DNA from: Clostridia bacterium
GTDB taxonomy: Bacteria; Bacillota; Clostridia; Oscillospirales; Acutalibacteraceae
Direction: 5' to 3'
Assembly: GCA_017396515.1 (NCBI GenBank)
Contig: JAFQLV010000072.1
Coordinates: 1 to 47,284, forward strand
Length of the DNA: 47,284 nt
Below, in pieces: positions 1 to 47,284 of this stretch. Position 1 is the stretch's first letter; every line of letters starts with the position of its first letter. A program made the position numbers and the translations under genes. Below the pieces are notes generated by a model. The model saw nothing but the letters and a program-made list of their open reading frames with translations. It was not told the DNA's origin and made no database searches.

Positions 1-626
1 GCGGTGCATATACACCCGAGTCGCTTATTCGGGGCTGTCAGGATTTGGGTATCAACCTTTTCCAGGGCTACGGACTTTCAGAGTGTTCACCTCTGCTTTG
101 TGCGAACTTTGAAAATTATCACAGACCCGAATCTGTCGGTCAGGTGGTAAGCGGCTGTGAAATGAAGGTGGTTGACGGCGAGCTCTGGGCAAGGGGAGTG
201 AGTGTTTCCGCAGGGTACTATAACGATGAGGAAAACACTGCTGCTTCATTTGAAGACGGCTGGTTCAAAACCGGAGACTTAGGCTACATAGACGAAGACA
301 ATTTTGTGTTTGTCACAGGAAGAAAGAAAAATCTTATCATTCTCTCAAACGGCAAAAATGTTGCTCCCGAAGAGATTGAGACTCTTATTTATAAAGAAAT
401 GCCTTATGTCAGTGAGGTTGTTGTTTCTGCAAGCGGTGATAAGCTTCAGGCAGAGATTTACCTCAATGAGGATATGCCGGAGTACGACGAAAAAACAGCA
501 AATGCAGATATAGCAAAGCTAAACACGCAGATGGCTTTCTATAAAAACATATCGGTGATTACCTTCAGAAATGAGCCCTTCCCGAAGACAACAACAAGAA
601 AAATAATAAGAAGCGGGGTAAAATGA
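1..626 (+). CDS. Acyl-CoA synthetase / AMP-binding (ANL family) enzyme, C-terminal part
   Basis: The gene enters from the left edge, reading in the frame that begins at base 3, so only about the last 207 residues are present. Visible ANL-superfamily signatures in order: GYGLSE (motif A5, adenylate site), a GELWARG stretch, GWFKTGDLG and GRKKNLIILSNGKNV (motif A8 region and hinge), and PKTTTRKI near the C-terminus, which carries the catalytic lysine of motif A10. The family activates carboxylic acids as acyl-adenylates and loads them onto CoA or a carrier-protein thiol. Its stop overlaps the start of the following acyl carrier protein gene (ATGA), so the two are translationally coupled. This suggests, as inference, that the enzyme acylates that carrier. 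The substrate cannot be read from the sequence. Confidence 0.88.
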   Translation, partial: GAYTPESLIRGCQDLGINLFQGYGLSECSPLLCANFENYHRPESVGQVVSGCEMKVVDGELWARGVSVSAGYYNDEENTAASFEDGWFKTGDLGYIDEDNFVFVTGRKKNLIILSNGKNVAPEEIETLIYKEMPYVSEVVVSASGDKLQAEIYLNEDMPEYDEKTANADIAKLNTQMAFYKNISVITFRNEPFPKTTTRKIIRSGVK

Positions 627-856
627 TTATGTATGAAAAATTAGTGGAAATTGTGAAAGAGTATGTTGATGTGGATGTTACCAATATTACATTTGAAAGC
701 GACTTTATGCTTGACCTGGGTATTGATTCCTTCACTCTTTCAGAGATTGCATGTGCGGTTGAGGATGAATTTGATATTGAAATTCCCGATAAGAAGGTTC
801 ACGAGCTTAAAACAGTGGGCGATGTTGTTAAATTCCTTGAGGAAATTACAGAGTAA
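623..856 (+). CDS. Acyl carrier protein
   Basis: Small acidic protein of 77 residues with the phosphopantetheine attachment motif LGIDSFT; Ser36 (numbered from 623) is the modified residue. Length and the overall helical acidic pattern match the PP-binding family. ATG 623 overlaps the stop of the upstream acyl-CoA synthetase gene; an in-frame ATG at 629 is an equally possible start. The dedicated synthetase-carrier pair suggests a specialised acyl-loading role rather than the main fatty-acid ACP, which normally sits with fab genes. That is inference; the rest of the operon lies outside the window. Confidence 0.9.
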   Translation: MIMYEKLVEIVKEYVDVDVTNITFESDFMLDLGIDSFTLSEIACAVEDEFDIEIPDKKVHELKTVGDVVKFLEEITE

Positions 857-868
857 TGAAATTTTTTA

Positions 869-897
869 GGGGCGGCGAAAAGTCGCCTCATTCTTTT
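869..897 (+). terminator. Intrinsic terminator after the ACP gene
   Basis: A GC-rich 6-bp stem (869-874 with 884-889, one G-U pair) is followed by a T-rich tract (891-897). It closes the synthetase-ACP operon before the next promoter. Confidence 0.55.
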
Positions 898-906
898 GAC
901 TTTTCC

Positions 907-935
907 TTGACTTTATAAAGGTTAAATGTTAAAGT
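907..935 (+). promoter_or_regulatory. Sigma-A-type promoter for the GPH transporter
   Basis: TTGACT at 907-912 and TAAAGT at 930-935 are separated by 17 bases. An in-frame ATG at 926 lies inside this promoter, which argues that translation begins at 965 instead. Confidence 0.5.
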
Positions 936-964
936 ATATGTATGTATTAAAAAGGAGTGTTAAA

Positions 965-2722
965 ATGGAACAAAAAATCCTGACGCTGATTGGAGTCAAG
1001 GGCACTTTTAAAAACGATGTTGTGCCCATGATGAAATATAGCAGTGCAAACATCACAACTTCAGGTGCGGGATATGTTGTAAGTCTTTATTACATGAAAT
1101 TCCTTACCGATGTTGTTAATCTTTCTCTTGCCTGGGCAGGTCTCGTTACAACTATTGCAGTTGTATGGGATGCTATCACCGACCCTATGATGGGTGTCAT
1201 TACCGACAGAACGCGTTCAAAATACGGTAAACACAGACGTTATATCCTCTGGGGTATGCCACTTCTGTGCCTTTCATTTGTAATGATGTGGAACGGTTAC
1301 GGCTTTGACGGCAGAACAGAGCCCTTCAAGACATTCATTTATTTTACTGTGGCATATATGCTTTACAAAACCGCATACACAGTTATCGACATTCCTCATG
1401 TTGCAATGCTTCCTGAGCTCGCTCCGAACTATGATTTGCGAATACAGTATAATTCGGTGGGTTATATCTTTAATTCTTTCGGAATGTTCCCTTCGTTTTT
1501 CCTCGTGTCAGCAATTCTCGGTTCTTTTGGCTTCAGCACTCCTCAGGCCGGTGCAGAAAAGCCCATGCTTATAGCCGGTATTATTCTTGCGGTTGTTTAC
1601 GGCTTAAGCCTTTTCACGACCTTCAAGAGCGTAAGAGAAAAGCCTTCTCTCAATCTTGAGGTTGAAAAGTTTGATTTCAAGTTTCTTATGAACGAGTATA
1701 AATATGTTGTCAAAAACAAGGCCTTCAGAGAATATTTCTTTATGAGCCTTTGCTATAATATCGCAACCTATTTCTATACAACAACCCTTATTTATTACAT
1801 TGAGTATGTTGCAAAGCTTCCCTCAATGTATACTCTTTTCACCACTATTGCAGGTGCTTTTGAAGCAGCATCATTCCCTCTCAACTATGCTCTCACAATG
1901 AAATTCGGTAAGAAAAAGTGCGGAGCTATCGTAACACCTCTGATGCTTGCAGGCTTTGCGGTTTGTCTGTTTATGAATCCCACTCCCGAAACTGAAGGTG
2001 CTTTCATCTGGAAGGTAATTCTTATGGCAACAGCCGTTCTTTATCCCTTTGGCAAATCGGGTCTCGGATATGTTGCAACAAACATTCTTCCCGATATATC
2101 AGATGTTGACGAGCTCATTACGGGCCGCAGACGTGAAGGTGTTATCGGTACCTTCAATACCTTTATCAAAAAGACAGTTTCAGGTGTTATGAGCTCAGTT
2201 GTTATGTTTATTCTCGGTGGCTTCGGTTTGGTTGTGGGTGATGAGCTTAAGGATAAACTTGCTGTTGATCCGGGCTTCCAGCAGTCTGACAGTGCTCTTT
2301 TTGGTGTAAGAATCTGCATCACCTTTGCACCTATCTTATTCACTCTTATTTCACTTTATCTTCTTCACAAATTCCAGATGACAAAGAAGGAGCACACAAT
2401 AATAAGAGCCGCTATTGCAACCAAGCATAAATACGGCTCAGTGGCTCTGACCAATGAACAGGTCGAGATTATGGAAAAAATTTCCGGTCAGAAGTATGCA
2501 AATACATGGCTCGGAAGAGACAATAACAGTGCCGAGGCTCACAGGGTTGAGCCTAATGAAGACGGTGAGTATCAGATTCTTATTGAAATTGAATCAGAAA
2601 TGAAGAAAATAAGAAATTCAAAAGAAGGCAGAAAAGCTCAAGCTCAAACCGCTGAAAATGATGATACCCTTTATAATGATACTCTTGAAAAAGCCAAAGA
2701 AGCTCTTGGCGAAGATGAATAA
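965..2722 (+). CDS. GPH/MFS sugar:cation symporter
   Basis: Multi-pass membrane protein of 585 residues. The segment WDAITDPMMGVITDRTRS followed by a KYGKHRR loop is the hallmark of the glycoside-pentoside-hexuronide:cation symporters (MFS_2, melibiose-carrier type), which take up sugars or glycosides with Na+ or H+. ATG 965 is chosen because AGGAG (953-957) sits just upstream, while the earlier in-frame ATG at 926 overlaps the promoter. About 118 hydrophilic residues follow the last membrane segment (roughly 468-585), longer than the usual family tail. A gene for a small HEYGH membrane protein follows 15 bases later, so the two are probably co-transcribed. The nearby alpha-galactosidase suggests a galactoside or another plant sugar, but the substrate is unproven. 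Confidence 0.85.
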   Translation: MEQKILTLIGVKGTFKNDVVPMMKYSSANITTSGAGYVVSLYYMKFLTDVVNLSLAWAGLVTTIAVVWDAITDPMMGVITDRTRSKYGKHRRYILWGMPLLCLSFVMMWNGYGFDGRTEPFKTFIYFTVAYMLYKTAYTVIDIPHVAMLPELAPNYDLRIQYNSVGYIFNSFGMFPSFFLVSAILGSFGFSTPQAGAEKPMLIAGIILAVVYGLSLFTTFKSVREKPSLNLEVEKFDFKFLMNEYKYVVKNKAFREYFFMSLCYNIATYFYTTTLIYYIEYVAKLPSMYTLFTTIAGAFEAASFPLNYALTMKFGKKKCGAIVTPLMLAGFAVCLFMNPTPETEGAFIWKVILMATAVLYPFGKSGLGYVATNILPDISDVDELITGRRREGVIGTFNTFIKKTVSGVMSSVVMFILGGFGLVVGDELKDKLAVDPGFQQSDSALFGVRICITFAPILFTLISLYLLHKFQMTKKEHTIIRAAIATKHKYGSVALTNEQVEIMEKISGQKYANTWLGRDNNSAEAHRVEPNEDGEYQILIEIESEMKKIRNSKEGRKAQAQTAENDDTLYNDTLEKAKEALGEDE

Positions 2723-2737
2723 AAGGAGATATAAATT

Positions 2738-3238
2738 ATGAGCAGAATTGACATCACAGTAAAAGAACCTCCCAAGAAGAAAAAATGCTGGCAGCAGAGC
2801 CTGAAGGATTTCCTTTTTATGCTTGTTCAGTGGACATGGGCACTGCCCGTTAACCTTGTTGGCTGGATTGCATTTGTAATATGCACAAAAATATTAGGCT
2901 ACCGTTGGCAGCATTTCGGCTATGCCAAGATAGTTTATGTACCCTGGAAGGGCGGCGGACTTTCAATGGGTCTGTTTATCTTCATCAAGGATAATGCAAA
3001 AAGCAAGGAATGGACCTACAACTGCCGTATCCACGAATACGGTCACACATGGCAGGCTCTTCTTCTCGGACCTCTTTACTATATTATCATTGCACTTCCC
3101 TCAGTTATCTGGTGCAACTGCTTTGCAGGCTACAGAAAGAAGAACAATGTGCCTTATTCAAAGCTTTATTGCGAAGGCTGGGCAAATGCATGGGGTCAGA
3201 AGTTCAGTGGTCTGCAGCAGACAGAAAACCACAATTGA
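2738..3238 (+). CDS. Small membrane protein with HEYGH metallopeptidase-like motif
   Basis: Protein of 166 residues that I do not recognise as a named family. It has a basic N-terminus (PPKKKKCW), a hydrophobic segment around residues 25-55, then HEYGH at 99-103, a second hydrophobic segment (about 108-128) and EGWANAWG at 146-153. HExxH plus a downstream Glu is the usual zinc-metallopeptidase layout, with His99 and His103 as ligands, Glu100 catalytic and Glu146 a possible third ligand. HEYGH...E-x-WAN also resembles C-terminal domains I associate with some RHS-type proteins (from memory, unchecked). It has a good ribosome site (AAAAGGAG), follows the transporter by 15 bases and is closed by a strong terminator. 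Proteolytic activity is inferred from the motif only. Confidence 0.6.
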   Translation: MSRIDITVKEPPKKKKCWQQSLKDFLFMLVQWTWALPVNLVGWIAFVICTKILGYRWQHFGYAKIVYVPWKGGGLSMGLFIFIKDNAKSKEWTYNCRIHEYGHTWQALLLGPLYYIIIALPSVIWCNCFAGYRKKNNVPYSKLYCEGWANAWGQKFSGLQQTENHN

Positions 3239-3255
3239 TTTAATTTTGACGTTAA

Positions 3256-3286
3256 AAACACACGGATTGGTCCGTGTGTTTTTTTG
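3256..3286 (+). terminator. Strong intrinsic terminator
   Basis: A perfect stem of about 11 bp (3256-3266 with 3271-3281, 4-base loop) runs into a T-run. It ends the transporter / HEYGH protein operon. Confidence 0.88.
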
Positions 3287-3414
3287 TTGTGAAGTTGTGT
3301 TTTGAGAGTTAATATGCTGTTAATATGTTTCTAATGTGTTAATTTGGAAATAAGCAAACTGATATTTATTGTAAACTGAAATTATCGTAATAGTTATTAG
3401 GAGGATAAAAAACT

Positions 3415-5016
3415 ATGAAAAAAATATTAGCGTTGATTTTATCGCTCGTTATGGCTTTTTCCTTGGCAGTGCCTGCTGTAAATGCTGCAACAGAAAAGAC
3501 GGCTGTAGTTTATCTTGAAGGTTACGGCAGCTGGCTCTTTGACGAAAACGGCGAGCAGATTTTCCCCGTTGAATTGGATATTATCGGTGGCATAACTGAG
3601 GTGTTTGATGAAATGACCCTTGACCTTGTTATGGGTAAGCTTACGGGAAACTATGATGATTATTCCGAAAAAATGTATAATCTGTTTGCTCCTGCCTTTG
3701 CCGAAATAAAGCTTGATAAAAATGGTGAGGCTACTGATGAAAACGGAAATTATTATTTCGGAACAGGCAGCAACCCTGTTACATATGTTCATCATTCAAA
3801 TGACAGATATGACTACGGCTACTATCGTTTCCACTATGACTGGAGACTTTCGTGCGAATATAATGCCGAGCTTCTTGCGGACTTTGTTGAAAATGTGCTT
3901 GCTTCATCGGGGGCTGATAAGGTGTCGCTGGTTGGTCGCTGTCTCGGAGGCAATATTATTTCCGCTTTTCTTGAAAATGCGCCTGAAGAAACACTTAGTA
4001 AGGTGGATGATGCGGTTCTTTATATACCATCGACTCTCGGCGTTGATTTCATCGGTGCTCTTTTCTCAGGCAATATAGTGTTGGATAGCAATGCTATAGA
4101 CAACTATGTTGAATATTCTCTCAGCGGCAATGATATTCTTGCATCAGGCGGAAGCGGAGACTTGTTTGAAATTCTCACAGTGACTGTGAACTTCCTGAAT
4201 GAAGTTTATATACTGGGATTTACTGCTGACGAGATAGAAAAAATCTATGAAGATGTCAAGGGTGATACTCTTGCAAGAATTCTCAGAGATTCCTTTGCTA
4301 CCTTCCCTTCATTCTGGTCAATGGTACCTGCTGAAAGCGTCGAAGAGGGTATAGAATTTATATTCCCCACAGATGAGCTGAAAACAGAATACGCAGGACT
4401 TATTACCAAGATAAGATCATATCACCGTAATGTTCAACTCAAGGCTGAGGAAACAACAAAACGCCTGAGTGAAAACGGTATGGATATTATGATTATATCA
4501 AAGTATAATTTCCCGGATTTTCCTGTTTCTGAAAATGCAATGCGCCAGTCAGACAGCACAGCAGCTACCTTCAGAACTTCTTTTGGTGCAACAACTTCAG
4601 ATTTCGGAAATATACTTGATAAAAAATATACAGACTCAGTTTCTCAGGAAAACAGAAAGTACCTTTCGGCTGACAATATGATAGATGCATCAACCTGTGT
4701 ACTTCCTGATAACACATGGTTCATTAAAAATCTTTATCACGATGAGTTTCCTGCGAGTGTGGACAGGCTTATAAATAAATTTATTTTCACCGAAAATGCG
4801 ACGGTCAACACCTTTGCCGAATATCCCCAGTTCCTTAACTATGACAAGGAAACCGACAGTCTTTCACCTGTTACAGGTCTTGATGACGGTGATATTATTG
4901 TCAAAGGTACCGTAACAAGTAAGCTTGCATCTTTTATGAAGTTTATGAATCTTGTAATTGATATTATTAAAAAGGTTGTCAGCGGTGAAATTGACCTCGG
5001 TGCACTTTTAGGATAA
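3415..5016 (+). CDS. Secreted LCAT-like alpha/beta hydrolase with Cys nucleophile
   Basis: Protein of 533 residues beginning with a clear Sec signal peptide (MKKILALILSLVMAFSLA, cleavage near AVNA-AT). A FHYDWRLS segment followed by a nucleophile elbow is typical of lecithin:cholesterol-acyltransferase-like (PF02450-type) hydrolases. The elbow here reads GRCLGG, with Cys176 where Ser is expected. A second copy at 31665-33278 keeps Ser in that place. The two share the N-terminal layout, the DWR motif, an IDAS-x-C-x-x-P-x-NTWFIK segment near the C-terminus and a His (His442 here, His448 there) that may be catalytic. Ribosome site AGGAGG. It is monocistronic, bounded by terminators on both sides. 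Expected role: extracellular ester or acyl-transfer chemistry; the Cys makes the activity uncertain. Confidence 0.72.
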   Translation: MKKILALILSLVMAFSLAVPAVNAATEKTAVVYLEGYGSWLFDENGEQIFPVELDIIGGITEVFDEMTLDLVMGKLTGNYDDYSEKMYNLFAPAFAEIKLDKNGEATDENGNYYFGTGSNPVTYVHHSNDRYDYGYYRFHYDWRLSCEYNAELLADFVENVLASSGADKVSLVGRCLGGNIISAFLENAPEETLSKVDDAVLYIPSTLGVDFIGALFSGNIVLDSNAIDNYVEYSLSGNDILASGGSGDLFEILTVTVNFLNEVYILGFTADEIEKIYEDVKGDTLARILRDSFATFPSFWSMVPAESVEEGIEFIFPTDELKTEYAGLITKIRSYHRNVQLKAEETTKRLSENGMDIMIISKYNFPDFPVSENAMRQSDSTAATFRTSFGATTSDFGNILDKKYTDSVSQENRKYLSADNMIDASTCVLPDNTWFIKNLYHDEFPASVDRLINKFIFTENATVNTFAEYPQFLNYDKETDSLSPVTGLDDGDIIVKGTVTSKLASFMKFMNLVIDIIKKVVSGEIDLGALLG

Positions 5017-5022
5017 ACAACA

Positions 5023-5053
5023 AGAACCCGGAAAAATCCGGGTTCTGTTTTTT
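5023..5053. terminator. Bidirectional terminator between convergent genes
   Basis: A perfect 9-bp stem (5023-5031 with 5038-5046) is followed by a T-run on the plus strand and by a T/G-rich tract on the minus strand. It separates the secreted hydrolase from the convergent alpha-galactosidase gene. Confidence 0.85.
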
Positions 5054-5066
5054 ATATATCGGATAA

Positions 5067-6749
5067 TCAGTTTACAAAATACTTCTTCCATGAAGCGTCA
5101 GTAAGAATTTCACCTTTATCAATATCAAAGACGAGGGTGATTTTCTGGCCGTTCTTTTCGGTAACAACCTTGATTACGCTGTCGCTGATATATTCAGCTG
5201 AAAGGATTTTTTCGTCGGTTTTCTCAAAGAAGACCTTAATAAGCTCCTGAGCGTGCTTGTCATAATCGCCTGCGTTATCAGAGACGAAAAGAACATTGCC
5301 GCAAAGGTTGTTGATTCTGCCGAGAAGATATTTCTGCTCGTTGGTGAACTTAAGGTTATTCTTTCTCAGGAAGAAGACATCGGGGTCATTCATCCAGGCT
5401 CTGCCGTTAAGGTGACGGCGGAAAAGTGAATTGTTGATAGCACTTCTTGCACTGAGCATTTCGTTGCTGACCTGAATACGGCTGTAGAACTTGCCCTTAT
5501 ATGTAAGGTCAACATCGCAGCTTATTCTGCAGGCATCACATACGCCGAGAGCAGGGCCTATGGGTACACCGCATCCGAGGAAAAGCTTATCACCTACGCA
5601 CTCACGAAGGAATGCCATTGCATCGCACATAATTTCACCGCGGCTCTTGCCGTGACGGGGCTTGATGCACTGGCTGTAAAGGAAGTCGAGCTTGACCATA
5701 TCATAGCCCCACTCATTAAGCACAACATCAAAAACGTGTCTTAAATATTCTCTTACATTTTCGTTATAAATATCAAAGGTGTAAGCACCGCCCCATGCGA
5801 TACAGCCCACCATAGGCTCGCCGTTTTCATGCTTTATGAGCCAATCGGGGTGCTCCTTTGCCATGCGTGAAACCCTCTGACAGTTGAAGGGTGCAAGCCA
5901 TATACCTGCCTTATAACCCTTCTTGTGAATTTCATCGGCAATATATTTCATACCCTTGGGGAACTTTTCGGGGTTAGGATCCAGCCAGTCGCCGATGAAG
6001 GTCTCATAGCCGTCATCAATCTGGAAGATGTTTACCTGCTCCTTATATGGGTCAAGACCGTTCAGGTCACGGATGATGATATCCTCAGTGATATTCTGGA
6101 AGTAGTTGTACCATGAGGTGTAGCCGCACATTGTGCCGTGTCTTGTTTCGGGCATATTCCACATTGCGAAATATTTGTCGAAAACTTCCTCATAATTGCC
6201 TTCAAAATAAACAATGTCAAAAACCTTGAGAGGCTCTGTGACAACCTTGCCTAAAAGGTCTTTGCAAAAGTAGAACTTATTTTCCTTCATCTTGACCTTG
6301 AAAATAGTGTAGCCCGTTTTCTCACTGAGTGAACCCCAGAGGCGCACTCTGTCGCCTGTTTTTATATAGGTGTAGCAATGGCTGTGAAATTCACCTTTTT
6401 TGCCTGAATAGTCAACAATCCACTCGTCACTTGTTTTTCTGGCAAGGTCCTTTGTGAATTCTGAAATGTTGGCAAGCTTGATTGTTGAGGGCATAACCTC
6501 GTCAGCCTTCCACTCCTTTGTCTTTGTCCATGACTGATAGCCTGCTGCGAAGAATTTGTCTGTTCCTCTGAAATTATAGGGCATTTCGGCATAGAAATCT
6601 ACAAGCTCAAAGGTTTCCTTTGGCACTAATGTAACCGAGTATCTGTTGCCCATGTTTTCGATTTCAAGCTTATAAAGGTCATTTTCAAGCTCATTTGAGG
6701 TAACAACCTCTGAGCCTGACTTATACTTGACAGTGTACAGTTTGTTCAT
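5067..6749 (-). CDS. Alpha-galactosidase-like glycoside hydrolase (GH36 type)
   Basis: Protein of 560 residues without a signal peptide, so probably cytoplasmic. An N-terminal beta-rich region (about 1-190) precedes a TIM barrel with FQIDDGY, GIWLAPF, VKLDFLY (Asp355, predicted nucleophile) and ISCDVDL (Asp412, predicted acid/base), the pattern of GH36/clan GH-D alpha-galactosidases. They release terminal alpha-galactose from raffinose-type oligosaccharides and galactomannans. The start is supported by AAGGAGAG about 9 bases upstream on the minus strand. It is transcribed divergently from the glycan-gene cluster beginning at 6916. Shorter than many GH36 enzymes (about 650-730 residues), so another clan GH-D specificity is possible. 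Confidence 0.82.
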   Translation of the reverse strand: MNKLYTVKYKSGSEVVTSNELENDLYKLEIENMGNRYSVTLVPKETFELVDFYAEMPYNFRGTDKFFAAGYQSWTKTKEWKADEVMPSTIKLANISEFTKDLARKTSDEWIVDYSGKKGEFHSHCYTYIKTGDRVRLWGSLSEKTGYTIFKVKMKENKFYFCKDLLGKVVTEPLKVFDIVYFEGNYEEVFDKYFAMWNMPETRHGTMCGYTSWYNYFQNITEDIIIRDLNGLDPYKEQVNIFQIDDGYETFIGDWLDPNPEKFPKGMKYIADEIHKKGYKAGIWLAPFNCQRVSRMAKEHPDWLIKHENGEPMVGCIAWGGAYTFDIYNENVREYLRHVFDVVLNEWGYDMVKLDFLYSQCIKPRHGKSRGEIMCDAMAFLRECVGDKLFLGCGVPIGPALGVCDACRISCDVDLTYKGKFYSRIQVSNEMLSARSAINNSLFRRHLNGRAWMNDPDVFFLRKNNLKFTNEQKYLLGRINNLCGNVLFVSDNAGDYDKHAQELIKVFFEKTDEKILSAEYISDSVIKVVTEKNGQKITLVFDIDKGEILTDASWKKYFVN

Positions 6750-6780
6750 GTGCTTCTCTCCTTTTAATTGTTATAAGGTC

Positions 6781-6809
6781 ATTCTAACAAATTTTTCCTT
6801 TTTAATCAA
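6781..6809 (-). promoter_or_regulatory. Promoter of the alpha-galactosidase gene
   Basis: On the minus strand, TTGATT (6809-6804) and TAGAAT (6786-6781) are spaced by 17 bases, about 35 bases upstream of the start codon. Confidence 0.6.
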
Positions 6810-6855
6810 TCATATAGTCAAAGATTAACAAATCATTCAAGAAAGCAGACTTTTG

Positions 6856-6884
6856 TTGCAATTCAGGCATTTTCGTGATAAAAT
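6856..6884 (+). promoter_or_regulatory. Promoter of the glycan-gene cluster
   Basis: TTGCAA (6856-6861) and TAAAAT (6879-6884) are separated by 17 bases. With the divergent promoter at 6781-6809 this makes a compact shared control region in which one regulator could act on both sides. Confidence 0.65.
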
Positions 6885-6915
6885 GAGCACATATATTGAT
6901 TTGGAAGGTGTAACT

Positions 6916-7878
6916 ATGGAAAGACTCAGCTTTAACGATATTATGAATGCTGATTTCAAGCTCTATGAAAACAACCCGGTTATAAAAAATCCGCCGGAAA
7001 GCTTTGTTGTTGCAGACCCCAGTGTGCTCACACCTGAAACCTCCCACGACGGGAAGTGGCATCTTTTCTGCCACACCTTTTTCGGCGTGTACCGCTATGA
7101 GAGCAGTGACGGTATAAGCTTTAAGAAATGCAATAAAATTGTCAACCGTGCAATGCGACCCAACATCAACCGCATAAACGGCAGATATTATCTCTTTTAT
7201 GAGAGAACGAGGCCCGTTATTCTCAACGCTCTGAGTCTTATCGGCGTTAAGTGGAAAAGTGAGATTTACTGCACCGAGAGCGATGACCTGCTCACCTGGT
7301 CAGAGCCTTATCTCGCTATAGGCAAAACCCGCCCTTATGAGCAGGATGAGCACGGACAGGCTATCTCAAACCCCTTTCTCATCAAGGTGGGGGATAAGTA
7401 CCGTATGTATTACTCCTGCGGTCAGACCTTCATTAAAGATTGCGGCTTCTGTGAGCCGAGACATATCAGCTTTGCCGAGAGTGACAAGATATCCTCAGGC
7501 TATGTTGCCCGTACCCTGCCGATTATCAGCCCTGATAAGAATAAGGAATATCTCAACCTGTGTTCAGGCTGTCTTAAGGTCTATAAGCTTTCAGATTGCT
7601 ATATCGGTCTGCAGAACGGCTTGTTTCAGAAGAACGGCAAAAGTCATTCGGCAATTATGCTGCTCAGAAGCGATGACGGTGAAAGCTTCGAGTTTGTCAA
7701 GCCTTTCCTCGTGCCGCAGAAGTGCGGCAAAAACAACTGGATGGCTCAGTATGTTTATGCCTGCTGCCTGACCTATTATGAGGGCAAGCTCAGACTTTAT
7801 TTCAATGCACGAAATGTTTCCGACAACCTCAGGGGCAGAGAGTCTATAGGAATTTATGAGGCACAAATAGGGGAGTAA
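6916..7878 (+). CDS. Beta-propeller glycoside hydrolase-like protein (GH43/GH32/GH130-like)
   Basis: Protein of 320 residues without a signal peptide. The opening VADPSVL followed by KWHLFCHT, RINGRYYLFYER and a string of short beta-strand-like repeats matches five-bladed beta-propeller glycosidases and glycan phosphorylases; the Asp in ADPSVL is in the position of the usual catalytic base. I cannot assign a family number with certainty. ATG 6916 has GGAAGG upstream; the longer frame starting with TTG at 6853 runs into the promoter and is rejected. It is the first gene of a five-gene cluster (to 11436) and ends 3 bases before the SGNH hydrolase gene. Probable role: trimming of a plant or microbial oligosaccharide. 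Confidence 0.62.
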   Translation: MERLSFNDIMNADFKLYENNPVIKNPPESFVVADPSVLTPETSHDGKWHLFCHTFFGVYRYESSDGISFKKCNKIVNRAMRPNINRINGRYYLFYERTRPVILNALSLIGVKWKSEIYCTESDDLLTWSEPYLAIGKTRPYEQDEHGQAISNPFLIKVGDKYRMYYSCGQTFIKDCGFCEPRHISFAESDKISSGYVARTLPIISPDKNKEYLNLCSGCLKVYKLSDCYIGLQNGLFQKNGKSHSAIMLLRSDDGESFEFVKPFLVPQKCGKNNWMAQYVYACCLTYYEGKLRLYFNARNVSDNLRGRESIGIYEAQIGE

Positions 7879-7881
7879 GCT

Positions 7882-8643
7882 ATGAAAAAAACAGCTAAAA
7901 TCATTATAGCAGCAGTTCTTATAATCATCCTTGCCGCAGGAGGTTATCTTGTGAATATGTTCGGTGTTCTGAGAGAGGGCAACAGCAGTCTTTACAGTGT
8001 GAAAGGCGTTGCCGCAGACAGCGAAAGCACACTTAAAGACAAAACAGGCATTTTTCTCGGCAGCTCCGTTACATACGGCTTCGGCTCCTTGGGTGTGAGC
8101 TTCCCCGATTATTTGGAAAAGACTGACGGTATAACTGCGGTGAAAGAGGCTGTTTCGGGCACCACTCTTGTGGATAACGGCAGGAAATCCTATGTTGCAC
8201 GGATGAAAACAATTGACACTGAGATCAAGGCGGATTTCTTTATGTGTCAGCTTTCAACCAACGATGCAACAAAAAATCTGCCCTTAGGCGAAATATCCGA
8301 CAGCTTTGATATGGCAGATTTTGACACATCAACGGTTACAGGTGCAGCCGAATATATAATTGCCTATGCAAAAGAAACATGGAATTGTCCGGTTATTTTT
8401 TACACTCAGGCAAAATATGACAGTGAGCCTTATGCTTTAATGGTTGAAAGACTTCTCATGCTTCAGAAAAAGTGGAATATAACCCTAATTGATTTGTGGA
8501 ATAATGAAAAAATCAACAGCATAACAGATGCCGAAAGAAAGCTTTATCTCGTTGATCATATTCATCCCACAAAGGCAGGGTATATTGAGTGGTGGCTTCC
8601 CGAAATCCGAAAGGTGCTCAGCGAAGCAGTGACAGAAAGATAA
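7882..8643 (+). CDS. Membrane-anchored SGNH/GDSL-type hydrolase
   Basis: Protein of 253 residues with an N-terminal hydrophobic segment (about 5-27) that acts as anchor or uncleaved signal. SGNH blocks are visible: FLGSSVTYG (block I, nucleophile Ser), STNDAT (block III, Asn) and DHIHPTKAGY (block V, Asp and His). Such proteins are carbohydrate or lipid esterases acting outside the cell. It starts 3 bases after the beta-propeller gene and is followed 17 bases later by a DUF4434-like gene, so it belongs to the same transcript. A role in deacetylating the glycan handled by the cluster is plausible but inferred. Confidence 0.75.
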   Translation: MKKTAKIIIAAVLIIILAAGGYLVNMFGVLREGNSSLYSVKGVAADSESTLKDKTGIFLGSSVTYGFGSLGVSFPDYLEKTDGITAVKEAVSGTTLVDNGRKSYVARMKTIDTEIKADFFMCQLSTNDATKNLPLGEISDSFDMADFDTSTVTGAAEYIIAYAKETWNCPVIFYTQAKYDSEPYALMVERLLMLQKKWNITLIDLWNNEKINSITDAERKLYLVDHIHPTKAGYIEWWLPEIRKVLSEAVTER

Positions 8644-8660
8644 GAAAGGATGCAGAGCTT

Positions 8661-9608
8661 ATGAAAAGAAAAATTGACGGAACCTTTTTCGAGTTCAGAC
8701 ATCATAACACGGCAGAGGGCAAATATTGGAACCCTGCCCTTGAAAAGTTTCAATCTCAGGACTGGAGGCAAAAAATAAGAGAAATAGCCGATCTGGGTAT
8801 GGAATATGTAGTGGTTATGGCAACAGCACTTTATGACAGATGCTATTTTCAGTCAAAGATTTTTCCCTTTGCAGATATTACCTGCAGTGACCCTATAGAA
8901 GAAATTCTTTCTCAGGCAGATGAAAGCGGCATAAAGGTTTTTCTCGGCAACGGCTTTTACGGTGATTGGAGAAAGGCGGGAAACAACATAAAAAGTCAGG
9001 AAGTAATATCAAGGTCCTTTGCCGCAATGCAGGAGCTTGCCGAGATTTATGCTCATCACGAGAGCTTTTACGGTTGGTACTTCCCTGACGAAACCTGTAT
9101 AATTCTGCGCTTTTCAAAGGATTTCATGAAATATGTCAATCTCTGTTCGGCTCATTGCAAATCAATAACCCCCGATAAAAAGACCCTTATTGCACCCTTC
9201 GGCACAAACCTTGCCCTTGCAAATGACAGCTATGTCAGAAGGCTTGCCGAAATGGATGTTGACTTCATTGCCTATCAGGATGAAGTCGGTGTAAAGAAAA
9301 CTCCCGTTGCAAGAACCGAGAGAATATATGAGAAGCTGAGAAAGGCTCACGATAAGGCAGGCAGAGCAGAGCTCTGGGCAGATATTGAGCTTTTTGATTT
9401 TGAGGGTGTGGTTTACAACAGTGCTCTTATTCCTGCCTCTTTTGAGCGTATTAAAAGACAAATAGAGAATGTTGCACCCTATTGCGATAAAATTATCAGC
9501 TATCAGTATCTCGGCATTATGAACCCTGAAAATTCTCCGAGCTTTGCAGGACATCCTGAGTCTGTAAAGCTTTATAACGACTATAAAAAATATCTCGGAA
9601 AGATTTAG
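8661..9608 (+). CDS. DUF4434-like TIM-barrel protein, putative glycosidase
   Basis: Protein of 315 residues without a signal peptide. It opens with IDGTFFEFRHHN, then QDWRQKIREIADLGMEYVVV, KVFLGNGFYGDW, FYGWYFPDE and VDFIAYQDEVGV, the succession of strand-end motifs I associate with DUF4434-type TIM barrels related to glycoside hydrolases. Acidic residues at strand ends (the PDE and QDE motifs) could be catalytic. The start is ATG 8661 with GAAAGGA upstream; an upstream extension would overlap the SGNH gene. Third gene of the cluster. Family assignment is from memory of the motif style. Confidence 0.6.
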   Translation: MKRKIDGTFFEFRHHNTAEGKYWNPALEKFQSQDWRQKIREIADLGMEYVVVMATALYDRCYFQSKIFPFADITCSDPIEEILSQADESGIKVFLGNGFYGDWRKAGNNIKSQEVISRSFAAMQELAEIYAHHESFYGWYFPDETCIILRFSKDFMKYVNLCSAHCKSITPDKKTLIAPFGTNLALANDSYVRRLAEMDVDFIAYQDEVGVKKTPVARTERIYEKLRKAHDKAGRAELWADIELFDFEGVVYNSALIPASFERIKRQIENVAPYCDKIISYQYLGIMNPENSPSFAGHPESVKLYNDYKKYLGKI

Positions 9609-9655
9609 GGTGAAGAGTATAATCCGAACCCTAAAGTGATGATAAAGGAATTTTT

Positions 9656-10321
9656 ATGAACAGTAAGCGGATAAGAATTACAAACAACAGTGGCAGAAAA
9701 GTCAATATAATTAACGGTGATGAAATTACTTCGCTGCCACAAGGTGAAAGAATTAATATATATACCAAAGCCGACACACTGAGATTTTGCTATGCTGAAG
9801 AAAAAAGAATGTCTCTTTTGATTTTTAAGCATCCCAGTCTTAACAAAAGATATAATAAAGAAATCGGCCCGGGGTTTACTCTGTTTTTTGACAGTGAAAT
9901 AAAAACAGAGGATATTCACGGTGATATTGAACTTAACGAGAGAATATATACCTACGGACATTCTGTGATTTTTGCTTTTTTAAAAGCGGATATTGATTGC
10001 GATTATAAGCTGTTATGGCGAAACAGATTTGACAGGAATATATTCCGTTTGATTTTTTATTTTACTTCACTGCTGTGGATTGTGATAACGGGTTTGCTCT
10101 TAGCAGCGGGAATAAGCATATTGTTTGAGGAGTTTCATTTCGGATATATTATTATGTGTTTGTGCTTTCTTCTGTTGTTTGTTGTGGAGATAAAAATTTT
10201 CAGAACCCACAGAAAGTTTATAGGCATTACGGAAAATACAGAGGATATACTTCTTGAGTGTAAGCCTGTAGTAATAATAAATTCGACAAAATATGTTCTT
10301 GAATTTCATGCTGTCGAATGA
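9656..10321 (+). CDS. Hypothetical protein with two C-terminal membrane segments
   Basis: Protein of 221 residues that I do not recognise. The first 120 residues look like a soluble beta-rich domain (IRITNNSGRKVNI opening); two hydrophobic stretches follow at about 125-150 and 158-178, then a short soluble tail. Ribosome site AAAGGA precedes ATG 9656. Codon use is visibly more AT-rich than in its neighbours, and the gene sits between two enzyme genes of a carbohydrate cluster, overlapping the next reading frame at ATGA. This may mean a recent insertion. No function is proposed. Confidence 0.6.
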   Translation: MNSKRIRITNNSGRKVNIINGDEITSLPQGERINIYTKADTLRFCYAEEKRMSLLIFKHPSLNKRYNKEIGPGFTLFFDSEIKTEDIHGDIELNERIYTYGHSVIFAFLKADIDCDYKLLWRNRFDRNIFRLIFYFTSLLWIVITGLLLAAGISILFEEFHFGYIIMCLCFLLLFVVEIKIFRTHRKFIGITENTEDILLECKPVVIINSTKYVLEFHAVE

Positions 10322-10335
10322 AAAGGAGAAAAATT

Positions 10336-11436
10336 ATGAGCAAGGAATTAAAGCGCACCTATGTGCCTTTTAAGGATTGGGCAGAAAAATCAAATCAGAC
10401 CGAATACACTGAGCCTACACCTCTTTTAAATGCCGACGGCACCTTGAACGCAAAAGGCTGGGCAAGGCACAATGTTTTTCAGTACGACAGAAATTTAGTT
10501 AAAAAAGAACGCTTCATCAGCAAAAAGGAATGGGACTACTACACTGTTACCGACGGAGTCAAGCAGCTGCTCGTTTCCTTTGCCAATGTGGGCATAGGCG
10601 GCTTTATGGGTCTGAGACTCATTGACCTTCACACAGGCGAGGTTCACGCTGACGGCTCTGTGATATTTGTGGGCACAAACAAGTTTCTGCCTCTTGACAG
10701 AATAGATGCACCCGGCAGATTCACTGGCAAGCAGGGGAGCACTGTGTTTGATTTCAACACAATGGAAAGGGAGCGTACCGTTTATTTCAAGATGATGCAT
10801 CAGGGCAAAATACTCAGATGTGACCTGAGTATGGATATACCTGAGGGTCTTGAAAGCATAACCACGGTGCTGCCCTTTAAAGAGGATAACACTAAATTCT
10901 TTATGACCACCAAGCAGAACTGTCTGCCTGTGTCGGGTGTTTTTCAGTTCGGTGATTACACCTATGAATTCAGCAAGGACACTGCCTTCTGCTCTGTGGA
11001 TTGGGGCAAGGTCAACACACCCAGGGAGCTTGTGTGGTACTGGGGAAGCGGTGCAACTTATCTCACTGATGAAAAAGGGAAGAAGCACATCTTCGGCTTT
11101 GAAATCACATGGGCAATAGGTGACGAAAGTCACGCCACGGAGACTTGTCTTTTCTATGACGGCAGGGTACACAAAATAGGTGCCGTTGATGTTGAAAAGT
11201 TCCCCAAGGGCAGATTTATGCAGGAGTGGAAAATAGTCTCCGAGGACGGCAGATTCAATATGACAATGAAGCCAACCTTTGACAATCACAGCGACCTTGA
11301 CCTGAAAGCCGTAGCAAGAATGAACTGCCATCAGATTTACGGTGTATGGAACGGTGATGTGACCCTTGATGACGGCACAAAACTGGAAATCAAGGATATG
11401 TTTGCTTTTTGTGAATATGTGGAAAACCGATGGTAA
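10336..11436 (+). CDS. DUF2804 family protein
   Basis: Protein of 366 residues matching the DUF2804 pattern: KKEWDYYTV near the start, repeated beta strands such as VSFANVGIGGFMGLRLIDL, and a C-terminal WYWGSGATYL...FGFEITWAIGD region. These proteins are probably lipocalin- or jelly-roll-like and have no established function known to me. ATG 10336 is preferred because AAAGGAG (10322-10328) lies upstream; the in-frame ATG at 10318 overlaps the previous stop. Last gene of the cluster that starts at 6916, followed by a good terminator. Confidence 0.7.
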   Translation: MSKELKRTYVPFKDWAEKSNQTEYTEPTPLLNADGTLNAKGWARHNVFQYDRNLVKKERFISKKEWDYYTVTDGVKQLLVSFANVGIGGFMGLRLIDLHTGEVHADGSVIFVGTNKFLPLDRIDAPGRFTGKQGSTVFDFNTMERERTVYFKMMHQGKILRCDLSMDIPEGLESITTVLPFKEDNTKFFMTTKQNCLPVSGVFQFGDYTYEFSKDTAFCSVDWGKVNTPRELVWYWGSGATYLTDEKGKKHIFGFEITWAIGDESHATETCLFYDGRVHKIGAVDVEKFPKGRFMQEWKIVSEDGRFNMTMKPTFDNHSDLDLKAVARMNCHQIYGVWNGDVTLDDGTKLEIKDMFAFCEYVENRW

Positions 11437-11448
11437 ATATTTAAATCG

Positions 11449-11482
11449 AAAGCACGGCTTCCTTCAGGGCTGTGCTTTTTTG
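11449..11482 (+). terminator. Terminator closing the glycan-gene cluster
   Basis: A 10-bp stem with one wobble (about 11449-11458 with 11467-11477) is followed by a T-run. Confidence 0.8.
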
Positions 11483-11551
11483 TTTTATATAATGTTTATA
11501 TATTCATAAAATCTCTTTTTCTCTTTTTTGTTGAATTTGCTCGCTTTTCAG

Positions 11552-11580
11552 TTGACCTTTAAATATTTTTATGATAGAAT
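11552..11580 (+). promoter_or_regulatory. Promoter of the second transporter operon
   Basis: TTGACC (11552-11557) and TAGAAT (11575-11580) with a 17-base spacer, 27 bases upstream of the start codon of the transporter gene. Confidence 0.72.
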
Positions 11581-11607
11581 AATAGCATTATAAAGGAGGA
11601 ATACACC

Positions 11608-13377
11608 ATGGACGAAAACAAAACCGGCGGTGCAGTCGGTAAGGTAAAGGACTTCTTTACCGAAATCAAAACTCACTGGAATACTCCTGCCGAGGGCAAG
11701 TATGTGCCCTATAAGGAGTATAAAGACGTAGTTGTTGCCGTGGGCAGTAACTATGCAGGCTCAAAGGTGCTTGAATACATCGGCTTCTGGTCGGCGTGTT
11801 ATCTTATTATGCACCACTATAAGCTCCCTTATCTCACATTCTCCGTTATCGGTATTCTCAATATGCCTCTGGGCTATATCTCAGCACTTATGTGGTGGGT
11901 GGTCTGCGATAATCTCGGCTTCCTTCCCAAAAAGACAGAGCGTAAATTCTACGGTGTTTATGTGGGCATGATGCTCTTCGGCATATCGACCATACTATTT
12001 GACTATTCACTGCTGTTTAATCAGTCAGGCACATTTATTACATATCTCAATGGTCTTGAGGGTATGAGTGCCACGGCGTGCTTCAAAACCTTCGGTACCC
12101 ACTTCCTTTATACGGGTTGGGTAGGTGCAAGAAATATATTTTGGCGAAAGAAGCTTCTTCCCAAGTACGGCAGATATAAATATTCACTTTACTGCGATGT
12201 TGTTCCCAAGTGTATAATGGTTGTGCTCATCGGCTGGCTTCCCGTTTATAACATTCCCGATGTTGCCACAAGAGTGTGGGTTGCCAACCTTCTTTTTGCC
12301 ACATATAATGTTTTCGGCTTTGCCAATAATCTTGAAACCTGCACAAAGAGCATCAGCCCCAACCTGCAGGAAAGAATTTATGTCAGAAGCTATCCCGTAA
12401 AGATTTCACACATCTTCCATTCAATACTTGTCATTATTCTTCCTGCAGTTGTCGGTTCACTGCGTCACGAATGGGCAGATATAAATCTTTACAGATATGT
12501 TATTCCCATAACATTTATAATTTTCGCAACACTTACAATGCTCTTTGCAGGCAGAATCAAGGAAAGAATTCCGCAGCCGCCTATTGAGCAGAAGCCTCAG
12601 ATCAAATTCTGGGACGGTATGTTCGGTGTTCTGAGAAACAAATATCTTCTCATCAACACTATTGTCGGCCTTATTGACTCATTGGGTAACGGTATGCTTC
12701 CGCTGGTTACAATTCTCTATCTTTATACCTTCCGACTCAGCGGTCTGCCCTACAGCCTTATTGTTGCACTGGTTTCCTTTGCGGGAACTCCGCCCGATTT
12801 CTTCGCACCCTATTTCCTCAAGAGATTTTCATATAAGCAGATTATGATATTCTATCAGCTGTCCCGTGCTATCGGTAATGCAATTATTGCCGCCGCAATG
12901 TGGTTCTGCGGAGACAATCTGATGGTCTGCGGCACAATCTGCGTTGCTGTTCTCTTCTTTATGGAAATGACCAAGACTATTCCCACAACTGCAGGTCACG
13001 ATATGAATGTCAGAATCGGTGACTATCAGATGTATCTTTCAGGTGAAAGACTTGAAAGCTTTGCAGGCATCTTCGGCTGGTTCACAGGTCCCATTACATC
13101 CTTTGTCGGTCTTCTCATTCCCATTTTCCTTCTCAAATACGGCTTCAACAGTAACTGGGAGGTGCTTTTCATAGATGCCTCAAGAAGAAACATCATCGTT
13201 ATCCCCATTATTGTTGATGTTATCGGCTTTGCTCTTATGACAATTCCCTATCTCTTCTGGGATTACGACAGCAAAAAGCAGAATATGGTTATGGAAGTGC
13301 TCAAACGCCGTGCCCAGGTTACTGAAAAGCAGGCTCAGCAGGCAGGCACATCAGCTTCCGGCGGATATTTAGGTTAA
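11608..13377 (+). CDS. Multi-pass MFS/GPH-like transporter
   Basis: Protein of 589 residues with roughly twelve hydrophobic segments, a soluble N-terminus of about 45 residues and a charged loop near the middle (RIKERIPQPPIEQKPQ) dividing two transporter halves. The size and pattern suggest an MFS member near the GPH group, but the GPH loop motif seen in the 965-2722 protein is not evident, so the family call is weaker. Strong ribosome site (AAAGGAGG). The LRR membrane protein gene starts 13 bases after its stop. By position it could import the products of the upstream cluster. Substrate unknown. Confidence 0.7.
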   Translation: MDENKTGGAVGKVKDFFTEIKTHWNTPAEGKYVPYKEYKDVVVAVGSNYAGSKVLEYIGFWSACYLIMHHYKLPYLTFSVIGILNMPLGYISALMWWVVCDNLGFLPKKTERKFYGVYVGMMLFGISTILFDYSLLFNQSGTFITYLNGLEGMSATACFKTFGTHFLYTGWVGARNIFWRKKLLPKYGRYKYSLYCDVVPKCIMVVLIGWLPVYNIPDVATRVWVANLLFATYNVFGFANNLETCTKSISPNLQERIYVRSYPVKISHIFHSILVIILPAVVGSLRHEWADINLYRYVIPITFIIFATLTMLFAGRIKERIPQPPIEQKPQIKFWDGMFGVLRNKYLLINTIVGLIDSLGNGMLPLVTILYLYTFRLSGLPYSLIVALVSFAGTPPDFFAPYFLKRFSYKQIMIFYQLSRAIGNAIIAAAMWFCGDNLMVCGTICVAVLFFMEMTKTIPTTAGHDMNVRIGDYQMYLSGERLESFAGIFGWFTGPITSFVGLLIPIFLLKYGFNSNWEVLFIDASRRNIIVIPIIVDVIGFALMTIPYLFWDYDSKKQNMVMEVLKRRAQVTEKQAQQAGTSASGGYLG

Positions 13378-13390
13378 AGGAGGCGACAGA

Positions 13391-14620
13391 ATGAGTTTCT
13401 TAAAGAAAAAAGATAAGATGAAGACGTCTGCAAAAACAACAGATGAAGCCATAAGGCTCGATATTCCCGAGGAAGAAATCTGGACCTATCAGGTTGAGGG
13501 CCTTGCAGCACCTCACATCAATAAGCCCTTCAAAAACTTCAAGGCGAAAAAGATATTGCTCACTCTCGTAATACTTGTTGCTGTTTCACTTTCAATGTAT
13601 TTCAGTATCAGAACTGTTCAGAACGAAACCTTCGAGTACGAAAAGAATGACACGGGATACACACTTACAAAATTCAGCAACACAGGCTTTATCAGAGAGC
13701 TGGATATTGACTATGCCTCATCAATAAGCTATGATGAGGGCAACTCTGACCCGGAAACAAATTTCAATGTCGATAAGGATAACTCCATCAAGGTCACCTC
13801 AGTGGGTCCCTATGCACTTAACTGTGACGGTACCGTAAAGGTAATAAATATCGGTGCTGATGTTGAATATATCGATTCAAAGGCATTTTATTCATGCTGG
13901 TCACTTGAAAGGATAGAGGTTGACGAAAACAATCCCTATTACTGTGATATTGACGGTGTGCTTTATAACAAGGACAAGACAGTTGTTATGAATTATCCCT
14001 GTAACCATGACCAGTATCTCCGTGAGAAGCACGGCATAAGCGAAGAGCTTAACCGTGTAACCTCCACAGAGGAATACAGACAGAAGATTCAGACCTATGT
14101 TGTACCCTCAACTGTTGAAACAATAGGCGAGCTTGCCTTTGCCTATGTTAACCTCAGAGAAATATATCTCCCCGAGGGACTCAGGAGAGTGGAAACTCTC
14201 GGCTTCTTCAAGCTTCATGAGCCGGGTGAGTGGAGCAACACACCTTCACTTGACAATATTTACAGCTATAAGGCAGACGGCGTTGACAACACTGCACTGA
14301 CAGATAAAGAAGCACTCGGTGAAATCTATCTTTCACTGCCTGAAGGTCTTGAATATATTGCTTCAGATGCTTTCAGCTATAACCAGGTGCTCTCTTATCT
14401 TTATATCCCCGAAAGTGTTAATTATATCGGCCATCACGCCTTCTGGGATACAGTTTATAAAGAGGGCGGTGAGCTTAAGGGCGTTACCGAAATAAATGTT
14501 GCCGCTGATGAGGAAAGCTTCCGTAAGGCAGAGCTTGGCGATCAGTGGAGACCTCAGTATGACTATATGCTCTTTAAAAAATCGGTGGGCATTGTGTACT
14601 CTGCCGAAAGAGCAAAATAA
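13391..14620 (+). CDS. Membrane-anchored leucine-rich-repeat (BspA-like) protein
   Basis: Protein of 409 residues. A charged N-terminal part (1-52) is followed by one membrane segment (about 55-77, ILLTLVILVAVSLSMYF) and a large domain with BspA-type LRR_5 repeats, for example VKVINIGADVEYIDSKAF, LERIEV, YVVPSTVETIGELAF and REIYLPEGL. With the N-terminus inside, the repeats face outward and could bind a glycan or protein. Ribosome site AAAGGAGG lies 13 bases beyond the transporter stop, so the two are probably co-expressed and may act together at the membrane. Followed by a strong terminator. Confidence 0.78.
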   Translation: MSFLKKKDKMKTSAKTTDEAIRLDIPEEEIWTYQVEGLAAPHINKPFKNFKAKKILLTLVILVAVSLSMYFSIRTVQNETFEYEKNDTGYTLTKFSNTGFIRELDIDYASSISYDEGNSDPETNFNVDKDNSIKVTSVGPYALNCDGTVKVINIGADVEYIDSKAFYSCWSLERIEVDENNPYYCDIDGVLYNKDKTVVMNYPCNHDQYLREKHGISEELNRVTSTEEYRQKIQTYVVPSTVETIGELAFAYVNLREIYLPEGLRRVETLGFFKLHEPGEWSNTPSLDNIYSYKADGVDNTALTDKEALGEIYLSLPEGLEYIASDAFSYNQVLSYLYIPESVNYIGHHAFWDTVYKEGGELKGVTEINVAADEESFRKAELGDQWRPQYDYMLFKKSVGIVYSAERAK

Positions 14621-14626
14621 AAATTA

Positions 14627-14652
14627 AGCGGTAGGTTTTCCTGCCGCTTTTT
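14627..14652 (+). terminator. Terminator of the transporter-LRR operon
   Basis: A 9-bp stem with one G-U pair (14627-14635 with 14640-14648) and a 4-base loop runs into TTTTT. Confidence 0.85.
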
Positions 14653-14687
14653 CATATATAAAATCAAATAAAAAAACAATAAAACAC

Positions 14688-14716
14688 TTGCATTTTTATT
14701 ATTGCTGTGCTATAAT
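14688..14716 (+). promoter_or_regulatory. Distal promoter of the aromatic operon
   Basis: TTGCAT (14688-14693) and TATAAT (14711-14716) with a 17-base spacer. The expected transcript start falls a few bases before the palindrome at 14732-14747. Confidence 0.62.
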
Positions 14717-14731
14717 CAGTGCAATTTAAAG

Positions 14732-14747
14732 ATTTAAAGCTTTAAAT
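14732..14747. promoter_or_regulatory. Perfect 16-bp palindrome, candidate operator
   Basis: ATTTAAAG followed directly by its reverse complement, centred between 14739 and 14740. It lies just downstream of the distal promoter and upstream of the proximal one, the classic place for a repressor site. The AT-rich composition makes chance occurrence possible. Confidence 0.4.
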
Positions 14748-14801
14748 GCATAAAGCGATTAATAATTATGCAGGAAAACAGTTAAAAATATGCAAAATTA
14801 A

Positions 14802-14831
14802 TTGACACTTAATTATAAACGGGTGTATAAT
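14802..14831 (+). promoter_or_regulatory. Proximal promoter of the aromatic operon
   Basis: Both hexamers are perfect consensus: TTGACA (14802-14807) and TATAAT (14826-14831), spacer 18 bases. The transcript would begin near 14838, leaving a leader of only about 47 bases, too short for a T-box or tryptophan-type attenuator. Confidence 0.75.
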
Positions 14832-14884
14832 ATTTGTTATTATTGTTGAGGGCATGCCCGAAAAAGAAAAAGACGGTGATAATT

Positions 14885-16075
14885 ATGGTATCAAATGAAA
14901 TGTATGAGCTTGGCGCAAAAAGCTCCGTAATAAGAGAAATATTCGAGTTCGGCAAGAAAAGAGCTGCAGAAATCGGTAAGGAAAATGTTTATGATTTCAG
15001 CTTGGGTAACCCCAGTGTTCCCGCCCCTGATATTGTAAACGAAACAATAAGGGAGCTGGCTCTCAATATGCCCTCCTGCGAGCTTCACGGTTATACCTCT
15101 GCAGTGGGCGATAATGCCACAAGACAGGCTATTGCCGATAACCTTAATGAGCGGTTCGGAACCGATTTTACAATGAATAACTTATATATGACCTGCGGTG
15201 CAGCTGCTTCACTTTGCATTACCTTCAGAGCACTCACCGAAAAGGATGACGAGATTATAATTTTCGCACCCTACTTTCCCGAGTACAAAGTGTTTATAGC
15301 TTCTCAGGGAGCAAAGCCCGTTGAGGTCAGATGTAAGAGCGAAGACCTGACCATAGACCTTGAAGCCTTTGAAAAATCCATAACGCCCAACACAAAGGCA
15401 GTTGTGCTCAATTCACCCAATAACCCCAGCGGTGTTGTTGCAAGTGAAGATATTGTAAAGGGTATGTGTGCCATACTCGAAAAGAAGCAGAAGCAGTACG
15501 GCACAAGCATTTTCCTTATCAGCGATGAGCCTTACCGTGAGCTGGTTTACGGCGATGTTGAGGTTCCCTATCTCACGAAGTATTACGATAACACTATCGT
15601 CTGCTATTCCTTCAGCAAGTCACTTTCACTGCCCGGTGACAGAATAGGCTATATTCTCGTTCCCTCTCAGGCAGAAAACTTTGAACTGATTTATAAGGCA
15701 ATCTGCGGTGCTGGCAGAAGCCTTGGCTATGTTTGTGCCCCCTCAATGATGCAGTTTGTTATAAGAAGGTGTGTGGGCCACACAGGCGACATTAATGCCT
15801 ATAAGAAAAACAGAGATATTCTTCTTGATGCATTCAGTGAATACGGCTTTAAAACAGCTAAGCCCGACGGAGCCTTTTATCTGTTTATGCGCTCACCCAT
15901 AGAGTCGGCAACTGATTTCTGCGAAAGTGCAAAGAAATATAATTTACTTTTAGTGCCCAGTGATTCCTTCGGCTTCCCGGGCTATGTGAGAATATCCTAT
16001 TGTGTCAGTGAGGATATGATAAGACGCTCACTGCCTGCATTCAGAAAGCTTGCAGAAGAATACGGTTTGATTTGA
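14885..16075 (+). CDS. PLP-dependent class I aminotransferase, probably for aromatic amino acids
   Basis: Protein of 396 residues. Fold-type I signatures: SLGNPSVPAPD near the start, NSPNNPSG, SDEPYRELVYG, and SFSKSLSLPGDRIGY with the PLP-binding Lys245. ATG 14885 is chosen; a longer frame upstream (CTTG-rich, no ribosome site) overlaps the promoter region. It is the first gene behind two promoters, ends 10 bases before pheA and heads the phenylalanine/tyrosine operon. This supports transamination of phenylpyruvate and hydroxyphenylpyruvate (or prephenate), though aspartate aminotransferase activity cannot be excluded. Confidence 0.8.
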   Translation: MVSNEMYELGAKSSVIREIFEFGKKRAAEIGKENVYDFSLGNPSVPAPDIVNETIRELALNMPSCELHGYTSAVGDNATRQAIADNLNERFGTDFTMNNLYMTCGAAASLCITFRALTEKDDEIIIFAPYFPEYKVFIASQGAKPVEVRCKSEDLTIDLEAFEKSITPNTKAVVLNSPNNPSGVVASEDIVKGMCAILEKKQKQYGTSIFLISDEPYRELVYGDVEVPYLTKYYDNTIVCYSFSKSLSLPGDRIGYILVPSQAENFELIYKAICGAGRSLGYVCAPSMMQFVIRRCVGHTGDINAYKKNRDILLDAFSEYGFKTAKPDGAFYLFMRSPIESATDFCESAKKYNLLLVPSDSFGFPGYVRISYCVSEDMIRRSLPAFRKLAEEYGLI

Positions 16076-16085
16076 GGTTATAACA

Positions 16086-17171
16086 ATGGAAAAATTGCTT
16101 GAAGCAAGAAAAATAATAAATGAAGCTGATAAGGAAATTGCCGCACTCTTTGAAAAGAGAATGAAGGCAGTTAAGCAAATTGCAGAGTATAAAATGGAAA
16201 GAGGTCTTCCCGTTTTTGATGCAGCAAGAGAAGATCAGCTTATCAGAAGCAATATAGATAATGTTGATGACGAAGAAATAAAGGAATATTATGTGCCCTT
16301 TATAAGAAGCACCATGGATATTTCCAAACGCTATCAGCACCGTATTCTTACAGGTGCAAATATAGCCTACAGCGGTGTTGAGGGTGCTTTTGCTCATATA
16401 GCCGCAGGCAGAATTTTCCCTGACGGCAACAGAATATCCTATCCCGATTTCAAGGCGGCTTATGAGGCAGTTGAAAAGGGCGAGTGCGAATGTGCCGTTA
16501 TTCCCATTGAAAACAGCAGAGCAGGTGAAGTGGGTCAGGTAATTGATTTGCTTTTTTCGGGCTCACTTTATGTCAACGGCGTTTATTCGCTTGATATAAG
16601 GCATAACCTTATCGGCATAAAGGGTGCAAAGGAAAGTGATATAAAAGAGGTCGTTTCACATCAGCAGGCTCTTGACCAGTGCGGTGCATATATAAGAAAT
16701 CAGGGCTATAAGGCAACCTCCTGTGTCAACACCGCAAGAGCTGCAAAGATTGTTGCCGAGGCAGGCGATATTACAAAGGCGGCCATTGCTTCAAGAGAAA
16801 CGGCAGAGCTTTACTCTCTTGATATTATAAGAGAAAATATCAACGAGGCAAGCGACAACACAACACGCTTTGTTGTTGTTTCCCGCACTCTTTCAAAAGA
16901 GAAGAAGGACCACTCAATTATAGTGTTTACGGTACCCGATGAGGCAGGTGCACTTGCTCACGCTATCAACATTATAGGTCATCACGGCTACTCTATGAGA
17001 CACATCAAGAGCCGTGCCATGAAAGATCTTATCTGGACCTATTATTTCTATGTTGAGCTTAAGGGCGACCTGCAGTCCTCACGCCGTGGCAAGTATATGA
17101 TGGAAGAGCTTGCCGAGTGCTGCGATAAGCTTAAAATGATCGGTACCTTTAACGAAAACAGCAAAATCTGA
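16086..17171 (+). CDS. pheA: Bifunctional chorismate mutase / prephenate dehydratase
   Basis: Protein of 361 residues with three modules: an AroQ-type chorismate mutase (about 1-85, helical, RKIINEADKEIAALFEKRM), a prephenate dehydratase domain (about 95-275, YSGVEGAFAH opening and a TTRFVVVSR segment), and a C-terminal ACT regulatory domain (about 285-355, FTVPDEAGALAHAINII). It converts chorismate through prephenate to phenylpyruvate. The ACT domain implies feedback inhibition by phenylalanine. It sits 10 bases after the aminotransferase gene and 11 before aroB. Confidence 0.95.
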   Translation: MEKLLEARKIINEADKEIAALFEKRMKAVKQIAEYKMERGLPVFDAAREDQLIRSNIDNVDDEEIKEYYVPFIRSTMDISKRYQHRILTGANIAYSGVEGAFAHIAAGRIFPDGNRISYPDFKAAYEAVEKGECECAVIPIENSRAGEVGQVIDLLFSGSLYVNGVYSLDIRHNLIGIKGAKESDIKEVVSHQQALDQCGAYIRNQGYKATSCVNTARAAKIVAEAGDITKAAIASRETAELYSLDIIRENINEASDNTTRFVVVSRTLSKEKKDHSIIVFTVPDEAGALAHAINIIGHHGYSMRHIKSRAMKDLIWTYYFYVELKGDLQSSRRGKYMMEELAECCDKLKMIGTFNENSKI

Positions 17172-17182
17172 GGTGACAGCTT

Positions 17183-18184
17183 ATGATTATACCCCTTGAT
17201 TTAGGAAAGGATTCTTATGACATAGTCCTCGAAAGGGGAGCACTGAAAAAAGCAGGGGAGCTTCTCGGCATAGAGAAGGGCAGAAGGGTGCTTATTGTTA
17301 CCGATTCCGGTGTACCCCGCCGGTATGCCGACACAGTGGCAGAATGCTTCAGCGGCAGTCACATTTTCGTTTTCCCCCAGGGTGAGAAAAGCAAAAACTT
17401 CGACACCTACAAAAAGATCTGCGAGACTCTTATGGATGCCTCCTTCACCAGAAAGGATGCTGTCATAGCAGTCGGCGGCGGTGTTGCAGGGGATATGGCA
17501 GGCTTTGCGGCAGCAACCTATATGAGAGGCATTGATTTTTACAACATCCCCACCACACTTCTTTCTCAGGTGGATTCCTCAATAGGCGGCAAGACAGCCA
17601 TTGACCTTGGCAAAATCAAAAATATTATCGGAGCCTTCTATCAGCCCAAAAAGGTTATTATTGACCCTGATGTGCTTGGTACCCTGCCGGAAAGGCAAGT
17701 GGCAAACGGTCTTGCCGAGAGCATTAAAATGGGTGCAAACTTTGATAAGGAGCTTTTTGAAATCTTCCTTAATGATGACTATATGCAGCACATTGAGGAG
17801 ATTATAGAACGCTCACTTAAGGTTAAAAGATATGTGGTTCAGCAGGACGAAAAAGAGCAGGGGCTTCGCAAGGTGCTTAACTTCGGCCACACAATCGGTC
17901 ACGGCATTGAAGCTTCGGCAGAGTACGGCGAGCTTTATCACGGTGAATGTGTAGCTTTAGGTATGCTGCCCATGTGCAGTGAAAATGTAAGAGAGCAGAT
18001 GATAAAGGCACTGCATAATGTGGGACTTCCCACTGAATATAAATATGATAAAGAAAAGGTTTATGAGGCTCTGTGTCACGATAAAAAATCGGCAGGCAAG
18101 AGCATAACCGCAGTAAAATGTGACGAAATAGGCACATTCAAGTTTGAAGAAATGACAGCTGAGGAGCTGGGAAAGCTTCTTTGA
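17183..18184 (+). CDS. aroB: 3-dehydroquinate synthase
   Basis: Protein of 333 residues. FPQGEKSKN, the NAD-binding AVGGGVAGDMAGFAA, TTLLSQVDSSIGGKTA and metal-binding NFGHTIGHGIEA are all present and typical of AroB. It converts DAHP to 3-dehydroquinate, the second shikimate step, using NAD and a divalent metal. The C-terminus is slightly shorter than in E. coli AroB (about 360 residues) but no motif is missing. Operon position between pheA and aroC with gaps of about 10 bases. Confidence 0.96.
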   Translation: MIIPLDLGKDSYDIVLERGALKKAGELLGIEKGRRVLIVTDSGVPRRYADTVAECFSGSHIFVFPQGEKSKNFDTYKKICETLMDASFTRKDAVIAVGGGVAGDMAGFAAATYMRGIDFYNIPTTLLSQVDSSIGGKTAIDLGKIKNIIGAFYQPKKVIIDPDVLGTLPERQVANGLAESIKMGANFDKELFEIFLNDDYMQHIEEIIERSLKVKRYVVQQDEKEQGLRKVLNFGHTIGHGIEASAEYGELYHGECVALGMLPMCSENVREQMIKALHNVGLPTEYKYDKEKVYEALCHDKKSAGKSITAVKCDEIGTFKFEEMTAEELGKLL

Positions 18185-18194
18185 GGTAAGCGAA

Positions 18195-19286
18195 ATGAAA
18201 AATACATTCGGAAATAATATTGGCATAACTCTTTTCGGTGAAAGCCACGGGGAAGCAATAGGCTGTGTGCTTGACGGCATTGCCCCGGGTATTGAGGTTG
18301 ATGAAGATTTTATTGCCCTGCAAATGGAAAAGCGAAAGGGTATAAGCTCAATATCCACACCCCGCAGAGAGGCTGACAGGGTGAGAATATTAAGCGGCGT
18401 CTTTGAGGGCAAAACCACAGGTACGCCAATTGCTATTATGATAGAAAATCAGTCTCAGCACAGCAAGGATTATTCTGCCACTAAGGACTTGGCAAGACCC
18501 TCTCATGCAGATTTTACCGCACAGTGCAAATACGGCGGCTTTCAGGATTACAGAGGCGGCGGACACTTCTCAGGAAGAATAACCGCACCTATAGTTGCCG
18601 CAGGTGCCGTTTGCCTTAAGGCGCTGAGTAAAAAGGGTATAGAAATCGGCACTCACATAGCCTGTTGCGGCGGTGTGAGAGACAGAGCCTTCCACTGCTT
18701 GAGTGAGGATATTGCTCTGCTTAAAGAAAAAGAAATGCCTGTGCTTTGCGAAAATTCCAAAAAGGAAATGATTGCCGCTATCGAAAAAGCAAGAAATGAG
18801 GGCGACAGTGTGGGCGGTGTGCTCACAACAGCAGTTACGGGTGTTCCCGCAGGTGTTGGTGAGCCTTGGTTTGACACAGCTGAGGGTGTGCTCTCACACG
18901 CACTGTTCTCGGTTCCGGGAATAAAGGGTGTAGAGTTCGGTGCAGGCTTTGCTTTTTCAGAGATGAAAGGCAGTCAGGCCAATGACCCCTTCTTCACAAA
19001 GGACGGCAGAGTACAGACAAAAACTAACAATAACGGCGGCATTAACGGCGGCATAACAAACGGTATGCCAATAGTTTTCTCCTGCGCCGTAAAGCCGACA
19101 CCCTCAATTTTTAAAGAGCAGGAAACCGTCAATTTCAAAACAAAGGAAAATACTGTTCTTAGCATAAAGGGCAGACATGACCCTGCAATTATTCACAGAG
19201 CGAGAGTGGTTGTTGACTCCGTTACGGCAATAACTCTTTGTGATTTGCTTGCAGGCCGCTTCGGCACAGATTGGCTCGGTGAGTGA
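18195..19286 (+). CDS. aroC: Chorismate synthase
   Basis: Protein of 363 residues opening FGNNIGITLFGESHG, with RPSHADFTAQCKYG, DYRGGGHFSGR and RHDPAIIHRA, the three family signatures. It removes phosphate from EPSP to give chorismate in an FMN-dependent reaction, the last common step. Ten bases after aroB; its stop is followed one base later by the start of the aroE-aroK fusion (TGATATG). Confidence 0.97.
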   Translation: MKNTFGNNIGITLFGESHGEAIGCVLDGIAPGIEVDEDFIALQMEKRKGISSISTPRREADRVRILSGVFEGKTTGTPIAIMIENQSQHSKDYSATKDLARPSHADFTAQCKYGGFQDYRGGGHFSGRITAPIVAAGAVCLKALSKKGIEIGTHIACCGGVRDRAFHCLSEDIALLKEKEMPVLCENSKKEMIAAIEKARNEGDSVGGVLTTAVTGVPAGVGEPWFDTAEGVLSHALFSVPGIKGVEFGAGFAFSEMKGSQANDPFFTKDGRVQTKTNNNGGINGGITNGMPIVFSCAVKPTPSIFKEQETVNFKTKENTVLSIKGRHDPAIIHRARVVVDSVTAITLCDLLAGRFGTDWLGE

Positions 19287-19287
19287 T

Positions 19288-20514
19288 ATGAAATACGGAC
19301 TTATCGGTGAAAAATTAGGCCACAGCTTCTCCAAGGCAATTCACGAAAGCATAGCTGATTATACCTATGAAATAAAAGAAATCGCAAAGGGAGACCTTGA
19401 TTTCTTTATGAAAGAGAAAAGCTTTCTCGGCATAAATGTTACAATACCGTATAAATCGGCGGTTATCCCTTATCTTGATTTCATTGATGCCAATGCCGAA
19501 AAAATAGGTGCGGTGAACACTGTTGTGTGCCGCGACGGAAGGCTTTACGGCTATAATACTGATTTCGGCGGAATGAAAGCACTTATTGAAAAAGCGGGCT
19601 TTGACTTCATCGGCAGCAAGGTGCTCATACTCGGCTCGGGAGGTACCTCAAAAACTGCCAACGCAGTGGCTGAGTCTCTGGGTGCAAAGCAGATAATTAC
19701 TGTCAGCAGAAGCGGAGAGGTTAACTATGATAACGCACACATTCTTCATAAAGACTGTGACTACATAATCAACACAACTCCCTGCGGAATGTATCCTAAT
19801 AATGAAACAGCTGCAATTGACCCGTCGCTTTTTACTTGTCTCAAGGGCATAGTTGATGCGGTTTACAATCCCCTTGAAACCACTCTTGTGCGTCTTGGCA
19901 GAGAAAAGGGTATAAGGGGCGAAACAGGACTTTATATGCTCGTGGCTCAGGCAGTTTTAGCCTGTGAGATTTTCACGGGCAGGAGTCTTGATGTGAAAAG
20001 CATAACTGATGAGGTTTTTGCAAAAATGCTCAGGGAAAAGCAGAATATTGTGCTTATAGGAATGCCCGGCTCAGGCAAGAGCACCATAGGCAGACTTCTG
20101 GGTGAAATATCAGGCAAGCATTTTATTGACACGGATGATATGATAACAGAAAAGCACGGCGTAATAAGTGAGATATTCGCTCAGCACGGTGAAGGCTATT
20201 TCCGTGATATAGAAGCTGAAGCCGTAAGAGAGGCCGCTAAAAAAAGCGGTATGATTATAGCCACGGGTGGCGGTGCAATTCTCAGAAAAGAAAATGTTGA
20301 TGCCCTGAAGCAAAACGGTGTAATATTCTTCCTCAACAGACCGATTGAGGATATTATGCCCACCTCAGACAGACCGCTTTCAAGTGATTTTGAGGCGCTG
20401 AAAAAACGCTTCAGTGAACGCTATGACAAATATAAGGCGGCAGGGGACCACGAGATATTTATTGACGGCAACCCCGAAAATGCGGCAAAGAAAATATTGG
20501 AGATAATGAAATGA
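19288..20514 (+). CDS. aroE/aroK: Fused shikimate dehydrogenase - shikimate kinase
   Basis: Protein of 408 residues made of two enzymes. Residues 1 to about 245 are AroE-type: LGHSFSKAIH (shikimate site), NVTIPYK with the catalytic Lys, GAVNTV, YNTDFGG, and GSGGTSKTA (NADP site). Residues about 252-408 are AroK-type: Walker A GMPGSGKST at 258-266, DTDDMI, FRDIEAEAV and ATGGGAI. It catalyses two consecutive steps, dehydroshikimate to shikimate and shikimate to shikimate-3-phosphate. The joint (KMLREKQN) is short and shows no internal ribosome site, so it appears to be one polypeptide. The stop overlaps the aroQ start (ATGA). Confidence 0.95.
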   Translation: MKYGLIGEKLGHSFSKAIHESIADYTYEIKEIAKGDLDFFMKEKSFLGINVTIPYKSAVIPYLDFIDANAEKIGAVNTVVCRDGRLYGYNTDFGGMKALIEKAGFDFIGSKVLILGSGGTSKTANAVAESLGAKQIITVSRSGEVNYDNAHILHKDCDYIINTTPCGMYPNNETAAIDPSLFTCLKGIVDAVYNPLETTLVRLGREKGIRGETGLYMLVAQAVLACEIFTGRSLDVKSITDEVFAKMLREKQNIVLIGMPGSGKSTIGRLLGEISGKHFIDTDDMITEKHGVISEIFAQHGEGYFRDIEAEAVREAAKKSGMIIATGGGAILRKENVDALKQNGVIFFLNRPIEDIMPTSDRPLSSDFEALKKRFSERYDKYKAAGDHEIFIDGNPENAAKKILEIMK

Positions 20515-20936
20515 AAATTCTTGTTATAAACGGCCCCAATCTTAATATGCTGGGCATAAGGGAGCCTGCACATTACGGCAGAGAAACCTATGGGGATTTA
20601 GTAAAAAAGATTGAGACCTACTGTCAGAGCAAGGGCATTGAGTGTGAATGCTATCAGTCAAACCACGAGGGCTGTCTCGTTGATAAAATTCAGCAGGCTT
20701 ACGGCAGCTTTGACGGCATTGTCATTAACCCGGGTGCTTATACTCACACGAGCATAGCTCTTCTCGATGCTGTGAAAAGCGTGTCAATTCCCACAGTTGA
20801 GGTGCATATCTCAAAGGTGGAGGAAAGAGAAGATTTCCGTCAGGTGAGCTATATAAGGCTTGCCTGTGTCAAGACAATAACAGGTCAGGGCACTGACGGA
20901 TACCTGCAGGCTATAGATTTTTTGGTTAACAATTGA
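20511..20936 (+). CDS. aroQ: Type II 3-dehydroquinate dehydratase
   Basis: Protein of 141 residues, normal length for the dodecameric type II enzyme. NGPNLNMLGIREPAHYG carries the catalytic Tyr, YQSNHEG and NPGAYTHTS the active-site loop residues, and VEVHISKVEERE the catalytic His. It dehydrates 3-dehydroquinate to 3-dehydroshikimate. Coupled to aroE/aroK by a 4-base overlap and followed 9 bases later by aroA. Confidence 0.97.
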   Translation: MKILVINGPNLNMLGIREPAHYGRETYGDLVKKIETYCQSKGIECECYQSNHEGCLVDKIQQAYGSFDGIVINPGAYTHTSIALLDAVKSVSIPTVEVHISKVEEREDFRQVSYIRLACVKTITGQGTDGYLQAIDFLVNN

Positions 20937-20945
20937 TGTGATAAT

Positions 20946-22148
20946 ATGAAGGTTAAAATCAGCCCTTCAAGGCTTAAGGGCAAAGTTACGGCACCGCCCT
21001 CAAAGAGTATGTGTCACAGACTTCTTATCTGTGCAGGCCTCTCTCAGGGTGAAAGCCATATTTCAAATGTGCTTTACAGTGAAGATATTCTTGCAACACT
21101 TGATTGTCTTTGTGCAATGGGTGCTGAAATTCAAAAGGGCGAGGGCTTTGTTAAAATAAAAGGTACTCTGCCGAAGGCGGGAGCTTTTCACTGCCGTGAA
21201 AGCGGAAGCACACTCAGGTTTTTTATTCCCCTTGCAATGCTGTGTGATGGCGAAAGCCGTTTTACAGGCTACGGCAGGCTTATGGAAAGACCTATGGCAA
21301 TTTATGAGAATATTGCTAAAGAAAAGAATATAACTTATAAAAAAGACGGTGACACAATAACCGTCGGCACAGGGCTTGTTTCAGGTGATTACACAGTGCC
21401 GGCCAATGTGAGCAGTCAGTTTATATCGGGGCTTTTATTCGCATTGCCCTTATGTGAGGGTGACAGCAGAATAACACTCACGGGCAATATTGAAAGCAGA
21501 AGCTATATTGATATGACTCTCAGTGCAATGGAGCTTTTCGGTGTCAGTGCGGTGTGGCAAAGCGAAAACACCCTTTATATCAAGGGCAATCAGCAATATA
21601 AGGCAAACAGCCTTACCGTTGAGGGCGACTGTTCAAATGCAGCGTTTTTAGATGCCTTTAATCTCCTTGGCGGCGAGGTAAGCGTTGAAGGCCTGAGAGA
21701 AGATACCCTGCAGGGTGATATGGTATATAAAGAATATTTCTCACTTCTTCGGCAGGGTACCCCCACGCTTGATATAAAAAATTGCCCTGACCTTGCACCT
21801 GTGCTTATGACTATCGGTGCGGCAAAGGGCGGCTGCAGGCTTATCAACACGGCAAGACTTAAAATCAAAGAGAGTGACAGAGGCACTGTTATGGCCCGTG
21901 AGCTTTCAAAATTCGGAGCCGATATAAAGGTTTATGACAACGAAATTGTTGTTGATAAAGCAGAACTTTATGCACCGAAGGATGACCTTTACTGTCACAA
22001 CGACCACAGAGTGGTTATGTCGCTTGCGGTGCTTGCAAGTGCTTACGGCGGCACTCTCAAGGGAGCCGAAGCGGTAGCGAAAAGCTATCCCGACTTCTTT
22101 ACTAAGGTTAAATCTCTCGGTTTGGAGGCGGAAATTTATGACGATTAA
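20946..22148 (+). CDS. aroA: 3-phosphoshikimate 1-carboxyvinyltransferase (EPSP synthase)
   Basis: Protein of 400 residues. PPSKSMCHRLLI (substrate-binding Lys-Ser), GSTLRFFIPLA, NVSSQFISGLLFALP and IKESDRG with CHNDHRVVMSLAV are the family motifs. It joins phosphoenolpyruvate to shikimate-3-phosphate. The last codons overlap the first 11 bases of tyrA, in a different frame, implying translational coupling. A little shorter than the usual ~430 residues but complete in motifs. Confidence 0.96.
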   Translation: MKVKISPSRLKGKVTAPPSKSMCHRLLICAGLSQGESHISNVLYSEDILATLDCLCAMGAEIQKGEGFVKIKGTLPKAGAFHCRESGSTLRFFIPLAMLCDGESRFTGYGRLMERPMAIYENIAKEKNITYKKDGDTITVGTGLVSGDYTVPANVSSQFISGLLFALPLCEGDSRITLTGNIESRSYIDMTLSAMELFGVSAVWQSENTLYIKGNQQYKANSLTVEGDCSNAAFLDAFNLLGGEVSVEGLREDTLQGDMVYKEYFSLLRQGTPTLDIKNCPDLAPVLMTIGAAKGGCRLINTARLKIKESDRGTVMARELSKFGADIKVYDNEIVVDKAELYAPKDDLYCHNDHRVVMSLAVLASAYGGTLKGAEAVAKSYPDFFTKVKSLGLEAEIYDD

Positions 22149-22992
22149 TAAAAACACGAAATTTCTCATAGTTGGTCTCGGACTTCTCGGCGGCTCATAT
22201 GCAAGAGGTCTTACGGAAAAGGGCTACTATGTTGAGGCTATAACAAAAAATCAGGAGGACTGCGAATATGCACTGCAGCACGAAATGGTTAAAAAGTGCA
22301 GCACAGAGCCTGATGAAGAAATGATAAAAAATGCAGAGGTTATTATCTTTGCACTTTATCCCGATACCTTTATAAGATGGATTGAGGAGCACGGCGATAA
22401 GATAAACCCCGGCACGGTTATAACGGATGTTACGGGTGTAAAGGGCTGCATAGTAGATAAAATTCAGACTATGCTGCCGCCTATGGTTGAGTTTATATCA
22501 GCTCACCCTATGGCAGGAAAAGAAGTCTATGGAATTAAAAACAGTGACGAGCGAATTTTTTACGGAGCAAACTATCTTGTTGTGCCCACAAAGAGAAACA
22601 CCTCTGAGGGTATAGAGGCCTGCAAGAGAATAGGTGAAATTTTAGGCTTCGGCAGAATAAGTGAAATTTCACCTGAGGGCCACGATGAAATGATAGGCTT
22701 CGTGTCTCAGCTGACTCACTTTATAGCTGTCAGCCTGATGAATTGCTATGAGCATGAAAGACTTGAAAGATATACGGCAGACTCCTTCAGAGACCTGACG
22801 AGAATAGCCAATATTAACGAAACTATGTGGAGCGAGCTTTTTATGCTTAACAAAAAGGCTCTTTTAGAGCAGATTGAGCTTTTTGAAAAAAACTTCACAC
22901 AGCTTCACGAGTGTCTTAAAAACGATGACCGTGAAGGCATGATGGAAATGATGAGAATTTCCACAAAACGCAGAAAACAGTTTGATAAATAA
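22138..22992 (+). CDS. tyrA: Prephenate dehydrogenase
   Basis: Protein of 284 residues with an N-terminal Rossmann motif (VGLGLLGGSYARG), SAHPMAGKEVYG (substrate-binding His) and a helical C-terminal dimerisation domain. It oxidises prephenate to 4-hydroxyphenylpyruvate with NAD(P). No ACT domain is appended, unlike pheA. The ribosome site (TTGGAGG) lies inside the end of aroA. Confidence 0.93.
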   Translation: MTINKNTKFLIVGLGLLGGSYARGLTEKGYYVEAITKNQEDCEYALQHEMVKKCSTEPDEEMIKNAEVIIFALYPDTFIRWIEEHGDKINPGTVITDVTGVKGCIVDKIQTMLPPMVEFISAHPMAGKEVYGIKNSDERIFYGANYLVVPTKRNTSEGIEACKRIGEILGFGRISEISPEGHDEMIGFVSQLTHFIAVSLMNCYEHERLERYTADSFRDLTRIANINETMWSELFMLNKKALLEQIELFEKNFTQLHECLKNDDREGMMEMMRISTKRRKQFDK

Positions 22993-23012
22993 GATTCAGG
23001 AGGTAAATGATT

Positions 23013-24041
23013 ATGAATATGGATTTCGTATGTAAGCTGCCCATACCAAAGGATATTAAGGAGCAGTATCCCTTAACAAAGCAGGCAATTGAAATTAAAG
23101 AGAAAAGAGATAAGGAAATCAGAGATATTTTTGAGGGTAAGGAAAGGAAGCTGATACTTGTTATCGGCCCTTGCTCTGCAGATAATGAAGACAGCGTTAT
23201 GGAATATATCTCACGCCTTGTACCCGTGCAGGAAAAGGTAAAGGATAAAATCCTCATTGTGCCGAGAATTTACACAAACAAGCCAAGAACAACCGGTGAC
23301 GGCTATAAGGGTATGCTTCATCAGCCTGACCCCAATGCTGCTGCAGACCTTATCAAGGGCATTGTTGCCATAAGAAAGCTTCATATGAGAGCAATCAATG
23401 AAACAGGCTTTCTTTGTGCTGATGAGATGCTCTATCCCGATAACTACCGTTATCTCTCAGACCTTCTCGGTTATGTTGCTGTCGGTGCCAGAAGCACTGA
23501 AAATCAGGAGCACAGATTAACTGCAAGCGGCATTGATGTACCCGTAGGTATGAAGAACCCCACAGGCGGAGACCTTGGTGTTATGATGAATTCAATCACT
23601 GCAGGTCAGCACAGCCACGACTTTATCTACAGAGGCTGGGAGGTAAAGAGCCACGGCAATGACCTTACCCACGCTATTTTAAGAGGCTATGTTGACGAGC
23701 TCGGTGTCAGCTACCCCAACTACCATTATGAAGATCTTCTTAAGCTCTGCCACCTTTATGCTGAGCGAGACTTAAAAAACCCTGCCGTTATAGTTGACAC
23801 AAACCATGCAAACTCAGGCAAAAAGTATCTTGAACAGCCCAGAATTGCCAAGGAAGTGCTTCATTCCTGCCGCCACAACAGCGATATTGATAAGATAGTC
23901 AAGGGCTTTATGATTGAAAGCTATATCGAAGACGGCACACAGAAGATAGGTGAGGGTATATACGGCAAGAGCATTACAGACCCCTGCATAGGCTGGGAAA
24001 AGACAGAAAGACTCATTTACGATTTAGCAGAGGTATATTGA
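23013..24041 (+). CDS. aroF: DAHP synthase, type I alpha (AroF/AroG-like)
   Basis: Protein of 342 residues from ATG 23013. VIGPCSADN (metal and PEP site), RIYTNKPRTTGDGYKG, GARSTENQEHR, KNPTGGD and DTNHANSGK are conserved blocks of the E. coli AroF/G/H class. It condenses PEP and erythrose-4-phosphate, the entry into the pathway. AGGAGG at 22998-23003 is 9 bases from ATG 23013; the ATG at 23007 would be too close. Placing the first enzyme at the 3' end of the operon is unusual in order but complete in content. A tiny ORF follows one base after the stop. Confidence 0.95.
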   Translation: MNMDFVCKLPIPKDIKEQYPLTKQAIEIKEKRDKEIRDIFEGKERKLILVIGPCSADNEDSVMEYISRLVPVQEKVKDKILIVPRIYTNKPRTTGDGYKGMLHQPDPNAAADLIKGIVAIRKLHMRAINETGFLCADEMLYPDNYRYLSDLLGYVAVGARSTENQEHRLTASGIDVPVGMKNPTGGDLGVMMNSITAGQHSHDFIYRGWEVKSHGNDLTHAILRGYVDELGVSYPNYHYEDLLKLCHLYAERDLKNPAVIVDTNHANSGKKYLEQPRIAKEVLHSCRHNSDIDKIVKGFMIESYIEDGTQKIGEGIYGKSITDPCIGWEKTERLIYDLAEVY

Positions 24042-24042
24042 T

Positions 24043-24132
24043 ATGTCATTTCAGGAAATTTTGTGGAATATAAAAATGTTTTTCGGCAGAATACTCGGTC
24101 TTTTCGGTATTCATTTTCCAATGCCGCTTTGA
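24043..24132 (+). CDS. 29-residue amphipathic peptide, likely member of the peptide family at 28087-29054
   Basis: Short ORF starting one base after the aroF stop (TGATATG junction) with AGAGG upstream. It begins MSFQEILWN, continues through a hydrophobic Phe/Ile/Leu-rich stretch and ends HFPMPL. Its core N-I-x6-I-L-x3-G-I has exactly the spacing seen in the 28361-28480 peptide (N-I-x6-I-L-x3-G-I), and both are followed by F-P within a few residues. It lacks the acidic tail of the four minus-strand genes. The junction implies translational coupling to the aromatic operon. Very short, so chance cannot be ruled out from one genome. Confidence 0.5.
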   Translation: MSFQEILWNIKMFFGRILGLFGIHFPMPL

Positions 24133-24170
24133 AAAAAACACAAAGAAAAAGTCAAGCGTAACCGCTTGAC
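24131..24170 (-). terminator. Terminator of the toxin mRNA (minus strand)
   Basis: A perfect 8-bp inverted repeat (24151-24158 with 24163-24170, 4-base loop) is followed on the minus strand by a long T-rich tract (complement of 24131-24150). It ends transcription of the small toxin gene. Confidence 0.7.
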
Positions 24171-24194
24171 AAGGATTTGATAATAATATATAAT
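24166..24194 (+). promoter_or_regulatory. Consensus promoter of the antisense RNA
   Basis: Perfect sigma-A hexamers TTGACA (24166-24171) and TATAAT (24189-24194) with the optimal 17-base spacer. No start codon with a ribosome site follows, so it is predicted to make a non-coding RNA. The -35 box is inside the stem of the minus-strand terminator. Confidence 0.75.
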
Positions 24195-24200
24195 GTAGCT

Positions 24201-24297
24201 GTAAGAAACGGTGCTACCGACAGACGGCGCACCCTCGTATGTAAATCAAGGAACTAATCGCCTCAATTTGCTAGAGAGTGGCGGTTAGTTTCCTTTT
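24201..24297 (+). ncRNA. Putative antisense antitoxin RNA (type I system)
   Basis: Predicted RNA of about 97 nt from the perfect promoter to a terminator hairpin (24250-24262 pairs with 24280-24293, one bulge and a G-U pair, then TTTT). The downstream arm of that hairpin is the complement of the toxin stop-codon region, so the RNA would base-pair with the 3' end of the toxin mRNA, as in TxpA/RatA-like systems. The 5' part contains a second GC-rich segment (about 24208-24236) likely to fold. The exact start is inferred from the promoter. Confidence 0.55.
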
Positions 24298-24359
24298 ATG
24301 GCTGCAATTAAAGCAGTAGCTGCGAAAAGAATAACAGCAATCATAGCTAAATATTCCAT
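24285..24359 (-). CDS. 24-residue hydrophobic peptide, candidate type I toxin
   Basis: MEYLAMIAVILF opens a single hydrophobic helix rich in Ala, Ile and Leu, ending in a short polar tail (IKGN), the layout of membrane-acting type I toxins and holin-like toxins of Firmicutes. A very strong ribosome site (AAGGAGG, minus strand 24375-24369) is 9 bases from ATG 24359; ATG 24365 would add two residues but is too close. The mRNA would run from the promoter at 24507-24536, with a leader of about 140 nt, to the terminator at 24131-24170. The frame stays open to 24806, but that upstream part lies antisense to the deacylase gene and beyond the toxin promoter. Confidence 0.6.
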   Translation of the reverse strand: MEYLAMIAVILFAATALIAAIKGN

Positions 24360-24383
24360 CAGCATCACCCTCCTTAATAATTT

Positions 24384-24418
24384 CAGAGGGCGAGATTTAT
24401 AAAAAGAACTGCCCTCTG
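24384..24418 (-). promoter_or_regulatory. Leader hairpin in the toxin mRNA
   Basis: A perfect 8-bp inverted repeat, CAGAGGGC (24384-24391) and GCCCTCTG (24411-24418), ends 8 bases before the toxin ribosome site on the minus strand. Long structured leaders that restrain translation are common in type I toxin mRNAs; that this one does so is inference. Confidence 0.5.
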
Positions 24419-24506
24419 ATTTGCAAATAATTATGTAAATCGTTTTCGAGGGCTTACCGCCTGCCGGTGTGATAGCACCTGAACTGTCTGTTGACAGTCT
24501 GCGGTA

Positions 24507-24536
24507 AGTATAGCATATAATGTGGAAGCTTGTCAA
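24507..24536 (-). promoter_or_regulatory. Promoter of the toxin mRNA
   Basis: On the minus strand TTGACA (24536-24531) and TATACT (24512-24507), spacer 18. An inverted repeat (ACTGTC at 24483-24488, GACAGT at 24493-24498) sits at the expected start site. On the plus strand the same bases offer TTGACA (24491-24496) and TATAAT (24516-24521) with a long 19-base spacer, possibly the promoter of the deacylase gene. Confidence 0.62.
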
Positions 24537-24558
24537 ATAGCGTATAAAGGAGCAAATT

Positions 24559-25020
24559 ATGTCAATTGAAAAAGTAAGAGAACACTTTAAAACACTTGGT
24601 ATTGCAGACAGAATAATGGAGTTTGATGTTTCAAGTGCAACCGTTGAGCTTGCGGCTGTTGCTGTGGGTGTTGAGGGTGCAAGAATAGCAAAAACTCTTT
24701 CATTCCTCGTCAGGGAGGAGCCTATACTCATCGTAACTGCAGGTGACGGCAGAGTCGACAACAAAAAGTATAAGGCCACCTTCGGGGCAAAGGCTAAAAT
24801 GCTCACTCACGAGCAGGCAGCCGAAATGATAGGCCACGCAGTGGGCGGAGTGTGCCCCTTTGCAGTCAATGAGGGTGTAAAGGTTTACCTCGATGAAAAC
24901 CTGAAGCGTTTTGAAACAGTTTTTCCGGCCTGCGGAAGCTCAAACAGTGCAATTGAGCTGACAATACCCGAGCTTGAGAAATATTCGGATTTTGTGCAGT
25001 GGGTGGATGTCTGCAAATAA
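24559..25020 (+). CDS. YbaK/EbsC-type aminoacyl-tRNA deacylase
   Basis: Protein of 153 residues covering one YbaK/prolyl-tRNA editing domain: AKTLSFLV, DNKKYKATFGAKAK (with the conserved catalytic-type Lys), GHAVGGVCPFAV and VFPACGSSNSAIEL. The family hydrolyses mischarged tRNAs such as Cys- or Ala-tRNA(Pro), acting in trans in the cytoplasm. Ribosome site AAAGGAG. It has its own probable promoter overlapping the divergent toxin promoter and is followed by the separately promoted SCIFF operon. Confidence 0.9.
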   Translation: MSIEKVREHFKTLGIADRIMEFDVSSATVELAAVAVGVEGARIAKTLSFLVREEPILIVTAGDGRVDNKKYKATFGAKAKMLTHEQAAEMIGHAVGGVCPFAVNEGVKVYLDENLKRFETVFPACGSSNSAIELTIPELEKYSDFVQWVDVCK

Positions 25021-25045
25021 AAAGGAAAAAACTTTGATATTACTA

Positions 25046-25074
25046 TTGATTTTAATTTTAAAAGCGTATATAAT
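25046..25074 (+). promoter_or_regulatory. Promoter of the SCIFF operon
   Basis: TTGATT (25046-25051) and TATAAT (25069-25074) with a 17-base spacer, 41 bases before the scfA start. Confidence 0.72.
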
Positions 25075-25115
25075 AGACTAAAGTTATTATGAGATTCCGA
25101 AGGGAGGATAATAAA

Positions 25116-25265
25116 ATGAAGCACATCAGAACAATCGAAACACGCAACCTTTGCGAAAGCGCAAAGAACGGTGGCTGCGGCGAATGTCAGACATCATGCC
25201 AGAGCGCTTGCAAGACAAGCTGCGGTATTGCTAACCAGGAATGCGAAAATAAGGAAAGCAAATAA
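25116..25265 (+). CDS. scfA: Six-cysteine ranthipeptide SCIFF precursor
   Basis: Peptide of 49 residues beginning MKHIRTIETRNL with the core GCGECQTSCQSACKTSC, an almost exact match to the SCIFF family. The six family cysteines are at 21, 24, 28, 32, 36 and 43. An additional Cys13 lies in the leader. The adjacent radical SAM enzyme installs thioether cross-links (Cys sulfur to a residue backbone), giving a ranthipeptide; signalling roles have been proposed for such peptides in clostridia. Strong ribosome site AGGGAGG. Too short to be found by length-filtered gene calling. Confidence 0.95.
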   Translation: MKHIRTIETRNLCESAKNGGCGECQTSCQSACKTSCGIANQECENKESK

Positions 25266-25280
25266 TTAAGGTAATAAGAT

Positions 25281-25299
25281 GCCGCCTATGAAAGGCGGC
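25281..25299 (+). promoter_or_regulatory. Intercistronic hairpin between scfA and scfB
   Basis: A perfect 6-bp GC stem (25281-25286 with 25294-25299, 7-base loop) is followed by a weak T-containing tract. It could act as a leaky terminator or RNA-stabilising element, so that more precursor than maturase is made. Confidence 0.45.
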
Positions 25300-25325
25300 A
25301 ATTCTTATGATTGGAGATAAAAACT

Positions 25326-26705
25326 ATGATACATCAGTATAAATTGGGCGGCTATAATATTGTGCTTGACATCTGCTCGGGTGCAGTGCATGTTGTGGAT
25401 GATGTTGCCTATGATATTATAGCTGACTTTGAAAGCAGGACAAAGGACGAAATAGTTGCCTCACTTTCTCAGAAGTATGCCGACGAAGATGATATATCCG
25501 AGCAGGATATTGCCGAATGCTATGAGCAGATTGTGTCACTTAAAAACAGCGGCAAGCTTTTCACTGCCGACACCTTCAGACCTATGGCAGGGGAGCTGAA
25601 AAGAAAGACATCAGGTGTAATAAAGGCGCTTTGCCTTCATGTTGCACATTCCTGCAATCTTAACTGTGCCTACTGCTTTGCCTCTCAGGGCAAATATCAG
25701 GGCGAAAGAGCACTTATGAGCTTTGAAACAGGCAAGAGAGCCCTTGATTTCCTTATAGAAAATTCAGGCACACGCCGTAACCTGGAGGTTGACTTTTTCG
25801 GCGGTGAGCCCCTTATGAATTGGGATGTTGTAAAGAAGCTTGTGGAATATGCAAGAAGCATAGAAAAGGAAAAGGGCAAGAATTTCCGCTTTACCCTGAC
25901 GACCAACGGTGTCAATATTGACGATGATGTTATAGAGTTTTCCAACCGTGAAATGAGCAATGTTGTTCTCAGTCTCGACGGCAGAAAAGAAATTCACGAC
26001 CGCTACAGAGTTGATTACAGCGGCAAGGGAAGCTGGGATCTGATAGTGCCCAAGTTTCAGAAGTTTGTTAAAGAAAGAGGCAACAAGGCCTATTATATGC
26101 GCGGAACCTTCACTCACGCTAACCCGGATTTTCTTGAGGATATAAAGCAGATGCTTGACTTAGGCTTTACGGAGCTTAGTATGGAGCCTGTTGTCTGCGC
26201 AAGCGGTGACCCCTCAGAGCTGACGCAAGAGGATAAGGCAGTTGTTCTTTCGCAGTATGAAAAGCTGGCTGAGCTTATGCTTGAAAGGGATAAGCAGGGC
26301 AAGCCCTTCACCTTCTATCATTATATGATTGACCTTAAGGGCGGTCCGTGCATTTATAAAAGAATAAGCGGTTGCGGCTCAGGCACGGAATATATGGCAG
26401 TTACACCCTGGGGCGACCTTTATCCCTGCCATCAGTTTGTCGGTGATGAAAAATTCCGTCTGGGCGATATATGGAAGGGCGTTTCAAACACTGCCGTGCA
26501 GGATGAATTTGCTTCTTGCAATGTCTATGCACGACCCGACTGCCACGATTGCTGGGCAAAGCTTTATTGCTCGGGCGGCTGTGCGGCTAACGCTTATCAT
26601 TCCACAGGCTCGGTAACGGGTGTTTATAAATACGGCTGTGAGCTTTTCAGAAAGAGAATGGAATGTGCCATAATGGTTGCCGTTGCCCGTGAACTGGGTG
26701 AATGA
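25326..26705 (+). CDS. scfB: Radical SAM SCIFF maturase (thioether-forming)
   Basis: Protein of 459 residues. The N-terminal domain (about 1-95, MIHQYKLGGYNIVLD) is a peptide-recognition region. The radical SAM cluster is C110-x3-C114-x2-C117 (CNLNCAYC), with FFGGEPLMNW as the SAM-binding motif. The C-terminal SPASM-type region has many Cys (CGSGTEYM, YPCHQF, PDCHDCWAKLYCSGGC) for auxiliary iron-sulfur clusters. It forms sulfur-carbon links in the scfA product. ATG 25326 has GGAGA upstream; the TTG at 25311 overlaps that ribosome site. It ends one base before the next gene (TGATATG). Confidence 0.95.
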   Translation: MIHQYKLGGYNIVLDICSGAVHVVDDVAYDIIADFESRTKDEIVASLSQKYADEDDISEQDIAECYEQIVSLKNSGKLFTADTFRPMAGELKRKTSGVIKALCLHVAHSCNLNCAYCFASQGKYQGERALMSFETGKRALDFLIENSGTRRNLEVDFFGGEPLMNWDVVKKLVEYARSIEKEKGKNFRFTLTTNGVNIDDDVIEFSNREMSNVVLSLDGRKEIHDRYRVDYSGKGSWDLIVPKFQKFVKERGNKAYYMRGTFTHANPDFLEDIKQMLDLGFTELSMEPVVCASGDPSELTQEDKAVVLSQYEKLAELMLERDKQGKPFTFYHYMIDLKGGPCIYKRISGCGSGTEYMAVTPWGDLYPCHQFVGDEKFRLGDIWKGVSNTAVQDEFASCNVYARPDCHDCWAKLYCSGGCAANAYHSTGSVTGVYKYGCELFRKRMECAIMVAVARELGE

Positions 26706-26706
26706 T

Positions 26707-28044
26707 ATGAACACGCCTATATGTGATTTTGTTTCTCGGTACGCGGGGGAGAGGGTGCTGAGACTTCATATGCCCGGCCACAAGGGAAAAAATATTCTCG
26801 GCTGTGAAGACAGAGACATAACCGAAATAAAAGGCGCCGACTCTCTTTATGAGGCTGAGGGCATTATAGCTGAAAGCGAAAATAATGCCTCAGAGCTTTT
26901 CGGCTGCAGAACATATTACAGCACAGAGGGCTCCTCGCAGTGTATCCGTGCAATGCTTTATCTCTGCTGCTTATATGCAAAAAGCCGGGGCAGAAAGCCT
27001 CTGATATATGCTGCAAGAAATGTGCATAAGGTCTTTTTGTACGCGGCGGCCTTGCTTGATTTTCAGGTGCAGTGGCTTTACGGCGAGGGTGAGAGCTATC
27101 TTTCCTGCAATATAAGTGCCGAAAAGCTTGAAAACACCCTTAAAAATGCACAAGAAAAGCCTGTGGCAGTATATATAACATCGCCCGATTATCTCGGAAA
27201 AGCTGCCGATATAGGTGCTTTGAGCAGAGTATGCCGTAAGCACGGAGTGCTTCTTGTTGTTGACAATGCCCACGGAGCATATCTGAAATTTTTACCTGAA
27301 AGCAGACACCCTGTTGACCTTGGTGCACATATCTGCTGTGATTCGGCACACAAGACTCTCAGGGTTTTAACGGGGGGAGCTTATCTTCACCTCAGTGATG
27401 ATTTGCCTGAGCTTTTCAGTGAAAATGCTAAAAGAGCTCTTGCGCTTTTCGGCTCCACGAGTCCATCATATCTTATTCTGCAGTCACTTGACAGGGCTAA
27501 CGCATATCTTGCGTCCTCTTATAAAAGGGAGCTTTGTGAATTTATCGGCAGAGTACACACACTTAAAGAAAAGCTTATAAATCACGGCTACACCTTATAC
27601 GGTGATGAGGAGCTGAAAATCACACTCTGCACAAAAGGCTACGGCTACAGCGGAAATGAGCTTGCCGATATTCTTCGCATGCAGGGGATTGAGCCTGAAT
27701 TTGCCGATAATGATTTTCTGTGTCTTATGCTCACACCGGAGCTTGACGGGAAATCTCTGCAAAGGCTTTATGAGGTGTTGGCAGCTATAGAAAAAAAGCC
27801 TGAGATAACTCTCAGACCTATAAAAAATTCCGTGCACGAAAAAGTGACGGATATAAAAACAGCAATGCTGTCCTTAGGGGAAACACTGCCTGTGCAAGAG
27901 TGTGTGGGCAGAGTGCTCTGTGAGCCATCAGTTTCATGCCCTCCTGCCGTGCCTGTGGTTATGTGCGGCGAGAGAATAAGCGAAAGCGACAAAGACGCAT
28001 TTTTATATTACGGCATAACACACTGCACTGTTATAAAAGAATAA
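26707..28044 (+). CDS. Orn/Lys/Arg decarboxylase-family PLP enzyme
   Basis: Protein of 445 residues with LHMPGHKG at the start, ITEIKGADSLYEAEG, VVDNAHGAYLKF and SAHKTL with PLP-binding Lys216, the signature set of the group of bacterial ornithine/lysine/arginine decarboxylases without the N-terminal response-regulator-like domain. It would make a polyamine (cadaverine, agmatine or putrescine) from a basic amino acid; which one cannot be told. Its start follows the scfB stop by one base, so it is co-translated with the SCIFF maturase. The C-terminal region (about 370-445) is short and diverged. Confidence 0.85.
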   Translation: MNTPICDFVSRYAGERVLRLHMPGHKGKNILGCEDRDITEIKGADSLYEAEGIIAESENNASELFGCRTYYSTEGSSQCIRAMLYLCCLYAKSRGRKPLIYAARNVHKVFLYAAALLDFQVQWLYGEGESYLSCNISAEKLENTLKNAQEKPVAVYITSPDYLGKAADIGALSRVCRKHGVLLVVDNAHGAYLKFLPESRHPVDLGAHICCDSAHKTLRVLTGGAYLHLSDDLPELFSENAKRALALFGSTSPSYLILQSLDRANAYLASSYKRELCEFIGRVHTLKEKLINHGYTLYGDEELKITLCTKGYGYSGNELADILRMQGIEPEFADNDFLCLMLTPELDGKSLQRLYEVLAAIEKKPEITLRPIKNSVHEKVTDIKTAMLSLGETLPVQECVGRVLCEPSVSCPPAVPVVMCGERISESDKDAFLYYGITHCTVIKE

Positions 28045-28051
28045 ATATAAA

Positions 28052-28088
28052 TGCCTCACTCCTTCCGAGTGAGGCAAGTTCTTTTTTT
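28052..28088. terminator. Bidirectional terminator after the SCIFF operon
   Basis: A perfect 10-bp stem (28052-28061 with 28067-28076, 5-base loop) followed by a T-run on the plus strand. On the minus strand it follows the 28087-28197 peptide gene and runs into a T-rich tract, so it can also end that transcript. Confidence 0.88.
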
Positions 28089-28197
28089 ACACAAGCTCTG
28101 TGGGCCAACCCTCTGTGTTTTCACCCTCATTTCTGAGAATTGCAACAACAAGTCTGTAAATATTGTTTACAAGATTTCTGATTATTGTAAGTAACAT
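28087..28197 (-). CDS. 36-residue amphipathic peptide, family member 1
   Basis: Starts MLLTIIRNLVNNIYRL and continues VVAILRNEGENTEGWPTELV to the stop. Compared with member 2 it keeps N-N-I-Y, I-L-(K/R)-x2-G and a P-x2-L ending, but its tail is less acidic. The helical part places Ile/Leu/Val on one face and Arg/Asn on the other. GGAGG lies upstream on the minus strand, and it has its own TTGACA promoter. The most diverged of the four tandem members. Function unknown. Confidence 0.68.
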   Translation of the reverse strand: MLLTIIRNLVNNIYRLVVAILRNEGENTEGWPTELV

Positions 28198-28244
28198 TTC
28201 AATTTCCTCCATATTATCAGTTTCAGGACTGTGCCTGTAGCTTA

Positions 28245-28273
28245 AGTTTATAATTATATAAGTTAAATGTCAA
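28245..28273 (-). promoter_or_regulatory. Promoter of peptide gene 1
   Basis: Minus strand TTGACA (28273-28268), 17-base spacer, TAAACT (28250-28245). The leader carries an inverted repeat (CAGG 28224-28227, CCTG 28234-28237). Confidence 0.55.
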
Positions 28274-28315
28274 TATATAAGATAAAATATAATAATAATT
28301 TTTAACAAAATTCCG

Positions 28316-28347
28316 TAAAAAACAAACTCCGCCGAGAAGCGGAGCTT
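28316..28347 (-). terminator. Terminator of peptide gene 2
   Basis: Minus-strand stem of 9 bp (28347-28339 with 28333-28324) followed by a T-run. Nearly identical to the terminator of gene 3. Confidence 0.8.
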
Positions 28348-28360
28348 ATCTTTGCTTTAA

Positions 28361-28480
28361 TTATTCAGCATCTTCTGTGGGGATGAGCTTCTCGGGGAAA
28401 TCAGCTTCAATACCTGCTGACTTGAGAATGTTTACGATCATAGCATAGATGTTGTTGAGTAAATCAATGATAAAATCCAT
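28361..28480 (-). CDS. 39-residue amphipathic peptide, family member 2
   Basis: Begins MDFIIDLLNNIYAMIVNIL, then KSAGIEADF, and ends with an acidic PTEDAE tail. Hydrophobic residues recur at i, i+3/4 and i+7 across the first 20 residues, so an amphipathic helix is expected; the peptide is net negative. There is no Cys, no leader-type GG cleavage site and no signal peptide. Ribosome site CGGAGGA. It shares its 5' leader, ribosome site, C-terminal codons and 50 bases of 3' flank with member 3, so the two are a recent duplication. It resembles phenol-soluble-modulin-like or leaderless peptides in shape only. Confidence 0.75.
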   Translation of the reverse strand: MDFIIDLLNNIYAMIVNILKSAGIEADFPEKLIPTEDAE

Positions 28481-28530
28481 TTCTGTGTCCTCCGTATTCA
28501 AAAATCTATGACATCTCTGTCACACCTAAT

Positions 28531-28558
28531 ATTTTACATATATTGATGAAAATGTCAA
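28531..28558 (-). promoter_or_regulatory. Promoter of peptide gene 2
   Basis: Minus strand TTGACA (28558-28553), 16-base spacer, TAAAAT (28536-28531). The leader has an inverted repeat (TGACA 28509-28513, TGTCA 28518-28522). Confidence 0.72.
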
Positions 28559-28605
28559 TATTTATTTTAATTTTTATTAATATTTCTTAATATTTTCTTA
28601 AAGGT

Positions 28606-28635
28606 AAAAACAAGCCCCGCCGAAAAGCGGAGCTT
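28606..28635 (-). terminator. Terminator of peptide gene 3
   Basis: Minus-strand stem (28635-28627 with 28621-28612) followed by GTTTTT. Same design and almost the same bases as the gene 2 terminator. Confidence 0.8.
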
Positions 28636-28648
28636 ATCTTTGCTTTAA

Positions 28649-28771
28649 TTATTCAGCATCTTCAGCGGGGAAGAGGTCGGGAGCAAAAGCTGATACATCA
28701 ACGCCTGCTGACTTGAGAATGCTCAGAACCATATCGTAGATTGATTCGAGAATGTTCTTGATGAAATCCAT
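28649..28771 (-). CDS. 40-residue amphipathic peptide, family member 3
   Basis: Begins MDFIKNILESIYDMVLSIL, continues KSAGVDVSAF and ends FPAEDAE. It shares MDF, (N/E)-x-IY, S/N-ILKSAG and the EDAE tail with member 2. The conserved codons and flanks but changed helix residues suggest selection for the pattern rather than the exact sequence. Ribosome site CGGAGGA, start ATG. Monocistronic with its own promoter and terminator. No function is known to me. Confidence 0.75.
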   Translation of the reverse strand: MDFIKNILESIYDMVLSILKSAGVDVSAFAPDLFPAEDAE

Positions 28772-28817
28772 TTCTGTATCCTCCGTATAAAAATATTCCG
28801 TGCCTTGGCACACCTTT

Positions 28818-28845
28818 ATTTTACATAATTTTCAAGGTTTGTCAA
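28818..28845 (-). promoter_or_regulatory. Promoter of peptide gene 3
   Basis: Minus strand TTGACA (28845-28840), 16-base spacer, TAAAAT (28823-28818). The leader begins with the same AGGTGTG block as gene 2 and holds an inverted repeat (GTGCC 28800-28804, GGCAC 28807-28811). Confidence 0.72.
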
Positions 28846-28879
28846 TAAGTTTTAAGTTATTTCTGCATTGTTAACAATT

Positions 28880-28916
28880 AAAATAAAAAATAAACCCTGC
28901 CATATGGCAAGGTTTA
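28880..28916 (-). terminator. Terminator of peptide gene 4
   Basis: Minus-strand hairpin (28916-28906 with 28901-28891, one mismatch, 4-base loop) followed by a T-rich run. Confidence 0.75.
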
Positions 28917-28928
28917 TATAAGCTCAGA

Positions 28929-29054
28929 TTATTCGCCGTCTTCTTCGGGCTTTTCGAGCTGATCGGGAATTCTGTCGGTGTTAAGACCGAAGAAAGTAAG
29001 AAGGTCTGTGATGAACTTGATGATTGCGTTGTAGAAGTCAATGAAAAAATCCAT
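28929..29054 (-). CDS. 41-residue amphipathic peptide, family member 4
   Basis: Begins MDFFIDFYNAIIKFITDLL, then TFFGLNTDRIPDQL, ending KPEEDGE. It keeps MDF, the hydrophobic heptad-like spacing, a Gly after the helix, a P-x2-L motif and a strongly acidic tail. Ribosome site GGAGG. It is the promoter-distal neighbour of pcrA, transcribed divergently from it. Its leader is shorter than those of genes 1-3 and shows no hairpin. Confidence 0.75.
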   Translation of the reverse strand: MDFFIDFYNAIIKFITDLLTFFGLNTDRIPDQLEKPEEDGE

Positions 29055-29087
29055 AGTTTTTTCCTCCGAGTTAATTATTGTAATTAT

Positions 29088-29116
29088 ATGATAACTCTTT
29101 TTTGCGGGAATGTCAA
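29088..29116 (-). promoter_or_regulatory. Promoter of peptide gene 4
   Basis: Minus strand TTGACA (29116-29111), 17-base spacer, TATCAT (29093-29088). Confidence 0.65.
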
Positions 29117-29180
29117 CCTAATATAAAATATTTAATATTTTTATATATATCACAAATAGGCTTGAATTTCTTAAAATGTA

Positions 29181-29209
29181 TTGTATTTTTTTGCGTTTTA
29201 TAGTAAAAT
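29181..29209 (+). promoter_or_regulatory. Promoter of the helicase gene
   Basis: TTGTAT (29181-29186), 17-base spacer, TAAAAT (29204-29209), 36 bases before the pcrA start. Confidence 0.55.
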
Positions 29210-29245
29210 TCAATCTGTATGACTATAAATATTTTGAGGTAAGAA

Positions 29246-31651
29246 ATGGCAGATAAGGAATTTTTAGAATTAAGAAGAAAGATAATTGAAAAAGACTTTC
29301 AGCACATGAACGATAAGCAGAAGCAGGCTATCTTTCAGGTCAGGGGTCCTGTGCTTATTCTTGCAGGTGCAGGCAGCGGAAAGACAACGGTTATAGTAAA
29401 CAGAATTGCAAATATAGTTAAATACGGCGATGCATATAACAGCAAGGAGTGTGCTTTTGAGCCTTCAGTTCGCGACCTTCGTAGTATGAGAGCTTATCTT
29501 GACGGCGACGAAAGCGTGCTTTTTGATATAGAGGATTTGCTCAGTGTTGAGCCTGCTCGTCCATGGCAGATTCTTGCCATCACCTTCACAAATAAGGCGG
29601 CAAATGAGCTTAAGGAGCGTCTTGAAAAAATGCTTGGCGATCAGGCAAAGGATATCTGGGCATCAACCTTCCATTCCTCCTGCGTGAGAATACTTCGCCG
29701 TGACGGTGAGGTTTTAGGCTACACAAAGCATTTCACAATTTATGACACAGATGACACAAAGCGTCTTATCAAGGAATGTCAGAGACAGCTTAATATTTCC
29801 GATAACACTATTTCATACAAGGCAATTATAGGTGAAATCAGCCGCGCAAAGGATAACCTCATTTCCCCGGCAGAGTACGAGAAAAAGGCGGCAAACGAAA
29901 AAGACTCACGAATGATGAAAATTGCCTCTTGCTATAAGATGTATCAGAGCGAGCTGAAAAAGGCAGATGCCATGGATTTTGACGACATTATTGTCAACAC
30001 GGTTAATCTGCTTGAAAAATATGACGATGTCAGAGAATACTATCAGAAAAAATTCAAATATATAATGGTTGACGAATATCAGGATACCAACCACGCACAG
30101 TATAAGCTGACGGAGCTGCTTGCAGGCAAGCACAGAAACATCTGCGTTGTGGGTGACGATGACCAGAGCATTTACCGCTTCAGAGGTGCAACCATTGAGA
30201 ATATTCTTTCCTTTGAGCACCGCTATGCCGAAAGCCAGATTATCCGTCTTGAGCAGAATTACCGTTCCACACAGACTATACTTGATGTGGCCAACGAGGT
30301 TATCTCAAACAACCACAAGCGCAAGGGCAAGAGCCTGTGGACATCAAACCCGGGTGGCGATAAGGTTGTTGTCAACACCGCTTACGATGAGAGTGACGAG
30401 GCAAAATTCATTGCCGAAACCATAGAAGAAAATGTTGCTTCGGGCAAATTCGGTTTCAGTGACCACGCAGTGCTTTACAGAATGAATGCACAGTCAAACT
30501 TTATTGAAAAGGTTCTTGTCAGAGCAGGTATTCCCTACCGTATAATCGGCGGTCACCGCTTCTATGAGAGACAGGAAATCAGAGACGCAATTGCATATCT
30601 CACCGTTGTCAATAATCCAAGCGATAATATCAGATTGCGCCGTATTGTCAATGTTCCCAAAAGAGGCATTGGTGAGGCTACTCTCAATAAGGCGGCAGAA
30701 ATATCAACGGGTCTGGGCATAAGCATGTTTGAGGTTTTCAAACAGTCAGAGGAATTTGATGCTCTCAGAAGAAGTGCAAAAAAGCTCATAGCCTTCACTC
30801 AGATGATAGATGAGCTTCGTGAAAACCTTGATAAGGTGTCTCTTGATGAGCTGTTTACAGAGATTATCCACAAAACTCAGTACCTCGGCCACCTCCGTCT
30901 TGATAAGGAAAAAGGGGAGGAAAGAGAAGAAAACATCTATGAGCTTATCTCTAACCTTAAAACCTTTGAGCAGGAAAATGAGGAAGCAACCCTTTCAGGC
31001 TTCCTTGAGGAAGTTGCTCTTATGACAGATATCGATAACTATAACGCTCAGACGGATGCTGTTGTGCTTATGACAATTCACTCGGCAAAGGGCCTTGAGT
31101 TCCCCGTTGTGTTCCTGCCGGGCATGGAGGAGGGAATTTTCCCGGGTATACAGAGTATGTACAGCCCCGACGACATAGAGGAGGAAAGGCGTCTTGCCTA
31201 TGTGGGTATCACAAGAGCAAAGCGTAACCTTTATATTTCTCACGCAAACCTTCGCATGCTTTTCGGTACCACCTCAAGAAACCTGCCCTCAAGATTTCTG
31301 GTTGAGGTGCCCGAAGCACTTATTGAGCGCACAGGCAGACGCGACACCTCACAGATGAATAACTATTCACAGCCCACCAGAGCCGATGCGGACTTTGAGC
31401 GTTCACAGGGCTATTCAAGATATATGGGCACAGGCTATCTTTCAAAAATCAATCAGAAGTCTCAGCCTCAGAAGCAGGAGGCTCCCAAGGTCAGCTATGC
31501 TGTGGGAGACACTGTTATCCACAAGGTTTTCGGTCAGGGTGTTATACTCTCAAGCAAGCCTATGGGCAACGACTCAATGCTTGAAATAGCCTTTGAAAAA
31601 GCAGGCACTAAAAAGCTTATGGCAAATTACGCCAAGCTTCAGAAAAAATAA
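29246..31651 (+). CDS. pcrA: ATP-dependent DNA helicase PcrA/UvrD
   Basis: Protein of 801 residues, superfamily 1A helicase. Motif I GAGSGKTTV, motif Ia AITFTNKAA, motif II VDEYQDTN, GDDDQSIYRFRGA (III), EQNYRS (IV), TIHSAKGLEF (V) and YVGITRAK (VI) are all present. The C-terminal Tudor-like domain (about 750-801, VGDTVIHKVFGQG) is as in PcrA, where it contacts RNA polymerase. It unwinds DNA in repair and clears transcription complexes. There is an insertion of about 40 residues between motifs I and Ia (around 62-104) compared with B. subtilis PcrA. The gene is followed 13 bases later by a secreted hydrolase gene. Confidence 0.95.
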   Translation: MADKEFLELRRKIIEKDFQHMNDKQKQAIFQVRGPVLILAGAGSGKTTVIVNRIANIVKYGDAYNSKECAFEPSVRDLRSMRAYLDGDESVLFDIEDLLSVEPARPWQILAITFTNKAANELKERLEKMLGDQAKDIWASTFHSSCVRILRRDGEVLGYTKHFTIYDTDDTKRLIKECQRQLNISDNTISYKAIIGEISRAKDNLISPAEYEKKAANEKDSRMMKIASCYKMYQSELKKADAMDFDDIIVNTVNLLEKYDDVREYYQKKFKYIMVDEYQDTNHAQYKLTELLAGKHRNICVVGDDDQSIYRFRGATIENILSFEHRYAESQIIRLEQNYRSTQTILDVANEVISNNHKRKGKSLWTSNPGGDKVVVNTAYDESDEAKFIAETIEENVASGKFGFSDHAVLYRMNAQSNFIEKVLVRAGIPYRIIGGHRFYERQEIRDAIAYLTVVNNPSDNIRLRRIVNVPKRGIGEATLNKAAEISTGLGISMFEVFKQSEEFDALRRSAKKLIAFTQMIDELRENLDKVSLDELFTEIIHKTQYLGHLRLDKEKGEEREENIYELISNLKTFEQENEEATLSGFLEEVALMTDIDNYNAQTDAVVLMTIHSAKGLEFPVVFLPGMEEGIFPGIQSMYSPDDIEEERRLAYVGITRAKRNLYISHANLRMLFGTTSRNLPSRFLVEVPEALIERTGRRDTSQMNNYSQPTRADADFERSQGYSRYMGTGYLSKINQKSQPQKQEAPKVSYAVGDTVIHKVFGQGVILSSKPMGNDSMLEIAFEKAGTKKLMANYAKLQKK

Positions 31652-31664
31652 AGGAGAGCGCATT

Positions 31665-33278
31665 ATGAAAAAGACACTTAAATCGGCAATTTCTCTTATT
31701 CTCACAGTTATTCTTGTTTTCGGTACTCTTTCGGTTGCTGCTGCAAAGGAGGCTGTTACACCTGTCATTGTTGTCAGCGGTATGAATTCCTTCCCCTTGA
31801 CAAATGCTCAGGGTCAGCAGGTTTATCCTCCTTCAGGCGATAAAATCACAAGCCTTGTTATGGATAATATCGGACCGCTTTTAGGCTTCCTCGTTAACGG
31901 TGACTGGCAGAAATTAGGCGATGAGATTATCTATGATGTATATGAAGATTTATTTGCAGAGATTATCTGTGATGAAAAGGGAAATTCTGTAAATGAAATC
32001 AAAACCTCAATTTTCCCGAAAAGCGTTGACAACTATCCCGATGTGTTTGAAAACGGCGAAGAAACCGAGGATGAGACAGGCATAGTCAAGGGGCTTATTG
32101 ACGATATAGGCGGCGAGAATGTCTACTTTTTCAACTATGACTGGCGGCTTGACCCCATGAAGCATGCCGATGACCTTAACGCTTTTATTGAGAATGTAAA
32201 AAAAGAAAAGAGCAGTGATAAGGTTACTCTTATACCCTGCAGCATGGGCGGGACCGTTACAAACTCATATCTTTACAAATACGGCAGCGACAGCGTGGAA
32301 AAAATTATCTATGCTATGACGGCTATTCAGGGTCTTGATGCAGTGGGTGAGGTTTTCCACAGAAATATTGATGTCAATGTCGATGTGCTTATGGCTTACC
32401 TTTTCTCAATGCAGAGAGACGACCTTGCCATGCAGATTTTAATGTCGGCACTTGCAAGCTTCACTGAAATTACGCCCGCAATAACAAAGTGGCTTGACAG
32501 ATTTATTGATAATTCTCTCGAGGCACTCAATGACAGAGTTTACGATGAGCTTATGTGCATTTCCTTCGGTACTATGCCGGGCTTCTGGTCACTTGTGCCC
32601 GACAGCTATTATAACGAGGCAAAGGATATTTTCTTTGGCGGTAAGATTGATAAAACCTTTGAGGGCGTTATTGATAACTATCATAATAATGTGCAGGCAA
32701 GGGCAGAAGAAATTATGAAGTCGGCATGTCAGAGCGGCACAGAGATTTATGTGCTTGCCTCCTACGGCTATGTGGGCGGCCCTTATACCAATGCGGCAAT
32801 GAAGCAGTCTGACTGCCTTATCGAAACAGCAAATCAGAGCCTTTGGGCAACAACTGCACTTAACGGTGAGAGCTTCCCGGAGGGCTATGAGGCAATAGGC
32901 ACAAAGTGTGCTGACAAGAGTCACAATCACATTTCCACCGACGGTATTATCGATGCTTCAAGCTGCGGCTTCCCTGAAAATACATGGTTTATAAAGTATA
33001 ATAAGCATGTGGGTATTCCTTACGGCACAGACTGTCAGAGGCTTCTTACATATCTTGTTACAAGTGACAGCTATGTGAATGTTCACTCAGATGAAAGCTT
33101 TCCTCAGTTTATGTCACTTAATAAAAATACAGGCAAGCTCACAAGCCTCACGGGCGAAGAAATCAAAGCCGATATAACAAGCGGCAAAGCTCCCTTCTTC
33201 TACAGACTTGTTGAGATAATAAGAAATATAATTGTTAGTGTGAAAAAGGCTTTGGGTCTGTATGGAGAAAAAGTATGA
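31665..33278 (+). CDS. Secreted LCAT-like alpha/beta hydrolase (Ser nucleophile)
   Basis: Protein of 537 residues with a signal peptide (KKTLKSAISLILTVILVF, cleavage near AAA-KEA). Paralogue of the 3415-5016 protein: the same N-terminal layout, FNYDWRLDP, elbow PCSMGG with Ser193 as the predicted nucleophile, and IDASSCGFPENTWFIK with His448 as a candidate catalytic His. Lecithin:cholesterol-acyltransferase-like. ATG 31665 with AAGGAGAG upstream is used; the longer frame from 31593 overlaps the end of pcrA and lacks a signal at its N-terminus. Its stop overlaps the start of the GH28 gene (ATGA), implying coupled translation. Confidence 0.78.
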   Translation: MKKTLKSAISLILTVILVFGTLSVAAAKEAVTPVIVVSGMNSFPLTNAQGQQVYPPSGDKITSLVMDNIGPLLGFLVNGDWQKLGDEIIYDVYEDLFAEIICDEKGNSVNEIKTSIFPKSVDNYPDVFENGEETEDETGIVKGLIDDIGGENVYFFNYDWRLDPMKHADDLNAFIENVKKEKSSDKVTLIPCSMGGTVTNSYLYKYGSDSVEKIIYAMTAIQGLDAVGEVFHRNIDVNVDVLMAYLFSMQRDDLAMQILMSALASFTEITPAITKWLDRFIDNSLEALNDRVYDELMCISFGTMPGFWSLVPDSYYNEAKDIFFGGKIDKTFEGVIDNYHNNVQARAEEIMKSACQSGTEIYVLASYGYVGGPYTNAAMKQSDCLIETANQSLWATTALNGESFPEGYEAIGTKCADKSHNHISTDGIIDASSCGFPENTWFIKYNKHVGIPYGTDCQRLLTYLVTSDSYVNVHSDESFPQFMSLNKNTGKLTSLTGEEIKADITSGKAPFFYRLVEIIRNIIVSVKKALGLYGEKV

Positions 33279-34630
33279 AATTATATAATGTCAAACACTA
33301 CGGTGCTGTGGCTGACGGCATAACCGATGACGGTGAAGCAATACAGAAGGCTATTGATGCCTGCGCCTCAGAGGGCGGAGGCACAGTGGTGCTTGAAAGC
33401 GGCAGCTATTACAGCCACTCTGTTGCACTGAAAGAAAATGTCGAGCTTCATCTTAGCAAGGGTGCAGTGCTCAAGGCAAGCAGTGATATTAATTCATATA
33501 TCAGACCCTGCGAAACCATCAATGACCCTAAAACGGCTCTTGTAGGCAACCCGGTTACGGGCAAGCCATCCTTTGCCTTTATTTACGGCTACGGTGCTCA
33601 CGGTGCAGTTATCAGCGGTGAGGGAGTTATTGATGCCAACTGCTATGCCTTTGTTGAAAGAAAAAGCCAATACTATGTCACGGGCAATTTTTACCCGAGA
33701 CCCACAGTTATTTATATCGAAAACTCCGACCATATCACCGTTAAGGATGTCACAATCAAGGATGCACCCTTCTGGACACTTCATCCGGCAGGCTGTGACG
33801 ATGTGCTCATTTCAAATATAAGAATTCTCAACCCTATTGATGTTGCGAACAGTGACGGCATTGACCCTGACCACTGCTCAAATGTCAGAATACTCGGCTG
33901 CCATGTTGTGTGTGCCGATGACTGTATATGTCTGAAGGCTTCAAAGGGCAACAGTGAATACGGCGACACAGAGAATATTATCATCAGCGGCTGCACTCTT
34001 ACCTCTACCTCTGCCGCAATAAAAATCGGCACTGAGGGTGTGGGCAACTTCAGAAATGTCATAGTTTCCGACTGCACAATTTCAAGGTCAAACAGAGGCA
34101 TTTCAATTCAGATAAGAGACGGCGGCAATGTTGAGAATGTATCCTTCAGCAATATCATCATTGAAACAAGACGCTTTTGCCCCGATTGGTGGGGCAGTGC
34201 AGAGCCTATAGCAATCACTGCTTTCAGACGCGATGAAAACACCGTCTGCGGTCACATTAAAAATATCCGCTTCAACAATATCATCTGCAAGGGCGAAAAC
34301 GGTGTGCTCATTCACGGCACAAAAGATAACCCTGTTGAAGATGTACACTTTGAAAATGTGCAGGTCACACTGGATAAAACCTCAAAGTGGGACTGCGGAC
34401 TTTATGACCTTCGCCCGGCAATTGATTACGGTCTTACAGACAGCAAAAATTCCTGCTTTTATATCAAGAATGCCGAGAACATCACAATCGAAAAGTCCTC
34501 GGCAGGGTACAAAAACACCTGCAAGGATTACGCACACGGTCTTTATGCCGAAAATGTAACGGGGCTTGATATGATACGCTTCAGGTGCGAGAGTGCCTCA
34601 GAGGAATATGAAAGCATAAAAATTATTTAA
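33275..34630 (+). CDS. Glycoside hydrolase family 28 (polygalacturonase-like)
   Basis: Protein of 451 residues forming a right-handed beta-helix: [20 protein letters not shown] is the family opening, followed by [10 protein letters not shown] (NTD-type Asp), [10 protein letters not shown] (the catalytic Asp pair), [12 protein letters not shown] and [13 protein letters not shown]28 enzymes hydrolyse galacturonan and related pectin bonds; the GTEG variant is common in exo-acting or rhamnogalacturonan-type members. No signal peptide is visible, so it may act on imported oligosaccharides. It overlaps the upstream secreted hydrolase gene by 4 bases. Confidence 0.9.
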
Positions 34631-34648
34631 GAAAAAGCGAAAAAAGGC

Positions 34649-34677
34649 TTTACACTTAAGGTTATATTTAGTAAAAT
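34649..34677 (+). promoter_or_regulatory. Promoter of the pyrH-polC block
   Basis: TTTACA (34649-34654), 17-base spacer, TAAAAT (34672-34677), 32 bases before the pyrH start. Confidence 0.65.
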
Positions 34678-34709
34678 GGTGTAAAAGGAATGTATGGAGG
34701 AATTTTACC

Positions 34710-35414
34710 ATGGCAGTTAAATATAAGAGAATACTCCTTAAAATAAGCGGTGAGGTTTTAGCCGGCGAAGAAGGTAAGGGTATCAACTTCGATGTTGCAA
34801 ACGAAATCTGCAGTGTTATCAAGCAGTGCGTTGATATGGGTACTCAGGTAGGTCTCGTTGTGGGCGGCGGTAATTTCTGGCGCGGCAGATCATCAGGCAA
34901 AATGGACAGAAGCAGAGCCGACCAGATGGGTATGCTTGCAACCTGCATAAATGCACTTGCCCTTTGTGATACACTTGAACAGCTGGGCGTCAAGGCCTGC
35001 GTGCTTTCAGCTTTCTCAATGCCTCAGGTTGCCGAGACCTTCTCAAAGAGAGCAGCAGTTGAGCATCTGAGCAAGGGTGAGGTTGTTATTTTCGGTTGCG
35101 GAACAGGTCTTCCCTTCTTCTCAACTGACACAACAGCAGCCCTTCGTGCCGCAGAAATTGAAGCTGAGGTTATCTTCAAGGCAACAAATGTTGACGGTGT
35201 TTATGATAAAGACCCCAACAAGTTCAGCGATGCAGTGAAATATGACGAGCTGAGTCACTCAGAGGTGCTTGCAAAGGGCCTTAAGGTTATGGACTCAACT
35301 GCAGCTTCACTTTGCAGAGACAATGACATCAACATTCTCGTTTTCAATCTCAACGACCCGCAGAATATTGTAAAAGCACTTCAGGGCGAAAAGATTGGCA
35401 CAACAGTTAAATAA
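34710..35414 (+). CDS. pyrH: UMP kinase
   Basis: Protein of 234 residues of the amino-acid-kinase fold: [14 protein letters not shown] (phosphate site), [11 protein letters not shown], and [14 protein letters not shown]. It phosphorylates UMP to UDP and is usually regulated by UTP and GTP. Ribosome site TGGAGGA. First gene of a housekeeping block whose order matches other Firmicutes, except that tsf is not directly upstream here. Confidence 0.97.
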
Positions 35415-35474
35415 TGCCTACGGCATTGTTATATAAAGAAAACATTCAAATTAAGATAAGAGAGGAATTTGATT

Positions 35475-36029
35475 ATGAAAACAGTATTTGAAACAGCAAA
35501 AACAAAGATGGGCAAAACCATAAATGCTCTTCAGGCAGAATACGGCGCAATCCGTGCAGGCAGAGCTAACCCTCAGATTTTAGATAAGCTTGCAGTTGAC
35601 TATTACGGCACTCCCACACCTGTCAATCAGCTGGGTTCAATCTCAGTTGCAGAGGCAAGAATTCTTGTTATTCAGCCCTGGGATAAGTCAGTGCTCAAGG
35701 CAATTGAAAAGGCTATCCAGACCTCAGATATCGGCATCAATCCTCAGAATGACGGCTCAGTAATCAGACTTACCTTCCCGCCTCTTACAGAAGACAGACG
35801 TAAGGAGCTTGCAAAGGAAATTCAGAAGATCGGTGAAAACTCAAAGGTAGCTATCCGTTCAATCCGCCGTGACTGCCTTGAAAAGCTCAAGGCTATGAAG
35901 AAGGCTTCCGAAATCACAGAGGATGACCTTAAGGACGGCGAAAAGGAAATCCAGAAAATCACAGATAACTTCATTAAGGAAGTTGACGACCTTTCAGCAG
36001 CAAAGGCAAAGGAAATTATGGAAATCTAA
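35475..36029 (+). CDS. frr: Ribosome recycling factor
   Basis: Protein of 184 residues, standard length. GAIRAGRANPQILDKL and VAIRSIRRDCLEKLK are the conserved tRNA-mimic helix motifs. It splits post-termination ribosomes together with EF-G. ATG 35475 has AGAGGA upstream; a TTG at 35469 is rejected. Sixty bases after pyrH and followed by a terminator-like hairpin. Confidence 0.97.
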   Translation: MKTVFETAKTKMGKTINALQAEYGAIRAGRANPQILDKLAVDYYGTPTPVNQLGSISVAEARILVIQPWDKSVLKAIEKAIQTSDIGINPQNDGSVIRLTFPPLTEDRRKELAKEIQKIGENSKVAIRSIRRDCLEKLKAMKKASEITEDDLKDGEKEIQKITDNFIKEVDDLSAAKAKEIMEI

Positions 36030-36041
36030 TCGGCTGTAATC

Positions 36042-36083
36042 ACAGTGGCTATCTTAAAGGTAGCCACTGTATAATCATTTTTT
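36042..36083 (+). terminator. Terminator or attenuator between frr and uppS
   Basis: A perfect 10-bp stem (36042-36051 with 36061-36070) is followed by an AT stretch ending in TTTTTT. Because the gene order continues without an obvious new promoter, it is probably a partial terminator. Confidence 0.65.
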
Positions 36084-36098
36084 AGGGTAGGATAAAAT

Positions 36099-36821
36099 AT
36101 GGCAGTAAGCAAAGAAAATCTGCCCGCGCATGTGGCTATCATTATGGACGGCAACGGCAGATGGGCAAAGGAAAGAGGCCTTAAACGCACCGAGGGACAC
36201 AAGGTGGGTGCAGAGGTTTTCAGAAATATAGCAAAATATTGCAGTGACCTTGGCATAAAGCATGTTACCTTCTATGCCTTCTCAACAGAAAACTGGAAGC
36301 GCTCAAAAACAGAAGTGACGGCAATAATGAACCTTTTCAGAAAGTATCTTGACGAGATGCAAAGACGAGCCGAGGAAAACGAAGAGGCAGGCTACAATAT
36401 CCGCTTTATCGGCTCAAGAGAGGGTATGCCCAAGGATATAGTAAAGCTTATGGATACCGTTGAAGAACGCTCTAAGGATAAGAGCAACACCTATGTCAAC
36501 CTTGCCGTGAATTACGGCGGCAGAGCTGAGATAGTTGAAAGTGTGAAGGCTATTGCCGAGCGAGTTAAAAACGGCACACTTAAAATCGAAGATATCACCG
36601 AGGATACGGTGTCTGCAGGCATTTATACTGCAGGTCAGCCTGACCCGGATTTAATTATAAGACCCAGCGGAGAATACAGACTTTCAAACTTCCTGCTGTG
36701 GCAGTCGGCATATGCTGAAATTTATATTGATGATGTGCTGTGGCCCGATTATAAGCCCGAAGACCTTGACAGAGCTCTTGAGGCTTATGCCAAAAGAAAC
36801 AGACGCTTCGGGGGAGCGTAA
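36099..36821 (+). CDS. uppS: Isoprenyl transferase (undecaprenyl diphosphate synthase)
   Basis: Protein of 240 residues. IIMDGNGRWA (Asp17 for Mg binding), FYAFSTENWKR, NYGGRAEIV and PDLIIRPSGEYRLSNFLLWQ are the cis-prenyltransferase motifs. It makes the C55 lipid carrier for cell-wall synthesis. Sixty-two bases separate it from cdsA. Confidence 0.96.
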   Translation: MAVSKENLPAHVAIIMDGNGRWAKERGLKRTEGHKVGAEVFRNIAKYCSDLGIKHVTFYAFSTENWKRSKTEVTAIMNLFRKYLDEMQRRAEENEEAGYNIRFIGSREGMPKDIVKLMDTVEERSKDKSNTYVNLAVNYGGRAEIVESVKAIAERVKNGTLKIEDITEDTVSAGIYTAGQPDPDLIIRPSGEYRLSNFLLWQSAYAEIYIDDVLWPDYKPEDLDRALEAYAKRNRRFGGA

Positions 36822-36883
36822 AGCGAAGCTTACGCTTCTAAGATAATAAAGAATAGAGAATAAATAATAAACAGGTGAGTTTT

Positions 36884-37795
36884 ATGAGTGAAACTAAAAG
36901 TAAAAAGAAGCTTTTTAAAGGGGAGAGAACGGCTTCGACTATTGTAATATGCATTTGTCTTGTAGCTTTTCTTCTTCTTGTAATTTTTGATATTACCCCT
37001 GCTATTACGGTGGTGCTGTCACTTCTTGCCGCAACGGCAACCTTTGAAATAACAAGAGCTGTGGGCACAAAGAGCAAGCTGCTCTTTACCGTTGCCTGCA
37101 CAGCCAGCTTATTTACAGTGCTCGCAGAGGGCTTTTCAATTCCCATACCCGGTGGCAGCGTGCTTCTTTGTATTTATGCACTGCTTCTTATGTGTCTTAT
37201 GGTTTTTCGCAATAAGGAAATTCAGTTCACACACTGTGCTGCGGCATTTTTCTCATCAGTGGCACTTCCTTTCGCATTTTTATGCTTCCTCAGACTTAAC
37301 AATATTGCCGATTGGTTCAGTGGCTACACACACCACGAGGGCGTTTATTTCGTAGGTCTCGGCTTTGCCTGCTCATGGTTTACCGATACCTTCGCTTACC
37401 TTGTGGGCAGAAAGTTCGGCAAGCATAAGATGGCACCCGTCATCAGCCCCAAAAAGTCAATTGAGGGTGCAATAGGCGGCGTTGTTTTCACCGCAGTGAT
37501 GAATGTGCTTATTCTTTACCTGTTCACCATCGGCTGCAAAAATCTTTACGATTACAGCTTTATGGGTCAGAGCAATATGAAATATCTTTACATCATCCCC
37601 ATTTCAATGGTGGGTTCATTCATCAGCATGATGGGTGACCTTGCCGCAAGTGTTATCAAAAGGAACTTCGGCATAAAGGATTACAGTCAGCTTCTGCCCG
37701 GTCACGGCGGAATTATGGACAGATTTGACAGCTGTGTTTTCGTGCTGCCCACACTCTATTGCATTTTAAAGCTTATTGCTGAATACACAGTTTAA
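36884..37795 (+). CDS. cdsA: Phosphatidate cytidylyltransferase
   Basis: Protein of 303 residues with about eight membrane segments and the CdsA signature near the C-terminus (MDRFDSCVFVLP) after KDYSQLLPGHGG. It makes CDP-diacylglycerol for phospholipid synthesis. ATG 36884 is preferred over the GTG at 36875, which overlaps the ribosome site (AGGTGAG). Confidence 0.94.
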   Translation: MSETKSKKKLFKGERTASTIVICICLVAFLLLVIFDITPAITVVLSLLAATATFEITRAVGTKSKLLFTVACTASLFTVLAEGFSIPIPGGSVLLCIYALLLMCLMVFRNKEIQFTHCAAAFFSSVALPFAFLCFLRLNNIADWFSGYTHHEGVYFVGLGFACSWFTDTFAYLVGRKFGKHKMAPVISPKKSIEGAIGGVVFTAVMNVLILYLFTIGCKNLYDYSFMGQSNMKYLYIIPISMVGSFISMMGDLAASVIKRNFGIKDYSQLLPGHGGIMDRFDSCVFVLPTLYCILKLIAEYTV

Positions 37796-37805
37796 AGGTG
37801 ATATT

Positions 37806-38957
37806 ATGGCACAGAAACTTTCAATTTTAGGCTCGACGGGCTCAATAGGTACCCAGAGCCTTGATGTTGCCGAAAAGAGAGGCTATGAAATTGTGGCCCT
37901 CACTGCCGGCAGTAATGATAAGCTCCTTGAAGAGCAGATAAGAAAATGGAAGCCACGGTACGCAGCACTTGCAGATGAAAAAGCTGCAGCAAGGCTAAAA
38001 ATTGCCGTTGCCGACACAAACACAAAGGTACTTTCAGGCCTTGAGGGTGTTTGTGAATGTGCAGCTGCCGATGAGGCTGATACGGTGCTTAATTCCGTTG
38101 TTGGCATAGCAGGCCTTGTGCCAACCCTCACAGCTATTGACTGCGGCAAGGATATTGCCCTTGCAAACAAAGAAACTCTTGTTGCAGGCGGTCAGCTTGT
38201 TATGAGTAAGGCAAGGGAAAAAGGTGTTAAAATTTTGCCGGTTGACAGTGAACACAGTGCAATTTTTCAGTGCCTTGAGGGTATGAATAAAAAACAGGAG
38301 CTTAAGTCAATTATATTAACGGCATCAGGCGGGCCTTTCTTCGGCAAAACAAGAGCCGAGCTTGAGGGTGTTACCGTTGAGCAGGCACTCAGACACCCTA
38401 ATTGGGAAATGGGTGCAAAGATAACCGTTGACAGTGCCACCATGATGAATAAGGGTCTTGAGCTTATTGAGGCAGTGTGGCTTTTTGATGTTTCTCCCGA
38501 TAAAATTGACATAGTTGTTCACAGAGAGAGCATAATTCACTCTCTTATTGAATATAATGATAACTCGGTTATAGCCCAGCTGGGTGTGCCGGATATGAGA
38601 ATACCCATACAGTACGCTCTGACATATCCCGAAAGATTTGAGTCTCCCGTGAGAAAGCTAAACCTTTGGGAATATCAGAATCTCACCTTCTATAAGCCGG
38701 ACTATGACACATTCAGATGTATAAATATCTGCCGTGATGCCATAGCAAGGGGCAGACTTTATCCCTGCACAGCCAACGGTGCAAATGAAATGGCAAACTA
38801 TCTTTTCCGTCAGGGAAAAATCGGCTTCCTTCAGATAGCCGAAATGGTGGAAAAGGCAGTTGAAGAAGCACCGAAATGTGACATCTATACCTTAGAGGAT
38901 GTTCTCGAGGCTGACAGACAGGCAAGACTTTTTGTAAAAAACAATTCAATCAGGTGA
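37806..38957 (+). CDS. dxr: 1-deoxy-D-xylulose 5-phosphate reductoisomerase
   Basis: Protein of 383 residues. GSTGSIGTQSLDV (NADPH site), LANKETLVAGG, PVDSEHSAIFQCL and NKGLELIEAVWLF are characteristic. It makes MEP, the committed step of the non-mevalonate isoprenoid pathway, which also feeds UppS. ATG 37806 with AAAGGTGA upstream; the earlier in-frame start lies inside cdsA. Confidence 0.97.
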   Translation: MAQKLSILGSTGSIGTQSLDVAEKRGYEIVALTAGSNDKLLEEQIRKWKPRYAALADEKAAARLKIAVADTNTKVLSGLEGVCECAAADEADTVLNSVVGIAGLVPTLTAIDCGKDIALANKETLVAGGQLVMSKAREKGVKILPVDSEHSAIFQCLEGMNKKQELKSIILTASGGPFFGKTRAELEGVTVEQALRHPNWEMGAKITVDSATMMNKGLELIEAVWLFDVSPDKIDIVVHRESIIHSLIEYNDNSVIAQLGVPDMRIPIQYALTYPERFESPVRKLNLWEYQNLTFYKPDYDTFRCINICRDAIARGRLYPCTANGANEMANYLFRQGKIGFLQIAEMVEKAVEEAPKCDIYTLEDVLEADRQARLFVKNNSIR

Positions 38958-38961
38958 CAAT

Positions 38962-40272
38962 ATGGATTTGAACTTACTTTTTTCATTTGCCGATATCAAA
39001 GGCAAAATTATCCCTATTTTAATAGCTATACTCTTTTTCGGCATCATTATTCTCATACATGAGTTCGGTCACTTTATCTTTGCCAAAATCTTTGGTGTAA
39101 AGGTAAATGAATTCGCAATCGGTATGGGTCCGACTCTTCTTAAAAAGCAGGGTAAGGAAACCAAATACGCACTTCGTCTTTTCCCTATAGGCGGCTTTGT
39201 TTCAATGGAGGGCGAAGAGGAGGAAAGCACAGACGGCAGAGCCTTCTGCAACCAGAAGGTGTGGAAGCGTATGATAATTATTGCCGCAGGTGCTACCTTC
39301 AACCTTATTCTCGGCCTTATTGTCTGCTTCTGTCTTGTCTGCAGTGAGGATCTTGCAGGTACAACACAGATATTGCAGTTTTATGAGGGTGCCGTCAGCA
39401 ATCAGGAGGCAGGCCTTATGGAAGGCGACCGCATTGTAAAAATTGACGGCAAGCGTGTTTTTTCAGATTATGACATAAGCTTTTTAATGCAGAGAAACAA
39501 CAGCGGTATATATGAGTTTTCCGTTATACGCGACGGTGATAAAATGACTCTGCATCATGTGCAGTTTGCAAAGAGAACAAGCGGAAACTTCTCATATAAT
39601 CCTGATTGCACCATAAGCAATGTCAGTGCAAAAATGAAGGATTTCGGTCTTAAGGATGCAGACAAAATCTTAAGCATAAACGGCGAAAAGGTTACCTCCG
39701 GTGAGGAAATGATAGCAGCTATCGGCAAGGACAGCGACTTTATTCTTGATTTCACCGTTGAGCGTGAGGGTGAGATTATCAGCCTAAGTGAAGTGGAAAT
39801 GATGACTGTAACAGTCTTCGATTTTGTTATTCTCGGTGAAGAAAAGAATTTTGCAAATGTTACGAAGAATGCCTTCGGTTATGCGCTTTCAATGGGCAGA
39901 ATGGTGTATCTGAGCCTTTTCGATTTAATAAGCGGTCAATACGGAATGAATGACCTTGCAGGCCCTATCGGCACCATTTCCGTTATCACCGATATAGCCG
40001 AAGAAAGCATTGCAACAGTTGATTGGTCTCAGCTGTTTATGATAATGGCAATGATAACAATCAACATCGGTCTTTTCAATCTTCTTCCCGTACCTGCCCT
40101 TGACGGCGGACATCTATTCTTTATGTTCTTTGAGCTTATTTTCAGAAAGAAGATCCCTCAGAAATACGAAAGCTATATCCATGCTGCAGGACTTGTAATC
40201 CTCTTTGCTTTTATGGCACTTATTTCAGCAAGCGATATCTGGAAGCTCATTTCAGGACGCGGATTTTATTAA
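38962..40272 (+). CDS. rseP: Site-2-type RIP metalloprotease RseP/RasP
   Basis: Protein of 436 residues. Zinc motif HEFGH at 33-37 lies in the first membrane segment, LLPVPALDGGH near the C-terminus supplies the third ligand, and a PDZ-type region sits between (about 130-290). It cleaves membrane-bound anti-sigma factors and signal-peptide remnants within the membrane. The gene follows dxr by 4 bases, the usual order. Confidence 0.94.
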   Translation: MDLNLLFSFADIKGKIIPILIAILFFGIIILIHEFGHFIFAKIFGVKVNEFAIGMGPTLLKKQGKETKYALRLFPIGGFVSMEGEEEESTDGRAFCNQKVWKRMIIIAAGATFNLILGLIVCFCLVCSEDLAGTTQILQFYEGAVSNQEAGLMEGDRIVKIDGKRVFSDYDISFLMQRNNSGIYEFSVIRDGDKMTLHHVQFAKRTSGNFSYNPDCTISNVSAKMKDFGLKDADKILSINGEKVTSGEEMIAAIGKDSDFILDFTVEREGEIISLSEVEMMTVTVFDFVILGEEKNFANVTKNAFGYALSMGRMVYLSLFDLISGQYGMNDLAGPIGTISVITDIAEESIATVDWSQLFMIMAMITINIGLFNLLPVPALDGGHLFFMFFELIFRKKIPQKYESYIHAAGLVILFAFMALISASDIWKLISGRGFY

Positions 40273-40296
40273 AATTTGAATTAGGAATTAAGAATT

Positions 40297-41349
40297 ATGA
40301 TTAACAGACGAAGCTCCAAAAAGGTTAAGGTCGGCAATATTTATATTGGCGGTGACAGCAGAATAAGCGTGCAGTCCATGCTTAATGTACCCTCCCGTGA
40401 CAGTGAGGGCAATGTAAAACAGGCTCTTGCTCTTGAAAAAGCGGGCTGTGACATTATCCGTCTTGCAGTGCCCGATATGGAAAGCGTAAACACTGTCAGG
40501 GCACTTAAGGAAAGCCTTTCAATCCCAGTGGTGGCTGATATTCACTTTGATTATAAGCTGGCTCTTGCTTCTCTTGAGGCAGGTGTGGATAAAATACGCA
40601 TTAACCCGGGTAATATCGGAAAAGATGAAAATGTCAAGGCTGTTGCCGATGCCTGCAAAAGCAGGGGAGTACCCATAAGAATAGGTGTAAACTCAGGCTC
40701 GGTTGAAAAGGAAATACTTGCAAAGTACGGTGCACCTACTCCTGAGGCTATGGCTGAAAGTGCAATGTATCATGTAAGACTCCTTGAAAAATTTGATTTT
40801 GACGATATAGTTATTTCTATAAAATCTTCAAATGTAGTGAATATGATTGAGGCTTATGAGCGAGTTGCCGGAATGTGCAGCTATCCGCTTCACCTCGGTG
40901 TTACCGAGGCAGGCACACAGAGAATGGGACTTATCAAATCCAGCGTAGGCATAGGCTCACTTCTCACAAAAGGTATAGGCGACACCATAAGAGTGTCACT
41001 CACCGCCGACCCCACCGAGGAAATTTATGCAGGCTATGATATACTCAAGTCAATCGGTATTGATAATTCCACACCGAGGCTTGTTTCCTGCCCCACCTGC
41101 GGCAGAACGAAAATTGACCTTATAGGTCTTGCAAACGAAGTGGAAGACAGGCTCAGAGGCATTAAAAAGAACATAACCGTTGCTGTTATGGGCTGTGTTG
41201 TCAACGGCCCGGGTGAAGCAAAAGAAGCCGATATTGGCATAGCAGGCGGTGACAAAAGCGGACTTATCTTTAAAAAAGGAGAAATTCTCAGAAAGATCCC
41301 CGAAGATAAAATAATAGACGAACTTATGAAAGAAATAGACTTACTTTAA
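40297..41349 (+). CDS. ispG: 4-hydroxy-3-methylbut-2-en-1-yl diphosphate synthase
   Basis: Protein of 350 residues. ISVQSMLNVPSRD opens the TIM barrel; SCPTCGR and GCVVNGPGEAKEADIG hold the cluster-binding Cys and Glu residues of the 4Fe-4S enzyme. It makes HMBPP, the penultimate MEP-pathway step. It occupies the place between rseP and polC where B. subtilis has proS. Confidence 0.97.
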   Translation: MINRRSSKKVKVGNIYIGGDSRISVQSMLNVPSRDSEGNVKQALALEKAGCDIIRLAVPDMESVNTVRALKESLSIPVVADIHFDYKLALASLEAGVDKIRINPGNIGKDENVKAVADACKSRGVPIRIGVNSGSVEKEILAKYGAPTPEAMAESAMYHVRLLEKFDFDDIVISIKSSNVVNMIEAYERVAGMCSYPLHLGVTEAGTQRMGLIKSSVGIGSLLTKGIGDTIRVSLTADPTEEIYAGYDILKSIGIDNSTPRLVSCPTCGRTKIDLIGLANEVEDRLRGIKKNITVAVMGCVVNGPGEAKEADIGIAGGDKSGLIFKKGEILRKIPEDKIIDELMKEIDLL

Positions 41350-41364
41350 TTAAAGGATTAAATA

Positions 41365-44300
41365 ATGAGTAATAATTTTGAAAGCCTTTTCGGAGTGTTT
41401 GAAAACGAAAAGCTCCACGAGGCATTTTGTGATTGCGAAATTGAAAATGTGAGAATATCCATGGAAAAAAAGAGCGTTGAAATAGACGCTCTGTTTCCTC
41501 ATATGGTGACACACAGATATATTGCCGAGGCTCAGCGTGTACTTTGCCAAAAGCTTTTGGTAAACGGTGTAAGAATAGAAAGCCATATGCCCTCAGAGTG
41601 CTTCGGTGAGGATTATTTCGGTTCCCTTATAAAAGAAACCAACGAGCTTCTTGCGGCAAGCAACGGCTTTTTTGAGGGAGCAACCTGCAGCTTTGACGGC
41701 AGGGTACTGCACATTGAGCTGACCCACGGCGGCAAGGATGTGCTGGAAAGCATAGGCGCAAAAGAGCTTATGGAAAGAATTATAATGAAACGCTTCGGGC
41801 GTGAGGTTGCCATAGATTTCTGCGGCAAAACGGAAATTGCTCTTGAGGATGAGCAGGTAACCGAAATGGTGAAAAAGAGCGAAGAAGAAAATCTTCGAGC
41901 TAAGGGTATTGACCCTGCAAGTGCTTATCAGCCAAAGCCCAAGGAGCACAAAATTGTTGAGGGCATCCCTCTTTATTTGGAAACTGCAAAGCCTATTTAC
42001 GGCAACAAAATAACAAAAAATCCCAAGCCACTGAGTGAAATTTCACCCGATGAGGGCAGCTGCGTGGTCTGGGGTGATGTCTTCGGCTTTGAAAGCAGAG
42101 AGACCAAAGACGGCAGAAGCCTTATTATCACCTTCAACATAACCGACGGCACTTATTCTTATACCTGCAAGGTCTTTGAAAGAAAAGAAGACTGCGAAAT
42201 CATAATGAAGAGAATTAAAAACGGTGTTACGGTTATGCTCAGAGGCGACCTGCGCTTTGATAAGTTCTCAGGTGAAAATGTAATTTCTCCGAGAGCTATC
42301 TCTGTTGTGGATAAAATCCCCAAAACGGATGATGCCGAGGTAAAGCGTGTTGAGCTTCATCTTCACACCAACATGTCGATGATGGACGGTGTTACTGAGG
42401 CCGGCACTCTTGTTAAGCGTGCAATTGAGTGGGGTCACAAGGCAATTGCCATTACTGACCACGGTGTTGTTCAGGCTTATCCCGATGCAGTTAAGGCTGC
42501 AGGCGGCAAAATCAAAATCATTTACGGTATGGAAGGCTATTTTATAGACGACACCGAAATGAGCTTTGAGGATTGGAAAAAGGCAAAGAATAAATATTAT
42601 CATCAGATTATTCTTGCAAGAAACTCCACCGGACTTAAAAACTTATATAAGCTTATTACACTTTCCAACCTTGAATATTTCCACAGAAGACCAATTATAC
42701 CCAAAAGCGAGCTTATAAAGCACCGCGAGGGTCTGATTATCGGCTCGGCCTGTGAAGCTGGCGAGCTTTACAGAGCTATTGTTGAGGGAAAGAGCAATGA
42801 GGAAATTTTAAAGATAGCTTCATTTTATGATTATCTTGAAATCCAGCCCTGCGGCAATAATGAATATATGATAAGAAGCGAGAAGTTCCCTCACATCAAA
42901 TCGGTGGAGGATATTCAGAACTTAAACCGCAAGGTTATACATATTGCCGATGCGCTGGGCAAAATGGTTGTTGCAACCTGTGATGTTCACTTTATTGACC
43001 CGGGCGATGCAAAATACAGAGCTATTCTTATGGCAGGTCAGGGCTTCAGTGATGCTGACAATCAGGCACCTCTTTATTTGCGTACCACTGACGAAATGCT
43101 CAGTGAGTTCGCTTATCTCGGTGAAGAAACTGCAAAAGAAATAGTTATAACCAACACAAATAAAATTGCGGATATGATTGAAAGCATCATACCCATTCCC
43201 CACGGCAACTTCCCGCCAAGCCTTGAGGGTGCAGATGAGGAGCTGACAAGGCTCTGTTGGGATAAGGCAAAGGCTCTTTACGGCGACCCTGTGCCGGAAT
43301 ATGTTGCAAAGCGACTTGAAAAAGAGCTGACATCAATTATCAAGCACGGCTTCGGCGTTCTTTATATGATTGCACAAAAGCTTGTGCATAACTCAGAGGA
43401 GCACGGCTATCATGTGGGCTCACGAGGCTCTGTAGGCTCATCTTATGTTGCCAACGCCTCGGGTATTTCAGAGGTTAATCCTCTTGCACCTCACTACCGC
43501 TGCCCGAATTGCAGATATAACGAGTTTTTCCTTAAAGGTGAGGTTGGCTCAGGCTATGACCTGCCGCCTAAGGATTGTCCTGAATGCGGCACTGCAATGG
43601 TGCGTGACGGACACGATATTCCCTTTGAAACCTTCCTTGGCTTCAAGGGTGATAAAAGCCCTGATATTGACCTTAACTTCTCAGGTGAATATCAGTCCAG
43701 AGCACACAAATACACTGAGACCCTCTTTGGTGACGGCCATGTTTTCAAGGCGGGTACCATTGCAAGTGTTGCTGATAAAACGGCTTACGGCTATGTTAAA
43801 AAGTATCTTGCAGAGAGAGGCCAGGTTGTGTCCAAGGCTGAGGAGGACAGGCTCACTATCGGCTGCACCGGTGTCAAGCGTACAACGGGTCAGCACCCGG
43901 GCGGTATGGTTGTTGTGCCCGATATATTCGAGGCATCAGACTTCACACCCATTCAGCACCCGGCTGACGATAACAAGAGCGACACGAGAACTACTCACTT
44001 CGACTTCCACGCTCTGCATGATACTATTCTGAAGCTTGATAATCTCGGTCATGATGTTCCCTCGCTTTATAAGCATCTTGAGGATTTGACGGGTATTCCC
44101 GTTATGGAAACAGATATATGTGACCCAAAGGTTTATCAGCTTCTTGAAAGCCCCGAGCCCTTAGGCGTAACGGCAGAGGATATTGACTGTCCTCTCGGTA
44201 CTCTTTCAATACCTGAAATGGGCACACCCTTTGTTATACAGATGCTTCTTGATGCAAAGCCTAAAAACTTCTCAGACCTTCTGCAGATTTCGGGTCTGTC

Positions 44301-45099
44301 ACACGGCACAGATGTTTGGCTGGGCAATGCACAGGATCTTATCAAAGACGGTGTCTGCACAATTTCTGAGGTTATCGGTACGCGAGATAACATAATGGTT
44401 TATCTTATGCATAAGGGTGTTGAGCCCAGCATGGCATTTAAAATTATGGAAATTGTGCGTAAGGGTAATGCCACTAAGCTGCTGACACAGGAGCATATCG
44501 ACACCATGAAGGAAAACGGTGTTGAGCAGTGGTATATTGACTCATGCATGAAAATCAAATATATGTTCCCCAAGGCTCACGCAGCTGCTTATGTCAGTGC
44601 GGCTCTTCGCCTTGGCTGGTATAAGATTTATTATCCCCTTGAATATTACGCCGCATTTATGACAGTGCGCGGTGACGATATTGATGCTGTAACCGTTCTC
44701 AAGGGCAGACAGGCTGTCAAGGATATGATGGCTGATATTAAAAGGCGTGGCAAAGAGGCTCAGCCAAAGGAAATCAATATGTATCCCACGCTGCAGGTTG
44801 TAAATGAAATGATGGCACGCGGAGTTGAGTTTTTGCCGGTTGATATTTATAAATCAGAGGCAAATGTCTATAAAATAGAAGACGGCAAAATCCGCATGCC
44901 CTTCGGTGCACTCAGCGGTGTCGGCGAAAATGCCGCTGTTTCCCTTGCAAAAGCAAGAGAGGGTGTGGACGAATTTGTTTCTATTGACGATTTTGCTCAG
45001 AGAGCAGGTGCAGGTTCATCCTTGATTGAACTGCTAAAGCAGGTGGGTGCCTTCGGCTCTCTGCCTGAAACAAGACAGATAAGTTTGTTTGAAATGTAA
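41365..45099 (+). CDS. polC: DNA polymerase III PolC-type alpha subunit lacking the exonuclease domain
   Basis: Protein of 1244 residues. In order: N-terminal domain, OB fold (about 220-320), PHP domain (ELHLHTNMSMMDG, AITDHGVVQAYPDA), catalytic polymerase with PDIDLNFSGEYQ (Asp767 and Asp769), zinc-binding CPNC...CPECG region, and the C-terminal part ending QISLFEM. PolC normally carries a DEDD 3'-5' exonuclease of about 190 residues inserted in the PHP domain. Here GMEGYFIDD (ending at 396) is joined by only about 15 residues to YHQIILARN (413), so that domain is absent, which explains the short length (B. subtilis about 1437). The flanking parts align without a break, so it looks like a clean domain absence and not a frameshift. 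Confidence 0.95.
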   Translation: MSNNFESLFGVFENEKLHEAFCDCEIENVRISMEKKSVEIDALFPHMVTHRYIAEAQRVLCQKLLVNGVRIESHMPSECFGEDYFGSLIKETNELLAASNGFFEGATCSFDGRVLHIELTHGGKDVLESIGAKELMERIIMKRFGREVAIDFCGKTEIALEDEQVTEMVKKSEEENLRAKGIDPASAYQPKPKEHKIVEGIPLYLETAKPIYGNKITKNPKPLSEISPDEGSCVVWGDVFGFESRETKDGRSLIITFNITDGTYSYTCKVFERKEDCEIIMKRIKNGVTVMLRGDLRFDKFSGENVISPRAISVVDKIPKTDDAEVKRVELHLHTNMSMMDGVTEAGTLVKRAIEWGHKAIAITDHGVVQAYPDAVKAAGGKIKIIYGMEGYFIDDTEMSFEDWKKAKNKYYHQIILARNSTGLKNLYKLITLSNLEYFHRRPIIPKSELIKHREGLIIGSACEAGELYRAIVEGKSNEEILKIASFYDYLEIQPCGNNEYMIRSEKFPHIKSVEDIQNLNRKVIHIADALGKMVVATCDVHFIDPGDAKYRAILMAGQGFSDADNQAPLYLRTTDEMLSEFAYLGEETAKEIVITNTNKIADMIESIIPIPHGNFPPSLEGADEELTRLCWDKAKALYGDPVPEYVAKRLEKELTSIIKHGFGVLYMIAQKLVHNSEEHGYHVGSRGSVGSSYVANASGISEVNPLAPHYRCPNCRYNEFFLKGEVGSGYDLPPKDCPECGTAMVRDGHDIPFETFLGFKGDKSPDIDLNFSGEYQSRAHKYTETLFGDGHVFKAGTIASVADKTAYGYVKKYLAERGQVVSKAEEDRLTIGCTGVKRTTGQHPGGMVVVPDIFEASDFTPIQHPADDNKSDTRTTHFDFHALHDTILKLDNLGHDVPSLYKHLEDLTGIPVMETDICDPKVYQLLESPEPLGVTAEDIDCPLGTLSIPEMGTPFVIQMLLDAKPKNFSDLLQISGLSHGTDVWLGNAQDLIKDGVCTISEVIGTRDNIMVYLMHKGVEPSMAFKIMEIVRKGNATKLLTQEHIDTMKENGVEQWYIDSCMKIKYMFPKAHAAAYVSAALRLGWYKIYYPLEYYAAFMTVRGDDIDAVTVLKGRQAVKDMMADIKRRGKEAQPKEINMYPTLQVVNEMMARGVEFLPVDIYKSEANVYKIEDGKIRMPFGALSGVGENAAVSLAKAREGVDEFVSIDDFAQRAGAGSSLIELLKQVGAFGSLPETRQISLFEM

Positions 45100-45113
45100 A
45101 AGGAGTGTTTATT

Positions 45114-45833
45114 ATGTCAAAGATTTTTGCACACAGAGGCTTCAGCGGCAAGTACCCCGAAAACACAATGTTGGCCTTCAGAAAGGCCGTTGAAATCGGT
45201 GTTGACGGCATTGAGCTTGATGTTCACCTGACAAAGGATAACGAGATTGTTATTATTCACGATGAAGATGTCAAACGCACAACCAACGGTGAAGGCCTTG
45301 TTAAGGATATGACTCTTTCAGAGCTTAAAAAGCTTGATGCAAGCGCCACCTTCAAGGGTGTTTACGGCAAAAACGAAATCCCCACGCTCAGAGAATATTT
45401 TGAGCTTGTCAAATGCACAGATGTCATCACAAATATCGAGCTTAAGACAGGTGTTTATGAATACCCCACAATTGAGCAGAGAGTTATTGACCTTATAAGA
45501 GAATACGGTCTTGAAAGCAAGATTATTTTCTCCTCATTCAATCACTTCACGGTTAAACGCTGTGAAGAAATTGCACCCGAAATCAAAAGAGGTTTCCTCA
45601 CGGGCGACTGGCTTGTTGATTTCGGCAGGTACACAAAAGAAAGAAATGTGCAGTGCTGCCACCCCTGGCACAACACATTGAGTCAGGCTGTTGTTGACGA
45701 AATGCACAGGAATGGCTGTGAAATCAACACATGGACCGTCAATGAATATGCCGATATTGAACGGCTTTCTGCAATGGGTGTTGACTCACTTATAGGCAAT
45801 TTCCCTGACAGAATGATTGAAAAGCTCAGATAA
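45114..45833 (+). CDS. Glycerophosphodiester phosphodiesterase
   Basis: Protein of 239 residues without a signal peptide. AHRGFSGKYPENTMLAF, GVDGIELDVHLTKD and VIIHDEDVKRTTNG carry the catalytic His and metal-binding residues of the GDPD family. It releases glycerol-3-phosphate from deacylated phospholipids. ATG 45114 is preferred to the GTG at 45105, which overlaps the ribosome site (AAAGGAG). It follows polC by 14 bases and may share its transcript. Confidence 0.93.
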   Translation: MSKIFAHRGFSGKYPENTMLAFRKAVEIGVDGIELDVHLTKDNEIVIIHDEDVKRTTNGEGLVKDMTLSELKKLDASATFKGVYGKNEIPTLREYFELVKCTDVITNIELKTGVYEYPTIEQRVIDLIREYGLESKIIFSSFNHFTVKRCEEIAPEIKRGFLTGDWLVDFGRYTKERNVQCCHPWHNTLSQAVVDEMHRNGCEINTWTVNEYADIERLSAMGVDSLIGNFPDRMIEKLR

Positions 45834-45849
45834 AACAGCGAATATCCTA

Positions 45850-45878
45850 TTGCTCAGAATTCTCTTTTGTGCTATAAT
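45850..45878 (+). promoter_or_regulatory. Promoter of lepA
   Basis: TTGCTC (45850-45855), 17-base spacer, perfect TATAAT (45873-45878), 39 bases before the lepA start. Confidence 0.6.
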
Positions 45879-45917
45879 ACATTGATTTAATTTCACTCCC
45901 GTATTCAGAGGTGAACT

Positions 45918-47284
45918 ATGACTAAGAAAAAAGAAAATATAAGGAATTTTTCCATTATTGCTCATATTGACCACGGCAAGTCAACTCTTGCTGACAGACT
46001 CCTTGAAATAACGGATTCTGTTGCCAAGCGTGACATGTCAGCTCAGATTCTTGACGATATGGACCTTGAAAGAGAAAGAGGCATAACCATTAAGGCTCAC
46101 GCAGTAAAGCTTGATTATAAAGCAAAAGACGGTGAAACCTATGAGCTTAACCTCATTGATACTCCGGGTCATGTTGACTTTAACTATGAGGTTTCCCGTT
46201 CTCTTGCCGCTTGCGAAGGTGCCATTCTTATAATTGATGCTTCTCAGGGCATCGAGGCACAGACTCTTGCCAACACATATCTTGCTCTTGACCATGACCT
46301 TGAGCTGGTGCCCGTTATAAATAAAATTGATCTGCCTGCCGCAGAGCCCGACAGAGTTGCTGCCGAGGTTGAGGATATTATCGGTCTTGACTGCAGTGTT
46401 GCTCCGAGGGTATCGGCAAAAACAGGCGAAAATGTTGCTGAGGTGCTTGAAAGAATTGTTGCCGACATACCCGCACCGTCTGAGGCTGAGGATAATGCCC
46501 CTCTCAAGGCACTTATCTTTGACTCGGTTTATGATAACTATAAGGGCGTTATTGTTTATGTGCGTGTTATGCAGGGCACTCTCAGAGCAGGCGAAACAAT
46601 GAAGATGATGGCAACAGGTGCAGAATTCACCGTTGTGGAAGTGGGCTATATGCGTGCAACGGGACTTGAGCCCTGTAAGGAGCTTTCTGCAGGTGAGGTT
46701 GGCTATATAACCGCTTCAATTAAAACAGTGCGTGATGCCAAGGTGGGTGACACTGTCACAAAGCTGCAGAACCTTGCTTCTGAGCCTCTTCCCGGCTACA
46801 GAAAGGTCAATCCCATGGTTTACTGCGGTGTGTACCCTGCCGACGGTGCAGACTATGAGGCACTCAGAGAGTCTCTTGAAAAGCTCCAGCTTAACGATGC
46901 CGCACTTTCATATGAGCCTGAAACCTCAGGTGCATTGGGCTTCGGCTTCCGCTGCGGCTTCTTAGGCCTTTTGCATCTTGAAATTATTCAGGAAAGACTT
47001 GAAAGAGAATATAACCTTGATCTTGTCACAACCGTGCCCTCTGTTGTTTATAAAATTCACCTGAATGACGGCAGTGTTGTTGAGATTGATAACCCCACAC
47101 ACTATCCCGACCCTGCTCACATTGATTTCTGTGAGGAGCCTATAACAAATGCTCATATCTATGCACCCTCTGACTATGTCGGTGCAATTATGGACCTTTG
47201 TCAGGACAGACGAGGCACCTTTAAGGATATGAAATATATAACCACCGACAGAGTGGATATTCATTATGAGCTTCCTCTCAATGA
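45918..47284 (+). CDS. lepA: Translation elongation factor 4 (LepA), 5' part
   Basis: The reading frame begins at ATG 45918 (AGAGGTG upstream) and runs off the right edge, giving 455 of about 600 residues. GTPase motifs: [11 protein letters not shown] (G1), RGITIKAH (switch I), [10 protein letters not shown] (G3) and [12 protein letters not shown] (G4 with the LepA-typical follow-on). Domain II and the start of the EF-G-like domains III and V follow ([16 protein letters not shown]). It back-translocates or remodels stalled ribosomes. The LepA-specific C-terminal domain is outside the window. Confidence 0.97.

Follow-up and report, generated by a model that had tools for sequence, protein, structure and literature searches.

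Four short genes at the locus

The window analysed here, meaning the whole 47,284 nt stretch of DNA, comes from a Clostridia bacterium of the Acutalibacteraceae (assembly GCA_017396515.1, contig JAFQLV010000072.1), and an array of small genes occupies its positions 28,052-29,054. The four minus-strand ORFs of 36, 39, 40 and 41 aa that the initial annotation had picked out lie exactly where it placed them, each with a GGAGG sequence 8 nt 5' of its ATG:

28929-29054, minus strand: m4, 41 aa, amphipathic helix and acidic tail; ribosome-binding site GGAGG at 29067-29063
28649-28771, minus strand: m3, 40 aa; GGAGG at 28784-28780
28361-28480, minus strand: m2, 39 aa; GGAGG at 28493-28489
28087-28197, minus strand: m1, 36 aa, the most divergent member, helix net charge +3; GGAGG at 28210-28206

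The m2 and m3 peptides are 54% identical, and m1 is related to the other members by a profile match only. The net charges of the four peptides are -1, -6, -6 and -7. Reading of the sequences bore out the MDF start in m2-m4, the acidic tails EDAE, EDAE and EEDGE, and the lack of a signal peptide or leader on m1-m4; an alignment of the four contains no Cys. The motif I-L-(K/R)-x2-G had been ascribed to the whole family and is present in three of its four members, the exception being m4, which has LLTFFG. The array had also been described as lacking a neighbouring modification enzyme. There is in fact a radical-SAM maturase (25311-26705) 1.4 kb off, but it belongs to the adjacent SCIFF peptide, a six-cysteine ranthipeptide (TIGR03973) that together with its maturase (TIGR03974) covers 25116-26705 on the plus strand.

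The helical pattern proposed for m1-m4 stands up to computation. Over residues 2-22 the hydrophobic moment muH is 0.52-0.70 with a peak at 100 degrees, exceeding that of composition shuffles in every case (P 0.0002-0.0006). A structure model of m3 has a helix at residues 2-21 with a pLDDT of about 90 and an uncertain end. The computed helices show moderate hydrophobicity and are of the amphipathic kind, not the membrane-spanning kind. Since the helix moments exceed shuffles in all four peptides and the m3 model contains a matching helix, the data fit a peptide helix that would lie on the membrane surface and not span it.

Each gene appears to be transcribed separately

A consensus scan of 28000-29300 found 13 promoter-like sites, compared with 6.1 in shuffles. 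The best 4 of these 13 contain TTGACA, have 10-11 of 12 matches and each lie just 5' of one ORF. Folding placed a stem-loop 3' of all four ORFs, while a stricter terminator scan recovered those of m1 and m4 only. Both the promoter and the terminator calls are consensus matches.

29088-29116, minus strand: m4 promoter, TTGACA-17-TATCAT, 11/12 matches
28818-28845, minus strand: m3 promoter, TTGACA-16-TAAAAT, 11/12 matches
28531-28558, minus strand: m2 promoter, TTGACA-16-TAAAAT, 11/12 matches
28245-28273, minus strand: m1 promoter, TTGACA-17-TAAACT, 10/12 matches
28890-28917, minus strand: m4 terminator hairpin, 12 pairs then a T run in the scan; also folded
28606-28641, minus strand: m3 terminator-like hairpin, by folding (-25.2 kcal/mol for 60 nt); absent from the stricter scan
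28318-28353, minus strand: m2 terminator-like hairpin, by folding (-20.4 kcal/mol for 60 nt); absent from the stricter scan on this strand
28052-28076, minus strand: m1 terminator hairpin, by scan and folding; scores on the plus strand too
28799-28812, minus strand: small m3 leader hairpin, by folding (z -1.4, weak); listed as terminator-like by the scan
28507-28524, minus strand: small m2 leader hairpin, by folding (z -2.2)

Because a TTGACA promoter, a GGAGG site and a 3' hairpin accompany every one of the ORFs, we read m1-m4 as four putative monocistronic transcription units. Leaders across the wider peptide class described below were long enough to fold in 41 of 50 cases, and 18 of those 41 gave z below -2 against mononucleotide shuffles. 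An alignment of 13 hairpin leaders yielded no consensus pair.

Orthologues and selection

A profile built from eight sequences found relatives at E below 1e-8 in four other genomes (G019, G009, G005 and G002) among the 34 searched for the genus. G019, a yak-cecum MAG, was also the sole locus returned by one scan of genome contigs, a kind of scan from which the window's own genome may be missing. In G019 an m4-like gene comes first and an m3-like gene second, with aroF on one side of the pair and a ybaK-like gene on the other, whereas the window array lies beside pcrA. Compared with its G019 orthologue, m3 retains 33 of 37 residues (dN 0.08, dS 0.82), and 13 of the 19 nucleotide differences fall at third positions. 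For m4 and its orthologue 19 of 40 aligned residues are identical (dN 0.36, dS 1.47). No cross-species orthologue of m1 or m2 was found in the genomes compared. Broken frames and a dN/dS near 1 had been named as the signs of a spurious call; what we found for m3 and m4 was open frames and purifying selection.

Among 15 between-species pairs of the class, pN/pS ranges from 0.16 to 0.70, and because of this span some of the class peptides are, as judged from their sequences, only moderately constrained. That the class is a real coding one we regard as nearly certain.

A genus-enriched class of acidic amphipathic peptides

The arrangement of TTGACA, 38-68 nt, GGAGG, 5-11 nt and ATG occurs 53 times in the window's own genome and twice in a backward control. 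Eighteen of the 53 starts give ORFs of at most 60 aa, 12 of which are amphipathic peptides by reading. A narrower pattern with ATG-GAN-WT has 41 occurrences spread over 21 of the 34 genus genomes; 24 of these starts lead to ORFs of 29-50 aa, all of them amphipathic (muH 0.42-0.67). Run on wider sets, this pattern gave matches in 52 of 150 genomes of the family and in 51 of 149 of the phylum. In loci taken from part of these matches, other genera of the family gave small ORFs at 4 of 30 starts, one of the 30 being amphipathic by reading, and the phylum gave small ORFs at 4 of 28 starts with none amphipathic.

Pooling produced 50 small-ORF rows, of which 5 were dropped by eye and 45 kept. The class so obtained is defined by shape and gene layout, with membership judged by eye and without implying common descent. 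Its 45 peptides are 26-56 aa long with a mean net charge of -4.1 (43 negative, 2 neutral, none positive), and amphipathicity exceeds composition shuffles at P<0.05 in 29 of them. Judged at the sequence level, then, the window array is one branch of a genus-enriched class of acidic amphipathic peptides encoded at many loci. The initial annotation had treated the four genes as a single family of their own; the array proves to be a branch of something genus-wide.

The larger class of tiny acidic helix peptides is apparently unnamed and probably acts on membranes or surfaces. Pfam gave no model at E up to 5 for m1-m4, and among the class peptides scanned none was matched at cut-off by Pfam, NCBIfam or PHROGs. 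The best PDB match had an E of 0.11, which is chance level. No description of the class was found in the literature searched, a coverage that takes in few subscription journals. A phage origin was considered and rejected, as no relative was found among viral contigs and PHROGs had no match for ten class peptides (m3 and m4 from the window among the ten).

Genomic surroundings

Sets of two to four genes occur in G000 (contigs C52, C15 and C47), G019, G024, G012, G016 and G011, and the array loci differ between species. The pcrA gene is present in all 34 genomes; of 30 pcrA loci scanned, that of G000 has the four peptides m1-m4 and that of G011 has two about 1 kb off, and at those of G015, G029 and G026 an amphipathic stretch occurs within a longer ORF of 62-75 aa. 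Behind aroF at least one amphipathic small ORF is found at 10 of 24 loci, including that of the window:

24043-24132, plus strand: 29-aa amphipathic ORF directly behind aroF, a possible further class member; no model match

The end of this ORF resembles that of the first G024 peptide located behind aroF.

Small proteins that combine a signal peptide and an amphipathic core are found beside the relatives in G009, G002 and G005 (the last by its visible part) and close to the G011 and G000 C15 arrays; one G023 protein with a signal peptide contains a helix of similar kind, a weak match at E 0.0057. Signal peptides were judged by eye, and some of the genus genomes are incomplete. No secreted protein adjoins the window array. 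No exporter was recognised among the neighbours read, nine of which were scanned with Pfam, and no immunity or transport gene was recognised beside the arrays read, where part of the neighbours were scanned.

Several other features were seen at these and further loci. A related peptide pair, single in G013, adjoins a terminase small-subunit ORF in G000, G019, G024 and G013 (L134, L222, L223 and L207); in G000 the terminase large subunit, portal and capsid follow, and in G019 the opposite side is taken by a protein with a UvrB-interaction domain (Mfd-like). A family of small proteins (L013:1182-2035, L132:1132-2024 and L227:479-859) combines a signal peptide, an LPxWT motif and an amphipathic core rich in Lys; in G009 and G000 it lies beside an XRE-type regulator. 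At L113:580-1503, on the minus strand, an alpha/beta hydrolase (BD-FAE) has a hydrophobic-amphipathic start in place of the usual signal peptide. Within the window, a 26-aa hydrophobic ORF (24285-24365, minus strand) is faced by a TTGACA promoter-like site on the plus strand (from 24174), and by eye the region 24205-24550 looks like a type I toxin-antitoxin pair; it has no NCBIfam match. Open frames of about 9,300 to 10,700 codons are present in G021, G013, G011, G012, G003, G031, G001 and G005.

Cationic tails on larger proteins

Larger proteins of the genus carry an amphipathic tail of the approximate pattern FFxKIxxFFxxIIxWFxxLF behind a Pro/acid linker. All 30 loci read, which are the best matches (L155-L184), have it at the very C-terminal end, 0-8 residues before the stop, and at E up to 0.5 tail matches occur in all 34 genus genomes. 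Net charge was counted for 18 of the 30 tails and is positive in all 18. Ten tail proteins were inspected; a signal-peptide start was seen by eye in 8 of the 8 with a visible N-terminus, two of these 8 lying at a locus edge, and the remaining two of the ten, L167 and L176, had no N-terminus in view. No model covers the tails of nine tail proteins scanned. The tail is possibly an unnamed surface-retention signal, as read from its sequence and position. Co-assembly of the free acidic peptides with these tails was considered and dropped, since the counts of the two are anticorrelated over 34 genomes (Spearman -0.52, P 0.0018); the peptide pattern in this comparison needs TTGACA and GGAGG and may overlook peptides from other subclades, for instance those of G010, G028 and G027.

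A possible mode of action and its alternatives

The explanation that we tentatively favour is that these are leaderless membrane-surface peptides working like the phenol-soluble modulins (PSMs) of staphylococci. 

Strong sigma-A-type promoters, together with a leader hairpin in some members, would give abundant mRNA, and each peptide would form a single helix at the lipid-water interface, with the acidic tail keeping it soluble and limiting harm to its maker. More speculatively, the peptides may reach the outside without a leader, as staphylococcal PSMs do, and once there may act like surfactants or coat the envelope, in the service of adhesion, spreading or mild competition. The secreted small amphipathic-core proteins near relatives and the weak G023 match hint at such an outside role; the lack of a leader, and of any exporter recognised among the neighbours read, speaks against it. 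We count in favour of PSM-like working the helices, the lack of a leader, the dN/dS below 1 of m3 and m4, the strong promoters, the genus enrichment and the acidic charge, and against it the lack of a recognised exporter nearby or of a secreted neighbour at the window array, and the fact that amphipathicity is significant in only part of the class. Also against it, an acidic tail is not known as a feature of PSMs. The initial annotation had suggested undescribed membrane-active peptides, PSM-like or leaderless, or small membrane-protein regulators; this suits the anatomy and the lack of any model at cut-off for the peptides scanned, and its four-gene scope was too narrow.

The peptides might instead stay inside the cell, a possible though more doubtful reading in which the helix would bind the inner membrane face or one membrane protein and tune it, the copies serving different partners. 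The missing signal peptide, the lack of a recognised exporter nearby, a helix of moderate hydrophobicity and amphipathic type, unlike a membrane span, and the purifying selection on m3 all agree with this; however, the housekeeping neighbours differ between species and so indicate no inside partner, nor do the small secreted helix proteins found close to several relatives. It is decidedly improbable that the arrays encode multi-peptide leaderless bacteriocins permeabilising neighbouring bacteria. Such bacteriocins are typically cationic, with genes for immunity and transport next to those of the peptides, whereas the class is almost uniformly negative and no such genes were recognised beside the arrays read, where part of the neighbours were scanned, even though the absence of a leader, the length of 36-41 aa, the tandem layout and the divergence between species would suit them.

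Type I toxin genes repressed by antisense RNAs would likewise be very short, hydrophobic and tandem, with strong promoters and leader hairpins. In the consensus scan of 28000-29300, however, opposite-strand promoter-like sites have at most 9 of 12 matches, which is chance level, against 10-11 for the sense promoters; of six Rfam matches at E up to 1 in 23900-29400 none reached the gathering score, and the computed helices are of the amphipathic, not the membrane-spanning, type. We rejected this reading for want of an antisense promoter comparable in strength to the sense promoters, and consider it very improbable. Less credible still are AgrD-like quorum-signal precursors made up of amphipathic leader, signal core and acidic tail. 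AgrD has an amphipathic N-terminal helix and an acidic C-terminal part, which the layout and the Pro-containing acidic C-terminus of the window peptides recall, but the four contain no Cys, and eight aligned sequences share no conserved Cys or Ser core. AgrB, which is over cut-off in 3 of 34 genus genomes, had no match in G000 (72% complete), G019, G024, G009, G005 or G002, and with neither core nor AgrB match this candidate was rejected too.

To return to the PSM-like explanation, a broader version of it seems to us rather unlikely: a PSM-like system outside staphylococci, in which each genome in a genus of gut Clostridia would encode acidic amphipathic peptides that export themselves, as many as a dozen or more of them and each behind its own strong promoter, with fast-diversifying and moving tandem arrays whose products coat or condition the surroundings. 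If translated at the level that their promoters suggest, the peptides are possibly among the more abundant small proteins of this gut genus. If they are exported, surfactant-type peptides would not be confined to staphylococci, and direct searches for them in gut metaproteomes would be possible.

Comparison with known systems

Type I toxins, like the window peptides, are hydrophobic proteins of very small size, encoded in tandem behind strong promoters; they differ in having an antisense RNA gene and a membrane-spanning rather than amphipathic helix. AgrD shares the amphipathic N-terminal helix and acidic C-terminal part, the difference being the Cys core, which the window peptides lack, and the AgrB partner, which had no match in G000 (72% complete). 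Leaderless bacteriocins, such as aureocin A53 and lacticin Q (both named in PMC11580447), are alike in lacking a leader, in their comparable length and in their multi-gene sets; the window peptides are net acidic where these are cationic, and no immunity or transport gene was recognised with them.

The closest likeness that we weighed is to the PSMs, which share amphipathic helices with surfactant properties and whose PSM-beta genes are clustered (PMC5442197), and to LspU, a 21-aa leaderless peptide that is reported to exit via the PSM transporters and to trap lipases (PMC12607899). All are short leaderless peptides with an amphipathic helix, often with several genes together (PMC5442197, PMC12607899). 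The window peptides have the amphipathic alpha-helix, as computed from muH and the m3 model, and on sequence reading no signal peptide; they show no sequence relation to known PSM families, with the Pfam searches in which short peptides can be missed giving no match, their host is an obligate gut member of the Clostridia, and no exporter was recognised among the neighbours read. In beta-type PSMs the helix lies in the C-terminal part and the genes form one operon (PMC5442197), whereas the window peptides have an N-terminal helix followed by an acidic tail and are encoded behind four separate promoters.
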